A stretch of DNA of 64,000 bases, from the NCBI RefSeq assembly GCF_000746025.2, contig NZ_CP045798.1, positions 1,040,501-1,104,500 of the forward strand, read 5' to 3'. The position numbers were made by a program, and so were the translations under genes. The DNA is from Thermanaerosceptrum fracticalcis (GTDB lineage Bacteria; Bacillota; Peptococcia; DRI-13). Position 1 is the stretch's first letter. The number at the start of each line of letters is the position of its first letter. A model generated the notes under the pieces. That model had not been told where the DNA came from. It searched no databases and saw nothing but the letters and a program-made list of their open reading frames with translations. This document shows, in pieces, positions 1 to 64,000 of this stretch.

Positions 1-499
1 CTTTAGCTTTCTGCCCATAGTGTAATATCTCTATGGACTCATAGCCACCCTTTTGTTTATTATTGGGGAAAAGTAAAGCCAACATGATATGGGGATCCAC
101 CAAATAACGCAAAGCTTCTCCTTGGGCAACCGGAATTCTTCTTAAAGCTGTTTCAATTTTTGTCATCTCTTTATCGATGGAAAACCCATATTTTTTCATC
201 AATTGTTTTAAAGGATCTTCTTTTTTAACTTCTTTTTCCTCCATCCCGGCCGGTATAGTTTTAAAGAGAACCTTTTGGCCTTCATGGCTTAAAACCTGAA
301 GGCGCATAACCTGGCCGATTTCCAGGGGGATATGGGATTGGGCAACAATTAACCGGGCCCCCAACTGCAAAATATAGTTATTTCCTTCCCTTGAAACCAC
401 GGTAGCCATAAACTTTTGCCCGGGAGAAAATGTCAAAAGAGTATTTTCTTTCGTTGATGTTCCCAGACATAAAATGAGATTGTTCATTTTATCCATCAT
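1..499 (-). CDS. Hypothetical protein, N-terminal part (runs off left edge)
   Basis: An open frame of 166 codons starts at ATG 499 (a second ATG follows directly) and leaves the window without a stop. GGAG lies about 10 nt upstream of the first ATG. The start reads MMDKMNNLILCLG, followed by a stretch of alternating beta-type residues (FMATVVSREGNNYILQLGAR) and then a charged helical part. No family is recognised with confidence. The beta-rich start vaguely recalls proteins of the flagellar hook-length-control type, but this is not supported further. It lies 36 nt downstream of degV and is probably in the same transcription unit. Confidence 0.7.
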   Translation of the reverse strand, partial: MMDKMNNLILCLGTSTKENTLLTFSPGQKFMATVVSREGNNYILQLGARLIVAQSHIPLEIGQVMRLQVLSHEGQKVLFKTIPAGMEEKEVKKEDPLKQLMKKYGFSIDKEMTKIETALRRIPVAQGEALRYLVDPHIMLALLFPNNKQKGGYESIEILHYGQKAK

Positions 500-535
500 A
501 TTATTACAACTCCAGCATATAAAGAAAAATGCCGG

Positions 536-1390
536 TTAATCGGCATAAAAGAACAAGGCTATGGTGCCGGGACCAGCATGGGTACCTACTACCGCCCCGA
601 TATCAGAAATAATGTGTTCACTACACCTGAGTTCGGAAATCATACGTTTATGGAAGGCAATTGTTTCATCGAGCACATCAGCATGGACCAGCGCACAACG
701 AATCTCGCGGCCTTCATGGGCATCGGAAAATTTACGGGCCAGTTCTAAAATCCGTTCTAATGCTTTCCCCTTTCCCCTTACTTTTTCAAAAGATGCCACA
801 AAACCATCCTGGAGGGTGAGTATGGGTTTGATATTCAACATGGTGCCCAAAAGGGCCTGAGCCTTACCAATACGCCCTCCTTTTTGCAAGTATTCCAGAG
901 TATCCACCACAAAGTATGTATTTACCTTATTCATTACGTTATGGGCAATATTGATAATTTCCAATTTATTTTTGCCTGCCCTGGCCGCCCGGGCAGCCTC
1001 AATCACCACCAAACCTAAGGCCATGGAAACAAGTTTACTGTCAATGACGGTGATATCTCTACCAGGCAAAGCATTTTTCGCAATCAAGGCAGCCTGGTAT
1101 GTCCCACTCATGTTAGCGGAAATGTGAATGGAAATTACAGAAGAGCCGTCCGCCGAAAGACTATTAAATACTTCCTGAAATTCTCCCGGTGAAGGCTGGG
1201 ATGTGGTGGGGAGCTTATCACTTTCCTTCAATTTCTCGTAAAATTCCCTGGCGCTGATATCAACACCTTCACAGTAAACGTTTTCCCCAAAGAGGACTTT
1301 AAGAGGTACAACAGTAATACCCAATTCCTTTATCAAGGCCAGAGGTAAATCGGCTGTACTGTCAGTAACAATCTTTACCTGACTCATCAT
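536..1390 (-). CDS. degV: DegV family fatty-acid-binding protein (FakB-like)
   Basis: A 284-aa protein of normal DegV length. The N-terminus KIVTDSTADLP is the DegV family signature, and further family motifs (IHISANMSGTY, VIDSKLVSMALG, YLQKGGRIGKAQA) follow. DegV/FakB proteins bind one fatty acid, which the partner kinase FakA phosphorylates to acyl-phosphate for phospholipid synthesis in the cytoplasm. The fakA-type gene lies 13 nt upstream, so both halves of the system are adjacent and probably cotranscribed. AGGTGTT precedes the double ATG start. The family assignment is firm; FakB function is inferred from the neighbour. Confidence 0.92.
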   Translation of the reverse strand: MMSQVKIVTDSTADLPLALIKELGITVVPLKVLFGENVYCEGVDISAREFYEKLKESDKLPTTSQPSPGEFQEVFNSLSADGSSVISIHISANMSGTYQAALIAKNALPGRDITVIDSKLVSMALGLVVIEAARAARAGKNKLEIINIAHNVMNKVNTYFVVDTLEYLQKGGRIGKAQALLGTMLNIKPILTLQDGFVASFEKVRGKGKALERILELARKFSDAHEGREIRCALVHADVLDETIAFHKRMISELRCSEHIISDIGAVVGTHAGPGTIALFFYAD

Positions 1391-1403
1391 AACACCTCAT
1401 TTT

Positions 1404-3023
1404 TTACTCTAAGGATATTAGGTAATAATACAAGGGTTGGCCACCAAAGTGTAATTCAAAATCGATGCCCGGATACTTATCTGCCAGGTATTCTACCAGA
1501 TTGTGTGCTTCCTCTTCCCCAATCCCTTCGCCATAATAAATCGTCACCAATTCATGGTCGTTCCGCAAGGTCCTATCAATAACAGTTTCCACTGTGTCTT
1601 TCACGTTACTGCCTGTGGTGACTAGTTTGCCATCTACCAGCCCAAGTATTTGTCCTTTTTGGATATCATGCCCTTCAAACTGGGCTTCACGTACCGCATA
1701 GGTTATTTCCAGAGAAATTACCTCTTTACTTGCGTCTTCCATTTTGGACTTGTTGGCCATAAGGTCATACTCGGCATTAAAAGCCATTAGTGCGGCAATA
1801 CCCTGGGGTATTGTTTTTGTGTTAATAACTTCCACGGGTTTACTGGAAAGTTTGGCCGCTTGCCGGGCAGCCAGGACGACGTTACTGTTGTTGGGTAAAA
1901 TAATGACTTCTTCCGCCAAAATATTCTCAATGGCTTCCACGAAATTTTCTGTGCTGGGATTCATGGTCTGACCACCAGATATGATAATGTCTACCCCTAG
2001 ACTTTTGAAGATCTCTACCAAACCATTGCCAACGGCCACAGCGATAAGTCCTAAATGTTTTTTGGCCCGCGCTTTAAGCTGCATCTCTTTATTTTGTTCG
2101 CTCATGTTATGTATCTGTATTTCATGGAGGGAACCAAAATTTATACAATAATCCAGTACCGTCCCAGGGTAATTGGTATGAATGTGTATTTTGGCCGTAT
2201 CAGGATTTCCCACTACCAGAAGACAGTCTCCTTTATCGGTAAGGTTTTTCCTAATCGTATCAAGGGGCAGGTCATTTAATGTTTTTTTCAGGATAAATTC
2301 AGTACAATACTGGTACTCCAGCACATCACCATTGGGCGCATATCCCGCTGCCGCCACCGCTGGTTTAAATTCTTCTGTTTCTATCACTAAATCCGAAACA
2401 TCTAAACCTTTAAGGGAGGACAGCATACCCTCCAGAATATACACCAGACCCTGGCCGCCAGCATCTACTACGCCTGCTTGTTTTAATACCGGTAAAAGAG
2501 TCGGTGTTCTTTGTAAAGAGGCTATGGCTCCCTTATGTGCGGCTTCTAATACTGAATCAATGGTGGCATGAGGCTGGATTGCAGCTTCACGACCGGCTTC
2601 AGATGCTTCCCGGGCCACGGTGAGTATTGTCCCTTCTACTGGATTCATCACGGCTTTATAGGCTGCTTGTACAGCACTCTCCAATGCTTCAGAAAACACC
2701 TGAGGGCCGAGAGAATCTAATCCTTCCGCCCTTTTAGCAAAACCGGCAAATAATTGAGAAAGTATAACACCAGAGTTGCCTCTGGCACCCATCAAAGCAC
2801 CATAAGCGACTTGTTTGGCACAGTTACCAATATGTTCGTCTTGTTTTTGTAAAACTGCTTTGGCAGCCGAGGCCATAGTTAAGCTCATATTGGTTCCCGT
2901 GTCTCCATCAGGAACGGGAAACACGTTTAGGGAATCCACCAGATTTTTTCTATCTTCAAGGTATTTACTGGCCGTTACGATTAACTTTAACCATAGCCGG
3001 CCATCTAATTCTTTTGTCTTCAC
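1404..3023 (-). CDS. fakA: DAK2/DegV-domain fatty acid kinase (FakA, YloV-like)
   Basis: A 539-aa protein of usual FakA length. The N-terminal DhaL/DAK2 kinase domain (about residues 10-200) shows FPVPDGDTGTNM, with the Asp residues that bind the Mg-ATP, and ARGNSGVILSQ. The central and C-terminal regions (about 240-539) are those of the YloV family. It phosphorylates fatty acids carried by DegV/FakB proteins. The start is GTG at 3023, 2 nt after GAGGAGGCAAAAGG. The promoter at 3116-3145 probably drives fakA-degV and the partial gene at the left edge. The asp23/gls24-type gene often found upstream is not here; a divergent gene of unknown function lies there instead. Confidence 0.93.
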   Translation of the reverse strand: MKTKELDGRLWLKLIVTASKYLEDRKNLVDSLNVFPVPDGDTGTNMSLTMASAAKAVLQKQDEHIGNCAKQVAYGALMGARGNSGVILSQLFAGFAKRAEGLDSLGPQVFSEALESAVQAAYKAVMNPVEGTILTVAREASEAGREAAIQPHATIDSVLEAAHKGAIASLQRTPTLLPVLKQAGVVDAGGQGLVYILEGMLSSLKGLDVSDLVIETEEFKPAVAAAGYAPNGDVLEYQYCTEFILKKTLNDLPLDTIRKNLTDKGDCLLVVGNPDTAKIHIHTNYPGTVLDYCINFGSLHEIQIHNMSEQNKEMQLKARAKKHLGLIAVAVGNGLVEIFKSLGVDIIISGGQTMNPSTENFVEAIENILAEEVIILPNNSNVVLAARQAAKLSSKPVEVINTKTIPQGIAALMAFNAEYDLMANKSKMEDASKEVISLEITYAVREAQFEGHDIQKGQILGLVDGKLVTTGSNVKDTVETVIDRTLRNDHELVTIYYGEGIGEEEAHNLVEYLADKYPGIDFELHFGGQPLYYYLISLE

Positions 3024-3115
3024 CCTTTTGCCTCCTCAAATGCTGTATCTTAGCGGGAAAAATTACCACATTATGTAACTTTCCGAATGATTACACTATA
3101 TATTCATTCTTTTCT

Positions 3116-3145
3116 ATTATACTTTGTAACAGGAAACATCGTCAA
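3116..3145 (-). promoter_or_regulatory. Sigma-A-type promoter for fakA-degV
   Basis: Reading the minus strand, TTGACG (3140-3145) and a perfect TATAAT (3116-3121) are 18 bp apart, about 90 bp before the fakA start. No operator-like repeat is evident. Confidence 0.6.
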
Positions 3146-3223
3146 TTTCTACCTGCTCCCTTCCTTACCGGGACCTAATACTTATCAGCTTTACCAGCCA
3201 TACTAAAAGGTGAGGTGCAAAAA

Positions 3224-3871
3224 ATGATTCAGATAGATGATGCAGGCAGCGGCAGCTTAATCGGCGGGACCGGTATCGGGGTCATGCGCGCAGAAACCAG
3301 GGAATATTACTTTGATATCATTCCTCTACCTTATTATCAGCCGCCTCTCTTCCCTGAAAAAAAATATCAAGAATGTGTTATAGATATTGTGCGGGAAGCT
3401 TTTCAAAGGTTTTCCGTATCACACGATGAGCCCATTGAGATATGCCGTGGCTATATGTTTGACAGCTTACGCGGCTGGTTATCAGATCAAGGCTACCGGT
3501 GGAAAAGTACAATTATTGAAGGTACACTGCAGGAAAAAGTAGAAGAAGCTTTTAATCGTTATGTAATTAGCCTCGGATTACCTGAGAATTTCGTGAAACA
3601 CGCCCGTTATGCTTTCGGTTTTCACCGTTTATTGAAATGGGTTTTTGCTGACCTGGAAAACAGGGCAGCCTTATGTAAAACAGGCTGGAAAAGCTGGCAA
3701 AAGTGGTCCCGGATAGAACGGAGTATCTTTTTAAATGAGGCCAGGAAAAAAGAGTATTGTTTGAAATGCGGGAAACCAATTGAACCCAATGAACCGGTAG
3801 TCACTATGGAATATATTACAAACAGATTTTGGTCTATTAATATCCATACCGGTTGTTACACCGGAGAATAA
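3224..3871 (+). CDS. Conserved-looking hypothetical protein with C-terminal zinc-ribbon-like motif
   Basis: About 215 aa, not recognised. ATG 3224 is preferred because AAAAGGTGAG lies at a good distance; a GTG at 3215 is possible. The N-terminus contains a glycine-rich stretch (GSGSLIGGTGIGV), the middle is helical and aromatic-rich, and the C-terminus has CLKCGKPIEPNEPV followed by a distant HTGC. This is a CxxC...HxxC arrangement that could hold one zinc. It is the only plus-strand gene in the first 20 kb, stands alone between divergent fakA and convergent fur, and ends at a bidirectional terminator. It might be a DNA- or RNA-binding regulator, but nothing visible proves that. Confidence 0.75.
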   Translation: MIQIDDAGSGSLIGGTGIGVMRAETREYYFDIIPLPYYQPPLFPEKKYQECVIDIVREAFQRFSVSHDEPIEICRGYMFDSLRGWLSDQGYRWKSTIIEGTLQEKVEEAFNRYVISLGLPENFVKHARYAFGFHRLLKWVFADLENRAALCKTGWKSWQKWSRIERSIFLNEARKKEYCLKCGKPIEPNEPVVTMEYITNRFWSINIHTGCYTGE

Positions 3872-3892
3872 TACAATGCTGGCAGTGTTAAC

Positions 3893-3927
3893 AAAAAAGC
3901 TAAGAATCAACTGTTCTTAGCTTTTTT
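3893..3927. terminator. Bidirectional intrinsic terminator
   Basis: A perfect 14-bp inverted repeat (3893-3906 and 3914-3927; core GCTAAGAA/TTCTTAGC) with a 7-nt loop is flanked by A6 on one side and T6 on the other. It can stop transcription of the plus-strand gene ending at 3871 and of fur, which ends at 3930. Confidence 0.9.
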
Positions 3928-3929
3928 CC

Positions 3930-4379
3930 TTATTTCTCATTTTCTTTACTTTGACATTCTTTACAAATACCATACATTTTTAGCTGGTGATTCTGGACTT
4001 TGAAACCATTCCTTTTTTGTACCACTGCTTCCAGGGATTCTAAAAGATCGTCATTGAATTCCGCCACAGTACCACACTGGAGACAAATCAGGTGGTGATG
4101 GTGATGGTCATCAATATCCGTCAATTCATAGCGGCTTCGGCCATCGCCAAAATTCATCACCCGCAAAATATCCAACTGTGCTAAAAGGTCTAAGGTACGA
4201 TACACTGTAGCCAGGCCTATTTCAGGATGTTCCTCCTTTACCAAGCCGTAAACATCCTCAGCACTAAGATGTTCATTGGGATTTTCCGAGAATACTTTAA
4301 CAATAAGCTGTCTTTGCGGCGTTAACTTATAATCCTTGGCATGCAAACGTGTTCTAATATCCTCCAATTTAATCGGCAT
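3930..4379 (-). CDS. fur: Fur family ferric uptake regulator
   Basis: About 149 aa. ATG 4379 is chosen because CAGGTGATGTA precedes it; an upstream ATG (4442) lies inside the predicted promoter. An N-terminal winged helix (YKLTPQRQLIV...EIGLATVYRTLDLL) is followed by the dimerisation domain with DDHHHHHLICLQCG, which is the Fur metal-binding signature, and paired CxxC motifs (CLQC, CKEC) for structural zinc. It represses transcription in response to a divalent metal, Fe2+ in most members, although PerR and Zur cannot be excluded from sequence. It follows trkH but has its own promoter, so it is probably independent. Confidence 0.93.
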   Translation of the reverse strand: MPIKLEDIRTRLHAKDYKLTPQRQLIVKVFSENPNEHLSAEDVYGLVKEEHPEIGLATVYRTLDLLAQLDILRVMNFGDGRSRYELTDIDDHHHHHLICLQCGTVAEFNDDLLESLEAVVQKRNGFKVQNHQLKMYGICKECQSKENEK

Positions 4380-4412
4380 TACATCACCTGCGTGAAAATT
4401 ATTATCAGTTAT

Positions 4413-4442
4413 ATTATACTCCACTTCCTCAAGTATAAACAA
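4413..4442 (-). promoter_or_regulatory. Promoter of fur
   Basis: On the minus strand, TTGTTT (4437-4442) and TATAAT (4413-4418) are separated by 18 bp, about 34 bp upstream of the chosen start codon. The -10 runs into an AT-rich stretch (ACTGATAATAATTTTCA) that could include a degenerate Fur-type box, consistent with autoregulation but not proof of it. Confidence 0.6.
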
Positions 4443-4459
4443 ATAATTCCTTATTTCTA

Positions 4460-5905
4460 TTATTTTTTCCAGAAAGAAGGCAGGATTAGCACCAGTACCG
4501 TGTACAGTTCCAAACGGCCCAGCAGCATAAAGATAGAAAGCATATATTTGCCAGTGGCCGGTATAAAACTATAGTTCTGTACCGGACCCACCTTGGCCAG
4601 GCCGGGGCCAACATTACCCAATGTTGCTGCCACAGCAGTAAAGGCGCTGGTCAGGTCTAATCCAAGCAGAGCCATAAAAACTGTACCGAAAATTGTTATT
4701 AAGATGTAAATAAAGAAAAACTGCAGAATATTTATCACAATGTCATGAGGAACATTTTTAGCGCCAATTTTTAAGTTCATAATGGCCCGTGGGTGAACCA
4801 CCTTTTGTAATTCCAGGAGGCACTGTTTAAGTAAAACCAGGATACGTCCCACTTTAATAGAACCGCCAGTAGAACCTGCACATCCTCCTACAAACATTAA
4901 AGCCACCAGGATAGCCTGGGAGAAAAAAGGCCAGCGGTCAAAATCGGCGGTAGCATAACCTGTAGTTGTAATGATGGAAACAACCTGAAAACTTGCCAGG
5001 TTTAAAATATTGCCTATTCCCTTTATTCCTGCAAGAAATAAATCGAAGGAGACAAAAGCAATGGAAGCCAGTACAATCAAGGAATATAATTTAAATTCCG
5101 GATTACGCCAAAAAGTCCATAAACTCCTGCCCCTGAGAGCCTGATAGTACAACGCAAAATTAGCACCGGACATAAACATAAAAATTGTTATAACCCAGTG
5201 AATCATAGGATTAGTATAATAGCCGATACTGGCATTCTTAGTAGAAAATCCCCCCGTAGCTAAGGTCCCAAAAGTATGACACAAAGCATCGAAAAGGGGC
5301 ATCCCCAGTAACCAGAGCAGCAAGGTTTCAACTATAGTAAACAGGAGATAGGTGTACCATAAGATTTTAGCCGTTTCACTGATACGGGGTTTTATTTTTT
5401 CCGCTACCGGACCCGGTGATTCCGCCCTAAACATTTGCATGCCCCCCGTGCCCAGGGAGGATAAAATAGCGATAAACAGCACAACAATACCCATTCCACC
5501 CAGCCAGTGGGTTAAACTACGCCAAAACAATACTCCATGGGGTAAAGACTCAATATCAGTCAAAACACTGGCTCCCGTTGTGGTAAAACCGGACATAGTC
5601 TCAAAAAAGGCGTCGGCATAGGAGGTAAAAGTACCGGTTAAAATATAAGGTATGGCGCCAAAGGCCGAAGCCAACAGCCAGCTAAAAGTGACTACGATAA
5701 AGGCTTCACGGTTGTGAAAAGTCCCTTCCAGTTTAGTTGCTTTATGGGCGACAAAACCAGCCAGGAAGGTAACTATACTGCTACCCAAAAAAGCCAGCCA
5801 GTCAGAATCCCCGTAATATAAGGACCACATCAGGGGCAATACCATGGAGACGCCGATAATCATTAACATAATACCTAATGAGGAGATAATTTTTTGATAA
5901 TTCAT
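4460..5905 (-). CDS. trkH: TrkH family potassium uptake channel
   Basis: A 481-aa polytopic membrane protein of normal TrkH length. All four pore-loop regions with the selectivity-filter glycines are visible: TMSGFTTTGASV, TLATGGFSTKNAS, ITTTGYATADF and ATLGNVGPG. It forms the K+-conducting subunit in the plasma membrane, gated by the RCK protein TrkA. trkA lies 12 nt upstream in the same operon. The N-terminus begins with a hydrophobic helix, and GGGGTTCTAAG precedes the ATG. Confidence 0.95.
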   Translation of the reverse strand: MNYQKIISSLGIMLMIIGVSMVLPLMWSLYYGDSDWLAFLGSSIVTFLAGFVAHKATKLEGTFHNREAFIVVTFSWLLASAFGAIPYILTGTFTSYADAFFETMSGFTTTGASVLTDIESLPHGVLFWRSLTHWLGGMGIVVLFIAILSSLGTGGMQMFRAESPGPVAEKIKPRISETAKILWYTYLLFTIVETLLLWLLGMPLFDALCHTFGTLATGGFSTKNASIGYYTNPMIHWVITIFMFMSGANFALYYQALRGRSLWTFWRNPEFKLYSLIVLASIAFVSFDLFLAGIKGIGNILNLASFQVVSIITTTGYATADFDRWPFFSQAILVALMFVGGCAGSTGGSIKVGRILVLLKQCLLELQKVVHPRAIMNLKIGAKNVPHDIVINILQFFFIYILITIFGTVFMALLGLDLTSAFTAVAATLGNVGPGLAKVGPVQNYSFIPATGKYMLSIFMLLGRLELYTVLVLILPSFWKK

Positions 5906-5917
5906 CTTAGAACCCCT

Positions 5918-7261
5918 TTATTTAGCTGTAAAGTACTCTTCAACCTTGCCTATGGCCTTGGGTAGGGCAAAGACGGTCACTGTGTCACCGGACTTCAAGT
6001 AATCTTCCCCTGTTGGTACAATCACTTGGTTATTGCGGTAAATAGATCCAATAATGGCGCCGGTGGGAAAGACCAATTCTTTTAACTTTTTGTTTACTAC
6101 CTTTGATTCGGGGGTAACAACTAACTCCATCATTTCAGCCTGAGCTTGACTTAGCAGGGTTACAGAGACAACATTAACCCCTTTTTTGATAAAGCGTAGA
6201 ATAGCGTTGGCCGTCAGTATCCTGGGGCTTATCCCCACATCAACACCAACACCCTCCATGAGGCTAATGTAGTCGGAGCGTCGCACCTGGGCAATGGTCC
6301 GTTTTGCACCAAGGTGTTTGGATAGGAGAGCAACTAAGAGATTCAGTTTGTCGTCATCGGTAAGACAAACGAATACATCAGTTTCTCCTGCCCCCTCTTC
6401 TTTAAGAAGGTCCAGATCAGTACCATCACCGTGTAATACCAGTGTGTTCTCCAAATGTTTGGAAATCTCCATACATCTTTTATAGTCTTTTTCAATAACC
6501 TTGACCGAGATCTTTCTTTCCTCCAATATTTTCGCCAGGTGGTACCCGGTAAGGTCACCACCTAAGATCATTACTCGTTCGGCTTTTTGTCTTTCTGTTC
6601 CTAAAAATCTCTCAATTCGAATCATTTCTTTAGTTTTACCCAGGATAAAAATGATATCCTCGGGTAATACCACGTCATCACCGCGGGGTATGATCATGTG
6701 GCCTTCCCTAACGATGGCCACAATTAAAAAAGGACAGTTAAATTTCAGGTCCTTCATTTTTTTACCGGCAACAGGAGCATGGCCGGGGATTTTTAGTTCC
6801 AGTAACTGTATTTTTCCGTCCGCATAATAGACCACATCCAAAGCTTCCGGTACTTCAATGAGCTTGGCTATTTCCTTGGCTGTTACCAGTTCAGGATTGA
6901 TAATGAGATCAATTCCTGAAATCGCTCCTTTGTTCAGCTTATTATCTTCTACGTATTCCGGATTCCTCACCCGGGCAATGGTTTTGAGAACCCCATACTG
7001 CTTGGCCATCATACAGGCGATCATGTTTACTTCATCAATCTCGGTAACTGCAACCAGGAGAGAGGCTTCTTTGATCCCTGCTTCTTCCAAAGTCCGGCAG
7101 CTGGCACCACTGCCTATCACTACCTGGACATCAAGATTTTCTTCCAGATGGCGCGCTCTTTCTTCGTTTTGTTCAATGACTACCACATCCTGGTTTTCGT
7201 AGGCCAGTATTTGAGCAATGTTATAGCCAACTTTTCCCGCGCCAATGATGATTACTCTCAT
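5918..7261 (-). CDS. trkA: Trk system K+ uptake regulator TrkA
   Basis: About 447 aa from ATG 7261 (MRVIIIGAGKVG); a longer frame exists, but the Rossmann motif should be near the N-terminus, and GAGAGGGGTG lies upstream. Two tandem RCK units are visible. Each has an NAD-binding domain (IIIGAGKVGYNIAQIL and MILGGDLTGYHLAKIL) followed by an RCK_C/TrkA_C domain (about 135-215 and 365-447). It binds NAD(H)/ATP in the cytoplasm and gates TrkH, encoded 12 nt downstream. The pair forms a complete Trk/Ktr-like system driven by the promoter at 7304-7332. Confidence 0.95.
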   Translation of the reverse strand: MRVIIIGAGKVGYNIAQILAYENQDVVVIEQNEERARHLEENLDVQVVIGSGASCRTLEEAGIKEASLLVAVTEIDEVNMIACMMAKQYGVLKTIARVRNPEYVEDNKLNKGAISGIDLIINPELVTAKEIAKLIEVPEALDVVYYADGKIQLLELKIPGHAPVAGKKMKDLKFNCPFLIVAIVREGHMIIPRGDDVVLPEDIIFILGKTKEMIRIERFLGTERQKAERVMILGGDLTGYHLAKILEERKISVKVIEKDYKRCMEISKHLENTLVLHGDGTDLDLLKEEGAGETDVFVCLTDDDKLNLLVALLSKHLGAKRTIAQVRRSDYISLMEGVGVDVGISPRILTANAILRFIKKGVNVVSVTLLSQAQAEMMELVVTPESKVVNKKLKELVFPTGAIIGSIYRNNQVIVPTGEDYLKSGDTVTVFALPKAIGKVEEYFTAK

Positions 7262-7303
7262 ATGATGTATACACCCCTCTCCCATCCATTCCAATCTCAA
7301 TAA

Positions 7304-7332
7304 ATCCTACCACGTACATAATAAAGTGTCAA
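7304..7332 (-). promoter_or_regulatory. Promoter of trkA-trkH
   Basis: A consensus -35 TTGACA (minus strand, 7327-7332) is separated by 17 bp from TAGGAT (7304-7309), about 43 bp before the TrkA start. Confidence 0.65.
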
Positions 7333-7373
7333 TGAGTCCTTGTGTCACCTGGCCTATACTGATTTAGCCCATC

Positions 7374-7400
7374 AAAAAAGGGGCTTTGTCACGCCCCCTC
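7374..7400 (-). terminator. Intrinsic terminator after the GIY-YIG gene
   Basis: On the minus strand a GGGGC/GCCCC stem (7393-7397 with 7380-7384) and an 8-nt loop are followed by T6. It lies just past the stop codon at 7406 and separates this unit from trkAH. Confidence 0.8.
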
Positions 7401-7405
7401 TTTTC

Positions 7406-7684
7406 CTATTTTTCAGTTAATAATCCTAATACGTAGTCAGTGCCATATCTTGCCAGGTCTTCTTTCTTATCGTGAGGTAACCGCCTAATGATGTACTCTA
7501 ATTGCAGGGCTTGGCGGTACGTCAATCCCTTATACGTGAAATGTAAGGAGAAAGGATGTCGACCCCTTGTGTACTTGGCACCTTTCCCCTCTTGATGATT
7601 CCTTAACCTGCGTTCTAAATCCTTGGTAATACCTGTATAAATCGAACCATCGGCGCATTTTAACAAATAAAGGGTCCATTCCAT
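7406..7684 (-). CDS. GIY-YIG nuclease-fold protein (YhbQ/UPF0213-like)
   Basis: A 92-aa protein consisting of a single GIY-YIG domain: [21 protein letters not shown] near the N-terminus with the family Y...YTG pair and catalytic-type Arg, then [11 protein letters not shown] and a conserved helical end. Small stand-alone GIY-YIG proteins of this family have a nuclease fold, but their cellular role is poorly known. The gene starts 1 nt after the metallo-hydrolase stop and ends at a terminator, so it is the second gene of a two-gene unit. Confidence 0.9.
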
Positions 7685-7685
7685 C

Positions 7686-9284
7686 TTAAACAGCCTTGTT
7701 GATTTCTCTTTCCACTTCGTGGACTTGTGCTAAAAGACGCTGTAACAGCCTGGTGTCTTTTTCGGGCATTTTAGCCAGTTCCTCAATGCGCCTTTTAATG
7801 GTGTTAAAAGCATGTAATAATTCCTGGCTGGTTGTTGCCGGAATCGCTTTAAAGATGTTAGTGTCCTCATTAGCCATTGTATCACTGGCAATATCATATC
7901 TTGCTCCATAATGAGGAATCTCGGCTCTTATACCGGTTTCACTTAGAATTACTCTTTGCAGGGTATTAAGGGCATCTTCTTCTCCGTGAACCAGGAAAAC
8001 CTTATCTGGTGTTTTTTGAAAACCCTTTAACCATTCCACCAAACCTTTTTGATCAGCATGGGCTGAAAAGCCATCAATCCTTACAATATCCGCTTTGACA
8101 GCAACCTCTTCACCATGGATTTTCACCTTTTTTTCGCCGTCCAGGATACGCCTGCCCAATGTTCCTTCCGCCTGGTAACCTACAAAGAGGACAGTGCATT
8201 CAGGACGCCAGAGATTATGCTTAAGATGGTGTTTTATCCTGCCGGCCTCAGCCATCCCGCTGGCAGAGATAATCACAGCCCCGCTCTTTATCTTATTAAG
8301 TTGCATAGACTCCTCTGCCGTACGTACATAATGGATCCCTTCACCCGTGAAAAGGTTTTGCCCACCTTTTTTCTGAAAAATGGCCAGGGCCTCCTCATCA
8401 AAGAACTGTGGATTTCTGGTAAATACCTCTGTAGCCTCTACAGCCATAGGACTATCAATATAGATGTTGAGTTCCGGTAAAACCCCTTTGTCCTTTAATT
8501 CCATGAGATGGTAAATAAGATCTTGGGTTCTTTCTACGGCAAAAGCAGGAATAATTAAATTACCGCCCTTTTTCATGGTATTCTTTACGACACGTGTAAG
8601 AATTTCCAGCCTATCCTCTGCTTCCAGGTGGTAACGGTTCCCATAGGTAGATTCCATGACTATGATGTCCGCCTCTCTGATGACTGTGGGATCATCCACG
8701 ATGGGCTGGTTGATATTCCCTATATCCCCAGAGAAAACAATTTTTTTACTGATGCCGTCTTCCGTAAGATAAACTTCAATCAAAGCAGAACCCAAAATAT
8801 GTCCTGCATCTTGAAATCTAACCTTAACATTTGGCGTGATCTCTATCATCTCTTCATAGTGATAGCCTTTAAAATTTTGCAGGCAAGTTTCTGCATCTTT
8901 TACTGTATAAATTGGTTCGATCAAAGAATAACCCATCCTTAAAAACTTCCTGTTTTTCCGTTCAACTTCCATTTCCTGAATATGACCGCTGTCCGGTAAA
9001 ACCACTGCGCATAATTCCCGGGTGGCCTTAGTTGTATGAACCAAACCCTGAAAACCTTTTTTATAAAGCTTGGGGATTAAACCACTATGGTCAATATGGG
9101 CATGGGTTAACACAACAAAATCTATTTCCGAGGGGTTAAAAGGAAAATCCTTATAATTGTTTTCTTTTAATTCTTTAGACCCCTGAAACATACCACAATC
9201 TACCAAAAATCGTTCATTCTTTGTGGTAATGAGAAAACATGAACCTGTTACAGTTCCCGCCGCTCCATAAAATTGAATGTACAA
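7686..9284 (-). CDS. MBL-fold metallo-hydrolase with beta-CASP and RMMBL domains (RNA-processing type)
   Basis: A 532-aa protein. The metallo-beta-lactamase core shows VTGSCFL, the zinc ligands in [10 protein letters not shown], then GHILGSA and VFSGDIGN. The beta-CASP cap (about 180-400) includes ESTYGNR and [11 protein letters not shown]. The C-terminal RMMBL-type motifs are FSAHADQ and FLVHGE. Members cleave RNA (RNase J/CPSF-73-like), so cytoplasmic RNA processing is the best guess; the substrate is unknown. The start is TTG at 9284 after AGAGGTGATAGAAA. A possible promoter (TTGTCA-17-TAATTT) lies in the upstream gap. Confidence 0.9.
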
Positions 9285-9401
9285 TTTCTATCACCTCTAT
9301 ATTTAAATTTCTACAAAAAATTATTCTTCCCTTTTTCTTTTGACAATTTTTTAAACATAATTAATTTCCTGCTCGTCCCTGGGTTTATCTAAAAAAATAA
9401 A

Positions 9402-9429
9402 ACCCACCCAATCACTTTGCCTGGGTGGG
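9402..9429 (-). terminator. Intrinsic terminator overlapping the end of the HD-GYP gene
   Basis: An inverted repeat with arms 9402-9410 and 9422-9429 (CCCACCCA/TGGGTGGG) is followed on the minus strand by a T-rich tract. The stem includes the last codons and the stop of the HD-GYP gene. Confidence 0.85.
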
Positions 9430-10716
9430 AGCATAATAAATTTGTTTTTTTTCCAAGATTTCCAACAAAGTCTGCTCCGTAGGGATAACACCTTCCCGCT
9501 GTAGTACTCTAAGAAAGGCATTCACCACTTGTGGGTCAAACTGGGTTCCTTTATTTTTGATGAGTTCGATTACGGCCTTCTCGAGAGAAAGGGCTTTCCG
9601 GTAGGGCCTGTCTGTTGTCATGGCATCCCAGGCATCGGCCACACCCAAAATACGGGAACCAATAAATATATTCTCACCCACAACCTGGTCGTTATAGCCT
9701 CGTTTGTCACCGTTATAGTAAAGATGATGTTGTCTGGCCATAGACGCGACAGTTTCCATTCCTTCCATACCTAACAAGATCTGTTCACCAAAGGTGGTAT
9801 GGTTCTTTATCAGTTCAAATTCATCCGAATCTAATTTTCCCTGTTTATTCAAAATGGTATCAGGTACGCCAACCTTACCAACATCATGCATAAGTCCACC
9901 CATTTCAATCATTTCCACTTCTTTGGGCGCTAACCCCATTTCCTGCGCTATTTTACGGGACCACACCGCCACACGGCTGGAGTGACCATGGGTATAAGGG
10001 TCCCGTAATTCCAAGGCCGTCATCAGAACTTTAACAGTCTGGACAAAACGTGCTTGCATGGTACGAAGATTAAGACTGGCCTGATATAAAATTGTCCGCA
10101 AAAAAATAATAAGCACAATGACTAATAAGCTGCCCAGCCAACCGTATGAAAGCACTAACCCGGCGAAAGTGAGCCCTCCGATTCCCAAAATGGCGCTGTG
10201 GGCAACGGTATCCTTGTTTAACTCCAACCAAGTTAGCCAAAGGGGCAGTCGCTGTGATAAAGATAGAATCCAGGAAACCAGGAGCGTATTAGGAAGCATA
10301 TAGGCAACCGGCATGATTAAGGCATGGGCCGTCAAAAGCCCTGCTTGTCCACCCACTGCTGTAAACACATAATACGTAACAGCAGAGGAAATGATGGTTT
10401 GCGCTGTATTAAAGCAAGTTTTAATAAGGGGACGTTTCTGAATAAGGCCATAAACAATCCCCCCGATTACCAGGCCGATAAGTGTTACCTTTAACCCCGC
10501 AATTAATAAGGCGGCAATTTGCAATGAACTGCTTACCGTCATATCGCCGTCTTGGTTAATGTTTAGTGGGTATAATTCGGCCAGGATAAACAATAAAGCA
10601 AACAGTAACTGCCAGATAATATTCATTGAGTCAATCAAGGGACCCCTGAGGCTGTAAAAAATGATAGCCGCAGCAACAATGTCAATTCCAATTACGAAAG
10701 GCCAAAGATGCCTCAT
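9412..10716 (-). CDS. Membrane-anchored HD-GYP-type phosphohydrolase
   Basis: About 434 aa from ATG 10716 (AGAGGTGGGATTT upstream; a GTG 9 nt further up is less likely). About 200 N-terminal residues form roughly six hydrophobic helices. A C-terminal HD domain (about 225-400) shows HGHSSRVAVWS, GGLMHDVGKVG (HD pair), NHTTFGEQIL and ARQHHLYYNGDKRGY. HD-GYP proteins degrade cyclic di-GMP or related nucleotides; the exact GYP triad is not intact (the visible stretch is DKRGYN), so activity is likely but substrate uncertain. It is the last gene after a DUF5317 gene and a micro-ORF, and ends in its own terminator. Confidence 0.88.
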   Translation of the reverse strand: MRHLWPFVIGIDIVAAAIIFYSLRGPLIDSMNIIWQLLFALLFILAELYPLNINQDGDMTVSSSLQIAALLIAGLKVTLIGLVIGGIVYGLIQKRPLIKTCFNTAQTIISSAVTYYVFTAVGGQAGLLTAHALIMPVAYMLPNTLLVSWILSLSQRLPLWLTWLELNKDTVAHSAILGIGGLTFAGLVLSYGWLGSLLVIVLIIFLRTILYQASLNLRTMQARFVQTVKVLMTALELRDPYTHGHSSRVAVWSRKIAQEMGLAPKEVEMIEMGGLMHDVGKVGVPDTILNKQGKLDSDEFELIKNHTTFGEQILLGMEGMETVASMARQHHLYYNGDKRGYNDQVVGENIFIGSRILGVADAWDAMTTDRPYRKALSLEKAVIELIKNKGTQFDPQVVNAFLRVLQREGVIPTEQTLLEILEKKQIYYAPTQAK

Positions 10717-10824
10717 AAATCCCACCTCTTTTCGGACAAAACCAGAGAGTATTGAGTATTTATACTAATTATAGACAAAAATATTGCATCTTTTGGTAGT
10801 TCATTGGGATTGCCCGTTTCGAAT

Positions 10825-10888
10825 GTGGCAGCTCTCATTTTAAAATAATGAGGATTCCAGGATGCCAAGGTCAGAATGAGGCTGCCAC
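10825..10888. repeat. Long inverted repeat between micro-ORF and HD-GYP gene
   Basis: Arms at 10825-10838 and 10876-10888 (GTGGCAGC...GCTGCCAC extended by CTCAT/ATGAG with one bulge) can fold in RNA around a loop of about 37 nt. It starts just beyond the stop of the 25-aa ORF and about 110 nt before the HD-GYP start. No T-run follows, so it is not a standard terminator; an mRNA-processing or attenuation role is possible. Confidence 0.55.
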
Positions 10889-10908
10889 ATCACTTATACC
10901 ATTTCCAG

Positions 10909-10986
10909 TTACCAGCGCCAGCCGGAAGCGGCTGTCATCAGCATGGATACTAAAGCTGTCAATACGACCATCCAGCGAACCATCAT
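10909..10986 (-). CDS. 25-aa hydrophobic micro-protein with consensus ribosome site
   Basis: AAGGAGGTGTGGA directly precedes ATGATG at 10986. The 25 codons end in TAA and read MMVRWMVVLTALVSMLMTAA plus a GWRW end. The product would be one membrane-spanning helix with an Arg near the N-terminus and aromatic residues at the C-terminus. The ribosome site is among the best in the window, which argues for real translation. It lies between DUF5317 and HD-GYP genes on the same strand, so a membrane partner of one of them, or a leader peptide controlling the HD-GYP gene together with the following hairpin, are the two obvious ideas. Confidence 0.6.
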   Translation of the reverse strand: MMVRWMVVLTALVSMLMTAASGWRW

Positions 10987-11066
10987 TCCACACCTCCTTC
11001 AAACAAAAAATGTTTGGGTTAATACAATCGGAATATTCCGTATTTATAGGACCTAAGAATCTCGTT

Positions 11067-11624
11067 TTAATCGGCTGTGGCCGCACTCTTCCTCTCTAAC
11101 ATACCCTTAATGATAATTCTAATTATCCCTGCAAAAAGTATTACATCACCGATGGAAAGTACTCTGGGAAAGGGGTAAGGGGGGGGCAGTGGTATAATAT
11201 CAGCCAGTAAGACCAGCTTTGTGGCAGACCCAATAATTACGTGACGGGCGCTTATATCTGAAAGGAGTTCAGGCAGATAATCTGATTGACCTGAAATCAC
11301 TGCCGCCCACTGAGAGACAGGCATTCGTCCGCCATTTGCCGCCATCACAAGAAAATTTAAGAAAAGACCGATTAAACTTAACTTGACGCCGGGAATATGC
11401 CTGTTAGCCCATAATAACAACATCATTAAGGCACCAGCAAACATAATTAACGATTTATAAAGGAACTGTCTTTCCGGAGTTTGAGTAAACTGCATGCTGG
11501 CTTCGATGACTCCCAGGAGTATAAACCAGCCTGTCCCCCTTAAGGGTAACCGTCCCAAGTTCTTAATTCTTCCTCCCATTAGTAATCCCATTAACAAACC
11601 GAGCACTACAATATCGATGTACAC
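11067..11624 (-). CDS. DUF5317 family membrane protein
   Basis: About 185 aa from GTG 11624, chosen because AGGAGGCGTCAA precedes it. At least four hydrophobic helices are visible (VVLGLLMGLLMGG, GWFILLGVIEAS, LIMFAGALMMLLL, LSLIGLFLNFLVMA), followed by the conserved-looking NGGRMPVS and a terminal helix (ILFAGIIRIIIKGML). The pattern matches DUF5317, whose function is unknown. It heads a unit with the micro-ORF and the HD-GYP gene. A weak promoter with TATACT as -10 may lie about 60 bp upstream. Confidence 0.75.
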   Translation of the reverse strand: MYIDIVVLGLLMGLLMGGRIKNLGRLPLRGTGWFILLGVIEASMQFTQTPERQFLYKSLIMFAGALMMLLLWANRHIPGVKLSLIGLFLNFLVMAANGGRMPVSQWAAVISGQSDYLPELLSDISARHVIIGSATKLVLLADIIPLPPPYPFPRVLSIGDVILFAGIIRIIIKGMLERKSAATAD

Positions 11625-11973
11625 TTGACGCCTCCTAAATTTATCACCACGAAATTTTATTAGTAATTTAGCTCTTCCTGGGAAACCCAATTTAAGTATA
11701 CTACTTTAATTTAGGCTCAATAAAAATATTCGCTAAGGTTTGCCAGTACCCTTTGGAGAAAATAGTAATTTTTGTTGATTAAAAATAAATTTTGTATCAA
11801 TTTACGCCCTATTCTGTAATAACATTTAGGTTTTCAACATGTTTTTGCATGTTTATTATCTCTGGTTTTATTTAACGCTTTACAAAAAAACGTTCTCATA
11901 TTTTGGGTTACTGATAAATTCAATATATTCTACTGAATCTTAGGGTTTAACCCCTTTGTTCAATGCAAGTAGT

Positions 11974-12660
11974 CTAATCTAAAGTAATTACACTAATTTT
12001 ATTTTTAAAGCGCCGCAAGATACTGTAAAATGTGCGGCCAAAAGTTAAAGAGAAACCAATATTACCAAGGGCATGTAAAGTATCAAAAGGAAAACTGGCA
12101 AGATAAGTAGCCATAAAGGTTTTCAGTGTTAAGGGATAGACAAAGCCAACCCAGTGCCATATATTCATAATCCAGCCAAAAAGATAGCCCCAGAAAGCTC
12201 CAAGAATGATAAAATTTCTTAGATTAAACTCTTTTTCTTTTTTGGCTAGAAGGGCAGCTGTCACTCCACACAAGCCCCAGCAAACCATCTGCCAGGGTGT
12301 CCAGGGCCCCTGCCCTAAAAAGAAATTAGAAACCAGTGCAGCCAGAGCTCCTACCATAAAACCTGTCTGAACTCCAAAAACATAACCAGTAATCATTACG
12401 ATAAAAGTGGTGGGTTGCACACTCATAATTATCGCAAAAGGGATCCTGGAAACTGCGGCTAAGGCTGCCATGGTCGCTACTAGTGCAACTTCCTTGGCAG
12501 AGACCTCCTTTTGTTCAAAGCGCCAGAAAAAAGCAAGCAAAGCCAACGCTAGTATCACCGCAGAAAGAACTGCCCAATTGATATTGTCTAAAGAGATAAT
12601 ACTAATGCCCAAGAGAGAAACAACAACAAGAATTACGATTAGCCAAAAGTTTTTTTTCAT
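11974..12660 (-). CDS. ECF transporter S component, probably corrinoid-specific
   Basis: A 228-aa membrane protein with six to seven hydrophobic segments. The stretch from about residue 55 (VALVATMAALAAVSRIPFA, then TTFIVMITGYVFG, GFMVGALAALVSNFF) has the S-component look, including the small-residue helix (ALAA) that packs on EcfT. Substrate specificity cannot be read directly. Cobalamin or another corrinoid is inferred because it is the last gene of an operon under a cobalamin riboswitch that also encodes EcfT, EcfA and DUF4430 proteins. It would bind the substrate in the membrane for ATP-driven import. The first about 45 residues form two extra helices not typical of minimal S components. 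Confidence 0.85.
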   Translation of the reverse strand: MKKNFWLIVILVVVSLLGISIISLDNINWAVLSAVILALALLAFFWRFEQKEVSAKEVALVATMAALAAVSRIPFAIIMSVQPTTFIVMITGYVFGVQTGFMVGALAALVSNFFLGQGPWTPWQMVCWGLCGVTAALLAKKEKEFNLRNFIILGAFWGYLFGWIMNIWHWVGFVYPLTLKTFMATYLASFPFDTLHALGNIGFSLTFGRTFYSILRRFKNKISVITLD

Positions 12661-12723
12661 TGTACATGCCCCTAAAACTATGAAACTTTTAGTTGAGCTT
12701 AACTGCTTAGTGATTTACTTAGC

Positions 12724-14253
12724 TTACTGGTTTTTTGTCAGGCTTCTTAGTTTTGCAATACTATAGGCGCACTGGGCTCGGGTGACATAATTCTTATGGT
12801 CAAAGCTTGGATATAACAATCCTTTTTCCAAGGCCATGTCTACACTCCCAGAATACCAGTAAGGACCTGCTTTAATTAGAATCTGCTCATCTAAAGGGAG
12901 TGCTCTCACAAGCATAGCAGCAAGTTCTGCGCCTGTAATTTTCCCCTCAGGATCAAAGGTTTCCGGCGTTTTCCCTTTAACAAATCCTTGGTCATAGGCT
13001 ATGGAGATGACTGTATGAGCCCAGTGCTCCATAGGAACATCCTTAAAATGCCGGGCAGAATTACTTTCTAAGGCAGCAAGCCCTAGCCCATAAACCATAA
13101 ATTTGGTAAATTCAGCCCTGGTTACAGGGTTTTCCGGTCGAAAAGTACCATCAGGGTATCCACCCAAAACTTTAGCCTGGATTAACTCCATTATAGGATT
13201 ATAAGCCCAATAGTGTTTATCCAGATCGGTAAAGGGATACTTTTGTGCACCCTCAGAGTTTTGTAAAAAATCTATATTTACTGGAAAAGGTCTCTGTGCC
13301 AAAGCCATTATAGCATACGCAGTCATCAGTACTGGCGAAGAGACAACATCCTTCATCCAGCTAAAAGACCCGTCACTGTTTTGTAAACTTAATAAATGGG
13401 CTACAGGGTTCTTTCCATTGGCTTGCCAACCAACACTAAAAGGGTCTTCTCCAACAGCTACAAGCCCTTGGATTACCCAGGCATCAGTAGCCGCATTACT
13501 TCTTTGCCCTGTCCATACAAAACCGCCGTCGGCCTCCTGGCACTTTTTTAAATACTTAAGAGCCTTTTGTATGGCCGTAGAGTCTTGGGGATTTTCTCCC
13601 AATAACACAAGAGTCGTTATGGCAACTCCTGTATCATCCGGATCACTTTCCCCTCCAAGGGCCCAGCCAAATCCGCCATCCTCATTTTGCTGGGATAAAA
13701 GCCATTCCCTGGCTTTATCCTTATTAGGGATTTCCCGTCCTGCAGAAGCCAAAGCAATAATAGCCCACATATGGCTGTTTACAAGTTCTAGTTCCCCTAA
13801 GTCTGGTTGAGCAAATTGCCCATTGTCCCGCTGAAAGGAAATGATTTTTTCAGCCAAATCGATGCCATTGAATTCAGCCCCACACTTACTTGCCGTTAAA
13901 GCTAACAAAGTCCTGGCATAATCATTCGTGGCTTCAAGAAGATTACTTCCTGTATTAAGATAATCTAATGGATTTCGGCCACCTTTCATCCATTTGTTGC
14001 TTTTTACATCTTCTCCTGCAGCCCTTAGGGCCATTATTACCCAAGCCGTTATACCCATACTGCTTTTACGGCCTTTCTCACTCGGAAAACCACCATCGGA
14101 ATTTTGCACAGCAGCCAAATAAGCAACAGCTTTTTTAATATTCTCTGCTACCTGTTTGTCAGCAGATCCCGAAGCGGCTATAACCGGGTTAGTCATTAGA
14201 AGCAGGAAAACCAGTAGTAAACTAACAATATATTTTATTTTGCTTTTAACCAT
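12724..14253 (-). CDS. SLH-anchored alpha/alpha-barrel (prenyltransferase-repeat) surface protein
   Basis: A 509-aa exported protein. A signal peptide (IVSLLLVFLLLMTNPVIAA) is followed by repeats of the squalene-cyclase/prenyltransferase type across about residues 33-335 (AVQNSDGGFPSE, SQQNEDGGFGWA, CQEADGGFVWT, SLQNSDGSFSWM). This alpha6/alpha6 barrel is also the fold of the N-terminal domain of intrinsic factor and transcobalamin. Three SLH domains follow (about 345-509; GYPDGTFRPENPVTRAEF is typical) and attach the protein to cell-wall polysaccharide. No enzyme residues stand out. In this riboswitch-controlled operon it probably binds or hands over corrinoids at the cell surface. Confidence 0.85.
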   Translation of the reverse strand: MVKSKIKYIVSLLLVFLLLMTNPVIAASGSADKQVAENIKKAVAYLAAVQNSDGGFPSEKGRKSSMGITAWVIMALRAAGEDVKSNKWMKGGRNPLDYLNTGSNLLEATNDYARTLLALTASKCGAEFNGIDLAEKIISFQRDNGQFAQPDLGELELVNSHMWAIIALASAGREIPNKDKAREWLLSQQNEDGGFGWALGGESDPDDTGVAITTLVLLGENPQDSTAIQKALKYLKKCQEADGGFVWTGQRSNAATDAWVIQGLVAVGEDPFSVGWQANGKNPVAHLLSLQNSDGSFSWMKDVVSSPVLMTAYAIMALAQRPFPVNIDFLQNSEGAQKYPFTDLDKHYWAYNPIMELIQAKVLGGYPDGTFRPENPVTRAEFTKFMVYGLGLAALESNSARHFKDVPMEHWAHTVISIAYDQGFVKGKTPETFDPEGKITGAELAAMLVRALPLDEQILIKAGPYWYSGSVDMALEKGLLYPSFDHKNYVTRAQCAYSIAKLRSLTKNQ

Positions 14254-14279
14254 AAGGTTCTGCCTCCTTGCTTCAAAAC

Positions 14280-15962
14280 TTAATATAAATTTCTCGCAGC
14301 AATGATAAGCCTTTTTAAAGCCTGCTCTCCTTCCCTAAGAGTTACTACTGTATCATCGAATTTGTTAAATAATTTACTAACCTGGGGCGAATAAAAAGTA
14401 GACTGGGTCAACATCTCATACTTACTGCCCCTGGCTATAATAGTACCCTGGGTCATTAAAACAACTTCTTGGGCAAATTCTGCCGCAAATTCTACATCAT
14501 GGGTCACTACCAAAAGGGCTTTACCTTCTTTTTGTAATTCTAATAATAATTGACCAAGGTTATTCTTTAATTCATAATCTAGACCTCTGGTTGGTTCATC
14601 CAGAAGGATAAGCTGAGGCTCGGCTACCAATACAGAAGCTAAAGCTACTCTCTGTCTTTCACCAGAGCTTAAATCCCTGGGGTTTGACATGGCATACCTG
14701 GTTAAATCTAACCTTTCCAGCCATTTATCAATCTTACCATTATCCTTTAAACAAAGGTTTTGTAAGGTAAAAGCCAGCTCTTCCCTAACTGTCGGCAAAA
14801 AAAGATAGTCGTTGGGATTCTGAGATAAATAACCCACTATCCCCGCCAGCTGTTCTACACTTGTTTCGCGGATATCCTGGTGTAAAATTTTTATTTTTCC
14901 CCTTGTAGGTTTTAGTAGACCCCTGATGTTTTTTAATAAAGTAGTCTTCCCGGCAGCATTCTCTCCCATTAAAACAATCAGGTCTCCTGGATAAATTTTG
15001 AAATTAATATTTTGTAAAGCTTCGGTGCCGTTTTCGTAGGCAAACCACATTTTTTCAATTTCTACCAAAGGTTCTTTCTTGCCTGAGCTAACAGTTCTAG
15101 GGTTACTCTCTTCTTTTTTAAATTCTTGGTTACTAACTGAAGAAACTGCTTTTAACAATTTTCTCCCTTCCTTAACTGTTAGGGGGATTTCTGAAAACCC
15201 AGCAACAGTAAAGAGCTTGGCCAAGGGCGGAATAAAGGGGCTCTTATTCTCTACAGCCCATTTGGCGATTTCTCCCCGATCAGTATGGTTATAAACAATC
15301 TGGCCCTGTTCCATTACTAAAAACCTGTCAGCCAGATGAAAACACCTTTCCAGCCTTTGTTCTATCAGAATAACCGTAATGCCGTTATCTTCATTCAATC
15401 TTCTAATGATGGTGAGTATTTCTTCTCCAGCCACTGGGTCCAGTTGGGAAGTGGGTTCGTCCAGGATTAAAATATCCGGCTGCATAGCCAGAATGGAAGC
15501 AAGGGCTACTTTTTGTTTTAACCCCCCTGATAATTCGGGAGTATTACTTTTTAGTAAAGGAGTTAAACTTAAAGCCTCCGCAACTTCCATAATCCTTCTT
15601 TTCATGAGGCTCTTGGGTAAGCCCAGATTTTCTAAGCCAAAGGCCAGTTCCTGTTCCACATTGGTCATGACAAGCTGGCTTTCAGGATCTTGAAATACCA
15701 TGCCAACCTTTTGTACAAGGCTCTCTCTACCCATCTGCCTTAACTCAACACCAGCAATACTAACACTGCCGCCATATTTCCCGCCATAAAAGTCAGGTAT
15801 AAGTCCAGCTAAAGCCCTGACCAAAGAAGACTTTCCACTGCCGGAACCGCCTACTATCAGTACAAATTCTCCCTCATTGATAGAAAGATTTATCTTATCT
15901 AGCGCTGGCTTATCCGTTTCTGGATAATAGTAAGTCAAATCCTTGACTTCAACAAGGGCCAT
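14280..15962 (-). CDS. ECF transporter ATPase with two fused ABC domains (EcfA-A')
   Basis: About 560 aa. ATG 15962 is preferred (GGGGGTGGAAAA upstream). Domain one (about 1-240) has Walker A GGSGSGKSS, signature LSGGLKQKVALAS and Walker B ILILDEPTSQLDP. Domain two (about 300-530) has GENAAGKTT, LSSGERQRVALAS and LILLDEPTRGLDY. Both sites look intact. It energises the EcfT/S-component complex from the cytoplasm. The frame overlaps the end of ecfT by 28 nt, a sign of translational coupling. In many species EcfA1 and EcfA2 are separate; here they are one chain, as in dedicated (group I-like) ECF systems. Confidence 0.93.
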   Translation of the reverse strand: MALVEVKDLTYYYPETDKPALDKINLSINEGEFVLIVGGSGSGKSSLVRALAGLIPDFYGGKYGGSVSIAGVELRQMGRESLVQKVGMVFQDPESQLVMTNVEQELAFGLENLGLPKSLMKRRIMEVAEALSLTPLLKSNTPELSGGLKQKVALASILAMQPDILILDEPTSQLDPVAGEEILTIIRRLNEDNGITVILIEQRLERCFHLADRFLVMEQGQIVYNHTDRGEIAKWAVENKSPFIPPLAKLFTVAGFSEIPLTVKEGRKLLKAVSSVSNQEFKKEESNPRTVSSGKKEPLVEIEKMWFAYENGTEALQNINFKIYPGDLIVLMGENAAGKTTLLKNIRGLLKPTRGKIKILHQDIRETSVEQLAGIVGYLSQNPNDYLFLPTVREELAFTLQNLCLKDNGKIDKWLERLDLTRYAMSNPRDLSSGERQRVALASVLVAEPQLILLDEPTRGLDYELKNNLGQLLLELQKEGKALLVVTHDVEFAAEFAQEVVLMTQGTIIARGSKYEMLTQSTFYSPQVSKLFNKFDDTVVTLREGEQALKRLIIAARNLY

Positions 15963-16849
15963 TTTTTCCACCCCCAGTTCAGACAGGCAGGAAATATGAA
16001 GAAGATACTCAGAAATCCAGCCATTACGATCTCTTGTAAATCTACTGGCTGTAACCTGGGATAATACCGGTAACTAGTCCAGCCGGCAAAGACTAACCAG
16101 GTTCCCATAATAATACCTATAGCAACAAAGGTAATAATCAGAATATCTCTAGGATGCCATAATTCCTCAGTATAATGGGACCTCTTGCCCAAACCATATC
16201 CTCTGACCTGCATGGATTCAGCAAGCTGAAAAGACCTTTCCAGACTGGACAAAAGCATAATGTTAATGACAGGCACAAGTTTTTTAAGTTTTTTCTGCCA
16301 ATGATTTTCCTGAAAGTTTACTCCCCGGCAGCGCTGCACTTCCATAATTCTTTGAAAATCACTGGTCATTAAAGGGAACAAGCGAGTTGCAAGACTCAAT
16401 GCCAGTACTGTTTTGTTGCCCCACTTGCCTAAAAGCTTTAAAACTTTATCGGGATGAACAGCATGTGTATATAGACAGAAAGCACTGATAATAACGAAAA
16501 ATCTCAACCCCATCCCTGCTCCATAGCACAGAGCCTCCAAAGTTATTCTAATCTTCCCGATTCCCGGCATGACTGGCCCTACTAAGAGTACCGTAGTACC
16601 AGCTCTTACAAAAAGACAGTTTACCATTATAATAATTAAAATAAAGCCCAGGCTAAATTTGAGACAGGTTACCCACTCCCTGGTAATTTCTGCAGATACT
16701 ATAACCATACCCAGGGCCAGAAAAAGGGCCAAAAGAAAAACCGGATGGGAAAAAACCAAAGATAACAGGGCTATTGTAAAGATATAGAAAATTGAGGTTA
16801 AAGGATGGATTCTATAAATTAGATTATCTCTTTCTCTGTAAATAAACAT
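15935..16849 (-). CDS. ECF transporter T component (EcfT)
   Basis: A 304-aa membrane protein with five to six hydrophobic helices and two coupling-helix motifs with the Arg-Gly pairs typical of EcfT (EVQRCRGV and AESMQVRGYG, about residues 165-215) that dock on the ATPase. The conserved N-terminal phrase IHPLTSIFYI is also typical. It joins the double ABC protein to the S component. It lies 2 nt downstream of the DUF4430 lipoprotein gene and overlaps the ATPase gene, so the three are transcribed together. Confidence 0.92.
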   Translation of the reverse strand: MFIYRERDNLIYRIHPLTSIFYIFTIALLSLVFSHPVFLLALFLALGMVIVSAEITREWVTCLKFSLGFILIIIMVNCLFVRAGTTVLLVGPVMPGIGKIRITLEALCYGAGMGLRFFVIISAFCLYTHAVHPDKVLKLLGKWGNKTVLALSLATRLFPLMTSDFQRIMEVQRCRGVNFQENHWQKKLKKLVPVINIMLLSSLERSFQLAESMQVRGYGLGKRSHYTEELWHPRDILIITFVAIGIIMGTWLVFAGWTSYRYYPRLQPVDLQEIVMAGFLSIFFIFPACLNWGWKKWPLLKSRI

Positions 16850-16851
16850 CT

Positions 16852-17934
16852 TTAATCCCTCAACAAAGGTAGTCTAATAATCTCTCCGGGCAAAACAACA
16901 GCACTGTACATGCCCATAATTTTTTGGGGACACTTAACTAAAACATCTACAGCTTCCTCAAAACCTCTTCTATCCGTACCAGAAATAAGCCAAAGCGGAC
17001 TGTCATCACCGCTGCCTTCACCAGTAGCAACGATTACTCCGGCACTCCCCTGCAATTTCTTAACCCCTTCCCCCTGATAGTCCAATAATTCGATACTACT
17101 TTCTGTAAAGTGAATAAAGGTGCCATTTTTTTTGTAAGCATTGTTTAATTCTTTCATCCAGGCAATATCTTTTAGCTTCTCCCATTCGCCGATAAGGATA
17201 GTGGGGCCTTCTCTCTGCGTAAGCATTTCAGCATTAATCTCCTGTACATCAACTCTTAAAATACCGTAATCTTTCATGCTTTCTTTTAATTTTATAGCCA
17301 GCTCTGTTTCGCCAGAACCACACATGATGGTAGTCTTCTTAACTTGACCCCTAAAGCCGTGCAAAAATGGTTCAGGAAAACAGCCGACAACAGCAGGTAT
17401 ACCTTGAGACAGCTTCCAGGGATGATAATCCCACCAGATGATTTCACCCGGTTTGGGTTCGTAATCTAAAGCTCCAACGTCAGCAAAAATCCCGTTAACA
17501 TAGTAAAACCAATCTTTTCTTACACCTGATACCCCGCCAGTATCTGTCAATAAGCCATTAATACCGCTGACAAACCCACCTCCGTAAGAGGTCTTTACAT
17601 CAGCGCCGGCCAGAAGAAGGGCATCCATTACAGACATATTTTTTTTAAAATTAACTTTAACCTCTAAGAGTTTCTCTTTTCCAAAATCCTTAGTTACTAT
17701 TACTTCTATTTTTTCATTTTTAGCAGTTGTTACATTGTTTTCTCTGCCATGCTTCTCGCTTACAGGTATTTGGGCATTGGCAAGTTTTCCTTCATCCACA
17801 TTTGTGTTTACCGGTGCTTGAGTCTTTTCTTTTCCGTCAGTCAGCAAATTACGGTCTTGATTATGTTTATCGCACCCAGCAAGACACACTACCAAACCCA
17901 GCAGTAGGATGGCAAGAAGTACTGATCTTTTCAT
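16852..17934 (-). CDS. DUF4430 (transcobalamin-like) lipoprotein with extra C-terminal domain
   Basis: About 360 aa from ATG 17934 (GGAGGATTCT upstream). A lipoprotein signal ends in LAGC with Cys21 as the lipidated residue. About residues 95-185 form a DUF4430 domain: SVMDALLLAG, GGFVSGINGL, KDWFYYVNGIFADVGA and KPGEIIWWDYH. In Pfam/InterPro this domain is related to the C-terminal domain of transcobalamin. The remaining about 175 residues (from VVGCFPEPFLHG) look like an alpha/beta domain of no recognised family. It would sit on the outer face of the membrane and may pass the substrate to the ECF transporter encoded directly downstream. Confidence 0.88.
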   Translation of the reverse strand: MKRSVLLAILLLGLVVCLAGCDKHNQDRNLLTDGKEKTQAPVNTNVDEGKLANAQIPVSEKHGRENNVTTAKNEKIEVIVTKDFGKEKLLEVKVNFKKNMSVMDALLLAGADVKTSYGGGFVSGINGLLTDTGGVSGVRKDWFYYVNGIFADVGALDYEPKPGEIIWWDYHPWKLSQGIPAVVGCFPEPFLHGFRGQVKKTTIMCGSGETELAIKLKESMKDYGILRVDVQEINAEMLTQREGPTILIGEWEKLKDIAWMKELNNAYKKNGTFIHFTESSIELLDYQGEGVKKLQGSAGVIVATGEGSGDDSPLWLISGTDRRGFEEAVDVLVKCPQKIMGMYSAVVLPGEIIRLPLLRD

Positions 17935-17967
17935 AGAATCCTCCTCATAAACAGCCACAAAGTCATA

Positions 17968-18006
17968 GCACTGCCTGGCTGCTCCGCTATAGCAGCCAGG
18001 CAGTGC
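17968..18006. repeat. Perfect 16-bp intercistronic hairpin
   Basis: GCACTGCCTGGCTGCT (17968-17983) pairs perfectly with 17991-18006 across a 7-nt loop. It lies between the 865-aa surface-protein gene and the lipoprotein gene. No T-tract follows on the minus strand, so it is better read as an RNA-stabilising or processing hairpin, or a partial attenuator, than as a full terminator. It could allow the surface protein to be made in excess of the transporter. Confidence 0.7.
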
Positions 18007-18063
18007 AGACCTATAAATGATTACCAGTCTTTGGGTTCTTCACATCTGCTTTTATTTTTTTTA

Positions 18064-20661
18064 TTACTTAACTATTTCTACCATTCTGCTGGATGGAAAC
18101 CATGTTACATAAGCTCCCAAGGATTCTGAAACATAACGGATGGGTACAAGGGTACGACCAGTAATGATCGTTGCAGGCGTATCTAAACCAGGCCCAGTTT
18201 CTCCAATAACCAGGGTTACTTTTTTACCATCCAACATCATTTCCACTGTTTTTGTTTCTGCGATCCACTCTACCTCAGCACCCAAATTTTCCCCGATAAA
18301 TCTTAAAGGTACCATAGTACGGTTACCCAGGATAACCGGCGGAATATCAAGCCAAATTGTTTTGCCGTTAACCGTAGTAGTTAACTTGTTCACTCCTAAA
18401 CTGATTTTTTTCAGGTCTTTAGCTTTCACTACCCCATATAAGCTGAATTTATCGCTATAGAAAGTAAAAGTCTTTTTCTCGGAATCGTAAGCTCCGCCCA
18501 GTTTTACAGGTTTAACATTACCTTGAGCATCCTTCTCATATCTTATCCCGGTTAATTTAGCAATGTCCTCTTGATTCAGAACTGAGCCTGATAAATCAAT
18601 AGTTACTTTTACGGGTTCCTGGAAGTTTTTAATTACATCAGTATTAACAGTGCCATCATTGCTGGTGCGTATTATTTGGGCAGTTAAATCTACTATCTTA
18701 GCTCCAATATCAAACAACCCGGTACTTTCACCTACAGAAGCCTTTGAAAGTATTTCTTGTTTTTCTGCTCCACTTACTTCTCTTGCTCCGATTTCTAAAG
18801 CAGCATTTTTATCTTCTAGAACTTTCATTAACTCTTCTGTAATTAAGGATTGGGGAGCAAATTCTACTTGAAGACCCTTGCTTTCTATAGTTAGTGGTTT
18901 GTTATCGTTGGCTAATCCAACAATTGTATGGGGAGAAAGCTTACCCTTTCCATCAGTTTTTTCTGCTAGGTTAAGTCTGGCTTGTCCTGTTTGCTGAATG
19001 GTATCAGACAATTTCTTATCATCAAGAATATTAGGGTTTTCTTTAGTATTAGAAGAAACACCGGATATTTCAGTAGGGCTTGTGCTGTACCACCAGACAA
19101 CCAGGTCATTATTGGCAACCGGGTAATCTTTGGCAGGCACCCCGGGTACAACACCGTTAACCTTATACATCCACCCGTTCATGCCCTGGGGTCCCTGGCC
19201 TGCAATTGTGTCAATATAGCTCGGGTTAGCATCATTATAACTAAGTCCTGTTTTATCCAAAGCTCCTAAAGCAGTAACACCCCATCTATCACTCTCCCTC
19301 AATGTTACAGTACTTGGACCAAACAAAGTTTCTCCGCTTCTGCCAATAACTTTTATAGTAACTCTGATGCCTTGTTGGTCATTATTGCCGCCATTGTTTC
19401 CTCCGCCGGCAACACTTACATCAGCAGTACCGCTAACGCCTTGATAAGTTGCAGTAATAACTGTATTTCCTGCCGCCACCCCTGTAACCAGACCTCTGTT
19501 ATTTACCGTTGCTATACTGCTGTTATTTACAGACCAGTCTGCTGCTGCACTTACATCCTCATTGGTACCATTCAATTTATAAATTTGGGCCGTATATTGT
19601 TGACTGCCGCCTGCAACTATATTTGCACTGGCTGGCGTCACTCTTAAACTTAGTACAGCGTCAGGCGAAATATTTCCTCCTAACACACGGTAAGCATCCA
19701 AAGCCCAGGTGTTGTCCATCAGGTTCTTGGAGGTACCAAACGTCCCATCCTCATTGAGAGCACTATCCCGCATGTAATCTACGGCACTCTTGCCGCCGAC
19801 TGTCCAGACCGCAGGGTCCATACCCAGGCAGTTTAAGGTAAGTATTGTTTCTGCCGTGTCTACAAGCGGATCATCAAATCCTCCAGCGTCTTGAAAGCTT
19901 CCATCGTCTTTTTGCAGAGCCCTCAGCCAGGCAATTCCCTTATCGATAGCCGTTTGCACGGCATCAGCCTGCCCTCCCGCAAGGGGCTTCAGGTATTCTA
20001 ACGCCCGCACCGCCTGGGCTGTCGCCTGAAAATCGTTCCAAGTGGAAGTCCAGGCCCCTGTACCGCCGTCCTGACAGCTTAAGATATAAGTAATGACAGC
20101 TGCTGCATCTATTTCGGCCATGTCCCCGGCTCTGCCCAATGATTCAAAGGCGGGCAAGTCGCTGAAGGCATTGTTGTCAAAAGAGCCGTTCCCGCCTGCC
20201 GTCTGCCTGTTCTTTAAGATGTTCAGCAACTGGGTCGCTCTTGCATCTCCGAAAGCTTTTGCCGCCAGATATTCATGCGCTACTCTTTTGGCCGAAGACT
20301 GATTTTCTTTCCCTTCGTTTGCAATAGTCGCATCAATTAAACTCAAGACACTGTCTTTGAAACTTGTGCCGTTATATACCCATGTTCCTACATCCGCCCC
20401 CGCCTGGGTCAGGATATAGGCATCATAGGCACCAAAGTTCCCCCAGCCGCCGTCAACTGCCTGTCCACCTTGGTGTAAATTGTAGTTGTTTCTTGCTGCC
20501 TTTAATGCTAAGTTATCATATACCTCTGCGGCCACAGCTTTGCCATTATCGAGTCCACTAAAAAGTAATGGCCATGCAGGCAATAACAAGGTTGCTATAA
20601 AGAATATCAGTAATAACTTAGATACCAGGTATCTGTGTGTTTTCTTTGTAAAAATATTCAT
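18064..20661 (-). CDS. Transcobalamin/intrinsic-factor-like surface protein (barrel + Big2 + DUF4430 + CuAO-N stalk)
   Basis: An 865-aa exported protein, first gene after the riboswitch. Order: signal peptide (1-45); alpha/alpha-barrel repeats, about 45-330 (QAVDGGWGNFGAYD, LQKDDGSFQDAGGF, LNEDGTFGTSKN); a Big2 Ig-like domain, about 335-418 (LRVTPASANIVAGGSQQY); DUF4430, about 430-530 (GMNGWMYKVNG, VVWWYS); a mixed region, about 540-755; and two copper-amine-oxidase-N-type repeats to the end (GNRTMVPLRFIGENLGAEV, ITGRTLVPIRYVSE), a known surface stalk without the oxidase. Barrel plus DUF4430 is the domain plan of mammalian B12 carriers. Cobalamin binding is inferred from this and from riboswitch control; it is not shown. 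Confidence 0.88.
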   Translation of the reverse strand: MNIFTKKTHRYLVSKLLLIFFIATLLLPAWPLLFSGLDNGKAVAAEVYDNLALKAARNNYNLHQGGQAVDGGWGNFGAYDAYILTQAGADVGTWVYNGTSFKDSVLSLIDATIANEGKENQSSAKRVAHEYLAAKAFGDARATQLLNILKNRQTAGGNGSFDNNAFSDLPAFESLGRAGDMAEIDAAAVITYILSCQDGGTGAWTSTWNDFQATAQAVRALEYLKPLAGGQADAVQTAIDKGIAWLRALQKDDGSFQDAGGFDDPLVDTAETILTLNCLGMDPAVWTVGGKSAVDYMRDSALNEDGTFGTSKNLMDNTWALDAYRVLGGNISPDAVLSLRVTPASANIVAGGSQQYTAQIYKLNGTNEDVSAAADWSVNNSSIATVNNRGLVTGVAAGNTVITATYQGVSGTADVSVAGGGNNGGNNDQQGIRVTIKVIGRSGETLFGPSTVTLRESDRWGVTALGALDKTGLSYNDANPSYIDTIAGQGPQGMNGWMYKVNGVVPGVPAKDYPVANNDLVVWWYSTSPTEISGVSSNTKENPNILDDKKLSDTIQQTGQARLNLAEKTDGKGKLSPHTIVGLANDNKPLTIESKGLQVEFAPQSLITEELMKVLEDKNAALEIGAREVSGAEKQEILSKASVGESTGLFDIGAKIVDLTAQIIRTSNDGTVNTDVIKNFQEPVKVTIDLSGSVLNQEDIAKLTGIRYEKDAQGNVKPVKLGGAYDSEKKTFTFYSDKFSLYGVVKAKDLKKISLGVNKLTTTVNGKTIWLDIPPVILGNRTMVPLRFIGENLGAEVEWIAETKTVEMMLDGKKVTLVIGETGPGLDTPATIITGRTLVPIRYVSESLGAYVTWFPSSRMVEIVK

Positions 20662-20816
20662 TTTATTCCTCCTCCTGCTATGTATCTATTTTCTCTTGCT
20701 ATCAATACATCTTTTGCTAACTTTTCTCACCTCCAATAATAAATCCCTCAGCTAAATAAGCTAAAACCCAGGGCACCAAATGGATAAAAGTAAACATCAT
20801 GCCTGACAAAGAAAGC

Positions 20817-20858
20817 TTAAAAAATTAAAAGTCTCTTAGTATGTTACTAAGAGACTTT
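20817..20858 (-). terminator. Riboswitch-associated intrinsic terminator
   Basis: A perfect 14-bp stem (20828-20841 with 20845-20858; AGTCTCTTAGTA core) with a 3-nt loop is followed on the minus strand by TTTTAATTTTTT. It sits about 65 nt downstream of the aptamer and about 155 nt before the surface-protein start, the expected place for the off-state expression platform of the cobalamin riboswitch. Confidence 0.88.
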
Positions 20859-20921
20859 CCCCATCTTAAAGCCGCTAGCAGCTAGAACGAATTTAATCCC
20901 CTTCGTCTAGTTCATACATTT

Positions 20922-21172
20922 AAGGCAGGTCTCCTGGCTCGCGGGTCAACCTCTTCCCGCCTTCCCATCCGCACTCAACTTGTGATTAAAACTTAATTTA
21001 TAATTCCATACTCTTTTTTTAGTATGTTCAAATAAATTTTATGCTTTCACATTAACCACTAAGTTGAGTGCTGGACAGTGGCATACTGGGATTTGTCACC
21101 GCTTACAGTGGTGGGTCCGCACCGGAATTTCACCGGTTTCCCTATTCTCCCCTTGACGGGGCACCTTAAATG
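20922..21172 (-). ncRNA. Cobalamin riboswitch aptamer
   Basis: Reading the minus strand from about 21172: AAGGTGCC, GGGAAACCGGTG, AATTCCGGTGCGGACCC, CCACTGTAAGCGG, GCCACTG, GGGAAGGCGGG and finally GAGCCAGGAGACCTGCC, which are the conserved blocks of the AdoCbl riboswitch in the right order. An extra arm closed by GCACTCAACTTAG/CAAGTTGAGTGC-type pairing holds an AT-rich insertion of about 90 nt (about 20975-21070). Binding of coenzyme B12 should favour the terminator at 20817-20858 and shut off the downstream corrinoid-uptake operon. Confidence 0.95.
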
Positions 21173-21194
21173 GGAATTATTTACTTCTAGAAAT

Positions 21195-21224
21195 ATGTTA
21201 ATCCTTAGTTTGTTTTTTTGTCAA
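21195..21224 (-). promoter_or_regulatory. Promoter of the cobalamin riboswitch operon
   Basis: On the minus strand, consensus TTGACA (21219-21224) and TAACAT (21195-21200) are separated by 18 bp. Transcription would start a few bases before the first conserved riboswitch block. Confidence 0.65.
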
Positions 21225-21409
21225 GTTTTTTTCATAGGTTTTGTTCATAGGTTTTATTTATTATCCCAAAGATATCCGCTTGTCCTTCCCGATGGGAGCA
21301 GGCTTAGTAAAAGAACAGATGCTTAAAAACCTGTAATACTTGGATATTGATTTTCCTAACACTCCTACGGAGTTTAAAGAAAGTATGCACTTGATAAGGC
21401 GAAGAGTTA

Positions 21410-21434
21410 TTGCACATCACATTGCAATGTGCAA
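21410..21434. repeat. Inverted repeat upstream of yedE
   Basis: TTGCACAT (21410-21417) and ATGTGCAA (21427-21434) form an 8-bp inverted repeat with a 9-nt spacer. It lies in the 390-bp gap between the riboswitch promoter and yedE, about 50 bp upstream of a TATAAT (21486-21491) that may be the yedE -10 (no good -35 seen). It could be an operator. Nothing else is recognised in the gap. Confidence 0.4.
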
Positions 21435-21567
21435 CAGACCTATTGAGTTAATAACTTATTGTTATATAACTAGAGTAGACAATGATATAATTTCATAACA
21501 ATTTTGATAGGTAAATGAATATCCATAAAGAAGTTTAAATTATCCAAGAATGCAAAGGAGGTAGTTT

Positions 21568-22656
21568 ATGAACAAAAAGATTCTCATTATGCTTACGGGG
21601 GGTGTTGTAGGTTTATTGGGTGTACTTCTGGTGGTATTCGGAAATCCAGCTAACATGGGCTATTGTATAGCTTGTTTTATACGGGATATAACTGGCGCCT
21701 TGGGATTACACCGTGCTGAACCCGTCCAATACCTAAGACCTGAGATTATTGGCTTAGTTATTGGGGCATTTGCTACTGCTCTATACACTGGAGAATTTAA
21801 ATCTGTTGGTGGGTCTAATACATTCACCCGATTTACTCTAAGTTTTTTTGGAATGTTTGGTATGTTAGTGTTCCTAGGTTGTCCTGTACGGGTTGTGTTA
21901 CGCCTATCAGGAGGAGACTTAAATGCAATTATGGGATTATTTGGTTTAATTGCTGGCATAGGTTTAGGTACATATTATATTAGCCAAGGATATTCCTTAG
22001 GTAGAACAGTATCTCAATCAAAAACAAATGGGTATATTTTTCCTTTGTTTATGGTAGCACTTTTGATTTTATTAATAGCTAACCCCCCATTTATATTCTT
22101 TAGTAATAAAGGTCCTGGCTCTCAACATGCAGCAATATGGCTGTCTTTATTGGCAGGGCTAATTGTAGGCTGTCTGGCTCAACGCTCCCGTCTATGCATG
22201 ATTGGGGGAATAAGAGACTTTGTCTTTTTCAGAGACACTTATTTACTCTCTGGATTTATAGCAATGTTAGTAGTAGCAACTTTAGGCAACTTAGTGGTAG
22301 GTAAATTCCACCTGGGTTTTGCGAACCAGCCTGTAGCTCACAGTGATGGTTTATGGAATTTCCTTGGAATGACATTGGCAGGTTTCTCTTTTGTCTTACT
22401 TGGTGGTTGTCCTCTTCGCCAGTTAATCTCTGCTGCTGAAGGTAATGGCGACTCAGCAATCACTGTTCTTGGCTTAATGGCAGGAGCAGCATTTTCCCAT
22501 AATTTCTCTCTTGCTGCCAGTCCTGCAGGTGTACCAATTGGTGGAAAAATAGCTGTTATTCTTGGTCTTATCGTAGTTTCACTTATTGGTGGACTAAACA
22601 TATTAAAATTTAAGAGAATAGGAGGTACTTTAAATGTCACAAGTGGTGGACGCTAG
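21568..22656 (+). CDS. yedE: YedE-type membrane protein of selenium metabolism (YeeE/YedE family)
   Basis: A 362-aa polytopic membrane protein with about nine to ten hydrophobic helices. Family marks are NPANMGYCIACFIRDITGALG near the start, VFLGCPVRVVLRL, QRSRLCMIGGIRD and LLGGCPLRQLISAAEG, with the conserved pore-lining Cys residues. This full-length type with the CIACFIRD start matches the selenium-associated YedE subgroup; others of the family import thiosulfate. Transport of a selenium or sulfur compound is inferred. AGGAGGTAGTTT precedes the ATG. It overlaps the TusA-like gene by 23 nt. Confidence 0.87.
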   Translation: MNKKILIMLTGGVVGLLGVLLVVFGNPANMGYCIACFIRDITGALGLHRAEPVQYLRPEIIGLVIGAFATALYTGEFKSVGGSNTFTRFTLSFFGMFGMLVFLGCPVRVVLRLSGGDLNAIMGLFGLIAGIGLGTYYISQGYSLGRTVSQSKTNGYIFPLFMVALLILLIANPPFIFFSNKGPGSQHAAIWLSLLAGLIVGCLAQRSRLCMIGGIRDFVFFRDTYLLSGFIAMLVVATLGNLVVGKFHLGFANQPVAHSDGLWNFLGMTLAGFSFVLLGGCPLRQLISAAEGNGDSAITVLGLMAGAAFSHNFSLAASPAGVPIGGKIAVILGLIVVSLIGGLNILKFKRIGGTLNVTSGGR

Positions 22657-22846
22657 AGGCTTATCCTGCCCTGAACCCCTTGTTTTAACAACGCAAGCAA
22701 TAAAACAATTTCCTTCTGGTCCAATTAAAGTTATAGTAGATAACGCTTCAGCAAGGGATAATGTATCCCGCATGGCAGAGAATTTAGGATGGAGAGTAGA
22801 AATTGAAAAAGCTCAAGAAGAATACGTTCTTGCATTAAGTAAATAA
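22634..22846 (+). CDS. TusA/YedF-like small sulfur carrier
   Basis: A 70-aa TusA-family protein. VVDARGLSCPEPLVLT holds the CPxP motif whose Cys carries persulfide or selenide sulfur. The rest is the normal alpha/beta fold of about 70 residues, without the C-terminal extension found in full-length YedF. AGGAGGTACTTTAA precedes the ATG inside the end of yedE, so the two are translationally coupled. It would accept or deliver the sulfur or selenium moiety brought in by YedE. A terminator follows. Confidence 0.9.
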   Translation: MSQVVDARGLSCPEPLVLTTQAIKQFPSGPIKVIVDNASARDNVSRMAENLGWRVEIEKAQEEYVLALSK

Positions 22847-22867
22847 TTTTGTGGAAATCACTTTATT

Positions 22868-22900
22868 GGAGACCCTATTAAGAAGAGGGTTTCCTTTTTT
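22868..22900 (+). terminator. Intrinsic terminator after yedE-tusA
   Basis: A 9-bp stem (22868-22876 with 22886-22894, one G-T pair; GGAGACCCT/AGGGTTTCC) is followed by T6. Confidence 0.88.
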
Positions 22901-22947
22901 GTTTATCGAGTTTATTGCACATAATTAACAGATTGTTTATTATGGAC

Positions 22948-23033
22948 TCACTTAATACGTTTAATTATAAATTCCTCATGTGTACTAACTTTTTCCTCAA
23001 TACGATTTAATTGGTCTGTGTGCTGCTGCCAGC
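22948..23033 (-). pseudogene. 3' part of a coiled-coil gene split by the transposon
   Basis: The frame on the minus strand reads QQHTDQLNRIEEKVSTHEEF followed by IIKRIK and TGA at 22948-22950. It begins exactly at the transposon edge. Joined to the 5' part (26283-26385) after removing the element and one copy of the 6-bp duplication, the frame is continuous (...ALFDGWQQHTDQ...). The resulting about 59-63 residue coiled-coil end resembles the C-terminus of the prophage gene at 61853-62182 (ALFD...TD...RIE.KV...RIK). Confidence 0.8.
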
Positions 23034-23081
23034 TGTTACTGACACTTCATAATGTCCTGTAACTGCCAGTATATGGTGTCC
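23034..23081. repeat. Two tandem 24-bp repeats at transposon left end
   Basis: Units 23034-23057 and 23058-23081 match at 17 of 24 positions (TGTTACTG...TGTCC and TGTAACTG...TGTCC). A further partial inverted motif, TGTCC...GGACA, follows to about 23092. They are likely transposase-binding sites. Confidence 0.6.
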
Positions 23082-23152
23082 AGTTTATGACGGACAATTT
23101 GGCCAGTGGCCGAGAAGGTGAGACGACTTTATCGCCACCTTCCCGGATGCCG

Positions 23153-23377
23153 TTATATTTCCACCTTGTACGAATTCCCGATCCGCAAATTGAAGCGGGC
23201 TCCCGGCATAATCACATACCACTGATGATCGTACTCTATGCGGCAAGGAATACTAGTTGAACCGATTAACAAATCAAAAACTTCTCCACAATGGAGTTCG
23301 TAACAGTAGTCTCCCGTATCCACCATCCAGCGGTCTTGTTCGTGGTCGTATGTCATCTTGCACCATTGCTGCTTCAT
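23153..23377 (-). CDS. DUF5348-type small transposon protein
   Basis: 74 aa: MKQQWCKMTYDHEQDRWMVD, then a compact beta-rich chain (GDYCYELHCGEVFDLLIG, CRIEYDHQWYVI, FNLRIGN). The pattern fits DUF5348, a small domain of unknown role often encoded beside such transposases. The start overlaps the stop of the ATPase gene by 4 nt (ATGA), so they are translationally coupled. It could be an accessory factor for transposition or regulation. Confidence 0.75.
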   Translation of the reverse strand: MKQQWCKMTYDHEQDRWMVDTGDYCYELHCGEVFDLLIGSTSIPCRIEYDHQWYVIMPGARFNLRIGNSYKVEI

Positions 23378-24174
23378 GACAATTCTCCCTGGATAACCAA
23401 CTTAACCATATGGTCATCGATGATCCGGCGGCCATTCTGTGCCCCATATAGCAAGCAGTGAGTACAGACCTTGTTCACTAGCCTAGGGACACCACTAGAG
23501 AACCGAAATATCTCATCCAAAGCACCATCAGAAAATATATCATGGTCGGCACCAGCGTAAGCAAGATGTCGTTTCACATAATCCCCTACCTGGGCGCGGT
23601 CCAAGTGGGGCAGTTTACACTGGAGATCAATGCGTTGCCGGATAGCGGCATAGGCCTGAAGCTTAAACTTCTCCCAAAGTTCAGTCTGACCGACGAGGAT
23701 AAGAGCCATGGGACTTTGCGCATCCATCTTGAAATTGAGAAGGAATCTGACCTCCTCCAGCATCTCCCGGTCCAGAAGATGTGCTTCATCTACGATGACA
23801 ACAGGCTGAAGATGCTGGATACCCCGCATAAGCTCGATTTCTCTATGCAGTTGACGCTTGGCATCACCACGATAAAATTTGGATTCACAGCCTAGCTGCT
23901 CCAAGAGACCCTTGTAGAAATGTCTGGGTGTCAGCTTGGAATCCGCCAGGTACAGCACCATGAATTTAGCAGGGTCTAAGGAATCCCTGAATCGACGGAT
24001 AGTAGTAGTCTTGCCAGTCCCGCAGTCACCGGTAACAACGGCGAACAACTGACGCTGGGCAGCATATTCCAGGCGACCTAACGTCTCTTCCAGCATGAGT
24101 GACTGATACAACTCGTTTGTTGGGATATCCCGTGAAAACGGAGTTTGAGATAGCCCGTAGAAAGGTTCAAACAT
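23374..24174 (-). CDS. ExeA/TniB-like AAA+ ATPase of the transposon
   Basis: 266 aa. PFYGLSQTPFSRDIP is the start typical of ExeA/TniB-family ATPases. Walker A is GDCGTGKTTTIRR (about residues 47-60), Walker B is VVIVDEAHLLD (about 125), and sensor motifs LILVGQ and SSGVPRLVN follow. Such proteins bind target DNA and activate the DDE transposase, sometimes giving target immunity. It lies 1 nt after the transposase stop. Confidence 0.87.
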   Translation of the reverse strand: MFEPFYGLSQTPFSRDIPTNELYQSLMLEETLGRLEYAAQRQLFAVVTGDCGTGKTTTIRRFRDSLDPAKFMVLYLADSKLTPRHFYKGLLEQLGCESKFYRGDAKRQLHREIELMRGIQHLQPVVIVDEAHLLDREMLEEVRFLLNFKMDAQSPMALILVGQTELWEKFKLQAYAAIRQRIDLQCKLPHLDRAQVGDYVKRHLAYAGADHDIFSDGALDEIFRFSSGVPRLVNKVCTHCLLYGAQNGRRIIDDHMVKLVIQGELS

Positions 24175-24175
24175 C

Positions 24176-25522
24176 TTAGTTCCCTGCCTTTCTTACGGTT
24201 CTGTAGGAAATGGCAGGAGCCTGTTGTTCTATTCTCTGCTGATTCTTCTCAAGAGCTGCAGCCAGGAGTCTTGAGGATTCGGCTGGTTGTGTCCTTAGAT
24301 GTTCAGGTAGCTTAGGTCGCTGGCCTACCATTTCTCCGATAACGAGTTCCCGGGCCTTCCAAGGGGTATGCCCCTCATATTCTATGGTCAGTTCAGTAAT
24401 GTCAGCGGGATCATAGATGACATCTACGGTACACCCGATGAAACTAAGCCCGACCTCATACTTTTTCCCCTGGAAGCTGATACATCCAGCTTTATCAACT
24501 TTGCGTTCTTCGCAATGAAGAAAGGCGTTGGCTACTGTTTCCGGGTCCAGGAATTTTAGGGCTTTTTTGTCGCTACGATAGGCACTGGCGGGGCTAGCTT
24601 TGCCTTCCAATGCAGAATGGGGCTTGTTTTGATAACACTCCTCTAACCACACCCAGAACAGCTCATTGAGTTTGTCTAATGACTGAGGTTTCTCCAAGGC
24701 AACTTCACTGAGAAAGGAATCGACCACCCGGTTAAAACGTTCCACTTTCCCAGTCGATTCTGGGGAATATGGCCTAGCAAATAGTAGCCTAATCCCCATC
24801 TTGGCGCAGGCCCGTCCCATCCATTTTGTCCGGTACTGGCTGCCGTTATCGAAGAACACTGCCTCCGGCACTCCATATTTTAAGATAGCCTGACGGAAAC
24901 AGTCTTCAACGATGACCTGATCCAAGGTTGGATAGAACTGACCGTGAAGAACAAACCTAGTGCAATCATCAAAAAATGTTACTAAGTATACCTGCTTCTT
25001 GGTACCATCTATGCCGATAGGTAAGTAGGGTCCATACTTAATGTCGGAATGCCAAAGCTTGTTACGATACTTCTGCTGATACCGCCGAGTAGCAACACCG
25101 GTACTCATATACATCTGCATATGCCTGGCGCTGTATCCACGTTCGGCTAGCTTCTCTTGCAGTGTACTGCGCTTAATTTGACCCGGCTGGGCCAGACCTT
25201 CCCATTCTAGAATCTGTATGATTTGGGCCACACTGCGCTTTGGAACCTCTCGTCGCAATAATATGGCCTGTTCCAGGATGTTTGGCGGAATGGCATCTTC
25301 GCTTCTGCTCTGAGCTTTACCTTTGGGCTTAAGTCCGGCAAAGCCATGTGTCTTATACTCTGACAGATATCTGCGCAGAGTACGTTCGGAAATTCCAGCC
25401 TGCTCGCAAATTTGGGTTTTAATCTGTCTGGCTTTGGCAGGGTCCAACCCTTCAGTTAGAAGTGGGGATATGAGTTGTACTCGTTGAGTAGCAACGTCCT
25501 CGGCCTTTTTTTGGTCTCTCAT
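24176..25522 (-). CDS. DDE transposase/integrase (TniA/Mu-type) of the transposon
   Basis: A 448-aa protein. N-terminal helix-turn-helix (GISERTLRRYLSEYKTHGFAG and a second one near residue 105) is followed by an rve core with the DDE triad in WHSDIKYGP (D about 160), AVFFDNGSQYR (D about 220) and STGKVERFN (E about 257). The C-terminal beta-rich part (about 340-420) resembles the Mu transposase C-domain. It cuts and joins the element ends. The frame is full length, with ATG after AGGGAGGTAATCTAGC. Confidence 0.9.
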   Translation of the reverse strand: MRDQKKAEDVATQRVQLISPLLTEGLDPAKARQIKTQICEQAGISERTLRRYLSEYKTHGFAGLKPKGKAQSRSEDAIPPNILEQAILLRREVPKRSVAQIIQILEWEGLAQPGQIKRSTLQEKLAERGYSARHMQMYMSTGVATRRYQQKYRNKLWHSDIKYGPYLPIGIDGTKKQVYLVTFFDDCTRFVLHGQFYPTLDQVIVEDCFRQAILKYGVPEAVFFDNGSQYRTKWMGRACAKMGIRLLFARPYSPESTGKVERFNRVVDSFLSEVALEKPQSLDKLNELFWVWLEECYQNKPHSALEGKASPASAYRSDKKALKFLDPETVANAFLHCEERKVDKAGCISFQGKKYEVGLSFIGCTVDVIYDPADITELTIEYEGHTPWKARELVIGEMVGQRPKLPEHLRTQPAESSRLLAAALEKNQQRIEQQAPAISYRTVRKAGN

Positions 25523-25575
25523 GCTAGATTACCTCCCTAATATTCGGAATCTAACATGAGTGTATAACCTCTACA

Positions 25576-26097
25576 TCAGGACAAAAAGGCAGAACGGGTC
25601 TGTACCCAGTTATTTGAATTAACTACGGTTCGGACAACTCTGGCTAGCCAGCCGTAAGATTCTCCTACATAATGCCATATCCTTTGGAGCGGGGACAGGG
25701 GAAGGTCGGATGGTACTTCCACAGAATTTCTGGAATACTGAATAATAGCTATAGATATTAGGCAACCCAAAAAGTGATTAACTAAATCAAAAAACCAGAT
25801 CCGCCAACGGGTAATAGTTGATTCATCTGCTGCAACGGCGAGAGTATTCCCGGCTATCACAGTCTCTATACTTTCACTGCAATGCCGCTTGTATGGAACA
25901 AGGATATCTGGAAGTTCGTGATGGATGCGCTTACAATTACTACATTGAAGTCTTCTAATCATTAGGACCATTTTTTCTCCGGCACTATTAATGCAGTTCC
26001 GCCGGCGACTTCCGATCACTTCCATTGATTCGCTACAGCAGGGACAGAGATTCTGTTCCTCGCTCCTAACAAAAAACACCTTTAAGGGGATTCTCAA
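25576..26097 (-). CDS. DUF6431 domain protein of the transposon
   Basis: 173 aa. CPCCSESMEVIGSRRR near the N-terminus and LQCSNCKRIHHELPDILVPY form a four-Cys zinc-binding domain, after which comes a helical part (STITRWRIWFFDLVNHFLG). This matches DUF6431, a family found with transposon-type neighbours. A zinc-finger DNA-binding role in end or target recognition is plausible. The only available start is TTG 26097 with no good ribosome site, so the true start or expression level is uncertain. Confidence 0.7.
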   Translation of the reverse strand: MRIPLKVFFVRSEEQNLCPCCSESMEVIGSRRRNCINSAGEKMVLMIRRLQCSNCKRIHHELPDILVPYKRHCSESIETVIAGNTLAVAADESTITRWRIWFFDLVNHFLGCLISIAIIQYSRNSVEVPSDLPLSPLQRIWHYVGESYGWLARVVRTVVNSNNWVQTRSAFLS

Positions 26098-26282
26098 TGA
26101 GCTTATATTTTGTTACAATGACCATGTTAAGCTTATTGGGGACGCTCCTAGTGCTACTGTTGGCGCAGTAACACATCAAAACGGGGGCGTCTTTTCCTTT
26201 CTATTTGATATGGTCATTATATACAGCAATTCCTGGTCAGGCAATTCCGTCAGCTTTGTGCCATATTAGTTCGACGGCAACA

Positions 26283-26385
26283 GCCAGCCATCAAAAAGAG
26301 CCGAGATCTTCGGAGAGATTTCATTTTCTATTTTTACTTCGATATTAGTAACACGATCTTTAAGTTCATTTATATCAAGACGCAT
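26283..26385 (-). pseudogene. 5' part of the coiled-coil gene split by the transposon
   Basis: ATG 26385 begins MRLDINELKDRVTNIEVKIE and continues ENEISPKISALFDGW up to the 6-bp duplication, where the transposon begins. Without the element it continues into 22948-23033. The start overlaps the end of an upstream relic frame (IDDFLGKYWEYPFGRG...) that carries an in-frame TAA about 30 codons before its end, so the locus was decaying independently of the transposon. Confidence 0.7.
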
Positions 26386-27001
26386 TTCAGTCCACCGCCG
26401 CCACGCCCAAAGGGATATTCCCAGTATTTTCCCAGAAAATCATCAATGGTAGACTGTTATGCGGCTTGATATGCGTCTTTAATCGACTGCTCTAATTATT
26501 ACTTGGAAATATATTAATCACTGGACAAAAGAAAGAATCAAAAGGCATTTTGTTGTGTGTTTTCTGGCTTTTCTTAAAACAATCCGTGTTGATCAGCCCA
26601 ATAATATCTTATCGTAAGAAGACCTGGTTGCCTGGTATAAAAAATAGGGTAGCCTGTAGTGGCAAACTTTGCGTTTTTTTAGAGAGGAATCCTATTATAT
26701 CAAAGGTTTGCTGTTCTCAACTGATAAACTCAGGATAAAAATGCTGTTTAAATATCTCATTTATCTTTATTTTACTTTTGTAATCTACGATTTTTGAAAC
26801 ATGCATAGTGTATACCTAAATTCTATCTAAGCACAAAGTTATCCATAACCAAAAAATTTATTTTTGATTCTAATGAAAAAAGTCAAGATTTACGAAGTCT
26901 TGTACTATATATAGATAAACCTTTCTTTTATAAATCTACATATAGTGTTTGTACTTTAAAAAATATGGTTTTTGCACTAGAATCATTTTTTCCTAGACAG
27001 C
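26386..27001. other. Gene-poor stretch between split gene and prophage edge
   Basis: No convincing gene is seen. At 26373-26480 (minus) there is a relic frame with an internal stop. The rest is AT-rich with only short, unsupported open frames. It looks like decayed DNA next to an integration hot spot. Confidence 0.5.
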
Positions 27002-27039
27002 AAAAAAAGGGTTCCGACATTATAAGATTGCCGGAACCC
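27002..27039 (-). terminator. Intrinsic terminator downstream of the tRNA-Leu 3' end
   Basis: GGGTTCCG/CGGAACCC stem (27009-27016 with 27032-27039) with a 15-nt loop, followed on the minus strand by T7. It is 17 nt past the CCA end of the tRNA fragment and was presumably the terminator of the original tRNA-Leu gene. Confidence 0.85.
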
Positions 27040-27173
27040 TTGATTTTACTGGATTTGGTGCGGCTGAAGAGACTTGAACTCCCACGGGCTTGCACCCACT
27101 AGAACCTGAATCAGTTGTGGGGCCTTTTTGGATCCTTGATAAAACATGCTAAACCCTTGATATTACTGGATTT
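27035..27173. repeat. Direct repeat of 22 bp flanking the tRNA fragment
   Basis: Copies at 27035-27056 and 27152-27173 differ at one of 22 positions (core ACTGGATTT). One copy abuts the tRNA CCA end on the host side, and the other is 40 bp inside the prophage. This may be an integrase arm site, an older att remnant, or host flank picked up by a previous excision. Confidence 0.6.
27056..27112 (-). tRNA. tRNA-Leu(CAG) 3' fragment, left prophage attachment site
   Basis: The minus strand reads GATTCAGGTTCTAG (anticodon loop with CAG and the 3' anticodon stem), a long variable arm GTGGGTGCAAGCCCGTG, a T-arm with GTTCAAGTC and the acceptor end CAGCCGCA-CCA. The D-arm, 5' acceptor strand and 5' anticodon stem are absent, so this is not a functional tRNA. 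It is what a tRNA-targeting integrase leaves at one end. Because the gene points left, the intact tRNA should lie at the other end of the prophage, right of this window. Confidence 0.9.
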
Positions 27174-27316
27174 CCGAGAAATACACCTATCGTTTTTTAG
27201 TGGAAAAAACCGTTGTTTTTTAAAACAATTAGCCCAAAATTAGCCCATACAATTCATCACATTTGTTATTATTTACCAGAAAATGCTCTCTACACCTCTT
27301 CTTAGAATGCCCTGTA

Positions 27317-28498
27317 TTACTTTAAAAATGACGGAGTACAAGAGGACTTTATTAAAGTCAACTTTGGTTTACGAGAATTTGTTATTAAAAGTTCTTTAGG
27401 CAAAAAGCATAGACTATCTATTTCTTCTTTATTGAGTGCAATCTTATCAATTATCTCTTGTGGGGAAACTATATTATTTTCTAAAAGTAACTCTATTGCT
27501 TGTTTAAACAAATATGGATTCTCCATTGGTATCACGTCGTCCAAGGGCTCATTAGTCTTAAGTCCCCGTTTATTAATTATTGCAAAAAGATATCTAACCT
27601 GATGTTCTTTTAACAAACCGAGATTATCACAACGAATTATCATTGCTTGGATTGATACTTTCCAACGTTTTTTCAATACTACGAAATGCTCTAAAGAGTT
27701 AGATACCACTTCGGTGGGAAATGAATCTACAGGTAATAAAAAAGCACCAGCAAAATAGTTTGCTTCATTTTCAATCTGATCAAATAGTTCTTTATTTTTG
27801 AGGCTTTCCTGGTCTATGTGTGGGTGTAAAATTAAATGACCTAATTCATGTGCTATATCGAAACGAGCTCTTGCGGCAGAAGCCTTATCTGTTCCCATTA
27901 TTATATAAGGTATTCCGTTATACCATTGAGAAAATGCATCAATTTTTTTGTCTCCAAATTCTATATTGCATATTACAAATCCTTTTTCTTGGAGAATTTC
28001 TATAAGATTTTTTATTGGACCTCTATCGATTTTCCAATATTTACGAAGATACAATGCAATCCTTTCTATAGTATCGGCATCATATTCATAATTTTTTACT
28101 AAGTGGTCTATATTTGGAATATCAACATCAGGAAAATTCACGAATTTTCTTAGGTATTGATAAATTTCATCAGCCCATTGAATTCTGCAGGAAAATGCAT
28201 CTTTTAATTTTTTAGATGCACTTTTCATGCTTCTGAAGTTAACTGCACTATTACAAAACGAATTGTTTATATTTATTTTAGGTTTAGTGAAAAAATTAAG
28301 CGGAAAATTCAAAACCCCCATCATTTTTACCAAAACATGAGTACCCGGTTTTGATGTTCCCAGCTCATACTGTGAGATAGCCTGACTCGATACTCCGATT
28401 AAATCAGCAAGTTCTGTTAACGAGTATCCCCGAGATATTCTTGCCTCCCTTATTCTAGCTGGCACGATCTCATTATTAATAAATTTTTTATGATTCAT
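27317..28498 (-). CDS. HTH_XRE + ImmA/IrrE metallopeptidase fusion protein
   Basis: About 393 aa from ATG 28498 (GGGTGAGGGAA upstream). The N-terminal XRE helix-turn-helix (REARISRGYSLTELADLIGVSSQAISQYE, about residues 12-70) joins an ImmA/IrrE peptidase domain (about 160-290) with the zinc motif ARFDIAHELGHLILHPH and the downstream Glu in ENEANYFAGAFLLP. It overlaps the upstream gene by 11 nt. This HTH-protease architecture recurs in toxin-antitoxin and phage-defence pairs and in phage control. Its place at the prophage edge, outside the lysis genes and with its own promoter, fits a lysogenic-conversion gene. Confidence 0.85.
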   Translation of the reverse strand: MNHKKFINNEIVPARIREARISRGYSLTELADLIGVSSQAISQYELGTSKPGTHVLVKMMGVLNFPLNFFTKPKININNSFCNSAVNFRSMKSASKKLKDAFSCRIQWADEIYQYLRKFVNFPDVDIPNIDHLVKNYEYDADTIERIALYLRKYWKIDRGPIKNLIEILQEKGFVICNIEFGDKKIDAFSQWYNGIPYIIMGTDKASAARARFDIAHELGHLILHPHIDQESLKNKELFDQIENEANYFAGAFLLPVDSFPTEVVSNSLEHFVVLKKRWKVSIQAMIIRCDNLGLLKEHQVRYLFAIINKRGLKTNEPLDDVIPMENPYLFKQAIELLLENNIVSPQEIIDKIALNKEEIDSLCFLPKELLITNSRKPKLTLIKSSCTPSFLK

Positions 28499-29168
28499 TT
28501 CCCTCACCCTTAAGAAGATTTAACTGCTTAAGCACATCAGCCTTCAAAGAAGTAATTCTTTTTTCCGCTTGTTGTATTAATATATCATTATTTTTTATTA
28601 ATGAGAATTCGGATCCGAGTTCAATTTTTTTGAGATAACCTGTCATATTTTCATTGGGAACTAAAAGATTTACGAATTCAATATCATTATTTCTTGTACC
28701 ATATGTAAGAAATAAATAGTAGGGTTCAGGCTTAACTATTAAATTATTCTTAGTATTTGTATCGTAGAAAAGCTGCTTAGCTTTAAACTTATTTTTCCGA
28801 CACTGCTTAACTCTATACCAAGACCTATTAGGTAGTGCATCCTTGTCTTTTGCTTTACCGATATTGATAATAACATTTTGTCTCACTAGATTAAGAGATT
28901 TATAATTAAAATTATTTACCTTAACCGCTTGAACTTTAAATGGGAAATTTTCACTCAACATATCTTCCTCAAACTGCCTAAAAATTAAATAGTTAAATAA
29001 CCAACCTTTTATATTTGTTAAAAAAGTGGAAGTGAATAGGGTACTGTTGCTTTGAATTACTTCATGAAAAGCTCGTGCACCACTCAAAAAGAAAGGATAT
29101 AACTGCGCCCTAATTGATCTGGGTAACTCCTTTTTTATTAACTCATCTGCATTATTATAGAATTTCAT
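28488..29168 (-). CDS. Hypothetical partner of the HTH-ImmA protein (putative conversion/TA pair)
   Basis: About 226 aa from ATG 29168 (AAAGGAAGTGGTACAA upstream). No family is recognised. The chain is rich in Lys, Asn and aromatic residues, with a stretch RSWYRVKQCRKNKF, then PYYLFLTYGTRNNDIEFVNLL (beta-type), and a helical C-terminus. It is the first gene after the promoter at 29203-29231 and overlaps the HTH-ImmA gene, so both are made together. By position it could be a toxin or sensor controlled by the protease partner; this is inference from layout only. Confidence 0.75.
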   Translation of the reverse strand: MKFYNNADELIKKELPRSIRAQLYPFFLSGARAFHEVIQSNSTLFTSTFLTNIKGWLFNYLIFRQFEEDMLSENFPFKVQAVKVNNFNYKSLNLVRQNVIINIGKAKDKDALPNRSWYRVKQCRKNKFKAKQLFYDTNTKNNLIVKPEPYYLFLTYGTRNNDIEFVNLLVPNENMTGYLKKIELGSEFSLIKNNDILIQQAEKRITSLKADVLKQLNLLKGEGNES

Positions 29169-29202
29169 TTGTACCACTTCCTTTACTCATGCTCCATAAA
29201 GT

Positions 29203-29231
29203 ATTTTAGTATAATTTTCAAATTTCATCAA
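29203..29231 (-). promoter_or_regulatory. Promoter of the putative conversion pair
   Basis: TTGATG (29226-29231) and TAAAAT (29203-29208) on the minus strand with 17 bp between, 35 bp before the start codon, in an AT-rich stretch unlike the phage genes around. Confidence 0.6.
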
Positions 29232-29287
29232 GTAAATGTTGTATTATTTTTAATATTATAAAGCGAAATTATTGTTATGATATTAAA

Positions 29288-29313
29288 CAAAAAAAGGGAG
29301 GCCCACGCCTCCC
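29288..29313 (-). terminator. Intrinsic terminator at the end of the lysis module
   Basis: GGGAGGC/GCCTCCC stem (29307-29313 with 29296-29302) with a 4-nt loop, then T8 on the minus strand. It separates late phage genes from the conversion pair. Confidence 0.9.
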
Positions 29314-29328
29314 TAAGTTTTTGCACAT

Positions 29329-29505
29329 CTACCATGTCAATTTTTCTTTTGTGACGAACCTCAGTACTAGGTTCACTGCCCCCAGGATAATCGCCTGTTC
29401 TTCTGCCGGCAAAAACTGCTCACCAAGATAAGATTGCCCTATTAGGGCGGCAATCGCAATAATGTTTACCCAAAAAGTTTTAGATAAATACCATTTCTTT
29501 TCCAT
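29329..29505 (-). CDS. Small phage membrane protein of the lysis module
   Basis: 58 aa, starting at ATG 29505 after AAAGGAGATTTGT. The sequence MEKKWYLSKTFWVNIIAIAA has a Lys/Trp-rich N-terminus and a membrane helix (FWVNIIAIAALIG). A second weakly hydrophobic segment (AIILGAVNLVLRFV) and a basic tail follow. Proteins of this pattern are common beside amidase and holin genes of Firmicutes phages. A holin-like or holin-accessory role is likely but not proven. Confidence 0.8.
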   Translation of the reverse strand: MEKKWYLSKTFWVNIIAIAALIGQSYLGEQFLPAEEQAIILGAVNLVLRFVTKEKLTW

Positions 29506-29578
29506 ACAAATCTCCTTTCAATACCTTTTAATACTAGTTACCAGCGTACATTTCTTCGCATAAGCACCACCTCCCAAA

Positions 29579-29602
29579 GAAAAAAGCAGCTCACAGGCTG
29601 CT
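29579..29602 (-). terminator. Intrinsic terminator overlapping the amidase stop
   Basis: AGCAGC/GCTGCT (29597-29602 with 29585-29590) around a 6-nt loop that contains the amidase stop codon, followed by T6 on the minus strand. Confidence 0.75.
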
Positions 29603-30223
29603 TAGTTTATTTATTTCGGCCAATTTGGCCTTGAGTTCGGCATTTTCCCGTGTAGCCGCATTCAGGAGCTTCACCAAGTGCTCGTTCTCTGCTCTCAGAT
29701 CTATTTCAGATTCAGAGACCTTAGTCTCCTGCATAAACTCCTTTACTTGCGCTAAGAAGTTCTCCCATCCGCCAGATCGCCCCCTTAGAATATGAGGGCA
29801 GTTCTTCCCAGTCCACTTGTTGTGCTGAACAACCTTGTCAATACTTAAACCCAGCTCTTTAAGGAGTTGGGCCACAACTTCGGCAGCATTCTTCTCTGCC
29901 ATAGCACGATCACCGTCACTGTTTTCGCAGATCTCGATGCCAATACTCGTCCTGTTCCCGGGCCCGTTACCACCATCTCCTGCATGCCAACCTACTTCAT
30001 CCAGGGGAAGATGTTGGATTACCCGCTTATCGTCCACGGTAAAGTGCCAGGACACCGGGGCTTTGGCCGCTGCATCGCCTTTAAGATATTTTGCATGAGC
30101 CAGGGCATCGGCACCGGCATTGCTGTTTGCCGTGTCGTGGATAGTGATATACTGCGGGGTCAATTTATGGCCGGGACGGTTCCGCCTTCCTGTGGGGATG
30201 AAATCTTGAACAATGTTAACCAA
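29591..30223 (-). CDS. N-acetylmuramoyl-L-alanine amidase endolysin
   Basis: About 210 aa. TTG 30223 is the likely start (GAGGTG six bases upstream); a GTG at 30232 is the alternative. An Amidase_2/PGRP domain covers about residues 1-155 with zinc ligands in YITIHDTANS, VGWHAGDG and WTGKNCPH (H, H, C). The C-terminal about 50 residues form a coiled-coil helix (LRAENEHLVKLLNAATRENA) instead of a usual cell-wall-binding domain. It cuts peptidoglycan during host lysis. It follows the XhlA-like gene within a few bases. Confidence 0.92.
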   Translation of the reverse strand: MVNIVQDFIPTGRRNRPGHKLTPQYITIHDTANSNAGADALAHAKYLKGDAAAKAPVSWHFTVDDKRVIQHLPLDEVGWHAGDGGNGPGNRTSIGIEICENSDGDRAMAEKNAAEVVAQLLKELGLSIDKVVQHNKWTGKNCPHILRGRSGGWENFLAQVKEFMQETKVSESEIDLRAENEHLVKLLNAATRENAELKAKLAEINKLSSL

Positions 30224-30228
30224 ACAAA

Positions 30229-30426
30229 TCACCTCTTCAATAAAAGTAAGAGGAATTGCAGTGCCATGGCCGCAACCCCTCCCATTACCCAGTACTGGAG
30301 CCGGTCAACTTTATCTTCCAACCGATGGATGGCTCCATTCTGTGCTTTTTTATAGTCCATCAGATCCTCGATGGCTCTGTCGTGCTCTCCCAGTAGTCTT
30401 TCTTGTTTACACACATGTTCAGTCAT
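30229..30426 (-). CDS. XhlA-like holin-accessory protein
   Basis: 65 aa: an amphipathic helical N-terminus (LLGEHDRAIEDLMDYKKAQN, AIHRLEDKVDRLQ) and one C-terminal membrane helix (WVMGGVAAMALQFLLLLL) ending in KR. This is the plan of hemolysin XhlA-family proteins, which act with holins in phage lysis. The stop nearly meets the amidase start, and GGAGGGGAGTCCCCGC lies upstream of the ATG. Confidence 0.85.
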   Translation of the reverse strand: MTEHVCKQERLLGEHDRAIEDLMDYKKAQNGAIHRLEDKVDRLQYWVMGGVAAMALQFLLLLLKR

Positions 30427-30467
30427 GCGGGGACTCCCCTCCTTTTACTCATAATAAGAGGGGGATT

Positions 30468-33400
30468 TTAGCCCCCCTGCATTAACTTCTTTCTTCTCTC
30501 CACCAGTTTCTGATACTTTTCCCGCTTTTGTTCAAGTGATAAGGACTTATCCTTGTTTAATTCCGATATCTGCCGGTTAATCTTATCAATTTCCCGCTCC
30601 CGCAGAATCATCCGGTACGTGGCATCGGGGTTACTGCTTTTCTGGTACATCTGAGTCTGATTCTCTCCCAGGGGTCTACGGTTATTCTCGTAATACTCCT
30701 TAGCCTCCGGGAATGAATACTGACCAAAGAGAACACCTCTTACAATATTGGCAGGAGTCCTCTTAACCGGATATTTTAGTTTGGTGCCATCACTGGTATA
30801 TGCCCCTCCCTTGGCTAGGGCCGATACCCCTCTGACAGTCTTTTGTATTTGCCCCCCACCGAAGCCGGGAAGGACCTTGTAGAGAGGGTCTGACAATCCC
30901 TTTGCCGCCAATAGGCCAGGCCCAAAGCGTGTAGGGTCATTACGACCAAATAACTCTTTCCTGGTGGGTAATGTATCGGTTCCATATTCAGGATAAATGG
31001 AGGCGATTGTAGAACCCAAGGGCAAGTTAGAAACTACCTCTCCTGCCAGCCTGCCAGCCCGCTGCAGTGGTGATATATCCTCTTCCGTCAGGGCCTCGAT
31101 AGTGGCATCTATAGGATCAAAAACTACTCCGGAACCCCTGGTGGCTTCCATAGCTTTGTTAAGCATAAAATTAGCCACGTACAGGGCAACCAGGCCGCCG
31201 AAGTCCCGGGCCTTCACAAAGTCTTTCTGTACCTTCCACAGGTTGGACACCTCCAGCGTAAAAGGTGCTACCAACTGCATAATCTTTGATTTTTGTAAGA
31301 TAGGCACTTCCCCGATTCCCCGGCCGGCAACCAGACTCCTGGTCATATCATCAGCGTATTTTATCGGGTTTGGGATACCCTCTGCCAGAGCCTTTTCATA
31401 GACTGAGTACCAAATAAATTCAGTACCGACCTTGTCCACTACCTCAAGCATCCAGGCGGCAAATTTCTTGGGCTGATCCATGAGTTTAGTATCAAACTGG
31501 CGATAGATGTCACTGGAAAACCGCTCCGTAAGGAACCCGGATTTGGCCATCTCCGGAGCAGGCTTGAATATTGATTTTATGGTCCTTTTAAAACCTGGGA
31601 CTGAATATTGCTTGGCGAAAGCTATACCCTGAGGCACGTTGGCTATCTGAGAGAGTGAAGACGATATATTACCCATGACCACGTTAGCCTTTATCCTGCT
31701 GTTTAGCCAGTTTAGGACCTTAAAAGTGGTCCGGCCCCCGGGAACAATCTTTTGCGCAAACCTGTCCGCTGGATTCGTTTTTCCGGCCAGATCCCTGGCA
31801 TAGTCCCGCAGCCATTCGATGAAGTTGTTCAGATGCCTCGATTTTTCTGTTGCCCCAGCCAATTCTGCGGCCAGCCGTTCAAACTGGCCTATGTGCGGGT
31901 CGATATGCTTCGCATAAGATGCAGCCGGCAGGTAATTAAGGAAACCCCCAACGGCATCCTCTTTATAAGGCCCAAAACCCCTTTTTTGGGCGAAACTCAA
32001 AAACTTAGACTTAGGCAAAGTAAATTCCGAACGCCCCGCCAGACTTGGGTCTATTGCCGATGGGGTCTCAAAAAGGTTTTTCACACCTTCGAAGGTGTCG
32101 GCCAGTTCCCGAAAATGGCGATAATAGTCTTGGCGCCGAGGGATGATTTTTTCCGGATTGTTAGGGTAAATCTGGGCCCTTACGGCATTAACTTCATTAA
32201 GGAGCTGATCATAGGCCCAGCGGAACCACCGGTCAGCTTCCACCACCTTTTGCCAGTCCTTGGGCCTTAACTTTTGCAATTCAGGCAAAGAAATATTCTT
32301 CTCCCCGTATCTCTGGACCAAAGCAGACAATTCACTGCCTTTTTGGATTCCCAGTCTATCTACAACCTCTTCTTTAAGTTTACGTGCCCACTCCCTTTGC
32401 ATCTCCACGTTTGCTTTCTTGGAAGCATCAAAGGGATCCAGAATAGCCTTTTTCACTTTCTCAAAGTGGGGGCCAAAGACATCCCGGAAGTTGCGATAAA
32501 TATCAGTGGAATACAGTCTAAAGCCTGATAGGTCCCGGAGGCCATCGGCATTATACAGCTCCTGGGCAGTCTGCTCTGCAACAGTGGTCACTGGTTCCGG
32601 GGGTTCCCAGTTACGCCAATTATCATTTTGTTGAGATGATCTGTCGTATACTTTTGGCACTTCTATAGTCTGCTTGAACTGCAATGGTGTTAACGGTTCT
32701 ACTGGCACGGGAGCCTGTTTGCTACGTCCTCTGACTAAAGCAGGCATCTCTATCCCTGCTGCTCTGGCTATTCTCCCACGCTCCACTGCCCTTTCAAAAT
32801 TAGGTAAACCTGCTTGCTCCGCTTTCAACACATCGTCGGCCAACTTTTCCAGATCGATGCCCAAAGTGTTTTTAGCAAATTCCATTTCATCAACCCGGAG
32901 TTCATTGGTTCGGAAATAATTTTGCAAATACTCGGTAGCTTCCTTTAATTTCTGTTCAGCAATTGCCCGTTCTTTATTGAATATCTTGGCCTTTCCGGCA
33001 GGGAGAGCAACATTGCCTGGATAATCTCTAAGAGTGGGGTTCCTGAAAGTAAACTCCTGAGCAGGGTATAACAATCTTCCACTCTGTACCGGTTCAGTTT
33101 GCATCCCTGTTACAACTTTGCGAATGGCATCCTTCTGCCGATCGTTTAAATTATCCCAATCAACCCCAATATCTTTGGCTACTTCTCTTTCGACTGTTTC
33201 AGGGTTAATAGGCATCCCCTTGTATCTGGAAAGCACTTTACTTACAACCGGCCTTAATGCCTCAATACCTATCCCTACACCAGCACCTATAACGGCATCA
33301 AGGGCGATGTTACCAGCAATTTCCCCAGGAGTGCGGTCATTGACAATACCCTCAGTTATTCCGTACACCGTGCCGGCCCCGGCATTCTCAATTGCTCCCT

Positions 33401-33950
33401 TTGCCACATTTGCCACAGCAGGACTTTTGATTTTACTTGCCATCTTGGATGCAAACTGGGGTACCTTCGCCGCTTCACTTGCCATCATTGAAAACTTACC
33501 TAATCCGTTAGGTGCAAATATCCCCGCAGCTCCACCTGTTACATCCGCAGCAATGTCGGCAACTTTATTCCCGGTGCTGGGCCGGTTCTCGTTGTCGGCA
33601 CCAAAGCCAATGGCGTTAGCAGTCTGAGAACCCCGATGAATAAATTTACCCAGGGCCGAATCATCGAACCGCTGGGTAATGTTAGCAATGGCATTGTTCA
33701 CTGGCTTTAGGAATCCAGGCAGTCTCTCATTCATCCAGTCGTAAGCCTGCTGCCGATTAGGGCTTAAATTTGTAGGAATATCAAAAATGCCGCCCTGTTG
33801 GGGAGGCTGTGGGGGGTGAGTTATGGGTGCTGGTTTGTAGTTATCCTGCCCGGTTTCCCAAGAGGGCCTTTGGAATGAATTTGTTGCTTCCCAAGACGGT
33901 TTTATTATTGGCTGCGTGTTTGTTTCCCAGGAAGGCTTTTGGAAAGCCAT
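30468..33950 (-). CDS. Giant phage virion protein (probable internal/ejection protein)
   Basis: A 1,160-aa protein. The N-terminus carries a short motif repeated three to four times (KPSWET, KPSWEA, RPSWET), then a Pro/Gln-rich linker. An Ala/Gly-rich amphipathic stretch follows (about 130-260; VADIAADVTGGAAGIFAPNG, GEIAGNIALDAVIGAGVGIG). A long helical body includes SLSQIANVPQGIAF and TLEVSNLWKVQKDF, and a charged C-terminal coiled coil ends it. No enzyme motif is obvious. Size, membrane-active-looking helices and position next to the lysis genes fit the internal virion/ejection proteins of podoviruses. It is the last structural gene of the late transcript. Confidence 0.7.
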   Translation of the reverse strand: MAFQKPSWETNTQPIIKPSWEATNSFQRPSWETGQDNYKPAPITHPPQPPQQGGIFDIPTNLSPNRQQAYDWMNERLPGFLKPVNNAIANITQRFDDSALGKFIHRGSQTANAIGFGADNENRPSTGNKVADIAADVTGGAAGIFAPNGLGKFSMMASEAAKVPQFASKMASKIKSPAVANVAKGAIENAGAGTVYGITEGIVNDRTPGEIAGNIALDAVIGAGVGIGIEALRPVVSKVLSRYKGMPINPETVEREVAKDIGVDWDNLNDRQKDAIRKVVTGMQTEPVQSGRLLYPAQEFTFRNPTLRDYPGNVALPAGKAKIFNKERAIAEQKLKEATEYLQNYFRTNELRVDEMEFAKNTLGIDLEKLADDVLKAEQAGLPNFERAVERGRIARAAGIEMPALVRGRSKQAPVPVEPLTPLQFKQTIEVPKVYDRSSQQNDNWRNWEPPEPVTTVAEQTAQELYNADGLRDLSGFRLYSTDIYRNFRDVFGPHFEKVKKAILDPFDASKKANVEMQREWARKLKEEVVDRLGIQKGSELSALVQRYGEKNISLPELQKLRPKDWQKVVEADRWFRWAYDQLLNEVNAVRAQIYPNNPEKIIPRRQDYYRHFRELADTFEGVKNLFETPSAIDPSLAGRSEFTLPKSKFLSFAQKRGFGPYKEDAVGGFLNYLPAASYAKHIDPHIGQFERLAAELAGATEKSRHLNNFIEWLRDYARDLAGKTNPADRFAQKIVPGGRTTFKVLNWLNSRIKANVVMGNISSSLSQIANVPQGIAFAKQYSVPGFKRTIKSIFKPAPEMAKSGFLTERFSSDIYRQFDTKLMDQPKKFAAWMLEVVDKVGTEFIWYSVYEKALAEGIPNPIKYADDMTRSLVAGRGIGEVPILQKSKIMQLVAPFTLEVSNLWKVQKDFVKARDFGGLVALYVANFMLNKAMEATRGSGVVFDPIDATIEALTEEDISPLQRAGRLAGEVVSNLPLGSTIASIYPEYGTDTLPTRKELFGRNDPTRFGPGLLAAKGLSDPLYKVLPGFGGGQIQKTVRGVSALAKGGAYTSDGTKLKYPVKRTPANIVRGVLFGQYSFPEAKEYYENNRRPLGENQTQMYQKSSNPDATYRMILREREIDKINRQISELNKDKSLSLEQKREKYQKLVERRKKLMQGG

Positions 33951-33962
33951 GGGTATCCCCCC

Positions 33963-35465
33963 TTATCTATAGCTGGGGTAAAGTTGCTCTAAAAGGTACT
34001 GATAAGCACTAGGCCCTGCGTTGGCTATAATTTCAGCCTTATGAGCGTAGAGCCAGTCATTCTTTTCTTGAAGTGTACTAAACTCGTTCATCTTGTTTAT
34101 AGCCGACGCAATGTAGTAATTAGCGATCTGGGTCTGAGTAGGAGTATCAGGCGCATTTACCCTGGCAGCATTGGTATTAGCGTTTCGCCGATCTATCTTA
34201 AGCTGTTCTTGCTGATAAGGGGTAGGCCCTAATTCATAAGGAAGCATGGCATTAGCTGTAGGGTATTGATACGGCAGTTCGGCGCGATAATTGGCTCCCT
34301 GTTGCTCTATTTCGGCGCGATAATTGGCTCCCTGTTGCTCTATTCCGGCGCGATAATTGGCTCCCTGTTGCTCTATTCCGGTCCTATAATTCTGTTGTTG
34401 CTGTTGGTATACCTTAGTGGCTGCATCCATGCTATTCTTCAATTGATTCTGGATACCTTGAGCATATGTATTCCACTGGTTCATTGCATTCTTATTGTAT
34501 TCGCTCATATAGTTAAGCCTAGCCTTTGCAAAATTCCAAAGCTGCGCCAGGTACTGATCCTGGAGGGCTTTAACACGGTTCAGGAGTAACGCCTGCTCTT
34601 CGCTCAACTGATTCTGGTTGAGCCTGTTTTCCATCTCCAGCCAGATACCGGACTGCAGCAAGCCCCTGCGGTTCATTTCATTCATTAGGTTCTGGCGCTG
34701 AGTCTCCACAGTGCCCTTAATCCTTGCCAGGGCCTGCTCCGTGGCCGGGTCTACGCCGCCCAACATCCTCTTAAAGGCATCCTCAATCTGAGACTGCATG
34801 GAGTTCAGCTCATTAATAAAGCTGGCATTCAGTTGTGCTAAAAGTGCTTTGCCCTGGTCATTGACCTGGTTCATAATCGCCCCTACCTGCGCAAAATAGG
34901 GCGTGATGTCAATATGGGGCTGTTCATGCTCCTGCGTAGGTGGTGTAGTGGGCTGTTTCTGCTCCTGCGTAGGTGGTGTAGTGGGCTGTGCTACCTGATC
35001 ATTATAATCGGATTTGTAGTTCTCAGGCACAGGTATCATCGGTTTAGCAGTTACCGCCGAAGTTCCTCCTCCTGAGCTTGTACTTCCGCTTCCGCCCCCG
35101 CCGCTTGATTTATTAGTTGTACCCCCGCTTCCTCCTGGTACAACAGTGGATGTGCTTGTTGGGGTTGTGCTGCCAGGCCTAGCAACGCCGTTAATTGCAT
35201 ACCTATCTCCGCTTGGCTGAATTTTTGGTTTGGTGGGCTTCGGTAAGATTTTACTCTGAATTATACTCGGGGTATTTTTGCTCATAGTAGTCACTGTCGG
35301 CACTTGTGGTTTAGTTTGTGCATAAACCATAGGTTTAGTCGAAGGCGGTTTAATAAAACTTAATAGCTGGCCAATCAAACTCTTTGACGTGATAGGTTGC
35401 ACCTTAGGTTTAGTTAAAATGGAACTCATCTTTTGTTCCAGTGCTCTTAAAACACCAAATCCCAT
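33963..35465 (-). CDS. Repeat-rich phage structural protein with coiled coil
   Basis: About 500 aa from ATG 35465 (AAAGGAGGAAAGAAT upstream). The N-terminal 170 residues are Pro/Thr/Ser/Gly-rich, including poly-Gly-Ser (SGGGGSGSTSSGGG) and a repeated TTPPTQE. About 190-370 form long coiled coils (AQVGAIMNQVNDQGKALLAQ). Then comes a tandem 11-aa repeat (QQGANYRAGIE, about residues 370-415). The protein ends with YLLEQLYPSYR. No family is recognised. Its position, directly before the giant virion protein, suggests a second internal or tail protein of the virion. Confidence 0.7.
   Translation of the reverse strand: MGFGVLRALEQKMSSILTKPKVQPITSKSLIGQLLSFIKPPSTKPMVYAQTKPQVPTVTTMSKNTPSIIQSKILPKPTKPKIQPSGDRYAINGVARPGSTTPTSTSTVVPGGSGGTTNKSSGGGGSGSTSSGGGTSAVTAKPMIPVPENYKSDYNDQVAQPTTPPTQEQKQPTTPPTQEHEQPHIDITPYFAQVGAIMNQVNDQGKALLAQLNASFINELNSMQSQIEDAFKRMLGGVDPATEQALARIKGTVETQRQNLMNEMNRRGLLQSGIWLEMENRLNQNQLSEEQALLLNRVKALQDQYLAQLWNFAKARLNYMSEYNKNAMNQWNTYAQGIQNQLKNSMDAATKVYQQQQQNYRTGIEQQGANYRAGIEQQGANYRAEIEQQGANYRAELPYQYPTANAMLPYELGPTPYQQEQLKIDRRNANTNAARVNAPDTPTQTQIANYYIASAINKMNEFSTLQEKNDWLYAHKAEIIANAGPSAYQYLLEQLYPSYR
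34280..34390. repeat. 33-bp in-frame tandem repeats
   Basis: About three and a half units of 33 bp (core GGCTCCCTGTTGCTCTATT) encode the QQGANYRAxIE repeats. Units are nearly identical, so the copy number probably varies by slippage. Confidence 0.8.
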
Positions 35466-35481
35466 ATTCTTTCCTCCTTTC

Positions 35482-35512
35482 AAAATAAAAAACAGGGCAA
35501 TAAAACCCTGTT
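35482..35512 (-). terminator. Intrinsic terminator of the protease gene
   Basis: AACAGGG/CCCTGTT (35506-35512 with 35491-35497), 8-nt loop, then a T-rich run on the minus strand. It lies inside the late structural module, between the protease and the repeat-rich structural gene. Confidence 0.85.
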
Positions 35513-35562
35513 ACCTTATGGATTCAATTTTTAGTGAAAATTTCGAACCACACAAAAGGAAG

Positions 35563-36996
35563 CTACTTAATCTTTTGCTCAATCAATGTTCTTTCCATAT
35601 TGTATTTATCCAAAGCCGTTTTATAACTATTACTTAGCGAATCTAACACCTGTCTGCTGGCATTATAGTAATTTAGCGGATTTTTAAACATATCTAACGT
35701 AGTTACGTAAGTTATTTGTTGTATCCTTACGACTTCCAAAAGAAGATCACGGAGATTTTGAATTTCTGGATATGATGCGTAATAATTCTCTATATCTTTT
35801 TTTAGATTTTCTATACTAGGTATCTTGTTAAACTGCAATTCATAAATCCAATCATTAGGATTACTAGGTTGAAATGTGTTGTTCATAATGCTGGATGATT
35901 TTGCCAGCCAACCATTCTCTTCGACTAAATAACAATACCAGTCATCTTTTAGACCATACAATTCATTGCTTTGATTAAGCCAGTAATAATAATCTGCAGG
36001 AATAGCAAAATTAAAATCTTTACTACTGTAACCAGCAAATGTGATACCCATAAGTTCACCATAACTGTTTATAACAGCCCCACCACTACTGCCCTTATCT
36101 ACAGTCGCATCATATTGTATTACCTTAATTGGGCTTTGCTTAAAAGCATCATGTGTAGGCAATTCTCTTTTTGCACTAACTATCCCTTTTGTAACAGTCC
36201 CACTTAGCCCAAGAGGATTGCCAAATACTGTGATTTCGTCACCAATTGATACACTATCAATGTACCGTGTTTTTTCTATAAATGGAAACAGCAAATTGTT
36301 GCCAATGACTGTAAGAATCGCCAGATCAGTGTGGTTATTAATTTTTTTAATACCAGCCATATATTGTCTGCCATCAATAGTGGTGACCTTAATGCTTTTA
36401 GCGCCTCTTACTACATGGGCATTTGTTACAATATCCCCTTCTTTTGATACAAAAAAACCGCTTCCTTGCCCACGCTGGGTCTCGATCAATACCGTGGCTG
36501 GTTGGATCAATTGCACTATTTCCCTGGTAGACAGTTCTCTCCGATTGCTCGAAAAAGTAAGCATCTGGGTCTCATTGTCCCAGGTTACTGTATAACCAAA
36601 TGATTCTGCCAATACTCGTGCTGGTAAATATGTGCGCCTATCCTCTAGTAATTGAGGGGGAACATCGGATACCATAGCTTTTCCGTTAAGAACAAAACCC
36701 TTTGCTCCCACAAAAAAAGTAGCCGTTGTGTACCCATTAGATAATGTTACACCCTGAGTTGTTTTATCCCATGTAATATTCTTTATTCCTAAAGCATCAG
36801 CTAGATATCTCACAGGAACAAGGGTTCTTCCATCTTTAACCCTTGTTCTTGCATCCATATCTATTCTCTGACTGTCTTTAAAATAATATGCCTTATTTAA
36901 TGGGAACTGAACAACAGCTAACGCTGATATACTATAGATCGCCAGAATAATTAATGCAGCGACCAATGACAAACAAATTTTTTTTATTCTTTGCAT
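35563..36996 (-). CDS. Secreted trypsin-like serine protease with copper-amine-oxidase-N domains (prophage moron)
   Basis: A 477-aa protein. A signal peptide (1-27) is followed by two CuAO-N-type repeats (about 30-155; GRTLVPVRYLADALG and RRTYLPARVLAESFG). Then comes an HtrA/trypsin-like protease domain (about 160-350) with all three catalytic residues visible: IVTNAHVV (His), NNHTDLAIL (Asp) and DKGSSGGAV (Ser). There is no PDZ domain. The C-terminal about 120 residues are helical and unrecognised. It is an exported host-type protein with its own terminator and a possible promoter (TTGCGA and a weak -10) between two virion genes. This suggests an acquired lysogenic-conversion gene, not a virion part. 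Confidence 0.88.
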   Translation of the reverse strand: MQRIKKICLSLVAALIILAIYSISALAVVQFPLNKAYYFKDSQRIDMDARTRVKDGRTLVPVRYLADALGIKNITWDKTTQGVTLSNGYTTATFFVGAKGFVLNGKAMVSDVPPQLLEDRRTYLPARVLAESFGYTVTWDNETQMLTFSSNRRELSTREIVQLIQPATVLIETQRGQGSGFFVSKEGDIVTNAHVVRGAKSIKVTTIDGRQYMAGIKKINNHTDLAILTVIGNNLLFPFIEKTRYIDSVSIGDEITVFGNPLGLSGTVTKGIVSAKRELPTHDAFKQSPIKVIQYDATVDKGSSGGAVINSYGELMGITFAGYSSKDFNFAIPADYYYWLNQSNELYGLKDDWYCYLVEENGWLAKSSSIMNNTFQPSNPNDWIYELQFNKIPSIENLKKDIENYYASYPEIQNLRDLLLEVVRIQQITYVTTLDMFKNPLNYYNASRQVLDSLSNSYKTALDKYNMERTLIEQKIK

Positions 36997-37078
36997 TCAA
37001 TCACCCTCTTTTTAATTATGTAATATCTATATTCTACAGTATTCGCAAAAAACCTGCTAAATATTACCACAAGGGTGA

Positions 37079-37597
37079 TTACGGCACATAAATCAGTCTT
37101 GCCCCGCCCAGGACCGCGGCATAGGAAGCATTGCTTGTCTTTAGTGTTACCCAGATTGTCTGAGCCGTTGTCGGCATAGTCAAAACCTGGCTCCTCTTTA
37201 ATTCCATGGTGGCCGATGTAGACTGCACAGTCCCTATCACAGAAGCCCCTTTCAGTGTACACGTGGCTGTAGCTCCGTTACATGCCAATGAAGCCTCCAG
37301 ATACCAGGTTCCTCCCGGGTACTTCCCAGGATCCCACATGAAATAGCCGCCAATGTCATCATCGGCTGTGGCCGTAGTCGAATACGGATCAGCCGGCAGT
37401 ACCAGGGGTATGGGCCACTCCAACCATTTCAGCTTATTAAGCGAAACAGAAGCGGAGGACAGGATATCATCCCCCGCTATTTTATTCTGGAAATTCCCTT
37501 TATCCAGGTAGTTGACCGCTTTCTCAATCAACAAAAACACATTCTGCAGTTTCTGGAGAGATATCTCACCCCTCAAAGGCCCTATTTCAAGCCGCAT
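37079..37597 (-). CDS. Phage structural protein (unrecognised)
   Basis: 172 aa. A helical N-terminus (LQKLQNVFLLIEKAVNYLDK) is followed by a beta-rich domain with aromatic and Thr-rich strands (WYLEASLACNGATATCTLKG, TIWVTLKTSNASYAAVLGG). It ends a cluster of structural genes and lies 6 nt after the 1,426-aa protein. It is possibly a tail-tip or decoration protein; no family is identified. The stop is close to the presumed promoter region of the protease gene. Confidence 0.7.
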   Translation of the reverse strand: MRLEIGPLRGEISLQKLQNVFLLIEKAVNYLDKGNFQNKIAGDDILSSASVSLNKLKWLEWPIPLVLPADPYSTTATADDDIGGYFMWDPGKYPGGTWYLEASLACNGATATCTLKGASVIGTVQSTSATMELKRSQVLTMPTTAQTIWVTLKTSNASYAAVLGGARLIYVP

Positions 37598-37603
37598 CCA
37601 TCA

Positions 37604-40600
37604 TCACCCCGTCAGAGTGGGCCTTGCGCCCTTGATATAGTACTCCTGATGCATGCTCTGGATAGCCACACCGCCATTTAATACCGACTGTTCCAGTTTA
37701 TAGCCCAAGAGGTGTCCCTGCACCACACCCACCTGAGATGGTAATAGCCTAATTGTTTCTACCTTCTCATCACTCCGTCCAGGAATAACCACGGAAATAG
37801 GTGTGGAATACGCTCCACCATCTACGGCAAAAGATACATTAAGCGTGGTATCGCTTGATGCCGGTACGACCTCTATATACAGGGACTTAAACCGTTTAAT
37901 ATGATGCGGTGCCCCGAAGTGGTAATACTTGCTCTCCCAGCCAAAGTTAATCGGCAAGCCTCCATTCGAGTATCCCATCTCCGCTCTTGAAACCTGTCCG
38001 ATATCAGCATGACCGAATAATAAGATATCCTGACCGGCCTCCCGGAAGTGAGTATAACAACTGGCCGCCTGCAGGTGTGACTCCTTCCACGCGTTCCTGA
38101 TAGTATCAAATTCAATCCGGAAGTTGTTCCTCAATGAATCACCTAAAGGCACATCAATGCGCAAAATATGGTTATAAAATGATGCGCAAATCTGATTCAG
38201 TCTCCGCTTATTTAGGCTGTCCCAGGTTTTACGGATACGCTCGCTCAGGAGCTTGTATGTGGTATAGTCAGAGAGATAATACCCGTCATCAGAGGCAAAG
38301 CCGATAGCGCCGTTAATGCTACACAGGGACCTGGGCGCCACACATCCTTTATCAGCATGAATCCTTCTTACGGCAAAAGTATCCACGCTATCACCAGTCA
38401 GGAGCCAGATACTGCGCTGCTTGGTGACTACAAGATAGTCGCCGTCCGGCTTGATACCTGTTATATAGTCACCGTCATTAGGCGATATGTCGATAAAGTT
38501 GAGCACTGGCCAACTGTCGATATTCAGGAGATCGGAGAAATACAGTCGTGAGGGGTTGCTCCCGGTCCTGGCCGCAAATAGGCGGTTTTTATGGGAGGCC
38601 ACATAAGCCGCTCTGGGTGCGCTTCCTCCTAAATCCGCAGGTGCATCGATGCCGTTCCACTTCTTCGGTATATCAAGACCATTGGCAATAATAAAGTAGT
38701 CCAAAAGTGTTGTATCGAAGTACTCTCCACCGGCGGTTAAACCGCTTAACAAGACTGTAGCAGTTGGCTGTCCATCAAAGGAAACTGTTGCAGTTTGAAT
38801 ACTGGCATCCTTCGTTAAGATCATTCTTATTTGTACGTGGTTATTGGCCGTATGTATCAGTGTTCCGTCTACCAGAGCATTTACCCATGGACCCCAGGTA
38901 GCTCCTCCGTCGGCACTGGACCTGGACTGGACCTGGATACCACCAGTTCCTGGAATACTGCTTAAGGCCACATGGCCGCTGGCTTTATCCTGTGCTGTGG
39001 AAACATCGATTGTGGGGGACTGCCATACCCCTCGCTTCCCGTTTTGTACCACCTTGAGCGTAATATCAGATACAGTAGGGCTTAGCGTTCTGTCAGTGCT
39101 TGCATTAAGCGTTATGCGAGCCTGATTATACAGGTTTAGTGTAGTGATTGTAGATCCGCTTGTCTGAGCCGCCCATGCACCCCAGCTCTGTCCATCTTCA
39201 CTTCCCCTGGTCTCTACAGTCAGGCTGGTTCCCGAGGGTAGATTGGCCGTCCAGGAGATTACGCTAGATGCAGGATTGATATCAGTTACATTAAAAACAG
39301 AACCTGTCCAGGTCCCGCTTGCTTCGTAAATTGGCTCTATTGTTATCGTGATATCATTAAGACTTGGTGTTACAGATGTGTCTGTGGTGCTTAATAAAGC
39401 CCTCCACTGTAGGCGGTAATTCGTGAGAACTGTTGCAGTTGGGATTAAGCTGTCACCAGAGTTTTTTGCCACCCAGTTGCCCCACGTATTCCCTCCGTCA
39501 GTCGAGACCCTTACCTCTACAGTTAGAGTAGTGTTTGCCGGCGTTGTTTTATTGAAGATTATGCTCGAACTCCTGGCCTGGGTTACTACGCTTATATCTT
39601 GTACAGTGTGGGTATAGGTGCCGCTAGAAAGATAACCGCTTCCTGAGGTCCATTTACCGTAAAATTTTACTGCATTTACTTGGTTATCTTGCCATATAGC
39701 TAATGGTTCAAGAAAATCATTGAAGTTGGCTATAGTAGAAACTGAGACAATATTATTACCTGTACTGTTTGTAATTGTTTCTATCGTACCCCACGAAGTT
39801 CCGTCGAACTTAATTTTCTTTATGTTTTGAACTGTTGTACTACCATTACGTCCTTGCCACATCACAAAAAGATGATTACTGTTGTTAAACGTTATCGAAG
39901 GAAAAGATTGTTCGTAGTAAGCACTACTTCCTCCACCACTGGTGAGTTTTAACATAGCACTCCATGTTACTCCACCGTCTGTAGACTTACTGTAGCGAAT
40001 ATGGTTGGAACCAGTATCGGTTGAATCAGTCCCATGCCACACAACATGAATATGAACGTTTCTGTCTACTACTGCACAGGGGTTGGATTGGGTGTAACTT
40101 GTACCATCATAAATTACTTTGTATGTCCAGTTAAAACTAGGGTGTGAAGTTAATCCTGTTTCTTTTATAACTATAATTAAATTAGTTGCTGACCACTTGC
40201 ATACAATAATCGGAACACCACTTTGAATTATAACATTAGGATTTGAAAAGTCTTGACCACTTGTATTGTGTTTACTAACCTGTGTCGGACTACTCCACGT
40301 TGTCCCTTCATCTGTACTTTTAGAATAACGAATGTTAAAAGAATCTGGGTAAGTGGAGTTTTTACTTGACCATGCGGCGTGAAGATAGCCGTTGGAATCT
40401 ACTGTAATACTTATTCCGCCAACAGCACTTTGACCACTATCTACTACCTTGCTGTTTGTTGCAATGTTTGTATTTGTTACAGTGTTGGTGTCTATCTTAT
40501 AAAAATATACTGCACCATTGTCAGCGGTAGCAATAACATAAACCCATGTGCCATTCGTTGCTAATGCTACAGAAAGGAAATTAGCAGAATAGTCCATGTA

Positions 40601-41884
40601 ACAAAGCTGGTTAAATGTGACTCCATTATCTGCACTCTTATAAAGTCTAATATTTGCAACGGTTGGCTCTAATGCACATGCAATAAGATTGCCATTACTA
40701 AGCCTCACCAACTTTCTACCGCCGTTTCCGCTTGTATCATAAGCACTAGCAACAACGGTTGTCGGCGTGGTTCGGTCTATGGTTGTTACTGTACCACCTC
40801 CTAGAATAACTGAATCATTGCTTGCCTGTGTGTCGTAGTGAGTTCCGTTGAAATCGGCATTTGTCGTATCAGTCTCGCTAAAGCGTGGGTAAGCATCACT
40901 TACCCTTATATCCCCCGGGCTTCCAGTGGTGTTTATATTCGTCCTCGTACCCGCTTCCCAGTCGGCCTGTGTTGTCACAACCTGCACCGCATTTACTGCT
41001 TCCAGGGTATCATAGTCAGGTCCTACATATCCGGCATTATCATACTCAGCCTGGGTGATCTGTTTCAGTATTATTCCATCTACCCAGGCGTACTGACCAG
41101 CTGAACCGGTCACCTGCACCGCAAAGGAGACCGCTGCTGCCACTTCCGCTGCCGTCAGCTTCAGAGTTACCTTCGTAAAATCAGCCGTAGCTGTAACATA
41201 AGTACCGCTTTTCAATACAGCATTATTTGCATCCAAAGTCACCAGTCTTATCCCGCTCCCGGCATTACCATTCACCACATAGGCGCTAAGTACGTGCAGT
41301 TTTGTATTATCTACCGTTAGAGAAGACTTGGCCTTCTTAGCAAAGCCGGTAGTTTTCCCTGATGCAATTGTTATTTTTAATGATTTATCATCATACTTTT
41401 TCTTTGTCGTATCCGCTTCCAGAGTGGCATCAACTGCAGTCCACTTGGAGGCGTCCTCACAGTCGCCATCTCCGCCGATGATACTGCCTATCAAGGTTAA
41501 ATCTCCAGGAACCGTTGCAGTATTGCAGAAAAATGATTTTTGCCCACTGTCCCAGTCAGCCTGAGAATCATATTTTGTAGTCACGTGAGGACTGTCACTA
41601 TATAAATTCGTTCCCGCGGCCATCACCAGGCGGGAAGTACCGTCCGACTTATAAAATGCTCCTATCCCTACACAGGGATTATTGGCATCAAAAGGGGTTG
41701 CATATCTGGTCTGGTTCCCTTTTGTAACCTTAAGCGTCCCCTTCTCCTCCAGGGACACGTTTTTATATTTCTTTCCCTCATTATCATTCAAAAGGGCCGG
41801 GTGAACACTGTCCACCTGGCCCCCGGAAAAGTCATACAAATCACCGCGTAACGGCACATTAAACTGTATTTTTTGCTTAGGCAT
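37604..41884 (-). CDS. Giant phage tail/adsorption protein with sialidase-type repeats
   Basis: A 1,426-aa protein. About residues 130-275 resemble a carbohydrate-binding jelly roll (CEDASKWTAVDATLEADTTK, YAWVDGIILKQI). About 390-720 contain BNR/Asp-box-like repeats of the sialidase beta-propeller type (SADNGVTFN, STDEGTTWSSP, STDGGVTWSAM). About 760-1090 contain repeated beta-sandwich units (SSADGGATWGPW, RGSEDGQSWGAW). The C-terminal 330 residues (TVLLSGLTAGGEYFD...) include another propeller-like part. The size, sugar-binding look and place after the head-tail adaptor suggest a tail needle or receptor-binding protein. No catalytic residues could be assigned. Confidence 0.75.
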   Translation of the reverse strand: MPKQKIQFNVPLRGDLYDFSGGQVDSVHPALLNDNEGKKYKNVSLEEKGTLKVTKGNQTRYATPFDANNPCVGIGAFYKSDGTSRLVMAAGTNLYSDSPHVTTKYDSQADWDSGQKSFFCNTATVPGDLTLIGSIIGGDGDCEDASKWTAVDATLEADTTKKKYDDKSLKITIASGKTTGFAKKAKSSLTVDNTKLHVLSAYVVNGNAGSGIRLVTLDANNAVLKSGTYVTATADFTKVTLKLTAAEVAAAVSFAVQVTGSAGQYAWVDGIILKQITQAEYDNAGYVGPDYDTLEAVNAVQVVTTQADWEAGTRTNINTTGSPGDIRVSDAYPRFSETDTTNADFNGTHYDTQASNDSVILGGGTVTTIDRTTPTTVVASAYDTSGNGGRKLVRLSNGNLIACALEPTVANIRLYKSADNGVTFNQLCYMDYSANFLSVALATNGTWVYVIATADNGAVYFYKIDTNTVTNTNIATNSKVVDSGQSAVGGISITVDSNGYLHAAWSSKNSTYPDSFNIRYSKSTDEGTTWSSPTQVSKHNTSGQDFSNPNVIIQSGVPIIVCKWSATNLIIVIKETGLTSHPSFNWTYKVIYDGTSYTQSNPCAVVDRNVHIHVVWHGTDSTDTGSNHIRYSKSTDGGVTWSAMLKLTSGGGSSAYYEQSFPSITFNNSNHLFVMWQGRNGSTTVQNIKKIKFDGTSWGTIETITNSTGNNIVSVSTIANFNDFLEPLAIWQDNQVNAVKFYGKWTSGSGYLSSGTYTHTVQDISVVTQARSSSIIFNKTTPANTTLTVEVRVSTDGGNTWGNWVAKNSGDSLIPTATVLTNYRLQWRALLSTTDTSVTPSLNDITITIEPIYEASGTWTGSVFNVTDINPASSVISWTANLPSGTSLTVETRGSEDGQSWGAWAAQTSGSTITTLNLYNQARITLNASTDRTLSPTVSDITLKVVQNGKRGVWQSPTIDVSTAQDKASGHVALSSIPGTGGIQVQSRSSADGGATWGPWVNALVDGTLIHTANNHVQIRMILTKDASIQTATVSFDGQPTATVLLSGLTAGGEYFDTTLLDYFIIANGLDIPKKWNGIDAPADLGGSAPRAAYVASHKNRLFAARTGSNPSRLYFSDLLNIDSWPVLNFIDISPNDGDYITGIKPDGDYLVVTKQRSIWLLTGDSVDTFAVRRIHADKGCVAPRSLCSINGAIGFASDDGYYLSDYTTYKLLSERIRKTWDSLNKRRLNQICASFYNHILRIDVPLGDSLRNNFRIEFDTIRNAWKESHLQAASCYTHFREAGQDILLFGHADIGQVSRAEMGYSNGGLPINFGWESKYYHFGAPHHIKRFKSLYIEVVPASSDTTLNVSFAVDGGAYSTPISVVIPGRSDEKVETIRLLPSQVGVVQGHLLGYKLEQSVLNGGVAIQSMHQEYYIKGARPTLTG

Positions 41885-41889
41885 CTATC

Positions 41890-42522
41890 TCAACCCCTTG
41901 ATAACAAGTATCCTACCGAATCAATAGGGTAACTTTCCTCATCAGATTGAATGAAAACCCTCTGCGGATTGCGTTTTAATTCCAGTGCGGCAAAATCCGC
42001 CTTTTTAGCCAGGTATTTTTTCTCCCAGGCCTGAGTCTGGGGATCTCCGTCAGACAGATAAGCCTGCCACACTGTACCCGCAATCAGGGCTTCATACACC
42101 AGATAATCAACCCATTCTGGACTGTGAGCATCATCAGTCATGGGAGTGGGCTGTTTAATGCCTCTCACCAGTATCGTTCCTGTGGCCTTGGGGAAAACAG
42201 TAATTGTACTACCGTCTTTAAGATAATAATAAGGCGTTCCCATAGTCGTAGTGTCGGGAATAACCTCAAAAGGTGCAGGCGTGATCTTCGTCCGCCTGCT
42301 TCCATCAATCCACCAAAAAGATTCGGGGATACGGATGGTAGAGGGGAAAAAGGCTACTCCATCTGTCACGTTTACAGAGGCCGTCAAACGGGTCTGGGAT
42401 ACATCTGCCAGGTCCTCCTGGATGAAGTTGAGGTAATCATTTAGTTGATTATCCGTCCATCTGGCCGGTGTAGGCTCCAGTAATTCTGTCCTAATCCTAC
42501 TTCTCAGTTCCCCTCTGTTCAT
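41890..42522 (-). CDS. Phage head-tail adaptor (gp6/adaptor-like)
   Basis: 210 aa. It begins with helices typical of adaptor proteins (RGELRSRIRTELLEPTPARW, QLNDYLNFIQEDLADVSQTR), then a beta part (GVAFFPSTIRIPESFWWIDG) and a helical end (WQAYLSDGDPQTQAWEKKYL). This alpha-beta-alpha layout is seen in head-tail connectors placed downstream of the capsid gene. Function is inferred from fold impression and position; it overlaps the preceding small gene by 26 nt. Confidence 0.72.
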   Translation of the reverse strand: MNRGELRSRIRTELLEPTPARWTDNQLNDYLNFIQEDLADVSQTRLTASVNVTDGVAFFPSTIRIPESFWWIDGSRRTKITPAPFEVIPDTTTMGTPYYYLKDGSTITVFPKATGTILVRGIKQPTPMTDDAHSPEWVDYLVYEALIAGTVWQAYLSDGDPQTQAWEKKYLAKKADFAALELKRNPQRVFIQSDEESYPIDSVGYLLSRG

Positions 42523-42688
42523 TCCCCTCTACCTCCTTGAGCAGCGCTTCCGCTATTTCCTCAAAAGTCATAGATAAGAACCAGCGGGGAGCTGTCGCCA
42601 GCATCCCCGGTATTCTTTCCATCAGTTCTCTTTTTAAAGTTTCTCTATCCTTACCCTGTGCTAGGGCGAATAGTTCAGTTCTATCCAT
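42497..42688 (-). CDS. Small phage protein
   Basis: 63 aa, acidic and helical (MDRTELFALAQGKDRETLKR, FEEIAEALLKEVEGN). It lies between two structural genes with 2-nt spacing upstream and a 26-nt overlap downstream, so it belongs to the late operon. No function is recognised. Confidence 0.7.
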   Translation of the reverse strand: MDRTELFALAQGKDRETLKRELMERIPGMLATAPRWFLSMTFEEIAEALLKEVEGNEQRGTEK

Positions 42689-42690
42689 GG

Positions 42691-43029
42691 TTAGTTTCTA
42701 TGTTTGGCGATACCAGTCACTGCGAAAGTAAAGCTGGGACTGGTCCCGCCTATAGTGTAAGAGATACGCACATCTTGACCGAAGCCGGAGATCGCCTTGG
42801 CTTCTTTCTTGGCAGCTGTAGCCTGTGTGAAGCTAGCTAAATCGTACCAATCGCCCTCAGGACTTTTTGCTTGAACCTTGACATCCAGCGTAGGTGAAGT
42901 GCCAGAAGCAGCTTTAACATTTAAGAAGAGCAGTAGTTCTTCGGCATCATACAGATTCATGGCTCCGCTCTCGCCGGATGCTGTCCTGGCCGCACTGGCC
43001 AGAAATGTAATATTAGATGTGTAAGCCAT
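42691..43029 (-). CDS. Phage structural protein, decoration-like
   Basis: 112 aa with alternating beta-type stretches (NLYDAEELLLFLNVKAASG, TLDVKVQAKSPEGDWYDLAS, VRISYTIGGTSPSFTFAVTG). Small beta-sandwich proteins like this next to the capsid gene are often head decoration or tail-completion proteins. It starts 3 nt after the preceding gene. Confidence 0.7.
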   Translation of the reverse strand: MAYTSNITFLASAARTASGESGAMNLYDAEELLLFLNVKAASGTSPTLDVKVQAKSPEGDWYDLASFTQATAAKKEAKAISGFGQDVRISYTIGGTSPSFTFAVTGIAKHRN

Positions 43030-43032
43030 CCG

Positions 43033-43281
43033 TTACTCCTCTCCTTCCTTCTCTTTTTTCCGGGCTAATTTCTTCTCAGGTTCTTTTTCGGCGGTCTTCT
43101 TTTCCGCTATTTCTTCAACAGAGATTAAGGGGCATTCGCCGCCGCCCCAGAAGTTTGGTTGTTTCCATATGATATAAACCTCTTCCGGGATGTTTTTCGT
43201 CTCACCGGCCTTAATCTCGAATGTCCCATGGCCAAAGAACGTCTCTTTGGCATCTCTTGAACCCTGGTTAACTACTTTCAT
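43033..43281 (-). CDS. Small phage protein with charged C-terminus
   Basis: 82 aa. A beta-rich first half (GSRDAKETFFGHGTFEIKAG, NIPEEVYIIWKQPNFWGGGE) is followed by a highly charged tail (EKKTAEKEPEKKLARKKEKE). It directly follows the capsid gene (39 nt; AGGAGGTGCAGT upstream). It is possibly a head-completion protein, unproven. Confidence 0.7.
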   Translation of the reverse strand: MKVVNQGSRDAKETFFGHGTFEIKAGETKNIPEEVYIIWKQPNFWGGGECPLISVEEIAEKKTAEKEPEKKLARKKEKEGEE

Positions 43282-43320
43282 ACTGCACCTCCTAGGAGGG
43301 AGCGGCTAGCCCCCTCTATT

Positions 43321-44277
43321 TTAGTAACCAGTCTCATCGATATCGGTAATCTTACCCTGCCGTCTACGGTTGGAGCAGGTGAGGTTACCGGACCAGAGAA
43401 TTTCCTGCTTAATACCGATATAAGTATCGGCAGGACGTACAGGCGTGGCCTTGAAGTTAGCAATCGGACTGTAACGCAGTTTCAGGTACTTAGTGTTTAG
43501 GAAAAACATAGTACCGGCAGTGCAGTCCTTATCTGCAACGATGGGTACACCCATAAACTCAAGGACCTGGAATCCCAGATCGGCTAGCATCTTACTGTTG
43601 GTAGAGAGCTGCAGTTTTCCTTCTGCCATCTCCGCATATCTGTTCCATATCTTGTCCGTAGTAATAATAAGATCAGGCTTATCCGGCCCGTCGGAAGAGG
43701 AGAGGAACATCCTTCTCATCATGCGGGTATTTAGAGGTCTCGCTTGTCCGGAGTTGGAATCAACCTGGGCCACCCAGCCGGCGAAGTCGACGGGCGAAAT
43801 ATTCCCGTAAGTTCCGCTTGCGGCCACGCAGGCGCCCAGACCGGTGATATCTTTGCCGCTGTTTCCTGTACCATCACCATACAACTGGGTAGAGAATTTC
43901 TTCATCAGTGTTTCTTCGGCAACCTGGTACTTGGCATCCAGGAGATCCAGGACCTTCACATCTGAGCCATGGTTTTGCACTTCTTCGGGGAAGCTCAGGG
44001 TGATAGGTGCAACCAGGTGCTTCACGGCAAATTCGGCTGCAGTAATAGGTGTGGACTGGTCGTAGTTGGTGGTGTCATAAGCTCCGTAGGAACCAACATT
44101 ATTTAGTTCCCCATACATCAGGGGTTCCACGATAGAATGGCCCTCAAAGGGGCTATAGCCCTTATCTCTTTTCTTTAAGAGCACCAAAAGGGGGTGAGAG
44201 TTGAAAAAGTTATCGACTAACTTTGGAACATGTTTCTTCCTGGTAAGTGCCGTAATGGCATTGTAGTTAAGAGCCAT
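43321..44277 (-). CDS. Phage major capsid protein
   Basis: A 318-aa protein between a scaffold-like protein and head-completion genes, the expected place and size. The start is NAITALTRKKHVPKLVDNFF; about residues 85-130 carry PITLSFPEEVQNHGSDVKVL with the long spine-like helix (LLDAKYQVAEETLMKKFSTQ); a beta-rich P/A-domain follows, including PDLIITTDKIW and YIGIKQEILWSG. This fits an HK97-fold capsid. AAAAGGAGGATAGATAAACC lies upstream of the ATG. Confidence 0.85.
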   Translation of the reverse strand: MALNYNAITALTRKKHVPKLVDNFFNSHPLLVLLKKRDKGYSPFEGHSIVEPLMYGELNNVGSYGAYDTTNYDQSTPITAAEFAVKHLVAPITLSFPEEVQNHGSDVKVLDLLDAKYQVAEETLMKKFSTQLYGDGTGNSGKDITGLGACVAASGTYGNISPVDFAGWVAQVDSNSGQARPLNTRMMRRMFLSSSDGPDKPDLIITTDKIWNRYAEMAEGKLQLSTNSKMLADLGFQVLEFMGVPIVADKDCTAGTMFFLNTKYLKLRYSPIANFKATPVRPADTYIGIKQEILWSGNLTCSNRRRQGKITDIDETGY

Positions 44278-44295
44278 GGTTTATCTATCCTCCTT

Positions 44296-45087
44296 TTAAT
44301 CATCCGTATAAAGCGAAAGCCCCAGGCTCGTCAACACCTCCTGGTTAGACATCTTTTTGTAGTCTACAGGAACTGCACTGGGGGCTTTAGGCCCTAAAGT
44401 GGCCGCGTTCTTACGCTGATTTTGTTTATTGATTACCTTTTTCTGTGCGTTCAGAGCCGCCTGCTGGGCCAGTTTTTCGGCATTTTCCCCTTTCCACATG
44501 AGATAAGCCTTTTGCTTTTCGGCAAAAGTCTCGAAAGGAATACCGTTATCCTCTGCCCAGTCCTGAATGTCAGCCTCATGCTGGTTAAACATAGCATCTT
44601 TGGCCAGTTTTTGCATAACAGTGTACTCTGCACGCAGGTCCACCTGCGGCTGCTGGAATACCGGCCCGTTGTCAGGATACTGCTCAATGAGCGCATTAAT
44701 TTGAGCCGCCAGGTCTGGCCTCTGGGAGATGTAGTCATACAGAGGGATTGCAGACTGCTTATACTGGGCCAGTTCCTGGGTTGCCTTCGTAAACTTTCGC
44801 TCCAGCCGCTGGTAATTTTTTTGTACCTCCGCTAGTTGGGCCTTGAGGGATTCAGGCGTTTCCGGCTGATCTGCCGTGTCAGGGTTGTTTGGATCAACAT
44901 TAGAGTTATCACCCTCAGGACCATCCGGATTGTCTCCGGGAGAAACATCGAGACTATCGTCCGAGTCATCGTCAATAAACAAAGGGTCATTACCTGGTTC
45001 TGTGTCCGCCGGTTCGGGGAGTGTATCGGCAAACATTTGAAGGTTCATCTTGAAGGGAAATACCGTTTTTTCCATGATTTTTTCCAT
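44296..45087 (-). CDS. Phage scaffold-like protein
   Basis: About 263 aa from ATG 45087 (AAGGAGGAAAAGAGAA upstream). An acidic, disordered N-terminal part (DDDSDDSLDVSPGDNPDGPE) leads into a long coiled coil (LKAQLAEVQKNYQRLERKFT). Then come a helical region (LAAQINALIEQYPDNGP...) and a C-terminal segment (KMSNQEVLTSLGLSLYTDD) that could bind capsid. Composition and the place just before the capsid gene are typical of scaffolding proteins. Confidence 0.8.
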   Translation of the reverse strand: MEKIMEKTVFPFKMNLQMFADTLPEPADTEPGNDPLFIDDDSDDSLDVSPGDNPDGPEGDNSNVDPNNPDTADQPETPESLKAQLAEVQKNYQRLERKFTKATQELAQYKQSAIPLYDYISQRPDLAAQINALIEQYPDNGPVFQQPQVDLRAEYTVMQKLAKDAMFNQHEADIQDWAEDNGIPFETFAEKQKAYLMWKGENAEKLAQQAALNAQKKVINKQNQRKNAATLGPKAPSAVPVDYKKMSNQEVLTSLGLSLYTDD

Positions 45088-45212
45088 TTCTCTTTTCCTC
45101 CTTGACTGTACCCAGATAGGGGGCTGTCTTTGCACTTGGCAAGCTTGGCCTTTTACTATCTAAGCCTTGATCATAATTTTTTGCGCACTAAATGAGAATA
45201 AAAAAAGGCGGT

Positions 45213-46967
45213 TTAGACTTGTAAACCACCATCTATCCCAGGTTGATTCATCAATTGTTGTTGCATCAGCATTTCCTGCTGTTGTTGCATGGTCTGCTGG
45301 TTTTTGAGTTCTTCAATTTCCCTGATAAGCTCTGATGCTTTGGGATAATCGAGGGCATCCAACAACGCCTTACGCGTAATTACAGGCAGACCATCCTCTG
45401 CCGGCGTTTCCATTAGTTTAAGAGATACCTGTGCCCTAGCTGATCTGTCCGCCGGCAGCGCATTCTCCGCCTGCACCACTATATCGTGCAGCTCATCTAT
45501 GTCTGAAAGCACCAGGTCAACGCCGTTCTGCTCCATCCAGGCGCGTTTTTCTTCTTCCGTTGCCTCCTGGAGTTCGGCAGGGTATTCATCGATGATGCGA
45601 TATACACCTTCGCCGGCAATCTTGATCTCCCGGTAAGGCCCGAAATTCTCTTTAATGAGGGCCAAAGTCTCCTGAGCTACTTCTGCCGCTGTTTCTGCCA
45701 GGAGCTTGAGCCTCATTTTAATGGTGCTGGTGGAAGCATCCTGTAGGGCTGCCACTGTGGAATAAGTCTGTATATTAAATTCCGGCTTACCCTGAGCTAC
45801 TGAGAAGATTCCGGTGACGATTGAGATACGCTCCTCGATTTCCTTCCGGTAAGCAAATATCTCTTGTCCTAGTAAAGTGGGCTCATCCCACTTCATGGCT
45901 TTGTCAATGTCACCGCTTACCATGTATACTTCACCGGCAGCGTCCGTTATCATATTGCGAGTTAAACCCGTTGCACTGCTTACTATCCTTTGCCGCTTGA
46001 CGGTCATTCGGATGTTCCGGTAAATCTGCTCATCAATGGCATCGGCCAAGTCCTGCAACGGCTCTGCCATCTCTACGATAGAAGGAGGATACATATTTCC
46101 CGTTTCATCCGTAGGCCAATATGGCTTAAGAGGCAACCTATCAACAGGTTTATCAGCCAGTACAGTGTTTCCTGCTACCACAATCATGCGCCAGTTGGGG
46201 TACTTACGCCGCTTTACTTTTGCTAGAACCTGCACGACTCCTTGCTCTGTTTCCTGCTCAACCGGCTCTTCTGCTGTTTCCATAGAATAATCCCTGATAT
46301 ATGCCTCGTAGACATCACAGGTCTGCCCTGGTGTGGATGCTTTTTGCTCATCAGGCCTATTATCGTTCTTCGTATCTTCCTTATCACTGCCAATGACCTT
46401 TTTACCGTAGAATGCTTCAATTTCTTCCACAGAAACGTCCGGTATATGCTGTATAATCCAGCGGGCGTTACCCGGTTCCGTAGCCTTGGGGTCTACCTTT
46501 ACATTTTCAGAGGGTATTACATCATAGACCACAATCCCCTGGCCATTGAAAGCATCGGGATCTAGTCTTGGTTTTATCCAGGCGATGCCGCATACTTCCG
46601 CTTCATGGGCAAGTTCCCGGGCTTTTTTCTCCCATTTGGCCATACGTAAAGCCCACTGCAGGACATTGTTTTTTACTTCTGCTGCAATATCATCATTTCT
46701 TTCCTGTCCTTTCACCTCCGGCACAGGCAACTGCTGGGAGATATAGGCTTTCACCGTCTCTACCTTACTCCTTAAGTAGTTAGTAGAGTATAACGGCCTC
46801 TGGCTCCACTGATTATTGATATACCACTCGTTTCTGAGCTTCCTGCGGTATCTTTGCCAGCGTTGGTACTTAGGAGCCATGGCCTTATTAGTAGTAGCCA
46901 CAAGCTCATGTATTAGCCCCGCCGGGTTGTCTTTCAGTTTGTCGGTAAGGCTTTTTATCTCCTCCAA
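45213..46967 (-). CDS. Phage portal protein
   Basis: A 584-aa protein between terminase and scaffold. It includes the portal-like start (HELVATTNKAMAPKYQRWQR) and YDVIPSENVKVDPKATEPGN. A wing region with repeated aromatic strands follows, then the stretch EMAEPLQDLADAIDEQIYRN typical of large portal proteins. The stem/crown helices precede a Gln/Met-rich end (NQQTMQQQQEMLMQQQLMNQ). It forms the DNA entry ring at one capsid vertex. Its length is closer to podovirus-type portals than to the 400-500 aa portals of many siphoviruses. Confidence 0.87.
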   Translation of the reverse strand: MEEIKSLTDKLKDNPAGLIHELVATTNKAMAPKYQRWQRYRRKLRNEWYINNQWSQRPLYSTNYLRSKVETVKAYISQQLPVPEVKGQERNDDIAAEVKNNVLQWALRMAKWEKKARELAHEAEVCGIAWIKPRLDPDAFNGQGIVVYDVIPSENVKVDPKATEPGNARWIIQHIPDVSVEEIEAFYGKKVIGSDKEDTKNDNRPDEQKASTPGQTCDVYEAYIRDYSMETAEEPVEQETEQGVVQVLAKVKRRKYPNWRMIVVAGNTVLADKPVDRLPLKPYWPTDETGNMYPPSIVEMAEPLQDLADAIDEQIYRNIRMTVKRQRIVSSATGLTRNMITDAAGEVYMVSGDIDKAMKWDEPTLLGQEIFAYRKEIEERISIVTGIFSVAQGKPEFNIQTYSTVAALQDASTSTIKMRLKLLAETAAEVAQETLALIKENFGPYREIKIAGEGVYRIIDEYPAELQEATEEEKRAWMEQNGVDLVLSDIDELHDIVVQAENALPADRSARAQVSLKLMETPAEDGLPVITRKALLDALDYPKASELIREIEELKNQQTMQQQQEMLMQQQLMNQPGIDGGLQV

Positions 46968-46978
46968 GGGGTATCACC

Positions 46979-47191
46979 TCACTCCTCATCCTCATCCACA
47001 TGCATGTTGTATCTATTTGCCCACTGCTTTTCTTCCTCATAATCATCCACAAGCTTTTTCTGTTCTTGCTTCTGCGGTATTGCCACCACAGGCAGATTCT
47101 GCTTTAACCTGTCGGTGAAGTACATACCGGCTATAAAAGAAACAAAGGCCACAAAAGCCCCTGTCAGGAATATCAATATCGTTCCAGCCAT
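46979..47191 (-). CDS. Small phage membrane protein
   Basis: 70 aa: one N-terminal membrane helix (ILIFLTGAFVAFVSFIAGMYF) and a charged cytoplasmic tail rich in Gln, Lys, Asp and Glu. It overlaps the terminase gene end by 19 nt and sits directly before the portal. Role unknown. Confidence 0.7.
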   Translation of the reverse strand: MAGTILIFLTGAFVAFVSFIAGMYFTDRLKQNLPVVAIPQKQEQKKLVDDYEEEKQWANRYNMHVDEDEE

Positions 47192-48570
47192 GATTCCTCT
47201 TCCTCTCTTTCTCTCTCCTTTTGGAGTAAATTAATAAGATTCTGTACTGTACCTGGTTGAGCTGGCTTGGTTCTTGCATCAGGTGCGATAAATGAAGCTG
47301 CTTTAACGCTGGGCCTGCTCATGAGAGCATAACGGCAGCTTTCAGCGGCGTGGTCCTCGCATTTATCATCAACATCCTCTACCCTATGCTCGTCATGTAC
47401 GAGATCAGGGAGGGTCCTGGTTAGGTTTTGACAAACATCGAATATCTGCCACCAGGGTTTTCCATCCGGTGCATCGGCAAGATATTCATGCATCCTCTGC
47501 CAGCCGTTTAACCGGTCATCATCGGCTTTTGTTAGCATCACTCCATTGTTAATAAAGGTCTCAGCTATTGACTCACCCTGTAACCCGTCATTTCCTCTCT
47601 TGGCCCAAATATCGGGCGAAGCAACGGTATAAGCGATATTCTCACCTTCACTCAATTCCAGGGTCTTCTTCGCAACGTCAGAGGCCTTGGTCTGGGTAAT
47701 GTAAAGTTCACGGTAGGTGTATACTCTTCCCTCAGGATCCACAGCATGCCAGTAAACAGCACAGGGGTCATTGTATCCCCAGTCCATACTCCTGAACCTT
47801 TTCCATCCCTGGGGAATGGGGAAAGGTTTAATAATATGCTTGTCCCGGCGCCATTCGCTAAAATACTGGCCAGCGAATACGTCCCAATCCCCTTCTAAGT
47901 AGGCTCTGCGTAAATCATCAGGCAAGGACTCAAGGTCCTGGACATATTCCGGGTTTATCTCCATCAGTATTTTATTGTCATACACCCTAGCCGGGATAAA
48001 AGAGTAATCATCTGGGTTATCTTTTGGTCCGTATTCACGGGTAATAAACAGCCTCTTGAACCATCCATGCCCTGGCCCCCCGGGGTTAGCAGTATAATAC
48101 ATCCGTGGGGAAAACCCCATGGCTTTTAATTCCGCTTTTGTAGTACGGTTACAAGTTCGCATCCACCTGGCTTGGTATTCAGTAAAATTAGTGGCCTCTT
48201 CAAGCCCAATTACGTCGTACTCATGCCCCTGGTATTGAAAAACGTCTTTCTCCAGCTTTAGGTAGCCTAAAACAAGCCTACTTCTGTTGGGGAACACAAA
48301 TTCATGGGTTTTATCCCGGTACTTGGCTATTCCTTTCAATTCTTCCATCAATGGTAGTACATGGTTAGAGTAGAGTTCGGGATATGTCCGGCGTAACAGT
48401 AAAATATCAATTCCCGGATATTTAAGGCACATCAAAACAAATTTTCGCCTCATGGCCCAGGACTTGCCACCGCCTCGGGCCCCTCCGTATCCTATGTGCC
48501 TGTGCGTATCAAGGAAAAATTCCTCCTGCCTTGGCTGCGGTTTTCCTTTTAGCTTTACTACTGCGCCCAT
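47173..48570 (-). CDS. terL: Phage terminase large subunit
   Basis: A 465-aa protein of normal TerL length. ATPase motifs are GGARGGGKSWAMRR (Walker A, about residues 33-46) and IDILLLRRTYPEL, with YDVIGLEEATNF as Walker B. The nuclease domain (about 255-440) starts with RSMDWGYNDPCAVYWHAVDP, whose Asp is the first metal ligand, and has a later acidic cluster (VEDVDDKCEDHAAESCRYAL). It powers DNA packaging and cuts the concatemer. It overlaps the small-subunit gene by 13 nt. Confidence 0.95.
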   Translation of the reverse strand: MGAVVKLKGKPQPRQEEFFLDTHRHIGYGGARGGGKSWAMRRKFVLMCLKYPGIDILLLRRTYPELYSNHVLPLMEELKGIAKYRDKTHEFVFPNRSRLVLGYLKLEKDVFQYQGHEYDVIGLEEATNFTEYQARWMRTCNRTTKAELKAMGFSPRMYYTANPGGPGHGWFKRLFITREYGPKDNPDDYSFIPARVYDNKILMEINPEYVQDLESLPDDLRRAYLEGDWDVFAGQYFSEWRRDKHIIKPFPIPQGWKRFRSMDWGYNDPCAVYWHAVDPEGRVYTYRELYITQTKASDVAKKTLELSEGENIAYTVASPDIWAKRGNDGLQGESIAETFINNGVMLTKADDDRLNGWQRMHEYLADAPDGKPWWQIFDVCQNLTRTLPDLVHDEHRVEDVDDKCEDHAAESCRYALMSRPSVKAASFIAPDARTKPAQPGTVQNLINLLQKEREREEEESWLERY

Positions 48571-49067
48571 TTGTCCAAATCACCATCTAACTCTACCTTG
48601 AGGGTTCCACCAAGGTTGTTAGTAGGCTCACCATTGGCCAGGGCCTGTTTATCGTAAAGGGTACCAAAATAAGTAGAAATGTGACTCAGCGGAATACTGG
48701 TCACACTGGAAATGGCTTTAATAAGTTCGATGATGTCCTTCCCATTAGTCTCCTCGTTCTTCTCAAGAAGTTCCACTAATTTATCAATAGTCTGCTGGAA
48801 GTTCTCAAGAGTCACCGTGGCCAGCCTTATTTTTTGCCTACCCAGAAACATCGCGGCTTTTATGTCTTCCCAGGCCTCATTGATAAATTCCCTTCTTTTT
48901 TGCTCTCGCAAATCCTCGATTTCATCTGCGTTTTCCTGTGAGTACTTATCTACAGTTGCCCAGGAGATACCCAGTTCCCTGGCCACTGCGTTCTTTGCCT
49001 TACCAGTGGCAAGCAGGGCTTTGATTTTCTCTATCGTTTTGTCATCTACTTTATTCTTAGAGCCCAT
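48558..49067 (-). CDS. terS: Phage terminase small subunit
   Basis: A 169-aa protein with an N-terminal helix-turn-helix (KIKALLATGKAKNAVARELG, SWATVDKYSQENADE) for recognising the packaging site. A coiled-coil oligomerisation region (LATVTLENFQQTIDKLVELL) and a C-terminal part that would contact the large subunit follow. It immediately precedes terL. Confidence 0.85.
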   Translation of the reverse strand: MGSKNKVDDKTIEKIKALLATGKAKNAVARELGISWATVDKYSQENADEIEDLREQKRREFINEAWEDIKAAMFLGRQKIRLATVTLENFQQTIDKLVELLEKNEETNGKDIIELIKAISSVTSIPLSHISTYFGTLYDKQALANGEPTNNLGGTLKVELDGDLDKWAQ

Positions 49068-49073
49068 ACCTAC

Positions 49074-49313
49074 TCACCTCAAGCTTAGCGTAATTCCCTT
49101 TTCTCTCGACCGGCTAATCAAATCAGCGACACTCGCCGGCCGTACAGCTATAATCTCTTTCACACCGCATAGAATCCTCCTGGCACGGTCCCGTGCATGG
49201 ACACAATCTCTTGCAGCGATAACCCTTACTGCATCAGGGGCCTTTTTTCTGCCTCTTTTGTTGTTGTGTCCAAGTAATACGGTCACCTCGAACAGTTTGC
49301 ATCGATATTTCAT
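49074..49313 (-). CDS. Small basic phage protein upstream of terminase
   Basis: 79 aa, basic, beta-alpha type (MKYRCKLFEVTVLLGHNNKR, DAVRVIAARDCVHARDRARR). GTGAGGTAA precedes the ATG. It lies 6 nt before terS and just after the terminator and repeat block, so it opens the late operon. No family is recognised. Confidence 0.65.
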   Translation of the reverse strand: MKYRCKLFEVTVLLGHNNKRGRKKAPDAVRVIAARDCVHARDRARRILCGVKEIIAVRPASVADLISRSREKGITLSLR

Positions 49314-49331
49314 TTACCTCACTTCCCTAAA

Positions 49332-49362
49332 ATATAAAAGGCACCTGCTTCTGCAAGTGCCT
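49332..49362 (-). terminator. Intrinsic terminator between middle and late phage genes
   Basis: AGGCACTTGC/GCAGGTGCCT stem (49353-49362 with 49339-49348, one G-T pair), 4-nt loop, followed on the minus strand by TTTTATATTTTAG. It lies upstream of the terminase operon, so late transcription needs readthrough or a promoter between here and 49313. Confidence 0.75.
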
Positions 49363-49403
49363 ATACTTCTTATACTCAATATACTACAAATCAGAGAAAA
49401 AAC

Positions 49404-49436
49404 TCGGCGGAAATTCGGCGAAAATTCGGCATTTGC
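49404..49436. repeat. Three 11-bp direct repeats upstream of terS (possible packaging site)
   Basis: TCGGCGGAAAT (49404-49414), TCGGCGAAAAT (49415-49425) and the partial TCGGCATTTGC (49426-49436) are in tandem, about 335 bp upstream of terS. Repeats of this kind near terS can be TerS-binding sites (pac or cos), or late-promoter activator sites. Confidence 0.5.
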
Positions 49437-49528
49437 TACTTGTTTTTTTCAGGGTACATTCTGGTAACCATACCTGCTAAAGATGTCCCAGGATATCGTT
49501 TAAGACAACTGTTTCTTTGGAATGTGCA

Positions 49529-49708
49529 TTAAACTTTCTCTATACAACTAAATAACCAAGCACATGCCCATGAACCTTTCTTACCATCAATAGTTAATTT
49601 ACAGCAATACGGAGCATGTGTGCTTACTTCCTCAACTATACCTATTTTGCCAATATAGCTTCTATCCATAGCATCGGTTATTATCACTTTGTCACCAACT
49701 TGATACAT
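49529..49708 (-). CDS. Small KOW-like phage protein
   Basis: 59 aa from ATG 49708 (AAAGGAGTGGTTTG upstream). The chain MYQVGDKVIITDAMDRSYIG, then GKIGIVEEV, looks like a small SH3/KOW-type beta barrel with several Cys (YCCKL, CAWLFSC). Likely regulatory or structural; no function assigned. Confidence 0.7.
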   Translation of the reverse strand: MYQVGDKVIITDAMDRSYIGKIGIVEEVSTHAPYCCKLTIDGKKGSWACAWLFSCIEKV

Positions 49709-49757
49709 CAAACCACTCCTTTAACTAATTCACATAATCGTTGTATTGTGCAGTTAC

Positions 49758-50147
49758 TTAAAAGAAACACAATTGTCTAAATACCTTCTTTGGTTTCGGA
49801 TTTTCCACAGGCTCTAAACTTTGGCATCTAATATCTCTAAAACCGTATGGGCTTGTTTGTTCAAGCAGTGTATGCTCATCGATATATATATAAGCCTGAT
49901 ACCAACCCTCCCAATCTTGCAAATATTCCCTAAATAGCAAATGCTTAATACCTTTATCATCTAAAAGTCCAGCATATTCAAGATAATAACCCTCCTGCAT
50001 TGTTACAGCGGTTCTTTCATTTTCACCTATTCTGTCAAATACCATACCTGGTCTAAGCACTTTACCTCCCAAGCTGATTGGCTCCTGACTTATAACCTCA
50101 TCTTCAGGTTTTATAAACAAGCTTCTCCACTTTAAAGCCAATTGCAT
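49758..50147 (-). CDS. Hypothetical phage protein
   Basis: About 129 aa; the in-frame ATG 50147 sits at a normal distance from AGGTG, while a GTG at 50159 overlaps that ribosome site. The middle is beta-rich (VLRPGMVFDRIGENERTAVT, EGYYLEYAGLLDDKGIKHLL) and hints at a small barrel. Not recognised; part of the middle-gene operon. Confidence 0.65.
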   Translation of the reverse strand: MQLALKWRSLFIKPEDEVISQEPISLGGKVLRPGMVFDRIGENERTAVTMQEGYYLEYAGLLDDKGIKHLLFREYLQDWEGWYQAYIYIDEHTLLEQTSPYGFRDIRCQSLEPVENPKPKKVFRQLCFF

Positions 50148-50183
50148 CCATCTAATCACCTGCCTTGCTACGTTAAATTAACA

Positions 50184-50471
50184 TCATAGGTACTGCATTT
50201 CCATGATTGGCTTAGCACCTCTCATAGGTTTTTCCGAAAAGTATAAAATGGACCACCCTTTAAATCGGGGAATAATTTTGTAATAACCTTTGCGTGCCAC
50301 TCTATATTCTTCAGGTACTTCCATATCACATTCTGTTTTTAAGAAATCAACCGCAACCCTTTTAAACTGTTCCATATCGTGGTGTCCTTCAATATAGCAT
50401 CCCAATATTTCATCTTCAGTTCGCAGAACGCACATTTTTCTGTACATTTCATCATTAGTCACATTGCTCAC
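50184..50471 (-). CDS. Hypothetical phage protein
   Basis: Up to 95 aa (GTG 50471, or GTG 50462 at better distance from AAGGAGTGAGCA). The chain is helical at first (GHHDMEQFKRVAVDFLKTEC) and beta-rich at the end (RKGYYKIIPRFKGWSILYFS). No family is recognised. Confidence 0.65.
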   Translation of the reverse strand: MSNVTNDEMYRKMCVLRTEDEILGCYIEGHHDMEQFKRVAVDFLKTECDMEVPEEYRVARKGYYKIIPRFKGWSILYFSEKPMRGAKPIMEMQYL

Positions 50472-50529
50472 TCCTTGTTTTTGCTATATCACAGTTATGT
50501 ATGTCACACTTTTTCACAAACATTCCCTC

Positions 50530-51057
50530 CTATGCCCGGATTCGCAGAAACTCATAGAACGTCAGCAGTATCTTTTCCCTCTTCCTTCTGACTGTGGCTT
50601 CATCACAATTGAGAGCAATACCTACTTGGATATTACTCCGCCCGTAGGCGTAACACTGCTCGAATATTTTTCTCTCAAAATCATCCAGGTGGTTTTCCGC
50701 AATATAATCTATCCAGTCATTTGAAAACCTTATCTTAAAAATTCGTTGGGATAATTGTGCCTGCTTTTGTCTCAGTTCTTTAATACGTTGAATTAAGGAT
50801 ATTTGTGTCATTTCATATAACTGCAATGTTCTTTCAACTGGAGTAAATTCACATGAACCTCCACCAGCTACACCTAGCGTAAAAGATAGTTGAGTCGGGG
50901 AAGGAATAAGGTCCTCTTTTTCGGCTAAGATTGTCCGGCATCTTTTTATTTCTTTTTCTACAAGTTCGAGCCCACGCTCTAAGCCCCAGAGTTTTTGCTT
51001 ACTCTTCCAGTATTCTCGAAGTGTCCGTTCAAGTTTTTCCTTAGCCTCTTGATTCAC
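50530..51057 (-). CDS. Phage late transcriptional activator (ArpU/RinA-like, sigma-70 region-4-type HTH)
   Basis: 175 aa, GTG start after AAGGAGAA. The N-terminal two thirds are coiled coil (LERGLELVEKEIKRCRTILA). The C-terminus (about 130-175) has a helix-turn-helix like sigma factor region 4 (LDDFERKIFEQCYAYGRSNI, ALNCDEATVRRKREKILLTF). This layout and the place at the end of the middle genes, upstream of the terminase operon, match phage late-gene activators of the RinA/ArpU type. Confidence 0.8.
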   Translation of the reverse strand: MNQEAKEKLERTLREYWKSKQKLWGLERGLELVEKEIKRCRTILAEKEDLIPSPTQLSFTLGVAGGGSCEFTPVERTLQLYEMTQISLIQRIKELRQKQAQLSQRIFKIRFSNDWIDYIAENHLDDFERKIFEQCYAYGRSNIQVGIALNCDEATVRRKREKILLTFYEFLRIRA

Positions 51058-51078
51058 TTCTCCTTCCCCCTCTCCTTT

Positions 51079-51237
51079 CTAAATCACAATAATCTCACAG
51101 TGCATGTACCGCCATATCTCATCTATCCTGTTATAGCCTTCGCCAGTGGCTATATTGATCTGGCATATGGGGGTCTTAAATTGCTCCTCCGTGTACTCTA
51201 TATCCCGCCGGCGGATGTTGTACTCAATCGCATTCAT
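51079..51237 (-). CDS. Small phage protein, 52 aa
   Basis: ATG 51237 follows GGAGGTATAAGC. The 52-residue chain MNAIEYNIRRRDIEYTEEQF, then a beta-type end (TPICQINIA...YMHCEIIVI), ends in TAG. It is tightly packed between the late activator and another small gene. Function unknown. Confidence 0.7.
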   Translation of the reverse strand: MNAIEYNIRRRDIEYTEEQFKTPICQINIATGEGYNRIDEIWRYMHCEIIVI

Positions 51238-51250
51238 GCTTATACCTCCG

Positions 51251-51379
51251 CTATTTCAGTCCCGGGTAACGTATATTAACCAGTCGCCTCATGGCTTCTT
51301 TCTGCCTTTGTGTCCTGGCGGCAATCTTCACTATAGCTACAAGGACTATCGCCGCCACCATTATACCGATGTAGAACAT
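51251..51379 (-). CDS. Small phage membrane protein, 42 aa
   Basis: ATG 51379 after GGAGTGAAAC. MFYIGIMVAAIVLVAIVKIA is one membrane helix, followed by a basic amphipathic tail (RTQRQKEAMRRLVNIRY). It is a new call for a frame too short for usual gene finders, supported by spacing of 13 nt to its downstream neighbour and 18 nt from its upstream one. Confidence 0.7.
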   Translation of the reverse strand: MFYIGIMVAAIVLVAIVKIAARTQRQKEAMRRLVNIRYPGLK

Positions 51380-51397
51380 GTTTCACTCCTCCACTTC

Positions 51398-51751
51398 TCA
51401 ACCAGTCGCCTTTATTTCAAAATATTTTAAAACCATATTGCCTACATCACGAAAAATTTTGTATATTTCATATTTCCCGCAAGAATTTAAAAATCTATTT
51501 GTCAATTCATCAGCTTCATAATCAGTAAAATAATTGTCTAATAAAACTGTTACTGCTCCTTTTATTTTTTCTCTCCCATACTCACGATAAATCTTTTCGT
51601 ACCGCTCACTTAAAATAGCAATTCTGTTTTTAAGTTCACAATCAATCTTTTCATCTTCAAATGTCTCAAAAAGTTCTTCAATTTCCCAAAGCAATCTATC
51701 CCCAAAGAGAGTACTTTCAAGATCATCGCTTTTAAACTTTTTAGCAGCCAT
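51398..51751 (-). CDS. Hypothetical phage protein, acidic helical
   Basis: 117 aa, mostly helical and charged (MAAKKFKSDDLESTLFGDRL, EIEELFETFEDEKIDCELKN, ...). AGGAGTGAGAGTTGA precedes the ATG. It lies 7 nt downstream of the DUF1064 pseudogene. No family is recognised. Confidence 0.7.
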   Translation of the reverse strand: MAAKKFKSDDLESTLFGDRLLWEIEELFETFEDEKIDCELKNRIAILSERYEKIYREYGREKIKGAVTVLLDNYFTDYEADELTNRFLNSCGKYEIYKIFRDVGNMVLKYFEIKATG

Positions 51752-51758
51752 TCAACTC

Positions 51759-52145
51759 TCACTCCTCCACAAACTCAATTTCCGGGTATTTAAACTTAAA
51801 CAGTTTCTTTTTGATAGCATACTCTTTTGTTCGATATCCCTTGGTATCAATAATTTGCTGACGTCCGTCTGGATACATCACTCGAAAATCAGCTATATAC
51901 TTAATTGGCCTTATCCATAATCCGTGAATATCGCGATACCCTGGCTGTAACTCAAACTCCGGTTGCAACTCAAAGTCTATTATTTACCCCGTCTTTTTTA
52001 AAAGCTTTAGCTCACAATATTTGTTTGCCTCTTTCTGGCTGTCGAAGGTAATTCCGTCAATTGTTACCTTTCTTGCCCGATACTTGCTAGACTTAGGCAT
52101 CTCAATGCCCAGTTCTTTTGCCTGTTTCATGCTGAGTCTGGTCAT
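51759..52145 (-). pseudogene. DUF1064 (phage nuclease-fold) gene with one in-frame stop
   Basis: From ATG 52145 the frame reads MTRLSMKQAKELGIEMPKSS, then KYRARKVTIDGITFDSQKEA and ELKLLKKTG, hits TAA at 51984-51986, and continues without shift as IIDFELQPEFELQPGYRD to the normal end (YPEIEFVEE). Together about 128 codons match DUF1064, a family with a restriction-endonuclease-like fold. The stop replaces what is usually a Lys-type position before IIDFELQ. Either the gene is dead by one nonsense mutation, or a shorter protein restarts at TTG 51968. It overlaps the MazG-like stop (TAATG). Confidence 0.85.
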
Positions 52146-52435
52146 TAGTATCTCTTCCCATGCAATCGTTCTCGAAGGGCGTTTTTATTCATCTTCTGGA
52201 TAATTTCCCATTCCAGGTCAATCCCCAGTCCACCACACAAATCACAAACCCTGATAACAATATCAGCCATCTCCTCTGCAAAATTACCCCAGCGTCCCTT
52301 TCGGTCCGCCTCCAAGGCCTCGGATACCTCGCTATGTATTAAAGCAAGCAGGGTACCTATTTCCCGCCTCTCATCCCAGAAGCCTTTCTTTTTTGCGTTT
52401 TCATGTGCTTGTTTAACTAACTCGTTTATCGTCAT
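52145..52435 (-). CDS. MazG-like nucleotide pyrophosphohydrolase
   Basis: About 96 aa from ATG 52435 (GGGGGA at about 10 nt). The motif IHSEVSEALEADRKGRWGNF, then EEMADIVIRVCDL, has the EExx...ExxD metal-binding pattern of the all-alpha NTP pyrophosphohydrolases. It probably cleans noncanonical (d)NTPs or affects host alarmone levels during phage growth. It lies in the replication module between SSB and DUF1064. Confidence 0.85.
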   Translation of the reverse strand: MTINELVKQAHENAKKKGFWDERREIGTLLALIHSEVSEALEADRKGRWGNFAEEMADIVIRVCDLCGGLGIDLEWEIIQKMNKNALRERLHGKRY

Positions 52436-52449
52436 TTCAAACATTCCCC

Positions 52450-52836
52450 CTAAAATGGAATATCATCATCGCTAAAAGGTACTTCTTTCCCGATCTGCTC
52501 TAAAGTAGATCCCTTCTCCCGCTTGTCCAAAAACCGCACATTCTCAGCTACCACTTCCGTTACCCAGCGGCGCTGTCCATCCTTACCATCATAAGTCCTT
52601 ACCTGTAGGCGCCCATCGATAGCCACCAGGCTCCCTTTGCCGATATAATTAGCACAGTTTTCGGCCTGTTTTTGCCAAACTACGACGGGGATAAAATCCG
52701 CTTCCCTTTCCCCCTCTTGATTGGCTCTGTTCCTGTTCACGGCCAGGGTGAAAGTTGCCACTGCCGTACCGCTTGGGGTATATCGCAATTCCGGGTCTTT
52801 CGTAAGGCGGCCGATTAGAATTACTCTATTGAGCAT
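52450..52836 (-). CDS. ssb: Single-stranded DNA-binding protein
   Basis: About 128 aa from ATG 52836 (GGAGGAGTTGAGT upstream). An OB-fold ([51 protein letters not shown]) covers about 1-105, and the C-terminus is the acidic tip SDDDIPF that recruits replication partners. It overlaps dnaB by 11 nt. Confidence 0.95.
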
Positions 52837-54142
52837 ACTCAACTCCTCCCGTCCTCTCTATTACCTGGGCTTCCTGGACCCATGTTTCGTAAAAACGCAT
52901 AATTTTTGCATCGTACTTACAGGGAATAGCCCCTATCGGCCCATTACGATGTTTTGCAAGTATAATCTCCGCATCTTGCTTCTCCCGGTCTGGTCTATGT
53001 AAAAGCATGATTATATCTGCATCCTGCTCAAGGGCACCTGATTCTCGCAGTTCAGACATACCTGGCTTCTTATCTGCTTTCGATTCGGAGGCCCTGTTCA
53101 ACTGACTTAGCGCAATCACCGGCACTTGTAACTCCTTGGCCAGTAGTTTCAGTCCACGGGATATCTTTGTCACCTCCTGGGTCCGATTCTCGGCCTTTGC
53201 CTCCATGAGCTGCAGATAGTCGATAATTATAAGGCTCAGCCCCTTAGTATTTTTCAATCTCCTTGCTTTTGCCCGTATGTCGGCCACTGTTGTAGCGTAC
53301 TCATCAAGGTAGATGGGGGCATTTGTCAGCTTCCCCAGATAGAATGAGAGTGTCTTTTCTTCCCCGGGGTCCAGCTCGCCAATTTTAAGTTTCTTCCCGT
53401 CGATTCCGGATAAGTTAATAAGCATTCTTTCTGCGATCTGCTCCTTGGACATTTCCAGTGTCACAAAGAACACCGGCTTTTTGTCCAGGGCATTTTTGGC
53501 AGCGATCTGTAGAGCAAAAGCGGTTTTTCCTACGCTTGGTCTGGCTGCGATGATCACGAAGTCAGTAGCTTGGATCCCTGACAGGTAACAGTCAAGGCCA
53601 GAGAGATGCGTCTTAATCCCTTTCGGGTCACTCTTTTTCCGAGACATAATCTCGTCAAAGTGATAGTTCAGTACCTCCCGGGCGGAGACTATTTTCCCGG
53701 TCTGGTCTTGATTCAGGGAAAGCATCTGGTCCTCTATCTCGCTTTTGAATTGCGCAAGGTTCTCGTAGTCTTTTTCATAGCATCGGTTTACAAAGGTCGA
53801 TGATACTGAGATAAAGCGTCTCAAGTATGCATTGTCCTTCACGATCTGCATGTGCCGCTGTAGATCATCGCTCGCATAGAAGTTGGCTATTTCTACGATC
53901 TTGGCTAACTCCACCTTAGCCCCTGTCCGGCGCACTTCTTCCGAGAGATTGACCATATCTACGGTTACATGCTCCTCGCAAAGCTTTAGCATGGCCTTAT
54001 AAATCTCGCGGTGGGTATAGTTAAAAAAATCCTCAGGCTTGAGATTAGCCGCTACCTCGATGATGGCATCTTCTTTGACCAGGCATGCGGCTAATACGCT
54101 TTTTTCCGCTTCTTGGTTGTTAGGAGGTATCCGCTCTGGCAT
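52826..54142 (-). CDS. dnaB: Replicative DNA helicase DnaB
   Basis: 438 aa. An N-terminal DnaB domain ([20 protein letters not shown]) is followed by a RecA-like motor: Walker A is [16 protein letters not shown] (about 200), Walker B is [11 protein letters not shown], and QLNRASE and [11 protein letters not shown] follow. All hallmarks of a functional hexameric helicase. The phage thus brings its own helicase, loaded by the initiator encoded upstream, with which it overlaps by 23 nt. Confidence 0.95.
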
Positions 54143-54953
54143 TCTCTAATGCCTCCCTTGCAAGTCGTTCCTGTTTACGCCTCCAAAGTTCGATTACTTC
54201 ATCCTTGACTGGAGGACTACTTTCCCTCTGCGCCGGGGGCTCCCCATATCCACAGTCCTCTTGCTCGTCCTTAGGCACATATTCCATAAAAGGCGTATTA
54301 GGGCCCAAAAACGTCTTGGGATGTTTTATATACTGCTCTTCAGTGTTTTTGCGCTTGCATTCGGCCGCGTAATTTTTGGCAGCCATGATCATATCCTCTG
54401 GACTAACCCCCTCTTTAAGACGGGTATTCCAGCACTTATAAGCTCCTTTTTTCTCGACTTTCCGTGGATAGTGAGACCAAAATGTTTCAAACTCAGGCGA
54501 ATAAGCATCGTTTTGCACCGTATTAATTCGATTACGTATACGATTACGATTACGTATATCGGTGACAACTGCTTTCTCCTGATTTCCATTGATATCAATT
54601 GATATCAATTGTGAGCCTTCGTCATCAGGTCCTGGGTACTTGCTTTTTGTTGCTCTCACTTGCTGGTGGTCTCTCCAGGTAACCATCTCAAGATATGGTT
54701 TACCTTCAAATGTGTAAAGAACTATTAAGTTTTCTCTGACCAGAGACTGTAACCACTTTTCTATGGTTTCAATTGATATCTGATCAACTTTCCAGGGGAA
54801 ACACATTGCTCTAAGTACCTGCGGTCTGGCATCAAATCTCCCGAAGTCGTCACATTTAGTGATAAGGCGGTAAAAAAACACCTCTTCTTCGGGAGTAAGA
54901 TTATTGATGTTCTCACTGGTGCAGATACTCTCTTTAATAGTTCTATTCGGCAT
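54120..54953 (-). CDS. Phage replication initiator-like protein
   Basis: 277 aa. The N-terminal about 115 residues look like a winged-helix replication domain (SENINNLTPEEEVFFYRLIT, DDFGRFDARPQVLRAMCFPW, KPYLEMVTWRDHQQVRATKS), as in phage initiator proteins. A low-complexity link (RNRNRIRNRI) is followed by a DnaD/DnaT-like helical domain (YSPEFETFWSHYPRKVEKKG, YIKHPKTFLGPN). It would bind the origin and load DnaB. The linker coincides with repeated DNA at 54529-54611, suggesting the origin lies within this gene. Confidence 0.82.
   Translation of the reverse strand: MPNRTIKESICTSENINNLTPEEEVFFYRLITKCDDFGRFDARPQVLRAMCFPWKVDQISIETIEKWLQSLVRENLIVLYTFEGKPYLEMVTWRDHQQVRATKSKYPGPDDEGSQLISIDINGNQEKAVVTDIRNRNRIRNRINTVQNDAYSPEFETFWSHYPRKVEKKGAYKCWNTRLKEGVSPEDMIMAAKNYAAECKRKNTEEQYIKHPKTFLGPNTPFMEYVPKDEQEDCGYGEPPAQRESSPPVKDEVIELWRRKQERLAREALENARADTS
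54529..54611. other. Candidate phage replication origin (iterons)
   Basis: CGATTACGTATA occurs at 54529-54540 and 54547-54558 with CGATTA between, giving an 18-bp period. Thirty bp on, the palindrome TTGATATCAA occurs twice in tandem (54589-54598, 54599-54608); ATTGATATC occurs again near 54772. They lie inside the initiator gene, as in lambda-type phages. Confidence 0.55.
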
Positions 54954-54961
54954 TTAACCAC

Positions 54962-55129
54962 CTACTTTACAGATTTTTCAAGTTCCAACAACTCTTTATG
55001 AAGTTCAGAATAAAGCTCCTCAAGCAATTCATTCCTCTTTGTGAGGACCTCAATCATGTGATAGTTTTCATTCCGGGCATTCAGAATCTTTTGCATATGT
55101 GTAAGGAGTTCTTTTATCTGGGGATCCAT
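54962..55129 (-). CDS. Small coiled-coil phage protein, 55 aa
   Basis: ATG 55129 after GATGGTGAT; the chain MDPQIKELLTHMQKILNARN plus LLEELYSELHKELLELEKSV is almost entirely helical. TAG at 54962 is 8 nt before the initiator start. A new call on size, ribosome site and packing; function unknown. Confidence 0.65.
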   Translation of the reverse strand: MDPQIKELLTHMQKILNARNENYHMIEVLTKRNELLEELYSELHKELLELEKSVK

Positions 55130-55284
55130 ATCACCATCTCTTTCAGAAAAGTAGAGTTATCCAAATTGGTCCGGTTATAATCAGTAAGATTAGCAAGGTT
55201 ATAAAGATTCCGTCTGCTATATCTTCCATAATCATCCTCCGCGCATTTCCGCGATAATTTTCACTTAATCTTTGAAATGTGAAA

Positions 55285-55713
55285 TTAGTTATTATTTCTT
55301 AAAGTTTTAACAGCTTCCTTAACAGCCTCATAATCGTAATAAATATTTCCATCACATCCGTAAAATTGTTCAAGTCCTTCATATCCCCATTCCCCGGGAT
55401 TGGATACAATCGGATTTCCATCTGCATCCCCATGAATCGCAAACCCTTCGCAGATATGTATTTGTATTGTGTATTGTGGCGGAGGACATTCATAATCTTT
55501 GTGTTGACGTACACAGTCTAAAGCCGAATATCCAACTTCTTTGCCGTGTATACATATTTCACAAGGACAATCAGTACGGCTTATTGTGTAAACTCTATCA
55601 CCTGGTCTACATGGTAATATCGCAACCCTACCTTTTGACTTGGCAATAGCTATGTCAACAAGTTCATTTATGGACATCCCTAATTCATTTAACACCTTTT
55701 CAACCTCGCTCAT
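55285..55713 (-). CDS. Cys-rich hypothetical phage protein
   Basis: About 142 aa from ATG 55713 (GAAAGGATGAG nine bases upstream); a longer GTG start (55743) lacks a ribosome site. After a helical N-terminus (VEKVLNELGMSINELVDIAI) come PCRPGDRVYTIS, CPCEICIHGKE, CVRQHKDYECPPPQ and YGCDGNIYYDYEA. The Cys/His pattern suggests one or more zinc sites. Not recognised. Confidence 0.7.
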   Translation of the reverse strand: MSEVEKVLNELGMSINELVDIAIAKSKGRVAILPCRPGDRVYTISRTDCPCEICIHGKEVGYSALDCVRQHKDYECPPPQYTIQIHICEGFAIHGDADGNPIVSNPGEWGYEGLEQFYGCDGNIYYDYEAVKEAVKTLRNNN

Positions 55714-55778
55714 TTTTCTTATCTCATCCTTTCTTTCCTTCACATTATTTACAATTGCGCCTTATGCAGCACGAGCTA

Positions 55779-55940
55779 TTACCCCGCCAGCCTCTTCTGC
55801 ATTTCAACGACCAGCCTGTCTACCTTCCTGCTCATGGCCAGAACCCGGGGATCAGTGAGTCCATATTTCTCGCACATTTCCTCCAGCCGCCGGCGAAGGA
55901 GGCATAGGCGTTTGTGTAGAGCAAAAACATTATCACTCAT
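55779..55940 (-). CDS. Spo0E-like aspartyl-phosphate phosphatase (prophage-encoded)
   Basis: 53 aa from ATG 55940 (weak GTGAAATAGA upstream) to TAA. The chain HKRLCLLRRRLEEMCEKYGL, then TDPRVLAMSRKVDRLVVEMQ, matches the two-helix Spo0E family: LRRxLE in helix one and the S..(L/V)D.L signature in helix two. Spo0E proteins remove phosphate from Spo0A~P and so delay sporulation. A prophage copy could influence the host's choice to sporulate. The frame is too short for most gene finders. Confidence 0.75.
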   Translation of the reverse strand: MSDNVFALHKRLCLLRRRLEEMCEKYGLTDPRVLAMSRKVDRLVVEMQKRLAG

Positions 55941-55959
55941 TCTATTTCACCGTCCGCAG

Positions 55960-56433
55960 TCATGCTACGCCAAACAGCCTTAGCTGGGCACGCTCGCCTT
56001 GGATATACAACTTGACCTCATCACAAAGAACGTCAAGAGCATCAATGCATTCATCAGTTAGTAACTGATTCTCATCTGCTGGTTGATCGTTATAGGAGTC
56101 ACTGGCCTTATGAGGCGTGTTAATATTAAGATCGGTGTTAGAATAGAATAGTTCCATCTGGGCGATGATGGTCGCCCCCATGACCTGTTTTTCTCCCCTG
56201 TAAGAGAACGATACACCACGGACTTTTATGCGACTTAGATAATCTTCAGGTAGCTCGCACATTTCGATAACGTGCGGTGCTAGGGCGTTTAAGGCCTCGT
56301 AAAACTCAGGACGTGCTTTTTCTGAGCAGGTAAATGAATACTCATCCCATGACCCTGTTTTACTCTGCTGATCATAAGAAACAGCAACCTTATCATCAGA
56401 GGTGATTTTCACCTTTTTGATTCGCATACTCAT
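55960..56433 (-). CDS. Hypothetical phage protein
   Basis: 157 aa. The first 110 residues are beta-rich (KKVKITSDDKVAVSYDQQSK, WDEYSFTCSEKARPEFYEAL, IKVRGVSFSYRGEKQVMGAT) and the end is helical (TDECIDALDVLCDEVKLYIQ). It sits between the Spo0E-like and recombination genes. This type occurs in phage early regions; role unknown. Confidence 0.72.
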   Translation of the reverse strand: MSMRIKKVKITSDDKVAVSYDQQSKTGSWDEYSFTCSEKARPEFYEALNALAPHVIEMCELPEDYLSRIKVRGVSFSYRGEKQVMGATIIAQMELFYSNTDLNINTPHKASDSYNDQPADENQLLTDECIDALDVLCDEVKLYIQGERAQLRLFGVA

Positions 56434-56516
56434 GCTATATACACAACCTTTCCGGTTAATTCTTTTCCCTCGAGAAGATTAACCCAGGGGACTACGGTAG
56501 CCCCCAGGGTTTTACA

Positions 56517-57263
56517 TTAAGCACTTGCTTTCTCAGCAGCAATCTTTTCAATCTTTTCACAGATTTCGTTGTATTTGACTTTTTCTACCTCAGAGCTGCC
56601 CTTATATCCGTACTCTGACAATACCTGTCGTACAATATCTTGATCACCTTTAGCAAGAGCAAACATTCTTTTTGCCTGGCTGGAAGTGATGGTGCCGGAC
56701 TGGTCAGTAGCTACTCTCTGATTTTGTACACTCTCTTGAATCGGTGTACCCTCAAGATCCATGTCCTCCAGGTCTTGGGTGAAAATGTCAGATAAACTGG
56801 CGACAAGGAGTGTAGCATCAATTAGTGCTCTTTTCTTTGCCATTTTCAGAACAGTATTATCCGCACCAAATGCATCCTGCTTAATATATTTCTTTTCCTT
56901 GGTATTGCAGCTGCCCAGGCCTTCTGTAATCAGGACATCACCTTTAAATAACTTGCACCTGACCTGGTACTGGAAAAATCCCTCCCGGAAATCCCGGGTA
57001 CTATCCACAATCTCAAACTCAGAGCGGAGACCCATCAGCATTAGAATTTTTTCTGCTCCTGGTTTTAATAGCGTAGGTTTAGGGGTTCCCGGGATAATGC
57101 CGTAATCGTGATTCTGGCGTAAATTCTTTTGGACCAGGGCCTGGAATTGGTTAATCTTTGCCATGGTAGCCTGTACATGCTGAATGTTCACCTCATCAAT
57201 GACAGAGAGAGATGTCACGGGTGGAGGAGTAGGTTGGGATATCTCATACTTTACCTGCGTCAT
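56517..57263 (-). CDS. Phage recombination-associated protein (possible ssDNA-annealing protein)
   Basis: 248 aa. An N-terminal helix (VQATMAKINQFQALVQKNLR) is followed by QNHDYGIIPGTPKPTLLKPG, a conserved-looking phrase, then a beta core (FEIVDSTRDFREGFFQYQVR, LITEGLGSCNTKEKKYIKQD) and VLKMAKKRALIDATLLVASL. The C-terminus resembles the end of Erf/RecT-type proteins only in layout. It overlaps the Gam-like gene by 4 nt. A role in DNA recombination or repair is inferred from the partner. Confidence 0.7.
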   Translation of the reverse strand: MTQVKYEISQPTPPPVTSLSVIDEVNIQHVQATMAKINQFQALVQKNLRQNHDYGIIPGTPKPTLLKPGAEKILMLMGLRSEFEIVDSTRDFREGFFQYQVRCKLFKGDVLITEGLGSCNTKEKKYIKQDAFGADNTVLKMAKKRALIDATLLVASLSDIFTQDLEDMDLEGTPIQESVQNQRVATDQSGTITSSQAKRMFALAKGDQDIVRQVLSEYGYKGSSEVEKVKYNEICEKIEKIAAEKASA

Positions 57264-57823
57264 AGGCTATCCACCTCCACACTGAATTTGTCTTCCCGTT
57301 CGATTACCAGGATACCGGGCACCATCTCACCGGTAGTGAGGTCTATTGCCTTATCCCCTTCTACCACTAACTGCTTCTTAAGCCCGGCCCAATCAAGTTT
57401 GGGCTCTTGCGGAATTAGCACTTCCGGTTTATTTTCCTTTGCCCAGGCCTTGATTAATGCGTCATCCCGTTGGAACTCAGGCTGTTGTTTTGTGAGTTTC
57501 AATTTGCCGTATGGGGTTTTCACAGTCTTAGCCTTCGGATCCTGCTGTATTAGGTTGCGGTGATATCCCTCGAGGGCACCTAAGAAGAAGCTGCGGCTTC
57601 TCTCGATTCCCTTAAATTCGTCTTGTAGCCAGGCATTAATACGGGCAATTTCTTCCTCTGCCACCTTCCTTATTTCCGCTTCCTTGGCAGCCAGGGCCCG
57701 GAGTTTCCGCATAGCCCAGGTGGCCTGCTCTAAATTGGTTATGCGGAAGGCCTCCCGCTGCTCTTCCTGGTCTTCCTGGGGAACCTGTATATCATCAAGG
57801 TCAAGTTTTAATAATGCGTCCAT
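57260..57823 (-). CDS. Host-nuclease inhibitor Gam-like protein
   Basis: 187 aa. Coiled-coil start (ITNLEQATWAMRKLRALAAK, EAEIRKVAEEEIARINAWLQ) followed by KTVKTPYGKLKLTKQQPEFQ, WAKENKPEVLIPQEPKLDW and a beta-rich end (GEMVPGILVIEREDKFSVEV). This is the pattern of Mu Gam-type proteins, which bind DNA ends and block RecBCD/AddAB. Coupled to the downstream recombination gene by a 4-nt overlap. Confidence 0.82.
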   Translation of the reverse strand: MDALLKLDLDDIQVPQEDQEEQREAFRITNLEQATWAMRKLRALAAKEAEIRKVAEEEIARINAWLQDEFKGIERSRSFFLGALEGYHRNLIQQDPKAKTVKTPYGKLKLTKQQPEFQRDDALIKAWAKENKPEVLIPQEPKLDWAGLKKQLVVEGDKAIDLTTGEMVPGILVIEREDKFSVEVDSL

Positions 57824-57835
57824 GGCTAAACCTCC

Positions 57836-58126
57836 TTACGCCAATTTTCTTTTGAGTACTGCATTGTACTCCCGTTCGGTTTCCAGCTCATCTTTCAACT
57901 GCTCAAGCTGCTGTTCAAGATTTAGGACCTTTTCTTCCAAGATGGAACGATGGTAGGAGTCATCGTACAAAGCAATCTCAAGCTGTCTTTCTAAGGCTTC
58001 TGCATCGTCCTCACTCAGGGTTAAAGTTATGCTTTCACCATTCACATCAAGTGTAATGTCAACTCTGTTACGAAAAGCACGAGCGTCTATACTAAGAAAC
58101 TTGCCAGCCAGGTCTATATCTATCAT
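57836..58126 (-). CDS. Hypothetical phage protein with C-terminal coiled coil
   Basis: 96 aa: a beta-type N-terminal part (DARAFRNRVDITLDVNGESI) and a coiled coil (LEEKVLNLEQQLEQLKDELE). Start ATG 58126 overlaps the stop of the zinc-ribbon gene by 4 nt (ATGA). Unknown role. Confidence 0.75.
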   Translation of the reverse strand: MIDIDLAGKFLSIDARAFRNRVDITLDVNGESITLTLSEDDAEALERQLEIALYDDSYHRSILEEKVLNLEQQLEQLKDELETEREYNAVLKRKLA

Positions 58127-58251
58127 GATTTAAATTGCCTCCTTTTTTGGGGCGCCGGAATAAGCGCGCCACATTTGTCACATTCCCAATGATTCACAGT
58201 ATCCGCAGAAAACCATACCTTTCCGCAGTTTGGGCAGGTTCGCTTGTCCAT
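58123..58251 (-). CDS. Small zinc-ribbon phage protein, 42 aa
   Basis: ATG 58251 after AAAGGAGGTTCTT. CPNCGKVWFS and WECDKCGALIPAP form a complete four-Cys zinc ribbon, with a basic tail (QKRRQFKS). It is the first of several small zinc-ribbon proteins in this early region. Translationally coupled to the next gene. Confidence 0.8.
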   Translation of the reverse strand: MDKRTCPNCGKVWFSADTVNHWECDKCGALIPAPQKRRQFKS

Positions 58252-58262
58252 AAGAACCTCCT

Positions 58263-58316
58263 TTAACTTGCTTTTCTTTTTCTTTTGATACGTCCATAAA
58301 TCTGATCCGGACTCAT
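58263..58316 (-). CDS. Possible 17-aa basic peptide coupled to the upstream ORF
   Basis: ATG 58316 overlaps the TGA of the frame at 58313-58465 (ATGA). It encodes MSPDQIYGRIKRKRKAS. GAGG lies 8 nt upstream. Too short for certainty; noted because of the coupling. Confidence 0.3.
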   Translation of the reverse strand: MSPDQIYGRIKRKRKAS

Positions 58317-58465
58317 GGCGTAAACCTCAGCAACTTGCGTACTGTCCGGATTAGCCTGGGGCTTTCATCAGACTGCATAAGCCGAAAAGCCAATTCTGGC
58401 GTAGCTGGGGTCAGTATGGCTATACAAAGAGCGTAGTAGTTTATCTTTAGGTTTGAACGAAGCAA
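58313..58465 (-). CDS. Possible small phage protein, about 50 aa
   Basis: A frame starting at TTG 58465 (GAGGGGTGA just upstream; a GTG at 58474 is inside that ribosome site) gives a helical chain (YYALCIAILTPATPELAFRL, ESPRLIRTVRKLLRF). It has no family, but nothing else fills 58270-58580 and its stop couples to the next ATG. The about 100 bp upstream hold an inverted motif ATCGGCGGCAGCCGAT. Confidence 0.4.
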   Translation of the reverse strand: MLRSNLKINYYALCIAILTPATPELAFRLMQSDESPRLIRTVRKLLRFTP

Positions 58466-58583
58466 ATATTTCACCCCTCGAAAATGGGATTTTCTTATAA
58501 TGATTGGCGACATCGGCTGCCGCCGATTGCTAGAGGGAGGGAATATTAGCTTGACGAAAATCCGTCATAATGCTAAAATTCCC

Positions 58584-59132
58584 TTAGGTTTTTTTGATTT
58601 GGCCGCATTCCTGCGGTCTTTTTCTTTTTTTGATATAACCACGAGCCCAACATTTTTGGTTATGCTGGTGTATTAATTCTGCAACATCGCACCAGCGGCC
58701 CAGGGCTATCTTAAATGTCTCAATGCAATGCTCCACATCAAAAAATTCCTGCAAATATGTTACAAAGGTATCCCACTCATCCGGCGTGAAGTCTTCACGT
58801 CGGTTTTTATTTATTGTCAGAATCATCATCCGCTGAAGAACTTCTTGTGCTTCGCTCATTTCCCCCATCAGCTTTAACAAAACACTGACCGGGTCCTGGT
58901 TAATATTGTTAAGAACTTCATAGCTATAAGCGGCTCCAATAGCACAATTCTCACGACAATAAATCTGGGTTAACCACGGCACTTTATATAACCTGCTCAT
59001 CCCAAGGACCACATCAGGTGGGGGCATTGTTTTTCCTGATTCGTAATCAGCCAACGTCCTGCAGCCTATGTGCAAAGCATCAGCTGCAGCATCTCTGCTT
59101 ATTCTAGCAGCTTCACGTGCAATTCTGTACAT
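58584..59132 (-). CDS. XRE-family HTH regulator
   Basis: About 182 aa from ATG 59132 (AAGGAGGTGAGAGGA upstream; the GTG inside that site is not the start). N-terminal helix-turn-helix (ISRDAAADALHIGCRTLADY, ESGKTMPPPDVV, about residues 8-65), then a helical effector or dimer region and a basic end. It is transcribed with the early phage genes and probably controls them. Confidence 0.82.
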   Translation of the reverse strand: MYRIAREAARISRDAAADALHIGCRTLADYESGKTMPPPDVVLGMSRLYKVPWLTQIYCRENCAIGAAYSYEVLNNINQDPVSVLLKLMGEMSEAQEVLQRMMILTINKNRREDFTPDEWDTFVTYLQEFFDVEHCIETFKIALGRWCDVAELIHQHNQKCWARGYIKKRKRPQECGQIKKT

Positions 59133-59265
59133 TCCTCTCACCTCCTTGGCATGTTTTAATTTAAGTAGAATCAGTTAAATAGAATCAGTTTGCATAGACC
59201 GCATAGATGCATAGGCTTTGAGAAGTTTATAGAAATGATAGTCCTTGGCCCTACATATGAAAGGT

Positions 59266-59499
59266 TTAAACATTAGTCGCTTCACCGGCTACCCTCTCTT
59301 TCTTTAAAATCTCCCGCTCAATTTGTTCCCGGAGTTCTCTCAATCTCGCATAATGTATCGGGTGAGCACTCCCGGGAAGCCCAGCGGCTGCGACGGCTAA
59401 CGTAAGCAAATAGCCCGCCGCCTCCTTGTCTGGAATGTAAATTAGCAACTGCCGGCACCTCCTCGTTCTGTTCTTGCTCGAATCCCTTATCTCCACCAC
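59266..59499 (-). CDS. Hypothetical phage protein, start uncertain
   Basis: About 77 aa from GTG 59499 or 59496, just after the stop of the 40-aa membrane protein; the frame is open further up to TTG 59556, but that part overlaps the neighbour. Content: RDSSKNRTRRCRQLLIYIPD, AAGYLLTLAVAAAGLPGS, then a helical end (LRELREQIEREILKKERVA). Function unknown. Confidence 0.5.
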   Translation of the reverse strand: MVEIRDSSKNRTRRCRQLLIYIPDKEAAGYLLTLAVAAAGLPGSAHPIHYARLRELREQIEREILKKERVAGEATNV

Positions 59500-59504
59500 C
59501 TTTT

Positions 59505-59627
59505 CTATAAACGAGCAACCAATATCATCAGGACTATGCCGATTACCATAAAGCAAAAGGCAAAAGTATCTGATTCACGGCATTTCTCAACTAAGCCGTC
59601 GTGAATCGGTTTAGGTAATATCCACAT
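59505..59627 (-). CDS. Small phage membrane protein, 40 aa
   Basis: ATG 59627 after a perfect AAAGGAGGTGTACCC. MWILPKPIHDGLVEKCRESD leads into one membrane helix (TFAFCFMVIGIVLMILVARL) ending at TAG. A new call; the strong ribosome site supports it. Role unknown. Confidence 0.7.
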   Translation of the reverse strand: MWILPKPIHDGLVEKCRESDTFAFCFMVIGIVLMILVARL

Positions 59628-59641
59628 GGGTACACCTCCTT

Positions 59642-59911
59642 TCACTCGTCCGCATCCTCAAGTTTTTTGAAAACGGCCTGGCATCTCTTGCACTGGTATT
59701 TAACTATGTGGTATGACCCCATAGGTTTAATTGGTGGCAGCAGCCGCCAATTTCTGGCCCCAAGGCCGCAAATCGGGCATTCGTCGCTAAACTGGCTTAA
59801 CATCATTTTTACAGTCGGATTAGGGGTCTGGGCCCACACCTCCCTAGCGATTTGGATCTCGCTGGGTGTCGGGGTAAACCCTAAAGCCTTTGGATTGATT
59901 TGTATTGACAT
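59642..59911 (-). CDS. Zinc-ribbon phage protein
   Basis: About 89 aa from ATG 59911 (AAGGAGTGATTTTC upstream). A plant-like helix (SEIQIAREVWAQTPNPTVKM) is followed by CPICGLGARNWR and YQCKRCQAVFKKLE, a four-Cys ribbon. Likely nucleic-acid binding. One of four small zinc proteins within 3 kb. Confidence 0.75.
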   Translation of the reverse strand: MSIQINPKALGFTPTPSEIQIAREVWAQTPNPTVKMMLSQFSDECPICGLGARNWRLLPPIKPMGSYHIVKYQCKRCQAVFKKLEDADE

Positions 59912-59946
59912 GAAAATCACTCCTTATGACAAATTGACCAACACTG

Positions 59947-60144
59947 TCACAGATGCCTGTTATATTTAAACTTAGAGTTGTTCCCTGTAAGCAGTATTGG
60001 TGTAACATCAAACAAACCTCCATCGCGCTCGTAATGCTCTGTCCAGGCTTCACCACCCTTGGTCTTCAACAACCTTTTAGCCTCACTAACAGTAACCACT
60101 TCCGGCTCTTGTTCAGGTCTCTCGCGATAATATGAGATGCGCAC
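59947..60144 (-). CDS. Hypothetical phage protein
   Basis: 65 aa from GTG 60144 (AAAGGAGGGCTGAAA upstream). Content: VRISYYRERPEQEPEVVTVS, EAKRLLKTKGGEAWTEHYER, DGGLFDVTPI. Beta-alpha-beta in outline; unknown function. Confidence 0.65.
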   Translation of the reverse strand: MRISYYRERPEQEPEVVTVSEAKRLLKTKGGEAWTEHYERDGGLFDVTPILLTGNNSKFKYNRHL

Positions 60145-60211
60145 TTTCAGCCCTCCTTTCATCCAGTTTTAGCTTCGGGTTTTGGGCTATAACGCAAGGC
60201 CTTCTAAGCAA

Positions 60212-60550
60212 CTAAACTGCACTATTTTTATTCCCTGGGCTCCATCCGGGAGTAATAACTTCGTACACCTTCGTACAGTGTTGTTGTCGGGCAGGTGTTT
60301 TCTTATGTGCTTTTGTTTGCGTTCTCCCAGATGGGATGAATTGAACACCAGCATTTGCCCTCTTACACTCTATCCATTTGTCCAGTTCCTGTTCATCAAT
60401 TTTCCAACGGCCACAGATGAAATATGCTGGAAATGTCGGATCCGTGGCTATTATCTTTCTGATGCATGTGTCTCCCATATCAAGCTTTTCCCGGGCTTTT
60501 TTAAGAGAAATCATCTGGCGTCCGATGGTAGTTCTTCTATCCAGCGTCAT
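60212..60550 (-). CDS. Excisionase-like HTH DNA-binding protein
   Basis: About 112 aa from ATG 60550 (GGGGAGGGGTGAAA upstream). The core MISLKKAREKLDMGDTCIRK, then FPAYFICGRWKIDEQELDKW, is the helix-turn-helix plus wing seen in excisionase/MerR-like small DNA-binding proteins, followed by a basic tail. It may act as excisionase or early regulator. Confidence 0.7.
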   Translation of the reverse strand: MTLDRRTTIGRQMISLKKAREKLDMGDTCIRKIIATDPTFPAYFICGRWKIDEQELDKWIECKRANAGVQFIPSGRTQTKAHKKTPARQQHCTKVYEVITPGWSPGNKNSAV

Positions 60551-60671
60551 TTTCACCCCTCCCCTATCCCACTCTGGACTGAGTTGACTCTGATAACTTA
60601 ATACAGGATTTACCACCGCTCTGTCGAATTAGATAGTTGTCTAGGCTATCCGTATTGAAGGAGGTGGTATC

Positions 60672-60896
60672 TTGGAAGGCAGAACCGACATGTGTCTCAA
60701 ATGCCAGAACAAAGAGTTTTCCGATTATGCAAAGTTTTGCAAAATGTGTGGGACACCGCTATTAAACACCTGTACTGATGAAAAATGTGCCAAAGTTAAT
60801 ATTCCGGATGCATGGCACTGTGAGTATTGCGGAGCTCCTACTCTGTTTGGCTCCAATGGGTTGCTTGCAGAGTACGAAAACAGTTTTGGTGACTAA
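60672..60896 (+). CDS. Two-zinc-ribbon protein
   Basis: 74 aa; start TTG 60672 preceded by GAAGGAGGTGGTATC. CLKCQNKEFSDYAKFCKMCG and CTDEKCAKVN...WHCEYCGA make two four-Cys ribbons of the double-zinc-ribbon type. It faces a similar protein on the other strand, with overlapping stop codons. Likely a nucleic-acid or protein-binding adaptor. Confidence 0.75.
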   Translation: MEGRTDMCLKCQNKEFSDYAKFCKMCGTPLLNTCTDEKCAKVNIPDAWHCEYCGAPTLFGSNGLLAEYENSFGD

Positions 60897-61036
60897 TCGC
60901 ATTTATCTGTCGGGCAACTTCCAGGTTGCCCATTTTTCTTCCAGCACCTCGGGCATATCTCGTTTAGCTTAGTTCCGCAGTATTCACAGAAATTAGCGTC
61001 TTCCACGTTTGATAAGCCGCAGTTCTTACAAAACAT
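60893..61036 (-). CDS. Small double zinc-ribbon protein, 47 aa
   Basis: ATG 61036 after GGAGGGGGGAGGA. CKNCGLSNVEDANFCEYCGT is one ribbon, and CPRCWKKNGQPGSCPTDKC supplies more Cys pairs. The TAG overlaps the TAA of the convergent plus-strand zinc-ribbon gene by 2 nt. A new call; the very strong ribosome site supports it. Confidence 0.75.
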   Translation of the reverse strand: MFCKNCGLSNVEDANFCEYCGTKLNEICPRCWKKNGQPGSCPTDKCD

Positions 61037-61051
61037 TCCTCCCCCCTCCTT

Positions 61052-61300
61052 TCATCCCGCTTTGGCTTCGGGCAACGTTCTCGTTTCGTGAACATCGTCG
61101 TCAAAAAAAAGTTCATCTACAGTACAACTGTAGAAATTAGCTATCTTTTTCTGGACTTCTCTCCGGGGATTTCTCCTGTAACCTGCCTCAATCATTGCAT
61201 AAGAACTCAAAGGCATTTCAAGCTTTGTAGCCACTTCCGCTTGTGTAAGTCCCATTTCTTCCCTTAATTTCTTCATTTTTTTATTAGGTACAGGTTGCAA
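61052..61300 (-). CDS. Cro-like XRE-family regulator
   Basis: About 82 aa; TTG 61300 is the most likely start (GAGGTGATAAAG upstream). A longer ATG frame exists but runs into operator 1. The HTH is KMKKLREEMGLTQAEVATKL, then SSYAMIEAGYRRNP, and an acidic end (ELFFDDDVHE) follows. It diverges from the repressor gene, as Cro does, and its promoter holds an operator. Confidence 0.82.
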   Translation of the reverse strand: MQPVPNKKMKKLREEMGLTQAEVATKLEMPLSSYAMIEAGYRRNPRREVQKKIANFYSCTVDELFFDDDVHETRTLPEAKAG

Positions 61301-61319
61301 CTTTATCACCTCACTTTTC

Positions 61320-61437
61320 TCACCAAACGTGAACATTGATTAATTATAATTATACTCACGTTTAGTGAACAGTCAATAGATTTTTAGTAAAAATATTACT
61401 TATCGTGAACTTTGTTTTTATAAATCACGTATCGTGA
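61320..61437. promoter_or_regulatory. Phage operator region: four 13-bp near-palindromes
   Basis: TCACCAAACGTGA (61320-61332), TCACGTTTAGTGA (61356-61368), TTACTTATCGTGA (61396-61408) and TCACGTATCGTGA (61425-61437) share TCACgTnnvGTGA. They fill the gap between the divergent cro-like and repressor genes. Two lie on each side of the AT-rich centre, as expected for a lambda-type switch. Confidence 0.82.
61349..61376 (-). promoter_or_regulatory. Early leftward phage promoter
   Basis: On the minus strand, TTGACT (61371-61376) and TATAAT (61349-61354), 16-bp spacer. The operator 61356-61368 lies wholly within the spacer, so repressor binding would block this promoter. Confidence 0.75.
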
Positions 61438-61460
61438 TATTATTTAATAGAGGTGGTGTT

Positions 61461-61856
61461 ATGCCAAGTTTTGGTGAAAGATTATCAGAACTAAGAAAAG
61501 AAAAAGGATTATCCCAGCAAGAATTAGCTGACCTGTTTGAAGTTTCAAAAAGTGCCATAGCAATGTATGAAACAGATCGTAGAGAACCAGATAATGAAAC
61601 ATTAAAAAAGTTCGCTACTTTTTTTGACGTATCAACCGATTATCTTCTTGGCCGTACAGACGAGCGCCGGCCAGCTGAGCAAATCATAGAAGATGTTCTC
61701 CCAATCACCGACCCCCTTCTCGATGACCTGCTAAAGAAGGTCCCGGACCTAACTGATGAGGAAAAGGAATCCTTGGCCGAACACATGCAGTTTGCTCTCA
61801 AAATTATTGAGAAGGAACGCCAGAAACGGGCTCAACAGAAGAAGGATGGTGAATGA
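61461..61856 (+). CDS. Phage repressor (XRE family, ImmR/CI-like)
   Basis: About 131 aa from ATG 61461 (AGAGGTGGTGTT upstream). HTH: LRKEKGLSQQELADLFEVSK, then SAIAMYETDRREPDNETLKK. The C-terminal half is acidic and helical (LLDDLLKKVPDLTDEEKESL). It is not a LexA/CI autoprotease (no Ser-Lys peptidase domain), so induction probably goes through the ImmA-type protease encoded two genes later, as in ICEBs1 and phi105-like elements. Confidence 0.87.
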   Translation: MPSFGERLSELRKEKGLSQQELADLFEVSKSAIAMYETDRREPDNETLKKFATFFDVSTDYLLGRTDERRPAEQIIEDVLPITDPLLDDLLKKVPDLTDEEKESLAEHMQFALKIIEKERQKRAQQKKDGE

Positions 61857-62182
61857 TAATGGAAGATGTTTTAAAGCAAATCCTGGACAAGCTAAATTCG
61901 TTAGAACAAGGTCAAGAGAGATTGAGTAAAGATGTTGCATTTCTAAAACAGGATCAACAGGAAATGCGGAATGATATTACGGAACTAAAACAAGGACAAT
62001 CCAAACTAGAACAATACCTTGTACGCATCGAGCAAAACCACGGTGAAAAGCTCTCTGCCCTCTTTGACGCCAGGGAAGTACAGACCGATGTTAACGAAAA
62101 AATACTCTCTACCCTGGGCCGTATCGAAGCTAAGGTAGATGTCTTACAAATGGAGACAGCTCACATCAGAAGAATAAAATAA
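61853..62182 (+). CDS. Coiled-coil protein between repressor and ImmA
   Basis: 109 aa, coupled to the repressor by a 4-nt overlap (ATGA). It is coiled coil almost throughout, with heptad repeats (VLKQILDKLNSLEQGQERLS, ITELKQGQSKLEQYLVRIEQ), then KLSALFDAREVQTDVNEKIL and RIEAKVDVLQ...HIRRIK. The same C-terminal pattern occurs in the split gene at 22948-26385. It may bridge repressor and protease or sense a partner; function unknown. Confidence 0.78.
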   Translation: MIMEDVLKQILDKLNSLEQGQERLSKDVAFLKQDQQEMRNDITELKQGQSKLEQYLVRIEQNHGEKLSALFDAREVQTDVNEKILSTLGRIEAKVDVLQMETAHIRRIK

Positions 62183-62192
62183 GGTGGTCATC

Positions 62193-62654
62193 ATGAACAT
62201 TGCTATAAAAAAAGCCCTGGAGGTATTAGAACTCCACGGGCTTTTGGATTCTTATATAGATTTTCAACAATTATCGACCATTCTAGACAAAGAAAACATA
62301 ATATTCTATACCTTTCCTTTTCAAGGAAGGCTCAAAGAAAGGTACATAGCAACAAACGATGAGATAACTCAAATCGCTGTTAAAGAAAGTATAGATATTG
62401 CCCAAGAAAAACATATGATTGCCCATGCCCTGGGTCATCATTTCCTCCATCGGGGGAACTATGCACATATTGACGGCATCGTTCAGGACAAGCAGGAGAA
62501 TCAGGCCGAAGATTTTGCCGCAGTTCTCCTGGTGCCACCATCAATTTTAAAGAAATTTCGTCCCACCTGGTCATTTCAAATCGCTGAGGAATGCAATATA
62601 CCTTTAAGTCTGGCAGAAAGGCGGATAAGAATTCTTGAGGCAATCGGTATCTAG
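62193..62654 (+). CDS. ImmA/IrrE-type metallopeptidase (anti-repressor)
   Basis: About 153 aa from ATG 62193 (AAGGTGGTCATC upstream). The zinc motif is HMIAHALGHHFLHRGNY, followed by NQAEDFAAVLLVPP with the third ligand. It probably cleaves the XRE repressor two genes upstream to trigger induction, as shown for ImmA of ICEBs1. It lacks a DNA-binding domain, unlike the fusion at 27317-28498. Confidence 0.87.
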   Translation: MNIAIKKALEVLELHGLLDSYIDFQQLSTILDKENIIFYTFPFQGRLKERYIATNDEITQIAVKESIDIAQEKHMIAHALGHHFLHRGNYAHIDGIVQDKQENQAEDFAAVLLVPPSILKKFRPTWSFQIAEECNIPLSLAERRIRILEAIGI

Positions 62655-62784
62655 GAGGAAGATGATGGAAATATCTTTGATCCTCAGACATATTAAAATC
62701 GTTTCCGCAAACTCTTTACGATGACAATAAAATTAATATCGGCGAGAGCGTTATGGAAATTCAATAACAGGGAGGTATTAATTG

Positions 62785-63867
62785 ATGTTTGACCAGAAAC
62801 ATTATGTTCCGGTATTAAAATGGAAGAGGGGTGAACAAATAGCTCTTAAACAGCTTGACGCATCAAGCCGGGAATCCCTTACGCCTTTAATTGAATTGGT
62901 TCCTGTTCCCTACGACTATGTCAATGAAAGACCAGCGAAATCAATTGATGACCATCTTAATGGTATCGGGGAAGAGTTATTGAACGCATGGGGGGAAAAA
63001 CGCCCTGTATTCATCGATCCATATTGGATTGACCAATCTGAGAGAATGTCAAATGGACTTCATCCGTTCTACTTCATCTTGGAAGATATCCGTAGAAACA
63101 AAATGAAAGCTATACCTGTAACTGGAACCTCTCGTGACAAAGACTATCAGCAAGAAGTAATAAAAGCCCATAAAAAAGACGGTTTAGGCGTATGTTTAAG
63201 ACTTGAGGACGAAGACTTTTTAGATGTTAAAGGGGCTATAATAGATTTAATAAAACTATTGAAGGTCACACCAGCTGAGACCGATATTATCATTGATTTA
63301 AGAAGCATATCTACAAACGACGACAGCAAGAATGCAATTTTCGCACTAACTCTTCTAAAAGACTTACCGTCTATTATGGATTGGCGTACATTAACAATTT
63401 GTGCGTCAGCGTTCCCCGAAACACTATCTGAAATACCCGCTAATAGTATAGGGATAATACCAAGATCGGAATGGGGTGTTTGGAAAATACTCAAAGGTAA
63501 AGAACATTTATTCAAGAGAATGCCGACATTTGGGGATTACGCAATAGCACATCCGGAGTATGTTGATATCGACCCAAGAATAATGCGGATGAGCGGCAAT
63601 ATTAGATATACCACAGAAAACTCTTGGCTCGTAGTAAAAGGGGTACAAGTCAAAAAGAACACCTGGGATCAAATGCACGGCTTGTCAGCCCAATTAGTCA
63701 ATCACCCAAGTTTCTGCGGCAAGGGCTTTAGCTGGGGGGATGAATACGTCTTCAATTGTTCTAACAGAGACTGTTCAAGTGGAAATGCAGAAACTTGGCG
63801 ACGGGTCGGAACAAACCATCATCTAACCTACGTTACTAAACAGATCTCCAATTTTTTCTCTTCTTAA
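62785..63867 (+). CDS. Beta family protein (T4-beta-like, candidate accessory defence gene)
   Basis: About 360 aa; ATG 62785 with GGGAGG at 9 nt (a TTG lies directly before). It begins HYVPVLKWKRGEQIALKQLD, then LTPLIELVPVPYDY, which is the N-terminal signature of the phage Beta/sce7725-type family. A TIM-barrel-like alternation follows. The C-terminus has CSNRDCSSGNAETWRRVGTN. Biochemical role unknown. Location behind the immunity cassette, in the right-arm accessory zone, and a convergent partner suggest an accessory or defence function. Confidence 0.75.
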   Translation: MFDQKHYVPVLKWKRGEQIALKQLDASSRESLTPLIELVPVPYDYVNERPAKSIDDHLNGIGEELLNAWGEKRPVFIDPYWIDQSERMSNGLHPFYFILEDIRRNKMKAIPVTGTSRDKDYQQEVIKAHKKDGLGVCLRLEDEDFLDVKGAIIDLIKLLKVTPAETDIIIDLRSISTNDDSKNAIFALTLLKDLPSIMDWRTLTICASAFPETLSEIPANSIGIIPRSEWGVWKILKGKEHLFKRMPTFGDYAIAHPEYVDIDPRIMRMSGNIRYTTENSWLVVKGVQVKKNTWDQMHGLSAQLVNHPSFCGKGFSWGDEYVFNCSNRDCSSGNAETWRRVGTNHHLTYVTKQISNFFSS

Positions 63868-64000
63868 GTTGATTCCTAACATGAAACTTCAACTCCTCCA
63901 AAGGAACACAATCTACTAGTCTATTCCATATATCTCTCCTCGGTTTACTTATAAATCCCCTTTCTGCCCCATAAACCTTAAGTAATTCCAAAGCCTCATC
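63836..64000 (-). CDS. C-terminal part of an unrecognised gene (runs off right edge)
   Basis: An open frame on the minus strand enters from the right edge and ends with TAG at 63836-63838. Visible residues: DEALELLKVYGAERGFISKP, RRDIWNRLVDCVPLEELKFH, RNQLKKRKNWRSV. Helical and basic. It overlaps the end of the Beta-family gene by 32 nt in convergent orientation, so both may form one accessory cassette. Confidence 0.65.
   Translation of the reverse strand, partial: DEALELLKVYGAERGFISKPRRDIWNRLVDCVPLEELKFHVRNQLKKRKNWRSV

Follow-up and report, generated by a model that had tools for sequence, protein, structure and literature searches.

ECF transporters are, to our knowledge, usually described as operating without extracellular binding proteins. 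The stretch of the chromosome of Thermanaerosceptrum fracticalcis, a Gram-positive anaerobe, analysed here (64,000 nucleotides, hereafter the window) raises the question of what such a transporter may gain from proteins of this kind and which substrate they would serve. On its minus strand six genes in a row (11974-21224), headed by a cobalamin riboswitch, encode a surface "stalk" protein with an alpha/alpha barrel and a DUF4430 domain, a DUF4430 lipoprotein, EcfT, a double EcfA, a barrel protein with an SLH anchor and an S component, in this order. We consider it probable (approximately 0.8) that the operon specifies a CbrTUV-type importer for the salvage of corrinoids, both B12 and its precursors, together with extracellular proteins of its own that resemble transcobalamin in build.

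Gene content and regulation of the operon

The riboswitch and the six genes had been listed for this stretch in the initial annotation, and this list proved correct throughout (Table 1): the strand is the minus strand, the Pfam matches agree and the aptamer lies far above the RF00174 gathering score of 31.5 bits. The protein domains named there were also recovered. Three features had been left out: in the stalk protein the Big_2 domain and the Cu_amine_oxidN1 stretches, and in the lipoprotein a large C-terminal domain.

Table 1. Features of the operon, in the order of transcription (positions in the window).
Feature	Position	Strand	Basis
Promoter-like site TTGACA-18-TAACAT (sigma-70-like)	21195-21224	-	consensus scan, 10/12 positions; directly upstream of the riboswitch
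Cobalamin riboswitch aptamer RF00174	20907-21183	-	120.4 bits, E 1.2e-29, full model 1-189
Intrinsic terminator after the aptamer	20827-20859	-	15-pair stem then T-rich tail; RNA fold z -3.1
Secreted "stalk" protein, 865 aa	18064-20661	-	alpha/alpha barrel, Big_2, DUF4430 and two Cu_amine_oxidN1 stretches
Stalk 12-helix alpha/alpha barrel, residues ~40-330	19672-20544	-	secondary structure of the AlphaFold2 model
Stalk DUF4430 (transcobalamin beta-domain-like, SLBB)	19057-19374	-	PF14478 E 3.6e-12
Stalk Cu_amine_oxidN1 stretches (two)	18073-18375	-	
Stem-loop, 16 bp, between stalk and lipoprotein genes	17968-18006	-	fold z -5.7
DUF4430 lipoprotein, 360 aa, C-terminal BcsB-like alpha/beta domain	16852-17934	-	PF14478 E 1.4e-14
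EcfT (CbrV-like)	15935-16849	-	PF02361 E 3.6e-22
Double EcfA ATPase (CbrU-like)	14280-15971	-	PF00005, two stretches; TIGR04520 E 1.2e-120
Secreted alpha/alpha barrel with SLH anchor, 509 aa (conserved family A4)	12724-14253	-	PF00432 E 2.2e-17; SLH E 1.5e-27
S component, CbrT family (corrinoid)	11974-12660	-	6fnp_A E 4.4e-15, single sequence

Judged from the sequence, the riboswitch and the terminator probably form an OFF switch acting by transcription termination. At low adenosylcobalamin transcription would pass the terminator, and enough of the cofactor would turn the operon off. The stem-loop between the stalk and lipoprotein genes possibly sets the amount of the surface protein above that of the transporter. 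A uniformly conserved hairpin behind the stalk gene was considered and rejected, as the structure is strong here, yet the corresponding stretches of related loci fold with z below -2 in only 15 of the 35 measured.

Across the 3.8 Mb of the genome DUF4430 is encoded just twice, each time within this operon, and the gene order recurs in relatives; the grouping is therefore not due to chance. Upstream of the operon and divergent from it lies a gene for a YedE-family putative selenium transporter (21568-22656, plus strand). According to the translations, transposase-type ORFs at 23374-25522 adjoin a prophage-like region (approximately 27300-59100) with terminase-, portal-, capsid- and DnaB-like helicase-type ORFs and phage-type regulators.

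Predicted transcobalamin-like folds of the surface proteins

Because a sequence-only comparison with the PDB tied neither the stalk protein nor the lipoprotein to transcobalamin (TC), structure prediction was needed for this link. In sequence comparison the DUF4430 profile came no closer to haptocorrin than E 0.46, and PF01122, the cobalamin-binding family of animals, was absent from a Pfam scan of 31 family members at E up to 1. AlphaFold2 models were built from the window sequence and related loci. When the model of stalk residues 40-545 (mean pLDDT 92.4) was compared with the PDB using Foldseek, the top four matches were transcobalamin chains (E 4.3e-8 to 5.3e-8), followed by bovine transcobalamin, haptocorrin and intrinsic factor. 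The architecture of intrinsic factor and transcobalamin had been proposed for the system in the initial annotation, and the fold matches support it. The alignments extend over approximately 520 columns and cover both domains, at a sequence identity of approximately 11%. The overall rmsd is large (approximately 23 Å), probably because the Big_2 domain separates the barrel from the DUF4430 domain; in two Chloroflexota relatives (L157, L158) the linker between them comprises 9 residues. The barrel alone also resembles terpene cyclases, GH88/GH105 enzymes and complement TED, and by sequence the stalk toroid has a weak Prenyltrans match. The barrel fold being very common, it is the pair of domains and their order that make the likeness to transcobalamin specific.

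According to the models, the stalk protein and the animal carriers (transcobalamin, intrinsic factor and haptocorrin) would have in common a 12-helix alpha/alpha barrel followed by a beta-grasp domain. The bacterial system differs from these carriers in having Big_2 between the two domains, in its surface-anchoring domains and in that the parts are also split into separate proteins. It has no matching cysteine set either: rat TC has four disulfides (PMC11107200), and the three or four barrel disulfides of the animal carriers were not found in the stalk barrel, the translation of which contains two cysteines. The stalk protein ends with the two Cu_amine_oxidN1 stretches. At the C terminus of orthologous proteins Cu_amine_oxidN1 and SLH swap (L128, L129, L135), and this interchange suggests that Cu_amine_oxidN1 is a surface-attachment module.

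The lipoprotein has the lipobox LAGC, and its start is most likely the ATG at 17934, after GAGGAGGATTCT. The two DUF4430 domains of the operon score 54.7 and 47.0 bits, against a curated PF14478 cut-off of 23.8. In the AlphaFold2 model of the lipoprotein, covering residues 76-368 of a longer reading of it (mean pLDDT 94.3), the first domain matched the transcobalamin beta domain in the fold search (5np4/5no0, TM 0.66-0.68 by target, 18-20% identity), in line with the earlier likening of the two, as well as 3u7z of R. gnavus. The second domain, of approximately 160 residues if the domains are divided according to the alignment lengths, resembles part of BcsB of cellulose secretion. The most conserved segment of the lipoprotein family (2.71 vs. 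1.97 bits) is the one matching TC strands 3'-8', as mapped by the order of secondary-structure elements and not by superposition. In the TC beta domain these strands carry ligand contacts and hold the corrin (PMC11107200).

Among the three extracellular proteins the 509-aa barrel is the least certain corrinoid binder. The profile of its family has its best matches in squalene-hopene cyclases and reaches cyclases and prenyltransferases, not transcobalamin, and barrel homology alone was therefore dropped as an argument. An exported enzyme or a structural wall protein that binds no corrinoid would agree with these matches, with the occurrence of a separate barrel in only 26 of 80 CbrT loci and with the terpene-cyclase-like motif D-x-D-D-T, which is kept in 14 of the 26 stand-alone family members as against 3 of the 31 DUF4430-fused barrel constructs. 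However, secretion and anchoring in the wall remove the protein from isoprenoid substrates, it occupies a conserved place in the operons of different orders, and barrels of the same operons are fused to DUF4430 or, in one relative (L094), to the S component. We find such a role rather unlikely. In the 509-aa protein itself the motif reads D-P-D-D-T, resembling the catalytic motif of squalene-hopene cyclases; relatives of the protein were not found in viral contigs.

Substrate and possible route of uptake

Used as a 25-member profile, the S component reached 6fnp_A at E 3.2e-35, and the sole other PDB chain reached was 4hzu_S, at a marginal E of 0.0087. The former belongs to ECF-CbrT of L. delbrueckii, a proven transporter of cobalamin and cobinamide (PMC5997447), and CbrTUV is a standard transporter in B12 genomics (PMC6593275). 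The corrinoid specificity presumed from the outset is supported by this assignment to the CbrT family, and of the refutations named in the initial annotation none that computation can reveal was encountered. ECF S components are hard to separate by general families, and in Pfam the present one scores both as ECF_trnsprt and as riboflavin type, so the surface proteins might bind, and the transporter import, a non-corrinoid such as cobalt, a corrinoid base or another vitamin. Given the CbrT match in the PDB, and a CbiM-type cobalt gene and a CblT-like gene elsewhere in the genome, each with its own cobalamin riboswitch, this appears very improbable; for cobalt in particular, the CbiM-type gene led us to drop the idea.

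Similarly to L. delbrueckii ECF-CbrT (6fnp; PMC5997447), the T. fracticalcis system has a CbrT-family S component, EcfT and two EcfA units. It differs in that the EcfA pair is fused, the ECF module lies inside the same operon and three extracellular binder-like proteins are added. Since no DUF4430 protein is needed for the activity of ECF-CbrT in E. coli (PMC5997447), the extracellular proteins are not strictly required, and most likely they raise capture without being indispensable.

The other cobalamin riboswitches of the genome are found near genes for BtuC, CobT, CbiM, CobU/CbiD and a CblT-like protein, named from their translations except for those scanned in the biosynthesis operon. This operon for anaerobic B12 synthesis, which has a cobalamin riboswitch of its own (G000:C1, approximately 892600-909000; L041, L208), encodes behind CobU the scanned CbiD, E, T, L, F, G, H, J and C together with cobyric acid synthase, and the translations suggest CbiB, CbiA, CobS and others further on. 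B12 auxotrophy was rejected on this ground as the reason for the importer operon. With both operons present, the organism is predicted to make B12 as well as to salvage it, and the need for import is therefore conditional. It could also be that the ligands captured by the surface proteins are not B12 itself but corrinoids that are incomplete or of foreign origin, such as cobinamide and other cobamides, to be remodelled in the cell. The genome encodes CobU, CbiB, CobS, CobT and the CbiDETLFGHJC set (some of these names again by translation), so salvaged precursors could be rebuilt; in addition, CbrT takes cobinamide (PMC5997447) and the TC beta domain binds it (PMC5599065). No sequence feature, however, separates these ligands, and we regard a restriction to such corrinoids as somewhat unlikely. 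It would in any case be a version of the main explanation and not an alternative to corrinoid uptake.

As for how the parts of the corrinoid importer may work together, computation supports the regulation, the transporter type and the folds, and we infer binding, closure of a barrel in trans and hand-over. The stalk protein and the wall barrel would expose candidate domains for corrinoid binding on the outer side of the membrane. The DUF4430 domains could catch the corrinoid at the surface, and a barrel, of the same chain or of the separate SLH-anchored protein, would close over it as the TC alpha domain does on the beta domain. The membrane lipoprotein, having the beta-grasp domain and no barrel, may then receive the ligand and hand it to CbrT, which the EcfT/EcfAA motor would power and turn inward. 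In transcobalamin, the beta domain alone binds B12 and cobinamide, and separately made alpha and beta domains assemble only once B12 is added (PMC5599065); beta is thought to bind first, with alpha closing afterwards (PMC11107200). A tentative extension of this route is that transcobalamin is split over proteins, the 509-aa wall barrel and the lipoprotein DUF4430 domain joining in trans only with corrinoid and the ligand moving by domain exchange from stalk to lipoprotein and finally to CbrT. If this were true, an ECF transporter would gain a working extracellular substrate-binding system.

Earlier descriptions and distribution

The layout of the operon, taken in the initial annotation as one not known from any description, had in fact been described together with its likely role. 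Burroughs, Balaji, Iyer and Aravind (2007; PMC1796856) defined a transcobalamin-like SLBB clade in Gram-positives, fused to an alpha/alpha toroid (Desulfotomaculum is cited), with operons that contain a second extracellular SLBB protein and CbiQ/CbiO. The proteins were predicted to scavenge B12 or its precursors and to form surface complexes, and animals were proposed to have acquired the gene from Gram-positives by lateral transfer. The secreted toroid-SLBB protein, the second SLBB protein, CbiQ and CbiO of these operons all have their counterparts here. The carriers were said there to be usually without B12 biosynthesis, whereas the present genome has an operon for it. In addition to that, an "additional lipoprotein component of putative cobalamin ECF transporter" appears as a protein name in a proteome paper on L. 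rhamnosus (PMC9963975). With the 2007 description, CbrTUV as a standard transporter and the lipoprotein name in use, the locus therefore belongs to an already predicted kind.

The present analysis adds the assignment to CbrT, the riboswitch, the barrel standing alone with its exchangeable anchors, and the presence of a B12 biosynthesis operon in the same genome. Neither "riboswitch" nor "S-layer" occurs as a word in PMC1796856, and its consulted sections do not mention an S component or a stand-alone barrel. In the open-licence literature we found no description of the riboswitch at the head, the stand-alone wall barrel, the exchangeable anchors or the BcsB-like lipoprotein domain, which is weak as a sign of absence, and no experimental test of the system predicted in 2007 or binding or transport data on its proteins. 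BtuG and BtuH of Bacteroides (PMC6143338, PMC8941943) are comparable in function, as lipoproteins that capture B12 at the surface on behalf of a dedicated importer, but they serve the outer-membrane transporter BtuB of Gram-negatives, and the likeness is one of role.

Neighbourhoods of riboswitch, DUF4430 and ECF genes, for which a genome survey had been suggested, turned out to be conserved. Relatives within the order and the class have their genes arranged in the same way (stalk, lipoprotein, EcfT, EcfAA, barrel, S), and a cobalamin riboswitch was present in all seven loci searched. DUF4430 was present in 91 of 299 genomes drawn from the phylum. Among 40 regions picked by DUF4430 alone, an S gene of the CbrT type was present in 30, and in 29 a riboswitch lay on the same strand at most 2 kb upstream; several of the remaining regions end at contig ends; by chance, with 0-13 riboswitches per genome of approximately 1.4-6.8 Mb, well under one would be expected. 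In the reverse survey, 72 of the 80 CbrT loci of the genome collection had DUF4430: a small DUF4430 protein was found in 70, a barrel-DUF4430 protein in 47, a separate barrel in 26 and all three in 17. CbrT is therefore constantly accompanied by the small DUF4430 protein, and barrels may or may not be present. As a control, 11 of the 54 EcfT genes in 11 single-contig genomes adjoin DUF4430, exactly one per genome. A proven cobalamin S-component family is thus almost always accompanied by a candidate extracellular binding protein, and this set, a widespread candidate for surface capture on behalf of an ECF transporter, is now defined well enough for direct testing.

The minimal form, DUF4430 and S only, was met in four genomes (L104, L106, L107, L126). 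Outside Gram-positives, CbrT-DUF4430-EcfT-EcfAA operons are found in archaeal (Thermoplasmata) MAGs (L163, L168, L188, L194) and in Chloroflexota MAGs (L157, L158, L162, L164), where they possibly arose by lateral transfer; relatives of the lipoprotein were not found in the plasmid collection. The system bears on how B12 is caught at the cell wall in Gram-positives and in some Chloroflexota and archaea, and also on the 2007 proposal that intrinsic factor and transcobalamin were taken by animals from such bacteria. Some relatives have fused genes, either EcfAA-S (L093, L102, L121) or, in one relative (L094), S-barrel-SLH. Three cobalamin riboswitches are found at one further locus (L114, G070), where an SLH protein of 2534 aa that matches DUF4430 weakly neighbours two additional DUF4430 proteins.
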